From: Brachionus koreanus | Taxonomy: Eukaryota > Rotifera > Eurotatoria > Ploima > Brachionidae | Length of the DNA: 22,078 nt | Direction of reading: 5' to 3' | Assembly (NCBI GenBank): GCA_016987375.1 | Contig: PJRA01000011.1 | Coordinates: forward strand, 35,599-57,676 | Shown here: positions 1-22,078 of the stretch, one piece after another | Layout: each line of letters opens with the position of its first letter | Numbering within the stretch: position 1 is the first letter of the stretch | Made by a program: the position numbers and the translations under genes | Notes under the pieces: model-generated | What the model saw: the letters and a program-made list of their open reading frames with translations, nothing else | Database searches by the model: none | What the model was told of the DNA's origin: nothing

Positions 1-164
1 AAAACCATTAAAAAAATAGAATAACAAAAATAAATTATATCAATAAGTTAAAGGTATTATCTATTTGATTAGCTATGTGTATGAATTGTACATGTTTACA
101 AAATGGGCCTGCTGTATGAAGCGAACAAGAAACGAAAGAGCTGTATAATAATAGATTGAAGTAA

Positions 165-170
165 TTTATT
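165..170 (-). terminator. polyadenylation signal AATAAA of the Pumilio gene
   Basis: TTTATT on the plus strand is AATAAA on the minus strand, about 370 bases past the Pumilio stop codon. It is the best placed canonical hexamer downstream of that gene. Use as the actual signal is inferred. Confidence 0.5.
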
Positions 171-211
171 ACAAACTATGTATAAAGATACAGTGTACAT
201 TTAACTTAGCC

Positions 212-219
212 TATATACA
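212..219 (-). promoter_or_regulatory. Pumilio response element (UGUAUAUA) in the Pumilio 3' UTR
   Basis: TATATACA on the plus strand reads UGUAUAUA in the Pumilio mRNA, a perfect match to the established PUF consensus UGUANAUA. It lies between the stop codon and the AATAAA hexamer. The protein encoded just upstream has exactly the repeat code that reads this motif, so negative autoregulation is plausible. In AT-rich DNA an 8-mer like this can occur by chance. Confidence 0.5.
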
Positions 220-488
220 TTATCCGTCAATTGCTGCTGCTGCTGTATATACTATTTTACTCGAAAATATGTATCCAATATATATATTTATATGTATATA
301 TTTGTATATTTATAATAATAAATCTATTTTTTTTAGTTAGTATTTTTTTTTTGGTTAAAACCTAATAATAAAAAGTCAACTAAACAATTTTTTTTTTAAT
401 TTAGCATGTTTTTAATTAAGCTCATGTGTGGGATTAGAAACAAAACTTTACATTAATCTATATTTAAATATATGTATGTGTCTGTTAT

Positions 489-504
489 GTGTGTGTGTGT
501 GTGT
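489..504. repeat. (GT)8 microsatellite
   Basis: Perfect dinucleotide run a few dozen bases beyond the Pumilio stop codon; it would be (AC)8 in the Pumilio 3' UTR. Confidence 0.9.
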
Positions 505-536
505 TGTTTGTTGGAAAGTGTTTGATGTTAGGAGTC

Positions 537-3068
537 TTATTCGTAGTGTAGAACATTGTTGGCAAACGAGTTCATGTGATGGCTCATTTGATGATGCTGC
601 ATTTGGTTGGCTATGGGCGACGTTTGACTACCATTGGGCATGGCAGCTGCGCCGTACTCGTTGCTCTTAAAAAAGTACTTTTCCAATTTGGCAAGTATGT
701 GCTTGCCGTATGTGAACTTGCGCAACGAGTGCACGTGTGGCCGAATTTTTTGCATTAGAGCGCGTCGCTGCACCGGCTCGGCCACGTCAATCATCTTTTG
801 CACGACATAATTGGCGTACTGATCCTTCATCATGGTGTAGAGCGAACAATTGGCGCTGTTGTCACTGCCGGCGCACACTTCTTCAATTAGAACAGCGCGT
901 TCGCTGCGATTCGCGTGCGTCACACACTTTTCGATCACATTGCTGGCGAATTTGTGCTGCGACAACTGCAACACTTTGCCCTTTAGCTCGCCAATAATGC
1001 GGCTCTTGTCCTCCGGGTTGCCGTGCTCGAGCACGTGCTGAATGACATAGTTGCCGTACTGGTCCTGCACGAGCCGCTCGGTACATCGGTGCAGCTCGTC
1101 GAGTATGGGCTTGGTCTGCTCGTTGTCGCAGTGCTCCAGTATGCGCTGTATGACCCGGCAACCGTACGGGTGTGTCGACAAGTGATACACCTGCTTGAGT
1201 ACGTCGCTTACTATGAAATCAATGGCCTTCGGATTGCAGCACTCGATGCACTTTTGAATGACGTGGTTGCCGTTTTGGTCCTCGATGCACTTGACCACAT
1301 TGCCCTCGAGCTCGCGGGCCATCTCGACCTGCTGCTCGCTCGATATGCTCTCGAGCGCTTTCTGTATCACACGACAGCCGTACATTTGCAGAGCCAGTGA
1401 GAGCACGTTGCCTCTAAGCTTGGCGGCGAAAGCGGCCTTGTGCTCCGGCGATCCGTGTTCGAAAAATTTCTGTATCACATAATTGCCGAACACGTCCGTC
1501 ATTAGCAAATGGCTGGACGAGACTATTTCGCGAAAGACGAGGTCTTTTTCGGGCGGCGATGCTCGCTCCAACTTTTGCTGAATGAAACGCGAGCCATGCT
1601 GGTCCATTGAGAACTCGACAAAATGGTTGATTATGTCGCGCAGTTGTAAATGCGGCTGACGATTGGTGCGAAAGTCTTCGAGCAGACGGCTGCGATTCGA
1701 GCCGCCTAGTTTTGCCTCTTGAAGCAATGCGTTTAGGCCATTGGGCGCACTTGGCGTATTCATTGTCGTGTTTGGGGTCAATGTGGCCGTAGAGCTATTG
1801 TTCGAATTAGAGTTGAGCAACGAGTAGGCCGCGTTTCGATTCTGGTAAAGCTGAGAGAATTGAAGCGAATTTGAAACGCTTACTTTGCGACCAGAGCCAG
1901 GCGCCTGAGCGTACGACGGCGTGCTATAGCTCGGATACATGCTCTCGAACAGGTTGTTCTGACTGGCGGTTAACGGACCGTTCGACTGGCTGGGCGGTGG
2001 CGACAACGCAGCCGAACTTTGCTGTTGCTGCTGTTGTTGTTGTTGCTGTTGAAGCATGCTAAGAGTGTTTGTAGCCGGACTGGTCGCTATTGCCGATGAC
2101 AAATAGGAAAAATTGTTCGTAGTGGCAATGCTAGGTGTGAATAGAGTGCCGGCTGTTGAGCCCAAACTTGAGCTAGGTGTAAAATTTTGATTCGATCCAT
2201 TGATTAGCATTGGCGATATGAGACGCATGCCCGCAGCAGTAGACGGATTGCGAAAACCCTGTTCTGGATAGTAGGAAAAATTGGACTGCTGTTGAGCGCT
2301 TTGGTACGTTGGTGTTTGATTGTCCTGGGACAGAGGCGATATGCGACCGTTTTTCATAAAATTCATGCCTTGACTTGTCGGCGACGAGCCGAGCTGAGTA
2401 GTTAACTGCTGCTGCTGCTGCTGTTGTTGTTGCTGTTGCTGAAGCTGATGATACATGATGTTATGAGCAGCTAGATTGTAGTAGTTTGGCAGGTAGTGTT
2501 GAATGGGTATGCCAAGATAGGGGTCCTGAAAGTACTGGGGCTGGCTGAACGGCTGCTGTTGGTACTGGATGCTGGTCGGGTCGGCGGCGTTGGGCGCTGC
2601 GGCAGGCGGGTACGCGACCGGATACTGCATGGGCTGTTCGTGGTCGTAGTGAGCCGAGTGGGACATGTCGGACTTTTTTACCTTGTCCGATTCGATTAGC
2701 TTGACGTTTTTGAAGCGGGCCTCGAGTTCGCGGACCGACGGCGAGTGCTCTTCGGCCAGTATCGAGTTGACCAAGTTGAGACCGACGTTGTCCGTCGACT
2801 TGGGCGACAACATGCAGCCGTTTGCTTCGCCCAGGCCGCTCATGGCGAGCTTTTTTTGCATTGGTATGGGCTGGGAGACGGTGTGCGAGTCGAACGACGA
2901 CGACCAGTCGTTTAGCTCCCAGGTTTTTTTGTCCACGTCCGATTTGGACCATTTTTCGCCCGACGACTTCGAGTCCGTCTGGTTCGGAGTGGTCGTGTTG
3001 CTGGATGAGGCAGATGCCGATGACGAGGATACGGGCGCATTGGCGGCGGCACTAGCGGCGGATAACAT
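537..3068 (-). CDS. pum: Pumilio-family (PUF) RNA-binding protein
   Basis: Cytoplasmic post-transcriptional repressor that binds UGUANAUA elements in 3' UTRs. The 843-residue protein has a low-complexity Ser/Ala/Gln/Pro-rich N-terminal half with polyQ runs at about residues 210-221 (12 Q) and 340-350 (11 Q), then a complete PUM homology domain at about 460-803. Its eight repeats carry the recognition pentads SRFIQ, NYVIQ, CRVIQ, NHVIQ, CRVIQ, NYVIQ, SNVIE and NYVVQ, the classical code reading UGUANAUA from repeat 8 to repeat 1. The start is supported by an in-frame TAA two codons upstream (3072-3074). It is shorter than human PUM1 (about 1,190 aa) or fly Pumilio (about 1,530 aa), and the loss is all in the N-terminal part; an unseen upstream exon remains possible. 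Single exon, visibly GC-richer than everything around it, which creates many long shadow frames on the opposite strand. Confidence 0.97.
2019..2051 (-). repeat. polyglutamine-coding tract 2 of Pumilio
   Basis: Eleven consecutive CAA/CAG codons encode residues 340-350. Mixed codons suggest an older, relatively stable tract. Confidence 0.85.
2406..2441 (-). repeat. polyglutamine-coding tract 1 of Pumilio
   Basis: Twelve consecutive Gln codons (residues 210-221); the last six codons are a pure CAG run, so this end could vary in length between individuals. Confidence 0.85.
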
Positions 3069-3344
3069 AATTTAACACTTTGTACAATAAAATAAACGAA
3101 ATTTGTACACTTAAATATACATTTAAAAGAGAAAAAAATTTAAACAGTTTATTATTAGGGCTATTCTATTTGCTTCAACATTACCTTGATTAAAAAGGAT
3201 ATTTACAAGAATTTAGTCGAAAATTTCTTTCGTTTCTGTATTCTTTTAAAAAATTTGTTGTGCTTATGATGAATGCTTTAAATGTTCGCTGCTTTTTACT
3301 ATTAAGCTGCGATGAAGCAATTATGCGTACAAAGCATTAAAAAA

Positions 3345-3362
3345 AGAGAGAGAGAGAGAGAG
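3345..3362. repeat. (AG)9 microsatellite upstream of Pumilio
   Basis: Pure AG run about 280 bases upstream of the Pumilio start codon. GA/CT runs often sit in animal promoters as GAGA-type elements, but function here is inference. Confidence 0.85.
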
Positions 3363-3668
3363 AACATACTAGAGCGTTTGTGTTCATGCATCGCTCTTTA
3401 ATTTTATGTGTGTGCAGTCTAATTAAGACATAAATTAATTCTATTTTATATTTAAATTTTGTTTGCTTGTTGAATAAATTATGCTAATTTACTTTTGAGC
3501 TTATTTCAATTGTTCGTTCAAATACCTGCATAAATTTTCAATATATATAATATCAAAGAAAAAAATTTATAATTCCATTTACCATGTACCCACATAGTTA
3601 TTTGTTGCTACCTACACTACAAATTGTGTGTAAACGTGCCTGCATGTTTTAATGTGATAATGCTGTGA

Positions 3669-3685
3669 GTGTGTGTGTGTGTGTG
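3669..3685. repeat. (GT)8 microsatellite
   Basis: Simple GT run in the spacer upstream of Pumilio. Confidence 0.85.
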
Positions 3686-5368
3686 GCTAGAATTAAAAAA
3701 TAAACTTATCGTAATTATTTTTTCACATTTCAGATAAAACTTACTTTTTTATTAGTGAATAACATTGAGAAGGTTTTTCTCCTAAAAAAAAAAATTTCAA
3801 AAAATAAAAGTTAAATAAAATTTGATTTTTAGGTTCATTGTTTGTAGTTTTTGAAATAGTTAATAAATAACAAGTTATAAAAAAAAATAATAATTCAAAT
3901 AAAATAGAGAAAACGTTATAAATATTTTTGAAAAATACTTTGAAATTGTCATATAATAACTTCATAAAGAAGAAAATCTAACATGATTCAAAGCTATAGA
4001 TGTCTATCTCTTTGATTTAAGAATTTTTCATTGCCAGATTGTACATATTAAATATTAATCAATACATTATGTATAAGTAGTTTTAGACAATAATTTTTTT
4101 AAAATTTAAAATTTTTCTTTTTTCTTTTGTTGTTCTATAATTCACAATGCCATTACAGGGCTGGTTTAGAACAAAAGCTTAGAAAAGTTTAATTTTTTAA
4201 GTTTTTTAGATTTTAAGCCAGCGTTTTTTCAGGTTTTTAAGTTTTTACGCACATTAAAAAAGGCACCGATTTTAACATGGGGTCTTTGGTCACTTATGAA
4301 TGCAGTAAAGCATAGGATTTTTTTGAAGTTATATCACACATGATCTCGCAAGGTTTTACAATATTTTTTTGCATTTTGAAATTTTGACAAAAATTTATTG
4401 ATTATGCTTAAAAATTATTTTCTTTTTTTTTTTTATTTTTTTAAAGCTTTTTTAATTAAAAATTAAATACAGATATCTATTTTCATGTGTTTAGATTAAC
4501 ATTTGAAGAATATTAGAATTTTATAAATATTAAAAATCAAGTTTGAATTAGCATTGAATGTAAGAGAATGGGACTTATGGTTTAGGAGTAATGAAAACTA
4601 AATGCATCGCTTTCTAATTAACTGCTTAATAATTATTTCATATTTTTAGTGATGGCAGATCGCTCAGAAATGTTAAATTTAATTGTAATTTTTTTTCAAA
4701 ATATTTCTGTTTAACACTCAAAGGCCTGAGGGATGAGGATTCACCCATTCTATTTGACTCGAATAATTTTTTTCAATAAAAATTCAATATTATAATATTT
4801 TTGATTTAAGACATGATTAAAAAAAAATTAAAAAAATGATCAAATTTTTTGAATAAAACGCAAATAAAGGAAGTTAGAAAACCCGTGCAGCTTTTTGATG
4901 CTTGACTGTTGTTTTTTAATATTTAATGAAAGATCAATCAATGATTTAATTTGTTATTAATTACCTCAAAATAATTGCATGTTGAAGTTTATAATCAAAT
5001 TTAAATGATATATTTTTTGACTCAACTGAAAAAATTTAAGAAAATTATAAATTTTAATTAAAATTTGAAATTTTGGTAATTATTGTCATTACTGCTACGT
5101 CATCATTGGAAAAAAGGCTAATGAGCAACATTAATTACTCTTAAAATATGAAAATGTGTGGTAATACGAGTCCTGAGAAGAAGAAGGGGTTAGGTAGACC
5201 AGCTATTATTGTCAAATATCAATAGTTCTTTTAACATTACATCAATTTAATTAAATTTGTTTACAGAAAAGTTAACAGAGGCTATCGAGTTGTTTCTCAT
5301 GATTTACAGATTTCGATATTCAACGATTCATTGAAATATGTAGAAAACTACTTAAGGAAATCCTCTAA

Positions 5369-5475
5369 ATGGGTTTCGAATCAAGAAATATCGAATACCC
5401 GGTTTCATTGTGTAATTGCTACCTTACTATTTCTTATTTTTTTCCTGAGCAATCAGATAATTAAACATATGTAAT
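5369..5475 (+). repeat. dispersed repeat A, copy 1
   Basis: Starts with GGGTTTCGAATCAAGA and contains GTGTAATTGCTACC. The same order of blocks recurs at 9981-10085 with small indels, over about 105 bases. The copies are clearly related but diverged. The element type is not recognised; GGTTTCGAATC resembles a tRNA B box with one extra T. Confidence 0.6.
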
Positions 5476-5659
5476 GTATCTTAATTTTTTAAAACTATTT
5501 TTAATATATTATTAAAGAACCAATATTAGAGAATTGAAAACAAGTTAAAATCCATATCTCAGCACAGTTTTTTTCCAAATTAGTCATGCCTGAACCAATT
5601 AACTATGGATTTTATTTCTGAAGCAATATCAAACTATCAAATTGGTTTAAATACAAAGT

Positions 5660-5850
5660 GATTTAAAATGGACTACTCAAGTCGAAATTGCTGCAGCTAA
5701 AGCAAATAAAATATTAGGCTTAATTAAGAAAGCAAGTATCCTTGTAGGAAGACTATCAAATTATTGTTTTGTTCAATGTTTAGACCACACTTGGAATATG
5801 TTGTTAGTACTTTGTGTCCTTATACAGAAAAGACATAAATGAACTTGAAT
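5660..5850 (+). pseudogene. non-LTR retrotransposon reverse transcriptase, C-terminal relic
   Basis: Three frames in succession spell the conserved region after the RT palm of Jockey/CR1-like elements. From 5660 the frame reads DLKWTTQVEIAAAKANKILG then LIKKA. A frameshift near 5776 gives MFRPHLEYVVSTLCPYTEK, matching the family's VRPHLEY block. A second shift near 5832 gives DINELE. The order and spacing match an intact element, so these are pieces of one copy. No start, no intact frame and no flanking endonuclease are visible, so it is dead. Confidence 0.8.
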
Positions 5851-5919
5851 TCTTTTTTTTTAAAAAAGCAAAATTTTAAATCGATTTTTGAATTGAATTT
5901 TATTTCAGATAGTCGAAAA

Positions 5920-5928
5920 TAAGCTAGT
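5920..5928. repeat. left target-site duplication of the SINE
   Basis: TAAGCTAGT occurs here and again at 6187-6195, exactly bracketing the tRNA-like element and its A-rich tail. Confidence 0.7.
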
Positions 5929-6186
5929 TGAAGCCCGTATAGCCGAGCAGTTTATGTGTTAGTCATGCAAGCAGAGGATCGAGGGTCCACTGAGGGTGGA
6001 AAAAATCTTCAAAATATCTCTGCAATACGGGTCGAATGTTTAAACCCCTTTAATCAAAAAATGGGGTACCAGTCTCGACTGGGTAAAATTTTCAGTGTAG
6101 ATGATCAACTCGATGCAGTAGTACTTGAAAAGGAGATGAGCGCCTCCCCATTATCCACTAGGATAGAATAGGGTCAAAAAAAAATG
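5929..6186 (+). mobile_element. tRNA-derived SINE with target-site duplications
   Basis: A 258-bp insertion with SINE hallmarks. The head has a pol III A-box-like TAGCCGAGCAGT (5940-5951) and a B-box-like GGATCGAGGGTCC (5976-5988), as in class II (Leu/Ser-type) tRNA. CCCGTAT at 5934-5940 can pair with ATACGGG at 6025-6031, like an acceptor stem. The body holds a hairpin around ACCAGTCTCGACTGGGT (near 6068-6084). The 3' end is a short A run (about 6176-6184). It is flanked by the 9-bp direct repeat TAAGCTAGT. The 71-codon frame inside it begins at GTG and is not a gene. The mobilising LINE is presumably one of the families whose relics lie nearby; this is inference. Confidence 0.78.
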
Positions 6187-6195
6187 TAAGCTAGT
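6187..6195. repeat. right target-site duplication of the SINE
   Basis: Second copy of TAAGCTAGT, immediately after the A-rich tail. Confidence 0.7.
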
Positions 6196-6230
6196 AAAAT
6201 TTTTAGATTGATGTCTAGATTAACCAAATT

Positions 6231-6241
6231 TTTATTTTATT
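6231..6241 (-). terminator. tandem polyadenylation signals of Rad17
   Basis: Two overlapping TTTATT hexamers (6231-6236 and 6236-6241), AATAAA on the minus strand, about 130 bases past the Rad17 stop codon. The SINE ends about 35 bases further downstream, so it lies just outside the predicted transcript. Confidence 0.5.
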
Positions 6242-6370
6242 TAAATTCTAGTGAGAAATTTTAATCATTTAATTGAAAATTTTTGCATAGTTCTTTTTCA
6301 AAAATAAAGGACTCAAAATTGGTGTTTTTGATTAAATAAAATTTAATTTAAAAATAAAACTATTGATTTC

Positions 6371-8230
6371 CTAGAAGTTAAAATCTTCTATTTTAAGTCC
6401 ATTTGTATCTTCATATTCATAAGTACCCTTTACAAGTGAGCTTTTTTCTTCATTTTTTACATCAATGTGTTCTTCATTTAAATCTTCGGTTTCAAAGTCG
6501 TTCTCGGTGGTTTGCTGACTATTCGTTTTTGCTTTAGTACACTTTGAAACTAGCTGAGTAAACTCAGGCTTATATAGAATCATTGTTAAGGTATCTTTGG
6601 GCAATCCGGATCTTTTATTCATAATTCTCAACTGCATAAATGGAATTAATTCTGCAAATAGCTCTTTATTCATTTCAATTAAGTATCTGTTCATTAAAAA
6701 GCTCTTCTCTGCTGCCAAATTTACAAAATCTCTAGCCATTTTTTTTCGTTTAATTTTAGCCTCTAGTAGCTTTGAATTGAACGGCTTGAAAAGTGGCATC
6801 CACAAACTTTTCGATTCATTTTCCGAATTGAAATAAAAATTGAACAAAATTGATCTAATAGATAGGCTAGCTGATATTTCTTTGAGTCTAGCCTCCTGAT
6901 GGCCTGTACATGTGCCACTTTCGAACAAAACACTAGTTTTATTTATTATGTCAGAATAAATAAAATTTTCATTTATGGACATCAATGCATCGAACTGAGT
7001 ATCAAAATCGGCATTTGATGACTTGATATTGAAAATATCAATGTAATTTTGATGTAGATATGACAAAATTATGTCCGAGTTAAGAGGCAGTTTATCGTAT
7101 ATATCATTGGGATCTGTATTTAAATTGGGTCTTTTGAATTTACTTAGATGGTTCGGAATTTTGAATTCTTCAAATGATGAATCAGCATTTTTTCGATGAA
7201 GAATTTTTCCAATCCCGCGAAAAATACTATAATTTTCATCTTTGCTTCCTGATTCTAAACTCATAGACGCAAGATTTTTTTTGTTTTTTTTATTTTCTAA
7301 GTTCACTTTTTGACCAGTACTCATTAGCTCAATGATATTGATTGCATAGCGAAGATCGCCATTACAGGTAGCGCAAACATTTTCCAAAAATTTCTTGTCC
7401 ACAAAACTGTAATGTTCCAATTTGGCTATTTTATCTATTTTTTTGCTCAAGTAAGTATTGGCTATCGGATTAAATGAAATTTCCAATACTCGAAGGTTTT
7501 TTCTTATGTCGGTCGAGAAAACCCTATGCGGATTTAGATCTGAGGAGTGTGTGGTTGTGAGTGTAAATATGAGAGAAAATTTCGAGAAACGCCTAAAATC
7601 CTGGAGAAGATTTTGAAAAATTTGAATGTCTCTGAAAGCAAAACTTGGTAATTCTTTGACAAGGAGAATTTTTTTTAAATTGCTTGAATTAGTTGGACCA
7701 AAAAGCTGATCTGACTCGTATCTTGACGATTTGAATAAAAATTGAGTAAAATTTTTTATCTGAGATTCGTACGGAGCTGCAAAACCTTCTTCATTTTGTA
7801 GATCAAATGATTTCAGATTTAGAATATTTTGGTCCCATTCAACTAATTGTACATTTTTTTCTTTACATAAGACTTTAAGAGACACGTATTTTCCGCTTCC
7901 TGACGGACCATCGATTAAAATTATAGATCCTTTGTTCTTGCTTAGACAGTCGTCAAGTAAATTGCTAAGTTGTTCTACTTTGTTTTTGTGTATAGACAAT
8001 TCGGATCGAGTTTGTGGTTCGTATTTAATGGCCAAGCTAGTCGAGTTTTCGATCCTTCGTTTTGCCGGACTGCTGAATGGCTCGGTTATTCTGTTCTTTA
8101 TCTCTTTGTTTGTTAAATTAGAAAGAGTTTGTATTTGGGACGCTGACTTTTGACTCAAAGTCTTGGAACGAGAAGACTTTATTTTGCCAACTGATGAATC
8201 GTTGAATGCTGATGCTACCCAAGACTTCAT
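6371..8230 (-). CDS. rad17: Rad17 checkpoint clamp-loader subunit
   Basis: Nuclear AAA+ protein that with Rfc2-5 loads the 9-1-1 clamp at damaged DNA for ATR signalling. The 619-residue protein starts MKSWVASAF, like the WVxxxF element near the human Rad17 N terminus. It then has the family block KYEPQTRSELSIHKNKV (about 69-85), P-loop GPSGSGKY (108-115), ILLVKELP (188-195, Walker B position), ISFNP (251-255) and the sensor-type motif CNGDLRYAIN (289-298). It ends in an acidic tail with KIEDF, recalling IEDYESD at the end of human Rad17 (681 aa). An in-frame TGA lies 9 bases upstream of the ATG. Single exon. Oddities: the Thr/Ser that normally follows the P-loop Lys is Tyr115, and the Walker B acidic pair is Lys-Glu. 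Rfc1 or Ctf18 are less likely because the order of blocks is that of Rad17. Confidence 0.92.
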   Translation of the reverse strand: MKSWVASAFNDSSVGKIKSSRSKTLSQKSASQIQTLSNLTNKEIKNRITEPFSSPAKRRIENSTSLAIKYEPQTRSELSIHKNKVEQLSNLLDDCLSKNKGSIILIDGPSGSGKYVSLKVLCKEKNVQLVEWDQNILNLKSFDLQNEEGFAAPYESQIKNFTQFLFKSSRYESDQLFGPTNSSNLKKILLVKELPSFAFRDIQIFQNLLQDFRRFSKFSLIFTLTTTHSSDLNPHRVFSTDIRKNLRVLEISFNPIANTYLSKKIDKIAKLEHYSFVDKKFLENVCATCNGDLRYAINIIELMSTGQKVNLENKKNKKNLASMSLESGSKDENYSIFRGIGKILHRKNADSSFEEFKIPNHLSKFKRPNLNTDPNDIYDKLPLNSDIILSYLHQNYIDIFNIKSSNADFDTQFDALMSINENFIYSDIINKTSVLFESGTCTGHQEARLKEISASLSIRSILFNFYFNSENESKSLWMPLFKPFNSKLLEAKIKRKKMARDFVNLAAEKSFLMNRYLIEMNKELFAELIPFMQLRIMNKRSGLPKDTLTMILYKPEFTQLVSKCTKAKTNSQQTTENDFETEDLNEEHIDVKNEEKSSLVKGTYEYEDTNGLKIEDFNF

Positions 8231-8990
8231 TATTGTTCAATTTAAATAATTTAAAAAATAACAAAATATATCTTTCAAATATAAAACTTGAACATCTTGT
8301 ACAAAACATAATTTTTGTTTTCTGTTTTTTATAAGTTAACTAATCATTCAAAATTATTTGCATAAAATTCAATTTTAATTTAAATAACTTTTTATTTGAC
8401 TCGTTTTTTTTTTAACTTTTTCAATGAAAATAAAAATATTTTGTAATAAGAATAATTTAATTTTAAAATATTTTTAATTTAAGATACAATTGAAAAATAA
8501 TCATAAAAATGATTTAAGTTATTGAATAAACAAAGAAAGTAAGTAATAAAATGTGCTAAAAAGACGCCTCCAGCCTTTAAATACCAAGCAATTTATGTAC
8601 AATTTTGGGATGCCTTCTATGACTTAGATTTATCCGATAATTAATGGTCTTCTTGGCAACTTAAACTCTTGACCTCTTGGAAATTTCATTTATCTATTTA
8701 TTCTTATTATTTTTTAAAATTTACGATTACCAGTTTTTTCAGACTTTATTATTATTAATCCGCGTATAATATATTTTAATTTATCACTTTTCTAATTTAT
8801 TAATACATAATTGATTGAACTGAAACTTTTATACAACACAAAAACGAAAATTAAATATCAATTAATCTGTTCATGCTCGCTTTTTATCTTTCTTCTTTGT
8901 ATACCAACATAAATTATCCATAACATTATTGTTTTTATTTATAATTCTATCTGGCTATGTCCGATAGCAATTCTTCATTAAGTCGAAGCA
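8231..8990. other. spacer between Rad17 and the zinc-knuckle relic
   Basis: Holds the Rad17 5' UTR and promoter (8231 to perhaps 8400) and AT-rich spacer. The stretch 8560-8690 is less AT-rich than its surroundings and could be an old coding or repeat fragment, but no frame is convincing. No core promoter motif can be placed with confidence. Confidence 0.4.
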
Positions 8991-8994
8991 AGCC

Positions 8995-9195
8995 ATGGAC
9001 ACATTATTACAAGACAGACTCAAGCTTTCTCTTTGCATGTTCCATGTCACTGTAGACGAGAACGTTATACAATGCTTTAAGTGCCAGAAGATTGGCCAAA
9101 CAGCAACAAACTGCAAAAACCAATTCATTTGTCTCATATGTGGAGGTGATCATAGTCACAAAAATTGCGCATCAGCATTCAAATATGTCAACTGA
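8995..9195 (+). pseudogene. Gag-like (ORF1) double zinc-knuckle relic of a retrotransposon
   Basis: A 66-codon frame with two tandem CCHC-type knuckles in the arrangement seen in ORF1/Gag proteins of Jockey/I-type non-LTR elements. The first is CFKCQKIGQTATNC (residues 27-40), where the usual His is Gln35. The second is CLICGGDHSHKNC (46-58), with an intact CX2CX3HX4C. Such proteins bind their own RNA template. The frame is closed upstream by an in-frame TAG a short way before the ATG and stops soon after the knuckles, so it is a fragment with no flanking endonuclease or RT. A small domesticated zinc-knuckle protein is possible but less likely. Confidence 0.65.
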
Positions 9196-9645
9196 CAAGG
9201 TTCACATGCTTTTAAATCAAAAATTTTTGTTCAATTTTCAAATTATTATCAAAAAAAATTAACTTAAACTAATTTTAGTCAATGATTAATTTTAAATATA
9301 TAATAGATTAATAAACAAAACAAAAATTTATTATTTTTTAATTTTTTTTAGATGATGGTAAAATCTGGAGTTGGATTTTTTAAAAAAAAATGAAATTAAA
9401 GTCACTTGGCTTGAGATTTGTGATTTTTTAACAACTCTTATTTACATCATTTATTTTAAAAAAAATTATATTCACATAAGATTTTATAGATTTTTATATA
9501 AAAATTAAAAAAAAAATAAACATATAAACTTTTAATTTTTCCTTTAATTTGATGTAAATGTTTTTTCAGTCATTATCTAGTTTAATTGTTATAAAAGATT
9601 CGATTTTTTTTTGTTGTTTTTCTCTTGTTAGTTGGCTCCATTTAA
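9196..9645. other. AT-rich spacer
   Basis: Mostly A/T homopolymer-rich sequence. No gene, tRNA or structured repeat seen. The last part (about 9600-9630) is a T-rich run ending TTGTTAG that would suit a splice acceptor, but there is no partner exon. Confidence 0.4.
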
Positions 9646-9945
9646 TTGCTGGATAAACCAGTTTTGAAAATTGAGGGCAAGCATTATATTCCGTCAAAAG
9701 ATAAATGGAAAATAATGGAAAACCCTAAAGCAAAGCGTTACGCCAGTCAAAGTTTTGAGAAAATATCTAAATTTGATGATTTTATTGATTTTATCAATTC
9801 ATTCCATGTTGTGAATATCAACCAAGAAGAATGGAATTTGAGTAGATGCAATTATGGACGGTGGTTAAAAAACTATAAATGTGATCATATGATTCCCATA
9901 AGCTATCGGTAAACGCGGAAGACTAGTCGGATCAAAAAAAAAAAT
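9646..9945 (+). pseudogene. SWIM zinc-finger / AT-hook protein relic (transposase-like)
   Basis: Open frame of 88 codons from a TTG directly after a TAA; it has no ATG at its start (first Met at codon 24). Near the end it reads CNYGRWLKNYKCDH (residues 68-81), the shape of a SWIM zinc finger (CxC...CxH) with the second Cys replaced by Tyr. Shortly after, the frame ends at TAA (9910-9912), but one base on (from 9911) it continues as KRGRLVGSKK, an AT-hook-like tail. SWIM fingers followed by basic RGRP-type tails are typical of MULE-type transposases and related expanded families. I infer a frameshifted remnant of such a protein. The lesions are the lost Cys, missing start and frameshift. Confidence 0.55.
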
Positions 9946-9980
9946 TGGTATTTTTATTTTTTTGTGAAAAAAATTTAAAT

Positions 9981-10085
9981 AAGGTTTCGAATCAAGATAT
10001 TGAATTTCATACTCCATAGTGTAATTGCTACCCTACAATATATTTTTCCTTTGTAACTATCAAATATTTAAACATGTCTAACACT
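9981..10085 (+). repeat. dispersed repeat A, copy 2
   Basis: Matches 5369-5475 in order: GGTTTCGAATCAAGA, then ATATTGAAT, then AGTGTAATTGCTACCCTAC, then a region ending TTTAAACAT. It begins about 40 bases after the SWIM/AT-hook relic. Confidence 0.6.
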
Positions 10086-10660
10086 GATTATTTTTCATTT
10101 TATTTTTATTTTTTTAATTTTTATTATTTTAATTTAACTCCTATTTATTATAGCTTTAATTTTTATACTTGGGGAGAACTAGCTCGATAAAAATAAACAA
10201 ACAATTTAATATTATTTTTAAAAGTGAATAGTTTTTTCTGGAATTTTTTCCTATATACCATTTTTCTTAATATTCAAATCCTTCAGGCGTATGTTTAGAA
10301 AGATTTTTCAACATGTCCAGTTTTTATCAAACTAAAGGATGCAAAATATGGAAGATGAATTGTTTATTTTGAAGCGCTTTTTAAGAGCTTACTTTGAAAT
10401 TGTTTGCCAATTAAATAGTCCAGTTGATTGACTTAAATTTTAATGAACAAGCTTTTATTTGAAACCAAAAAATGAAATAAAATTCATTGATATTCTTTAA
10501 TATCTATTTTTTATATATACATTTATATCATTTTTAAAATTTTCAAATTAGTGCTTTTATTTTTTTTCTTTTGCACTCTAATGATTGTAAAATTCAATTT
10601 ATAAAAAAATTTAGATAAATAAAATAATTAATTTCTAAACTTTTGCAACATACTGTATAA
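10086..10660. other. AT-rich spacer with a possible LINE 3' tail
   Basis: No gene seen. At 10171-10202 the string GGGGAGAACTAGCTCGATAA followed by AAATAAACAAAC resembles (inverted) the 17966-18012 element that also ends in an AAATA-rich tail. Confidence 0.4.
10171..10202 (+). repeat. LINE-3'-end-like GGAG..CTCGATA motif with A-rich tail
   Basis: GGAGAACTAGCTCGATAAAA followed by an AAATAAAC tail. The reverse complement of 17966-18012 reads GGAGCATTAGCTCGATACAG plus an (AAAT)n tail. A small stem followed by a short tandem tail is a common form of CR1/Jockey-type 3' ends; assignment is inference. Confidence 0.35.
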
Positions 10661-10675
10661 AGAGGCAAAATTGTG

Positions 10676-10855
10676 AGAAATTTTACCGAAAAAATTTATA
10701 AAATTTCGACTATCTAATTTCGGTATCTTATTAGTTTCATTCTTTAAATAAATTGTTTTTGATTCGGTTAGCCGCAACAAAACGAAAGTTTAAACCGATT
10801 TTTATAAGGTTTAAAACACAGAATGCATGCATAAAATTAAATTACTTAATAAGTG
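10676..10855 (+). repeat. dispersed repeat B, copy 1
   Basis: Shares ordered blocks with 21782-21930: TTTACCGAAAAAAnTTnATAAA, ATTAGTTnnnTT, and AATGCATGCATAAAAT versus GATTGCATGTATAAAAT. Diverged and with indels. Element class unknown. Confidence 0.45.
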
Positions 10856-10859
10856 AAAA

Positions 10860-11606
10860 AGAATGACACAAAAAAAAACATGATTTATCTTGGAAGTCAT
10901 TCATCTTGATAGATCATCATCTTGATTGACAAAATTTTAAATTAACAAACAGTATACCCAGCTTTATTTAATAAAATTTGAGAGTTATGTTCAAGTTTTG
11001 CTTTTAGACAATATCTAAGAAACAATTTTTGTTATAATCTAAGATTAGTTAGGTAGAAGTGTTGGTTGAAATTCTAAATGAATAAAAAAATGATCAATCG
11101 AATCGCAATCTTACAAAAGCTTTAGTTAAGTAATTTGTAAATAATTAAATAATCATTCTTAGAATTATTTTATTTTAAAGAAAAATAGAAAACACATTTA
11201 AAAATTAATTTTTAATTAGATTTATATTGATATCAATATGAGATATATTATCCGAAAATCTACCTCAAAAAATAAATTCTAAATTTCTTAATTTTTGATT
11301 AATGGTTTTTATAGCAATTTTGCTTTTTAACAAAAATTAATTTAAAAAAAAATGCCAAATATAATAATGATCAGTAAAATTTTAAAATTTTAAAAAATGA
11401 GTTAAAAAAAAATTAAAAATTAGCAGAAGGGAAAATTATTGTTTATTAAACGTTCAGAATATAAAAGAGATTGTTGTATTAGTTATTTTTTAAATTTTAG
11501 TTTTTTTTTTAAAAAAAATTCAAAATTTCTTTTTTCATTTGAATAAAATCAATTTTTATATTTTTATTTTAGAATAATCAACAAAGCAATATCAAGCTAA
11601 CTTAAA
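10860..11606. other. AT-rich upstream region of the 7TM gene
   Basis: No gene recognised. The last 100 bases are T-rich and end in ATTTTTATTTTAG (AG at 11571-11572), a plausible 5' UTR splice or trans-splice acceptor 34 bases before the ATG at 11607. Which of these it is cannot be decided from sequence. Confidence 0.35.
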
Positions 11607-13901
11607 ATGTATATCAAAAGTTTTTTGGTTATTTCAACTATTTTTTTAAAATCTATTTTATCATATGAGATAATAACCGTTTTCAACTGTGAAAAGTTTT
11701 ATAAAAAATTTTCAATTTTCGAAAATTCTGTATCAATAAAAAACGTAGAGAATTTTTCAGAAATTAAATGGTTTTGTATTAACAATTATCTTGCGACCAA
11801 ATTGGACATAATAAATTTTTATTCTATTAAAAAATTAGAAATTGATTATCAATTTGATTTTTATCAAATAAAAATGAGACTTAGAGAAACCATACAATTA
11901 AATTTTATCAATGTTGAATTGTTAAGCTTTGAAAAGCCTATTTTCATTAAATTAAAGAAATATTCTGAATTTATTTTAGTGAAATTTTTTCATTTTAAAT
12001 TATTTACACTAAAAAGATGCAGCTATAGTGATTCAAAAAATATTGGAATCTTTAAATCAGTTTATTCACTTGAATTTTCCTTTACTGTAAAATATTTTTC
12101 AAGCACTTGTCCTTTGATTTTTAAGGACTCACATTTCAATGAATTATTTTTTCACGGTCTATCTAAGTCTTTTTTGAAAATAAATATGATTGATTTTAAG
12201 CACTCAATAAAATCAAATTATTTAAATAATACTATCAAAAATTTAAAATTGAATTTTTTTAAAGGTCCTTTGACAAGGAAATTTATGATTTTTAAAAATG
12301 TGTCATCATTATATCTGACTGGTCTAGTCGATTTCATTGAGTATGATGCACTTGAATCCATTGGTTTAAATATGATCACTGTAGATATGAGTATAAATCT
12401 AATGAGAAATTCTTTCAAATGGGTAAGCGTTCTTAATAGAAATTTATACATAAATTTATCTGATCAGACATTAGTTCAACGAAATCTAGATAAAATTATT
12501 TTCGTATTTTTAAACTATGATTTAATATTTAGGATAAATCAATACATGTATCCTGATAAGGATTTTTGTTTTTTTAAAGATATTCCTGACAACAGGCTTG
12601 TATTTATACTACCTAAAAAGAGCTTCTACGGGGAGAAAATTAAGAATTGTACTTGCTTGCTTCTATGGCTTTACAAACACAAAGGTTTCTTATGGAAAAC
12701 ATATTCATACTATAACGGTTTATTACTATTAAATTGCGAGTCAGAATTAAACAATCATAGTTTAATCGAAAAATGTCAATTTTCAGAAATGATCAAGAAA
12801 TGTAAAATCAAAGAAAATATTGTAGATATGTATTTTTATTCAAATTTAATTTACGATTTTAAAATTTTTGATTTATTTTTATTCATAACTACAATTTTTC
12901 TGCTTTTAATTTGTTTAACAGCATTAACATTACATCTATTTTTATTGATTAAATTACAAAATTGTTTTCAAAAACCATTTTCAATTGAAAGACTAATGCT
13001 TTTAAGCTCAATCATAAATTTGCTGTATATTTGTTTTAAAATTTTTCATTTATCAAAAAAATGTATTTCTCCACATTCATTTTATTGCTCTTCAATTAAT
13101 AATACATTTTTCGCACAATTAATGGATTTATACGCTTACAAGTTTTTTGGCAATATTCTAAAAATTATGTCTTATTTATTTCAGCTTTTGATATCAGTCA
13201 AAAGATTGATGCATTTAAATCTAGAGTTTGATGGCAAAATCAAAAAATTATATAAAAAAAAAATCTTGAAAATTTTATTTCTAGCATTTTGTATATTTTA
13301 TCCAATTGATGAACTAATTCCTTTAGTTCTAATGACCAAAATAAACATAAGACGAGGACTTGATGAAATCGTGAACTATTTAGAGTATCCTGATGTCAGA
13401 TCATTTTTCTTAAGCTATTCTCTCACTGTTACACCAGTCAGTATTTATCAAAAATATAACCCTTTATTTTTTTTTTTCATTCTGAATTTTATCATAAATC
13501 ACTTATTTTGCATTGTACTTTTCATTTTTGTTGAGTTTAAATTATTCATGAATGCGCGATCAGCAATTATTAAAAAGCAAAAATTGAGAAAAAAAAATGC
13601 TTGTCTCAATAATCCCAATTTAGATAGATCTTTGAATGCAATTGTTTTTAATATGATGAGTATTTCAATCCTGCGATGTTTTGAAACTTTGATTTTTAGC
13701 TTAATTGTATATCAAAAATCTACTGGAAATACATCTAAGTTTAACATTTGCCATCGATATAGCAAAATTTGTACAATTATTGGCGAATTAAACGATTTAA
13801 TATTCCTAATTACTATAGCATCTAACTTAATATGCTTTTTATTTATAGAAAAAAAATTCCGTGATCACTTAAAATATTTATTAAGAAACTTCAAGAAATA
13901 A
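11607..13901 (+). CDS. orphan rhodopsin-like 7TM receptor with LRRCT-like ectodomain
   Basis: A 764-residue membrane protein. A signal peptide (about 1-20) is followed by a 400-residue extracellular region of irregular Leu/Phe/Ile-rich strands. A cysteine cluster resembling an LRR C-terminal cap follows (C321, C348, C350, C377, C390, with NCTCLLLWL at 347-355). Seven hydrophobic helices lie at about 420-449, 462-482, 509-531, 552-573, 619-646, 676-702 and 721-747. SVKR (530-533) after helix 3 sits where DRY would be. SNLICF...KKFR (739-751) in helix 7/8 echoes NPxxY...FR. This supports a rhodopsin-class GPCR-like fold with weak signature motifs. Ligand unknown. Start supported by an in-frame TAA three codons upstream (11598-11600). 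Single exon; strongly AT-rich codon use, unlike Pumilio. AATAAA at 13923-13928. An orphan, possibly lineage-expanded family is likely; a non-GPCR 7TM protein cannot be excluded. Confidence 0.75.
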   Translation: MYIKSFLVISTIFLKSILSYEIITVFNCEKFYKKFSIFENSVSIKNVENFSEIKWFCINNYLATKLDIINFYSIKKLEIDYQFDFYQIKMRLRETIQLNFINVELLSFEKPIFIKLKKYSEFILVKFFHFKLFTLKRCSYSDSKNIGIFKSVYSLEFSFTVKYFSSTCPLIFKDSHFNELFFHGLSKSFLKINMIDFKHSIKSNYLNNTIKNLKLNFFKGPLTRKFMIFKNVSSLYLTGLVDFIEYDALESIGLNMITVDMSINLMRNSFKWVSVLNRNLYINLSDQTLVQRNLDKIIFVFLNYDLIFRINQYMYPDKDFCFFKDIPDNRLVFILPKKSFYGEKIKNCTCLLLWLYKHKGFLWKTYSYYNGLLLLNCESELNNHSLIEKCQFSEMIKKCKIKENIVDMYFYSNLIYDFKIFDLFLFITTIFLLLICLTALTLHLFLLIKLQNCFQKPFSIERLMLLSSIINLLYICFKIFHLSKKCISPHSFYCSSINNTFFAQLMDLYAYKFFGNILKIMSYLFQLLISVKRLMHLNLEFDGKIKKLYKKKILKILFLAFCIFYPIDELIPLVLMTKINIRRGLDEIVNYLEYPDVRSFFLSYSLTVTPVSIYQKYNPLFFFFILNFIINHLFCIVLFIFVEFKLFMNARSAIIKKQKLRKKNACLNNPNLDRSLNAIVFNMMSISILRCFETLIFSLIVYQKSTGNTSKFNICHRYSKICTIIGELNDLIFLITIASNLICFLFIEKKFRDHLKYLLRNFKK

Positions 13902-14097
13902 ATTGTTTTTTTTTAATTTTTTAATAAATCTTAAGAATTAAACGTTTTATTGAATAAGAATTATTTATTTGATAGATTAATCTAATTATACAATATTTAT
14001 AATAAAAAGGTGTGAAATAAAAATTGTTTATAAGTCGTTACAAAATGTGAATCATAAAGCAGTATTAAAAACCACTGCGAAATAAACTATTTTTCGA
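13902..14097. other. 3' flank of the 7TM gene
   Basis: Contains the AATAAA at 13923-13928, close behind the stop codon, so the 3' UTR is probably very short. Otherwise AT-rich spacer. Confidence 0.5.
13923..13928 (+). terminator. polyadenylation signal AATAAA of the 7TM gene
   Basis: Canonical hexamer 22 bases after the stop codon; first of its kind downstream. Confidence 0.55.
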
Positions 14098-14331
14098 TTT
14101 AAACTTGCAATCTTATGGCAACATAGTTAAACACACTGATTTGTTTGGATTAAAGTCAATCTTCCATCTTTTTGCAAAATCCAAGCATTCTTTTATTATT
14201 TAAATAGATTGTCCATAGGATGTGGATAAAATTATAATGTCGTCACAATAGGCTTTTAATGACAAATTAACTCTATTCACACATAAAAACAATCCCTCCA
14301 CAGGCTTTCCATCTTTACATAATTTAAATAG
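14098..14331 (-). pseudogene. non-LTR reverse transcriptase palm relic with YCDD
   Basis: Read on the minus strand from 14331, one frame gives LFKLCKDGKPVEGLF, then NLSLKAYCDDIIILSTS with YCDD at 14239-14250, an in-frame TAA, then IIKECLDFAKRWKIDFNPNK. This is the catalytic palm region of a non-LTR RT (normally YADD, followed by FN..KS). Cys replaces Ala in the catalytic box and the frame is interrupted by stops on both sides of the last block. No start or other domains are visible. A degraded element, inserted opposite to the flanking plus-strand genes. Confidence 0.8.
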
Positions 14332-15880
14332 TTAACTTATTAGACAAATTGATAGAAAAAATCTAATTCATCAAGATTTATGAATTTTGAAATTTTTGAT
14401 TTATTTAAGAATAAAAATTAAAATAATAAGTATTTACATCTGATTGCTAATGACATTTAATAATTAAAATTATTATCTAATTATTAAATAATTAAATAGC
14501 ACGATAGTAAAAATCAGACTTTGCCAGGCAATTACAGCGGTTGTAATAAAAACGAAGCGGTACACGTTTACCATTGTCGTTTAGAACCAGATTTTAATCA
14601 ACCTCTTACTCAATAATGGGATTTATATATATTTATTAATACTTATTACAAATTAAGTATCTATTGACTCATTTTGATCCTCATAAGAATAGGAATATTC
14701 TTTTTGCTTTTACGAAAAGAAATAAATTCACATTTATAAATTTTAATCGAAAATTTTCATTCCAAATATTATTTGTTTTATTTTTTTTAATTTGTGATTT
14801 GATGTGATTTAAGAATATTTAAAAATAATTTTTTTTTTAATTAACTGATTTTTTAAGAAGATATAATATAGAAACCAACATTATTTTGAATCGTCATTAT
14901 TGTTAAATTATTAATCTGCATACTTAAAAAACTAGAAAAAAAGATTTTTTTGGAGGAGTAAAAAAAATTTTGACCGCAGCTCGTCAAAAATTCAAGAAAA
15001 AAGAAAAGTTTTTTTGGGATCGATTGCGTAATCAATAAAAATTTGTTCAATTAATTTTCAAAATATTTAATCTAACTTTTACAGATTAGCGGAAAAATTT
15101 AAATTATTTAACTTGGATATTTTGTTTTTTTAAAAGAATTCTTTATTCAAACTATCAGTAGTTTTTTAAATCTATTTATCATATATTAATTAAAATTAAT
15201 AATTTATTATAATACTTGAAAAGTGGTTTTAAAAACGACTTAAGTGTTAATCTGTCTCTTTTAAACTTTTTTTCTTAAGGTAAAAATTTAAGACAAAATT
15301 ATTTTTTGTGAAAAATTAACAGTCTCTATGCTTTAGATTGTTTCTTTTTTCCAACAAATTTTCTATTAAAAATATTTAACAAAAATAAATAGTTTTGAAA
15401 TGTGACGGTGACACAGAGGGCGCTTTTTTTAGGCCTCTTGAACAAGCTTTATCAATCAAAAAAAATAACGAAATTATTCGCTATTCAATTGTTATTCAGT
15501 TTATGTCGTAAATTTTTCATAAAAAAAGCTAAAATATGGCCTCACCAATGACGCCACCAAAAGTTCTTATAAATTGAAAAAAAAATTAAATGTTTTGCTA
15601 GATGATGATGTCATCAAGAAAGCTTCAAAATTGGCATTATTGACTCATTTTTTGATAGTTGCTATTCAATAATAAATAGAAACTACCACAAATCGCTTTT
15701 TATTGGATTGACTATAAAATAAATAACTTAAACTGATTCTGAATTCACTGGAAAATTTATTACGTATTAATTTACAAGCTTAGCAACTAAAAAATTTAAA
15801 CTTTTTTAAATATTGAAAAAAAATTATAAATTAAAAATTCTTAAAATTAATTCGAGCAGATTGAAACAAACATTTGAAAG
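14332..15880. other. spacer upstream of the VHL-calpain gene
   Basis: No complete gene. On the minus strand, 14495-14593 is a stop-to-stop run of 33 codons of ordinary-looking protein composition (contains NDNGKRVPLRFYYNRCNC), not recognised. The minus-strand frame at 14853-15050 is Phe/Lys/Ser-rich and looks like chance. 15400-15620 is somewhat less AT-rich with no identifiable content. The last 40 bases are the 5' UTR of the next gene, with GAGCAG (AG at 15859-15860) as a possible acceptor. Confidence 0.4.
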
Positions 15881-16679
15881 ATGGACCAAGTACAGCAAAA
15901 ATTTAGCGACTTAAGTCGAAAATTGATTAATCGAGTGGCTAAAACGGATATTTTTTCTGTTTTTGACTTTCTTGAGTTAGAGAATTTAAAATCGATTTCA
16001 CCTAATAATAAGAATAATATTACTATAATAAATTTTTCAGGTAAAAGAGTAAAACTTATTTGGATAGATTATAAAGGCAAAAAACAGGAAGATCATGCTA
16101 GATTGCTTAAAGAAAATTTTGGCTTTTATGAAAAAATAGGTACTTATTCGAACCATTTGTATCGTATTCAGTTTGATGCAGATGATTCTTCGTCCGAATC
16201 AATTCATTTCAGGATTCCTGAAGATAAAAGCCTTTTCTATTTTGGCAATGAAAATGGATTGGAAGAAAATTATCTCAAGCTTGTTTATGACTCATGTTGG
16301 ATTACAAATCCTTCAATAAAATCTGAACATTTGGACCTTTTAGAGAAATTTTTTGACCATAAACCAGATCAATTAACGAAAACAGAAACTCTACTTATTC
16401 AAAGTTATAGCTACGATGATTCAAGTGAAACAAGTGATTTGATTAATTCATTTTATGGGAGTTTTAGCGTTGAAAATAAATTTACTGATCCATTTTTTAA
16501 TCCACTAAATAGACTTGAACCAAAATTTACAGTTAAAAGAATAAGTGAACATGAGGTAAGCATTGAAAAAAAAGTATTTCCTTCTGTCTATTTGGGAGAA
16601 GAATTTTGTTTTACAATTAAAAATGATACTGATGCAGACATTGTTCTTTATTGGATTAGCTATAATGGCGTGGCCGAAA
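15881..16679 (+). other. exon 1: first VHL-like beta domain and first half of the second
   Basis: The 266 codons plus one base end at AAA|GTAAGT, a strong donor at 16680-16685. VHL copy 1 reads KLIWIDYKG (58-66) and GTYSNHLY (87-94). T88, Y89, H92 and Y94 sit at the positions of human VHL S111, Y112, H115 and W117. The region between the domains (about 115-240) is acidic and shows no known motif. Copy 2 starts at FTIKNDTDADIVLYWISYNG (244-263) and is cut by the intron right after VAE. Confidence 0.8.
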
Positions 16680-19600
16680 GTAAGTTTTTTGTTTTTTAAA
16701 TTAGCTAAAAGAAAGATATTTTCCTTATTAAGAAATTAGAATTTTAAATTATTACCTCACTATTTAACAAATTACTAAGATCTTACAATTTAAAAATAAC
16801 CAATGCACCAAAATTTACGCCCCGATTACCGAGTTAAAAATTAAATTTAAAAATAAAACTTTTTATGTTTTAAAAGCCAAAATTAAACATTTAATTTTTG
16901 TCTTTTTTTTATATAATTTTAAAAAGTCAGTTAAAAAATAAAAGTTTTTTTGAAAATATTCTTTTCAAAAGCGTAAATGTTAATGGTCTATAGTTTATCA
17001 ATAATTGGTTTTATTAATAACTAATTCAGTTTTAAAAAATATATAAATTTAATACATTTTTAATTATTTTTAATATTTAATTTAGTTTTATTTGTTACTA
17101 ATATAACTTACGAAAAATAAATACAATTAAAACATTTAAAAGAAAAACACCAATAAAAAATGGAAAAAAAATATTCTATCATGATAATCTTGTCCATTGA
17201 TTATAGATGTACTAGACGTCGTTTTTTTTTCTTATTTTAAAATAAATAATTGAGGAGGAACATTCCTGGGTTTGTCCGAATAGCCTTCGCCTTCGTTTAA
17301 ACCCTCAAATTTGAAATTTTTTGATTTTTACCAAAAAAAAGACTAAGAAAGATGAATTTAAGTTTTTGAGAAAATTTTATTAAAGATCATTAAAGTATAA
17401 AGTTATAAATTATAAAAGGATTATAGAAGTCGTATACTAGACGTCTTTTCGTCATTAATATCATTTTCGTTAGCAATCATCATGGATTTTATTTGATTAT
17501 TAGTTGTTATTTGATAGAGTTTTGAGTAAGAAAGTTCCCGTATTCCCTGGTTCGATTATGCTGCACCACAAGTTAAAACACGTCTTTGGACCATGCACCA
17601 AAGTACATCTCGCCCATGCTATAATGTTGTTAACTTTGAACGCATAAAAAATAAAAAACAATTTTTTTTTAATTTTTTTAAATAAAAAATTATTTTTGAT
17701 TACGCTATTAGCACATGCTCTAATAGCGTAATCACGCGTTTAGGTCCACATAAAACACTGAAAGCCTTAGTTTAATGCGTCATCAAGACTCGATTTTAAA
17801 GTAAAAAATAATGTTTTATTTAAAAAAATTAAAAAAAAAAAATTTTTTTATTTTTCATGCGTTCAAAGTTAACAACATTATAGCATGGGCGAGATTGTAC
17901 TTTGGTGCATCGTCCAAAGACTTGTTTTAACTTGTGGTGCAGCATAATCGAACGAGGGAATACGGTAATTTATTTATTTATTTTCTGTATCGAGCTAATG
18001 CTCCTTCAGAATAAAATAAAATAAAATATAGTAAATCTTACTATTTAATAATTAAATGTGTGAAAATGTTAGTTAAAAAATTAAATATGAAAGGAATAGT
18101 TTTCCCATGCTTATTAGCAATAAACGGGTTAGTTATTCCGCGCCAATTAGATATTTTTTTTTTTAAAGTATAAACAAATCTTAGAAAATAGATAAAATGC
18201 ACGATATAATTTTGTTTTGATAATTAATAACAACTTAGTTGAAAAAAATCTCGCACTATTATCTTAATCCCCAATCAATTCTTTATAATTTAAATTTTTT
18301 AGTCTGAACATAGAATAGTACTATCAAGATTAACTAGGTAAAATCAAAAAAAAAATGAGCTAAAAAGTTACAATTAAGTAAAATTTAATTTAATTATTAA
18401 GACTGCATTGATGTATTAATTTATTTCATTAACCGCCCGTCAAGTCGATGTAAGATAATAAAAATCTTTATAAAAACACGCCAAGTGTTGTGGATAATTA
18501 TACGTAGATAAAATATTTGAAGACTTAAAAAATAAACTTAAACGTTGAAAGTTTATTTATTTAAAAACAAGTTTTAAAAATATTTATAGACCTTCTAAAG
18601 ATGATTTTTTAAAAATGATAGTTTTAGTGTCACAAAATTTATAAAACATATTAAGAAAAATCTTTCATCAAAAAAAAATTATTTAATATTTCAAATTCTT
18701 TGAAAATTAATTATTCAAAACTAAATAAAACTTTCTAAAATTGAAAGTAATAAAAAAAGATAAAATGTAGTGATAGAACATATTTAAATATTCATAATAA
18801 CTAACATATAAATCTTTTATCAAAAGGAGATTTTTTGAATCGCCATTATTAGCTAAGATTTAAAAATTGAATTAATCGTTTACCATAGGTAAATTCTCTA
18901 GTATAATTTAAAAAAGGAAAAAGAAAGAAAAATATTAAAAATAGATAAAATGAAATTAAAAAGTAACAGGATACATATGTTTAATTACCTGATGGCTCAG
19001 GAAAAAAGGGGGAAATAGTGAGTAATTACAGCTCCTTGTGAGACCTCTGCTTTTATTGGATATTGATCACTTAAGTGACCATGTACATTTACTTTAAAAT
19101 ATCTGGAATGAAGAAATTATTTTATTCAGAAAATAAGATAGGGTGGAAGTTTTATCTTAATTAATTTAGTCTCTCATGCCAAACTCTGTCAAAGGCTTTA
19201 GAAATGTCGAAATATTGATAATTCATTAGAAAAAATATTTATTTATTATTAAGATAAATTAATTTTTGAAAGATTAATTACTTAATTAATAAATAATATT
19301 ATTAAAATAAGTATAAAATAGGTACTAATTTTTTATATTTGTTGCTTTTAATACTTAATTAAACATTTTAGAAATTTACTATTTGGTTTGTGAAAAGAAA
19401 AGTTTAGATACTAGAAAAAACTAAATTAGATACTAAATGAAATTTATTTTAATATTTTTTAAGTTTTTTATAATTAACTATTTTGCAACTCAAAAGATAT
19501 ATTTTTCAATAATATTCATTAAAGAATGGAGCGATTTGAATAATGGTAATTTTGTGGAACAAAATAGTTATTTAGGTAATGTTTGGGCACTTTCTGATGG

Positions 19601-20653
19601 ATCCATAACGCACATTTTTCAGCTTGGTAAAAACTTGTTTGCAAATACAGGCTGTTCAGTGAGTATCTCTGAATTTGGTGAACCGTTCGACTTTGGTATC
19701 GAAAATTACCAACCTGAAAAATCAAGTTCAATGATCATCCACCCAAATGGACCAACAGAATACAATTCAGAACAAGGTCAAATCGGAGACTGTTGGCTTT
19801 TGGAATCCCTAATTTCCATATATGCTATTTATCCAGAGAAAATAAGATCTTTATTTATTCAACCCGAAATGGTTAACTCTACTGGTGTAGTTATGGTTAA
19901 ATTATGGAGTAAAGATAATGAATGTTGGCGTTTAGTCATTATGGACGATAATCTTCCCTTGAACAATGACTCCAAATGGTTTTGTTCGAGTCCTCTTGGT
20001 GAATTTAACAATATATTTTGGGTTTCTTTGCTAGAAAAAGCGTTCGCTAAGCAAATAGCTAGTTTTATAAATTTAGAAAGTAGATTAAACAATATTACAA
20101 TTGGGGATACTTTTAGTCTGATATTAGGACCAGAAGTTAAAGAAACTGAAGGTTTTGATGTGCCAGAAGATGAAAATGATTTTTCTGTTTTTGATAAATT
20201 GGTTGAAAATTTTAAGAAGAAAAATTTGTGCTGTATGGCAAGTCGTGACTCAAAAAATTTAATTGATACAGAAACTGGCATGGTAAGTTATCATGGTTAT
20301 GGGCTTTTAGACATTAAAGAAAATGTATGTGACAGTGAGTTTGTGTTTGTCAAATGTCATAACACATGGAGCGAAGGAGGGGGTATTTTTTGATAAGTTT
20401 TAGAAAAAATTAAATATCAAAATTTTTCTTAAAGAGTGGTCTGGAGATTGGAGTGATTCTTCTGATTTATGGAATAAATATCCTGAAATCAAAGAAGCTT
20501 TAAATCATGAGAATGAAGATGATGGAACATTCTGGTATAACCATTATTTTTTTATTTAATGTTTATCTCATTTAAAATGTAAATTTTTCTAGGATTGAAA
20601 AAAAAGATTTTAATCAAGCGTTTGCACGTGTTTGGATAGCTAATTTGTTTTAG
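15881..20653 (+). CDS. tandem VHL-like beta domains fused to a calpain protease core (4 exons)
   Basis: Exons 15881-16679, 19525-20382, 20435-20534 and 20593-20653 join in phase to 605 codons plus TAG. Residues about 46-113 and 243-293 are VHL beta-type domains (conserved W61 and W258). Residues about 340-600 are a calpain CysPc core: QGQIGDCWLLESL with C356 and oxyanion Q350, H523 in SYHGYGLLDI, N546 in CHNTW, then EWSGDWSD and DDGTFW-I. Triad spacing (167 and 23) is close to human CAPN2 (157 and 24). There is no C2-like domain III and no EF-hand region. No Elongin-C-binding BC-box was found. An in-frame TGA two codons before the ATG sets the start. Splice sites are GTAAGT/AAAG, GTATTT/AAAG and GTATAA/CTAG. 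A Ca2+-dependent protease with VHL-guided substrate choice is inference. If the first intron is retained, a 272-aa VHL-only product ending at 16699 results. Confidence 0.8.
17538..17965. mobile_element. fold-back element with long inverted arms
   Basis: The left arm begins CCGTATTCCCTGGTTCGATT (17538). The right arm, reverse-complemented from 17965, begins CCGTATTCCCTCGTTCGATT. Over the first 113 bases or so the arms differ by only about four substitutions and one indel; similarity continues through A/T runs to roughly 17696 and 17808. The unique middle contains a perfect 15-bp hairpin, TGATTACGCTATTAG (17697-17711) with its complement at 17720-17734 around an 8-base loop. No open reading frame, so a non-autonomous MITE or fold-back transposon. 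No obvious target-site duplication. Its superfamily is not recognised. High arm identity implies recent arrival. Confidence 0.85.
17966..18030 (-). repeat. LINE-3'-end-like hairpin with A/T-rich tails
   Basis: Contains CGAGCTAATGCTCC (perfect GAGC/GCTC stem, TAAT loop) with (TTTA)n to the left and (AAATA)n to the right. Read on the minus strand it resembles the 10171-10202 motif. It directly abuts the fold-back element. It may be the 3' end of the minus-strand LINE whose RT relic lies at 18970-19224, since order and orientation agree. Confidence 0.4.
18970..19224 (-). pseudogene. non-LTR reverse transcriptase relic (DISKAFD block)
   Basis: On the minus strand one frame gives YFDISKAFDRVWHERL near 19170-19220, a hallmark block of Jockey/CR1-type RTs. 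A second frame gives KLPPYLIF, then RYFKVNVHGHLSDQYPIKA and EVSQGAVI, matching the family's 'YPI.AGVPQGSVL' block with G-to-E and P-to-S changes. Two internal stops and a frameshift separate them. It lies antisense inside intron 1 of the VHL-calpain gene. Dead copy; more decayed than the fold-back element. Confidence 0.82.
19525..20653 (+). other. exons 2-4: rest of VHL copy 2 and the calpain catalytic core
   Basis: Exon 2 (858 bases) resumes VHL copy 2 as WSDLNNGNFVEQNSYLGNVW (268-287), giving S281, Y282, N285 and W287 at the human S111, Y112, H115 and W117 positions. It then runs into the protease. Introns of 52 bp (20383-20434) and 58 bp (20535-20592) are needed to restore EGGEWSGDW and DDGTFWIEKKDF. 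If exon 2 is not used, an ATG at 19437 would give a hydrophobic 29-residue leader in place of the VHL half. That is less likely, since those residues fit no calpain and the acceptor joins in phase. The protein ends ARVWIANLF, right after the core. Confidence 0.85.
20283..20288 (+). promoter_or_regulatory. cryptic consensus splice donor inside the calpain core
   Basis: ATG|GTAAGT sits inside codons for GMVSYH, just upstream of catalytic H523. It is a better donor by consensus than the GTATTT at 20383. Using it would remove the catalytic His and Asn. The conserved coding on both sides indicates it is normally read through. Confidence 0.4.
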
Positions 20654-20657
20654 AAAA

Positions 20658-20668
20658 AATAAAATAAA
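20658..20668 (+). terminator. tandem AATAAA of the VHL-calpain gene
   Basis: Two overlapping AATAAA hexamers (20658-20663 and 20663-20668) begin 5 bases after the TAG, implying a very short 3' UTR, as for the 7TM gene. Confidence 0.55.
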
Positions 20669-21331
20669 AACATTTTTTGAATAAAAAGAATTTAAAACTT
20701 TTTTAATTTCATTTGATTTATTGGATTTAAAGTATAATTCTCATCAAGAAGTTCTACGATCCGGAGATCTGGCTTTTAATTTAAATTTCTTTTTAAAAAT
20801 ATCTAATTTTGACAAGTATTCAAATCAAATTCATTGTTTACCTTTTAATTCAATAAGGAATCAGTGCTGATATGTGTGCATAAACGACACATTTTTTGCC
20901 TGCAAGTCTTGACCATTTTACATTTAAAGCATCTATAGATCAATCGAAAAGTTGTAAATTAGTGAATTATTAAATTTTTGTGTAAAATAAGAAATCTAAA
21001 AAAAAAAAGTTTAAAATTTAAACGTTTTTAAGAAACGATATAAATTTAAAATGTTTGAATATTAATCATAATATTTAATAACTTTTTTAATTCTAAGATA
21101 TTCAAAATTTAATAAAAAATTAAACCAAAATTTTTGAAAATCTATTAGTTTTTATTATTTTTGGTGAAATGTTTTAAAAGAATTTAAAAAAAAATTCTCG
21201 TTAACTACATTCAATTTTTTATTAATGACAAGTTGAATCAAAATAGAACCTTTAAATTAAGAAAGATAAAGAGTTAATTTTAACCAAAAATTTTTGTTAT
21301 TTTTAGGCCCTTCGCTTCCAAAATTGCTTCA
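20669..21331. other. AT-rich spacer downstream of the VHL-calpain gene
   Basis: No gene or recognisable element. 20730-20950 is slightly richer in G+C with no supported reading frame. Confidence 0.4.
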
Positions 21332-21457
21332 ATCTTCTAGTATCTCTTTATATAATACATGAATCATCAATATTTTGTAGATTATATTCAATCTGTTTTC
21401 TAGTTCATACATAGGCCCAAGCATTCGAGCAAACCATCTAGACTTATTCTGACCTTT
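21332..21457 (-). other. unassigned 42-codon open run, possible coding relic
   Basis: Stop-to-stop run on the minus strand with protein-like composition (contains SRWFARMLGPMYELENRL). It has no start codon at its head and no family is recognised. It could be a transposon fragment or chance. Confidence 0.2.
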
Positions 21458-21713
21458 TCATCTCCCGATTCTAAATATCGGAAAGACATGACTCGGAAGT
21501 TTTAAAATTCGAGCCTAAAAACTATTTTTCTTAGTTTTCTCTTTTAAGCCATCTCGTGATTTAAAGAAATATTTCTAGTTTGATTTTTCCATAGACAAAG
21601 ATCCAGGAAGCATGTTCTTTATATAAAATTTTGTTTTCACAAATTTTTGAAATTGACTTTATTTTGAATTGACAAATTTTTATTTGAGACAAGCAAATTG
21701 AAATGAAATTGAA

Positions 21714-21769
21714 CGATATATATGATAATGATATAATGATAATATAATGATATATATAATGATATATTG
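21714..21769. repeat. tandem ATAATGATAT-type repeat
   Basis: Irregular tandem array of GATATA/TAATGATA units, roughly 8-10 bases per unit. Confidence 0.7.
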
Positions 21770-21781
21770 AAATATTTTTTA

Positions 21782-21930
21782 GAGAGTTTTTTTACCGAAA
21801 AAAATTCATAAATTTTTGACCTGCCTATTAGTTAGTTTGATTTTTGGCAATCGTATTTGAGAAGAAATTGAAGCCCTTTTTTTTCCTGTTCAAAACATTG
21901 ATTGCATGTATAAAATATTAACTTGATCGT
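21782..21930 (+). repeat. dispersed repeat B, copy 2
   Basis: Related in block order to 10676-10855, with several gaps. The right part, TTCAAAACATTGATTGCATG then TATAAAATATTAA, matches best. 21931-22078 beyond it is AT-rich with nothing recognised. Confidence 0.45.
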
Positions 21931-22078
21931 TTAAAAAATATTTTAATTAAATAAGAAAAAATATATTTGAAGAATAATTAATTTCTTAATACAAAAATAT
22001 CATATAAAAAAATGAAATAATGTCAGATATGAAAAATTATTATTTTCAGATATTTTTGATAAGTTGCTAAATATTAAA

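Follow-up and report, generated by a model that had tools for sequence, protein, structure and literature searches.

Gene content of the locus and structure of the gene

The window, by which we mean the whole stretch of 22,078 nucleotides analysed here, comes from Brachionus koreanus, and the genome searched amounts to 83.3 Mb in 92 contigs. Two genes lie on its minus strand, one of Pumilio type with PUF repeats (537-3068) and one Rad17-like (6371-8233). On the plus strand, at 11607-13898, a single-exon open frame of 764 residues looks by eye like a membrane receptor; no Pfam family matched it at E values up to 0.1. This frame gave 51 matches in the genome, itself and its tandem copy (see below) included, 41 of which span more than 600 residues, and it appears to belong to a large, nameless lineage family.

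The gene of interest follows on the plus strand. Two open blocks, 15878-16699 (273 codons) and 19437-20393 (318 codons), are found about 2.8 kb apart, as the original prediction had described. The proposed 16679/19525 junction joins them in phase, with the donor AAA/GTAAGT after 16679 and the acceptor AAAG/AATGG before 19525, and a tandem copy of the gene keeps both sites. Exon 1 (15881-16679) encodes an N-terminal helix, a first VHL unit (VHL1), a helical linker, an F-x-D segment and the first part of a second VHL unit (VHL2). Intron 1 (16680-19524) is 2845 bases long and contains a palindromic repeat at 17527-17976. Exon 2 (19525-20382) carries the rest of VHL2 and the bulk of a calpain core, which continues in exon 3 (20435-20534, EWSGDWSDSS...DDGTF) and is complete to the stop codon (20651-20653) in exon 4 (20593-20653). 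The later introns are short, 52 and 58 bases; every intron is GT...AG, and G+C is 29-34% in exons and 13.5-22% in introns. The four exons give a predicted product of 605 residues. That they form one spliced gene is suggested by the restoration of a split VHL fold, by continuous relatives in two other species and by the splice sites of the tandem copy, and we regard the gene structure as established.

Related proteins in other Brachionus species

The closest proteins among the candidates scored come from Brachionus and have the matching arrangement: a partial calpain of B. plicatilis (P0001, 617 aa, 69% identical) and an unnamed protein of B. calyciflorus (P0002, 612 aa, 51% identical). Both share the order VHL1, linker, VHL2, calpain core, and both are possibly gene predictions themselves. 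In Pfam, the B. calyciflorus protein matches VHL over two stretches (35.2 bits) and Peptidase_C2, with two other families below their cut-offs; the B. plicatilis protein matches VHL over one stretch (23.9 bits). The latter ends at DDGTF, the site of the last intron of the window gene, and has 29 extra N-terminal residues, which tblastn did not find in the 2.1 kb of the window upstream of the gene.

A third protein (P0003, 566 aa, source ena) has the FTDPFF segment and the calpain core in common with the VHL-calpains (42% over 46%), but lacks VHL2 and any Pfam VHL match. The idea that it retains a VHL1 tail was dropped, as 961, 472 and 927 of 1000 shuffles were equally good. Searches with residues 1-345 of the B. 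calyciflorus protein and with alignment A1 revealed no further VHL-bearing relatives among the candidates scored; by shared words these were the best 7991 in the search that gave the closest proteins and the best 7997 in one of the two later searches.

The VHL-calpain is real, is common to two other Brachionus species and is an unusual calpain.

Two VHL-type beta domains without an alpha domain

VHL1 is encoded at 16013-16255 (residues about 45-125), and VHL2 in two parts, at 16574-16679 (residues 232-267) and at 19525-19700 (to about residue 325). The spliced product matches Pfam VHL (PF01847) over two stretches with 30.3 bits (E 4.2e-7, cut-off 21), and VHL and Peptidase_C2 are the only families matching it at E values up to 10. 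Cut out singly, VHL1 and VHL2 score 19.9 and 17.1 bits, both slightly below the cut-off. A cross-species profile of VHL1 and VHL2 (alignment A3, seven rows) compared with the PDB gave 24 matches at E values up to 10, all of them to pVHL, the best E being only 0.22; six of the seven rows matched Pfam VHL singly at E values up to 1. The restriction of these PDB matches to pVHL and the like arrangement of the two relatives, themselves possibly gene predictions, speak against a chance likeness. In structure prediction, VHL1 and VHL2 each take the form of the pVHL beta sandwich. VHL1 was modelled separately because the fold listing of the B. calyciflorus model is dominated by the calpain and VHL2 (model residues 195-612). 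Helices come after VHL1 in the predicted model. Both the number of VHL-type beta domains and their expected fold thus agree with what had been proposed.

The alpha domain of pVHL, with its BC box, serves Elongin C/Cul2. No match to the alpha-domain family VHL_C was found at E values up to 10 in the window protein or its two relatives, and a strict BC-box pattern matched none of the three, in line with the claim that both elements are missing. A looser pattern matched once each in the window and B. plicatilis proteins, at differing places. The likeness to pVHL lies in the beta-sandwich fold, with W88, S111 and W117 present in VHL2. Unlike pVHL, the rotifer protein has two VHL units in one chain and then a protease, an incomplete hydroxyproline pocket, and neither an alpha-domain match nor a strict BC box.

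An intact calpain active site with altered calcium sites

Peptidase_C2 (PF00648) matches residues 340-602 with 138 bits (cut-off 23.8), its first part being encoded at 19743-20382. The match covers profile positions 42-296 of 297 and leaves the first 41 unmatched. Aligned to calpain-9, the catalytic triad falls exactly on the predicted residues: C356 in QGQIGDCW (19791-19793), H523 (20292-20294) and N546 (20361-20363). Profile and triad indicate membership in calpain family C2 and a predicted protease.

The protein ends with the core, so the C2-like domain III and penta-EF-hand of classical calpains are absent. The CAPN1 calcium ligands of both sites were taken from the available part of PMC4057710. 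At site 1, D106 is N in all three VHL-calpains, and E185 (position counted from Cys115) is I, I and R in the window, B. plicatilis and B. calyciflorus proteins, respectively. At site 2, E302, D309 and D331 are kept in all three, and E333 is replaced by T, T and A. The side-chain ligands of site 1 being replaced, the pair of sites of a classical calpain is not complete, and the main switch of this predicted protease need not be calcium. Compared with human calpain-1, -3 and -9, the core shares the Cys/His/Asn triad, QGxxGDCW and E302 and D309 of site 2, but it lacks domain III, EF hands and the side-chain ligands of site 1, and has about 85-100 extra residues, corresponding to VHL2, ahead of the active-site box.

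VHL2 is probably inserted within the PC1 subdomain

VHL domains had been predicted to precede the protease. The fusion itself is supported, but VHL2 apparently does not just stand in front and instead lies within PC1. KFTDPFF (16478-16498, residues 200-206) is the proposed N-terminal motif of PC1. In other calpains, [FY]-x-D-x-x-F lies 48-67 residues before QGxxG[DNS]C[WY], which held for nine of the nine tested (P0003, P0004 and P0010, with six loci from the genome searched, leaving out loci whose exon does not include that part and the fungal proteins P0005-P0009). The motif matched twice in three of these nine (P0004 at 32; loci L004 and L005 at 69). In the three VHL-calpains, KFxDxF is found 150 residues ahead of the box, an excess of about the size of VHL2; in P0003, where segment and core are present and VHL2 is absent, the box comes 48 residues past the motif.

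Among the 23 calpain rows listed by VIA-align for the B. calyciflorus model, 11 have their start ahead of VHL2 (model residue 177-178 in seven cases), and the remaining 12 begin at 340-353; pLDDT is below 50 at residues 163-242 of this model. A profile gain, which would be proof of insertion, was seen in none of the three proteins. With P0003 in the profile, hhalign set KFTDPFF on FTDPLF and KRISE on MRPFE, and 23 of 300 column shuffles scored equally well. Without P0003, 295 of 300 did so; with P0003 alone, 299 of 300 reached an equal score and only 4 of 300 began as early. Because an alternative register places calpain-1 KWKRPTEL opposite residues near 325-332, the insertion may precede or follow that motif. 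Altogether, insertion of VHL2 within PC1 is probable, with shuffle statistics of the N-terminal segment that are weak or negative. If true, a VHL fold within the core would be another way of rewiring a calpain, besides the addition of domains at either end of the core, as which calpain innovation is described in the accessible part of PMC3563603.

VHL as a calpain partner in the literature

The same survey, in its accessible part, covers 41 calpain architectures with 24 partner domains, and VHL is not among them; the accessible parts of PMC3563603 and PMC4631099 list no VHL partner for calpains and nowhere contain the word. The joining of a VHL beta domain to a calpain was likewise not found in the literature searched, which includes the accessible parts of PMC13413365, PMC5531438 and PMC3315469. 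The statement that no such protein had been described therefore holds for the literature searched, but not for databases, where the B. calyciflorus protein bears both Pfam labels. As far as our searches reach, the combination is known solely as an unremarked database annotation. Androglobin, likewise an animal protein, joins a calpain domain to another ligand-binding fold, a globin (PMC13331133, accessible part), but differs from the VHL-calpain in partner domain and size.

Proposed function of the VHL units

Our main reading, to which we give a probability of roughly 0.6, is that the gene encodes a non-classical calpain whose two VHL beta sandwiches would serve as protein-binding modules. VHL1, in front and with a helical linker, most likely recruits a partner or a substrate. 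VHL2 most likely sits between the F-x-D motif and QGxxGDCW and, because this is within PC1, its ligand could also open or close the protease cleft. On this inferred model the protease would be active, and the VHL units would bind peptides and in this way steer or gate cleavage. VHL recognition would then, if this is true, be tied to direct cleavage in place of ubiquitination. A peptide-binding groove, if present, also makes the question testable, as the ligand can be sought by a simple pull-down.

The hydroxyproline site of pVHL is made of Trp88, Tyr98, His110, Ser111, His115 and Trp117 (PMC9528729, accessible part). At these six positions the residues of VHL2 are W, W, N/N/A, S, N and W (window, B. 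plicatilis, B. calyciflorus): W88, S111 and W117 are unchanged throughout, and Y98 and H115 are replaced by W and N. VHL1, read off the alignment, keeps W88 and H115 in the three proteins, while positions 111 and 117 are T/S/T and Y/Y/F in the same order of proteins. Neither unit keeps all six residues; the ligand groove seems to be kept and the full hydroxyproline reader lost.

It is conceivable, if somewhat doubtful, that the VHL units are mainly structural, with VHL2 acting as an intramolecular gate or a dimer interface that replaces calcium control, and no substrate being recruited. The apparent insertion of VHL2 directly before the stretch with calcium site 1 would fit, as would the replacement of D106 (N) and E185 (I/I/R) at that site and the retention of E302 and D309 of site 2 in all three proteins; the conserved aromatic W88 and W117 instead suggest a retained ligand groove, unless they are fold residues. 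We judge unlikely the more elaborate case of a ligand-gated calpain, in which VHL2 would be inserted into PC1 beside a calcium site 1 stripped of its ligands, and a peptide or hydroxylated ligand bound to it would switch the protease on or off in place of calcium, VHL1 recruiting the substrate.

The original prediction had the VHL units recognise hydroxylated substrates, and this part was not upheld, the pocket being incomplete in both units (three of six VHL2 residues identical in all three proteins). A protease directed by hydroxylation, whose VHL units would read hydroxyproline and tie cleavage to oxygen or 2-oxoglutarate, finds some encouragement in W88, S111 and W117 of VHL2 and in W88, S/T111 and H115 of VHL1, conserved in the three proteins; the lack of all six residues in either unit, with N for H115 and W for Y98 throughout VHL2, makes it distinctly improbable. 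In the genome, an exon-wise search with PF01847 detected only the two gene copies (E 0.02 and 0.04, none at 0.001). VHL_C (PF17211) and the HIF-1 ODD (PF11413) had no match in the same kind of search, which is weak, as the controls matched nowhere either. PF13640 had four matches, presumably unlike HIF prolyl hydroxylases, as judged by eye.

A tandem copy of the gene

A second copy of the segment that holds the 764-residue receptor-like gene and the VHL-calpain lies about 21.6 kb downstream (contig positions 68001-77900, locus L009). In this tandem copy the receptor-like gene falls into two separate frames, and the calpain gene has four bases fewer towards the end of exon 3 and a shifted C-terminal frame. 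Protein identity between the copies is 92% for exon 1 and 86% for exon 2; dN/dS (NG86) is 0.0464/0.0402 and 0.0682/0.1373, respectively, and two further methods agree. The two exons differ at 62 sites. With the B. plicatilis protein as outgroup, the window copy changed at 30, the other at 8 and 24 are undecided; with the B. calyciflorus protein the figures are 18, 10 and 34.

It could be argued that duplication left the window copy decaying or repurposed and with little function as a protease, given a dN/dS of about 1 in exon 1 and the 30 against 8 changes under the first outgroup. We find this quite improbable: the window copy has its triad, its frame and every splice site intact, the shifted C-terminal frame belongs to the other copy, and the second outgroup gives only 18 against 10, with 34 undecided. 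Two genes wrongly joined, a VHL protein and a calpain, would account for the 2.8 kb intron and for the ATG that opens the second block at 19437, but we reject this reading as very improbable, since the junction halves a VHL fold that splicing restores, the protein is continuous in two other species (possibly gene predictions too), and the tandem copy retains donor and acceptor though the middle of its intron differs.

In intron 1, the copies still agree over roughly the outer 75 bases, and the middles hold different palindromes, at 17527-17976 in the window and at 6014-6748 of L009. The former is a palindromic MITE-like repeat, with at least 47 genome matches to its arm, its own two arms included (best 40 of 105 candidates scored). 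Finally, counted by eye, 8 of the 10 differences between the copies in VHL1 fall in residues 65-84 (16073-16132), right after W-I-D-Y; this cluster could stem from a shift in specificity, from relaxed constraint, or from gene conversion acting elsewhere.
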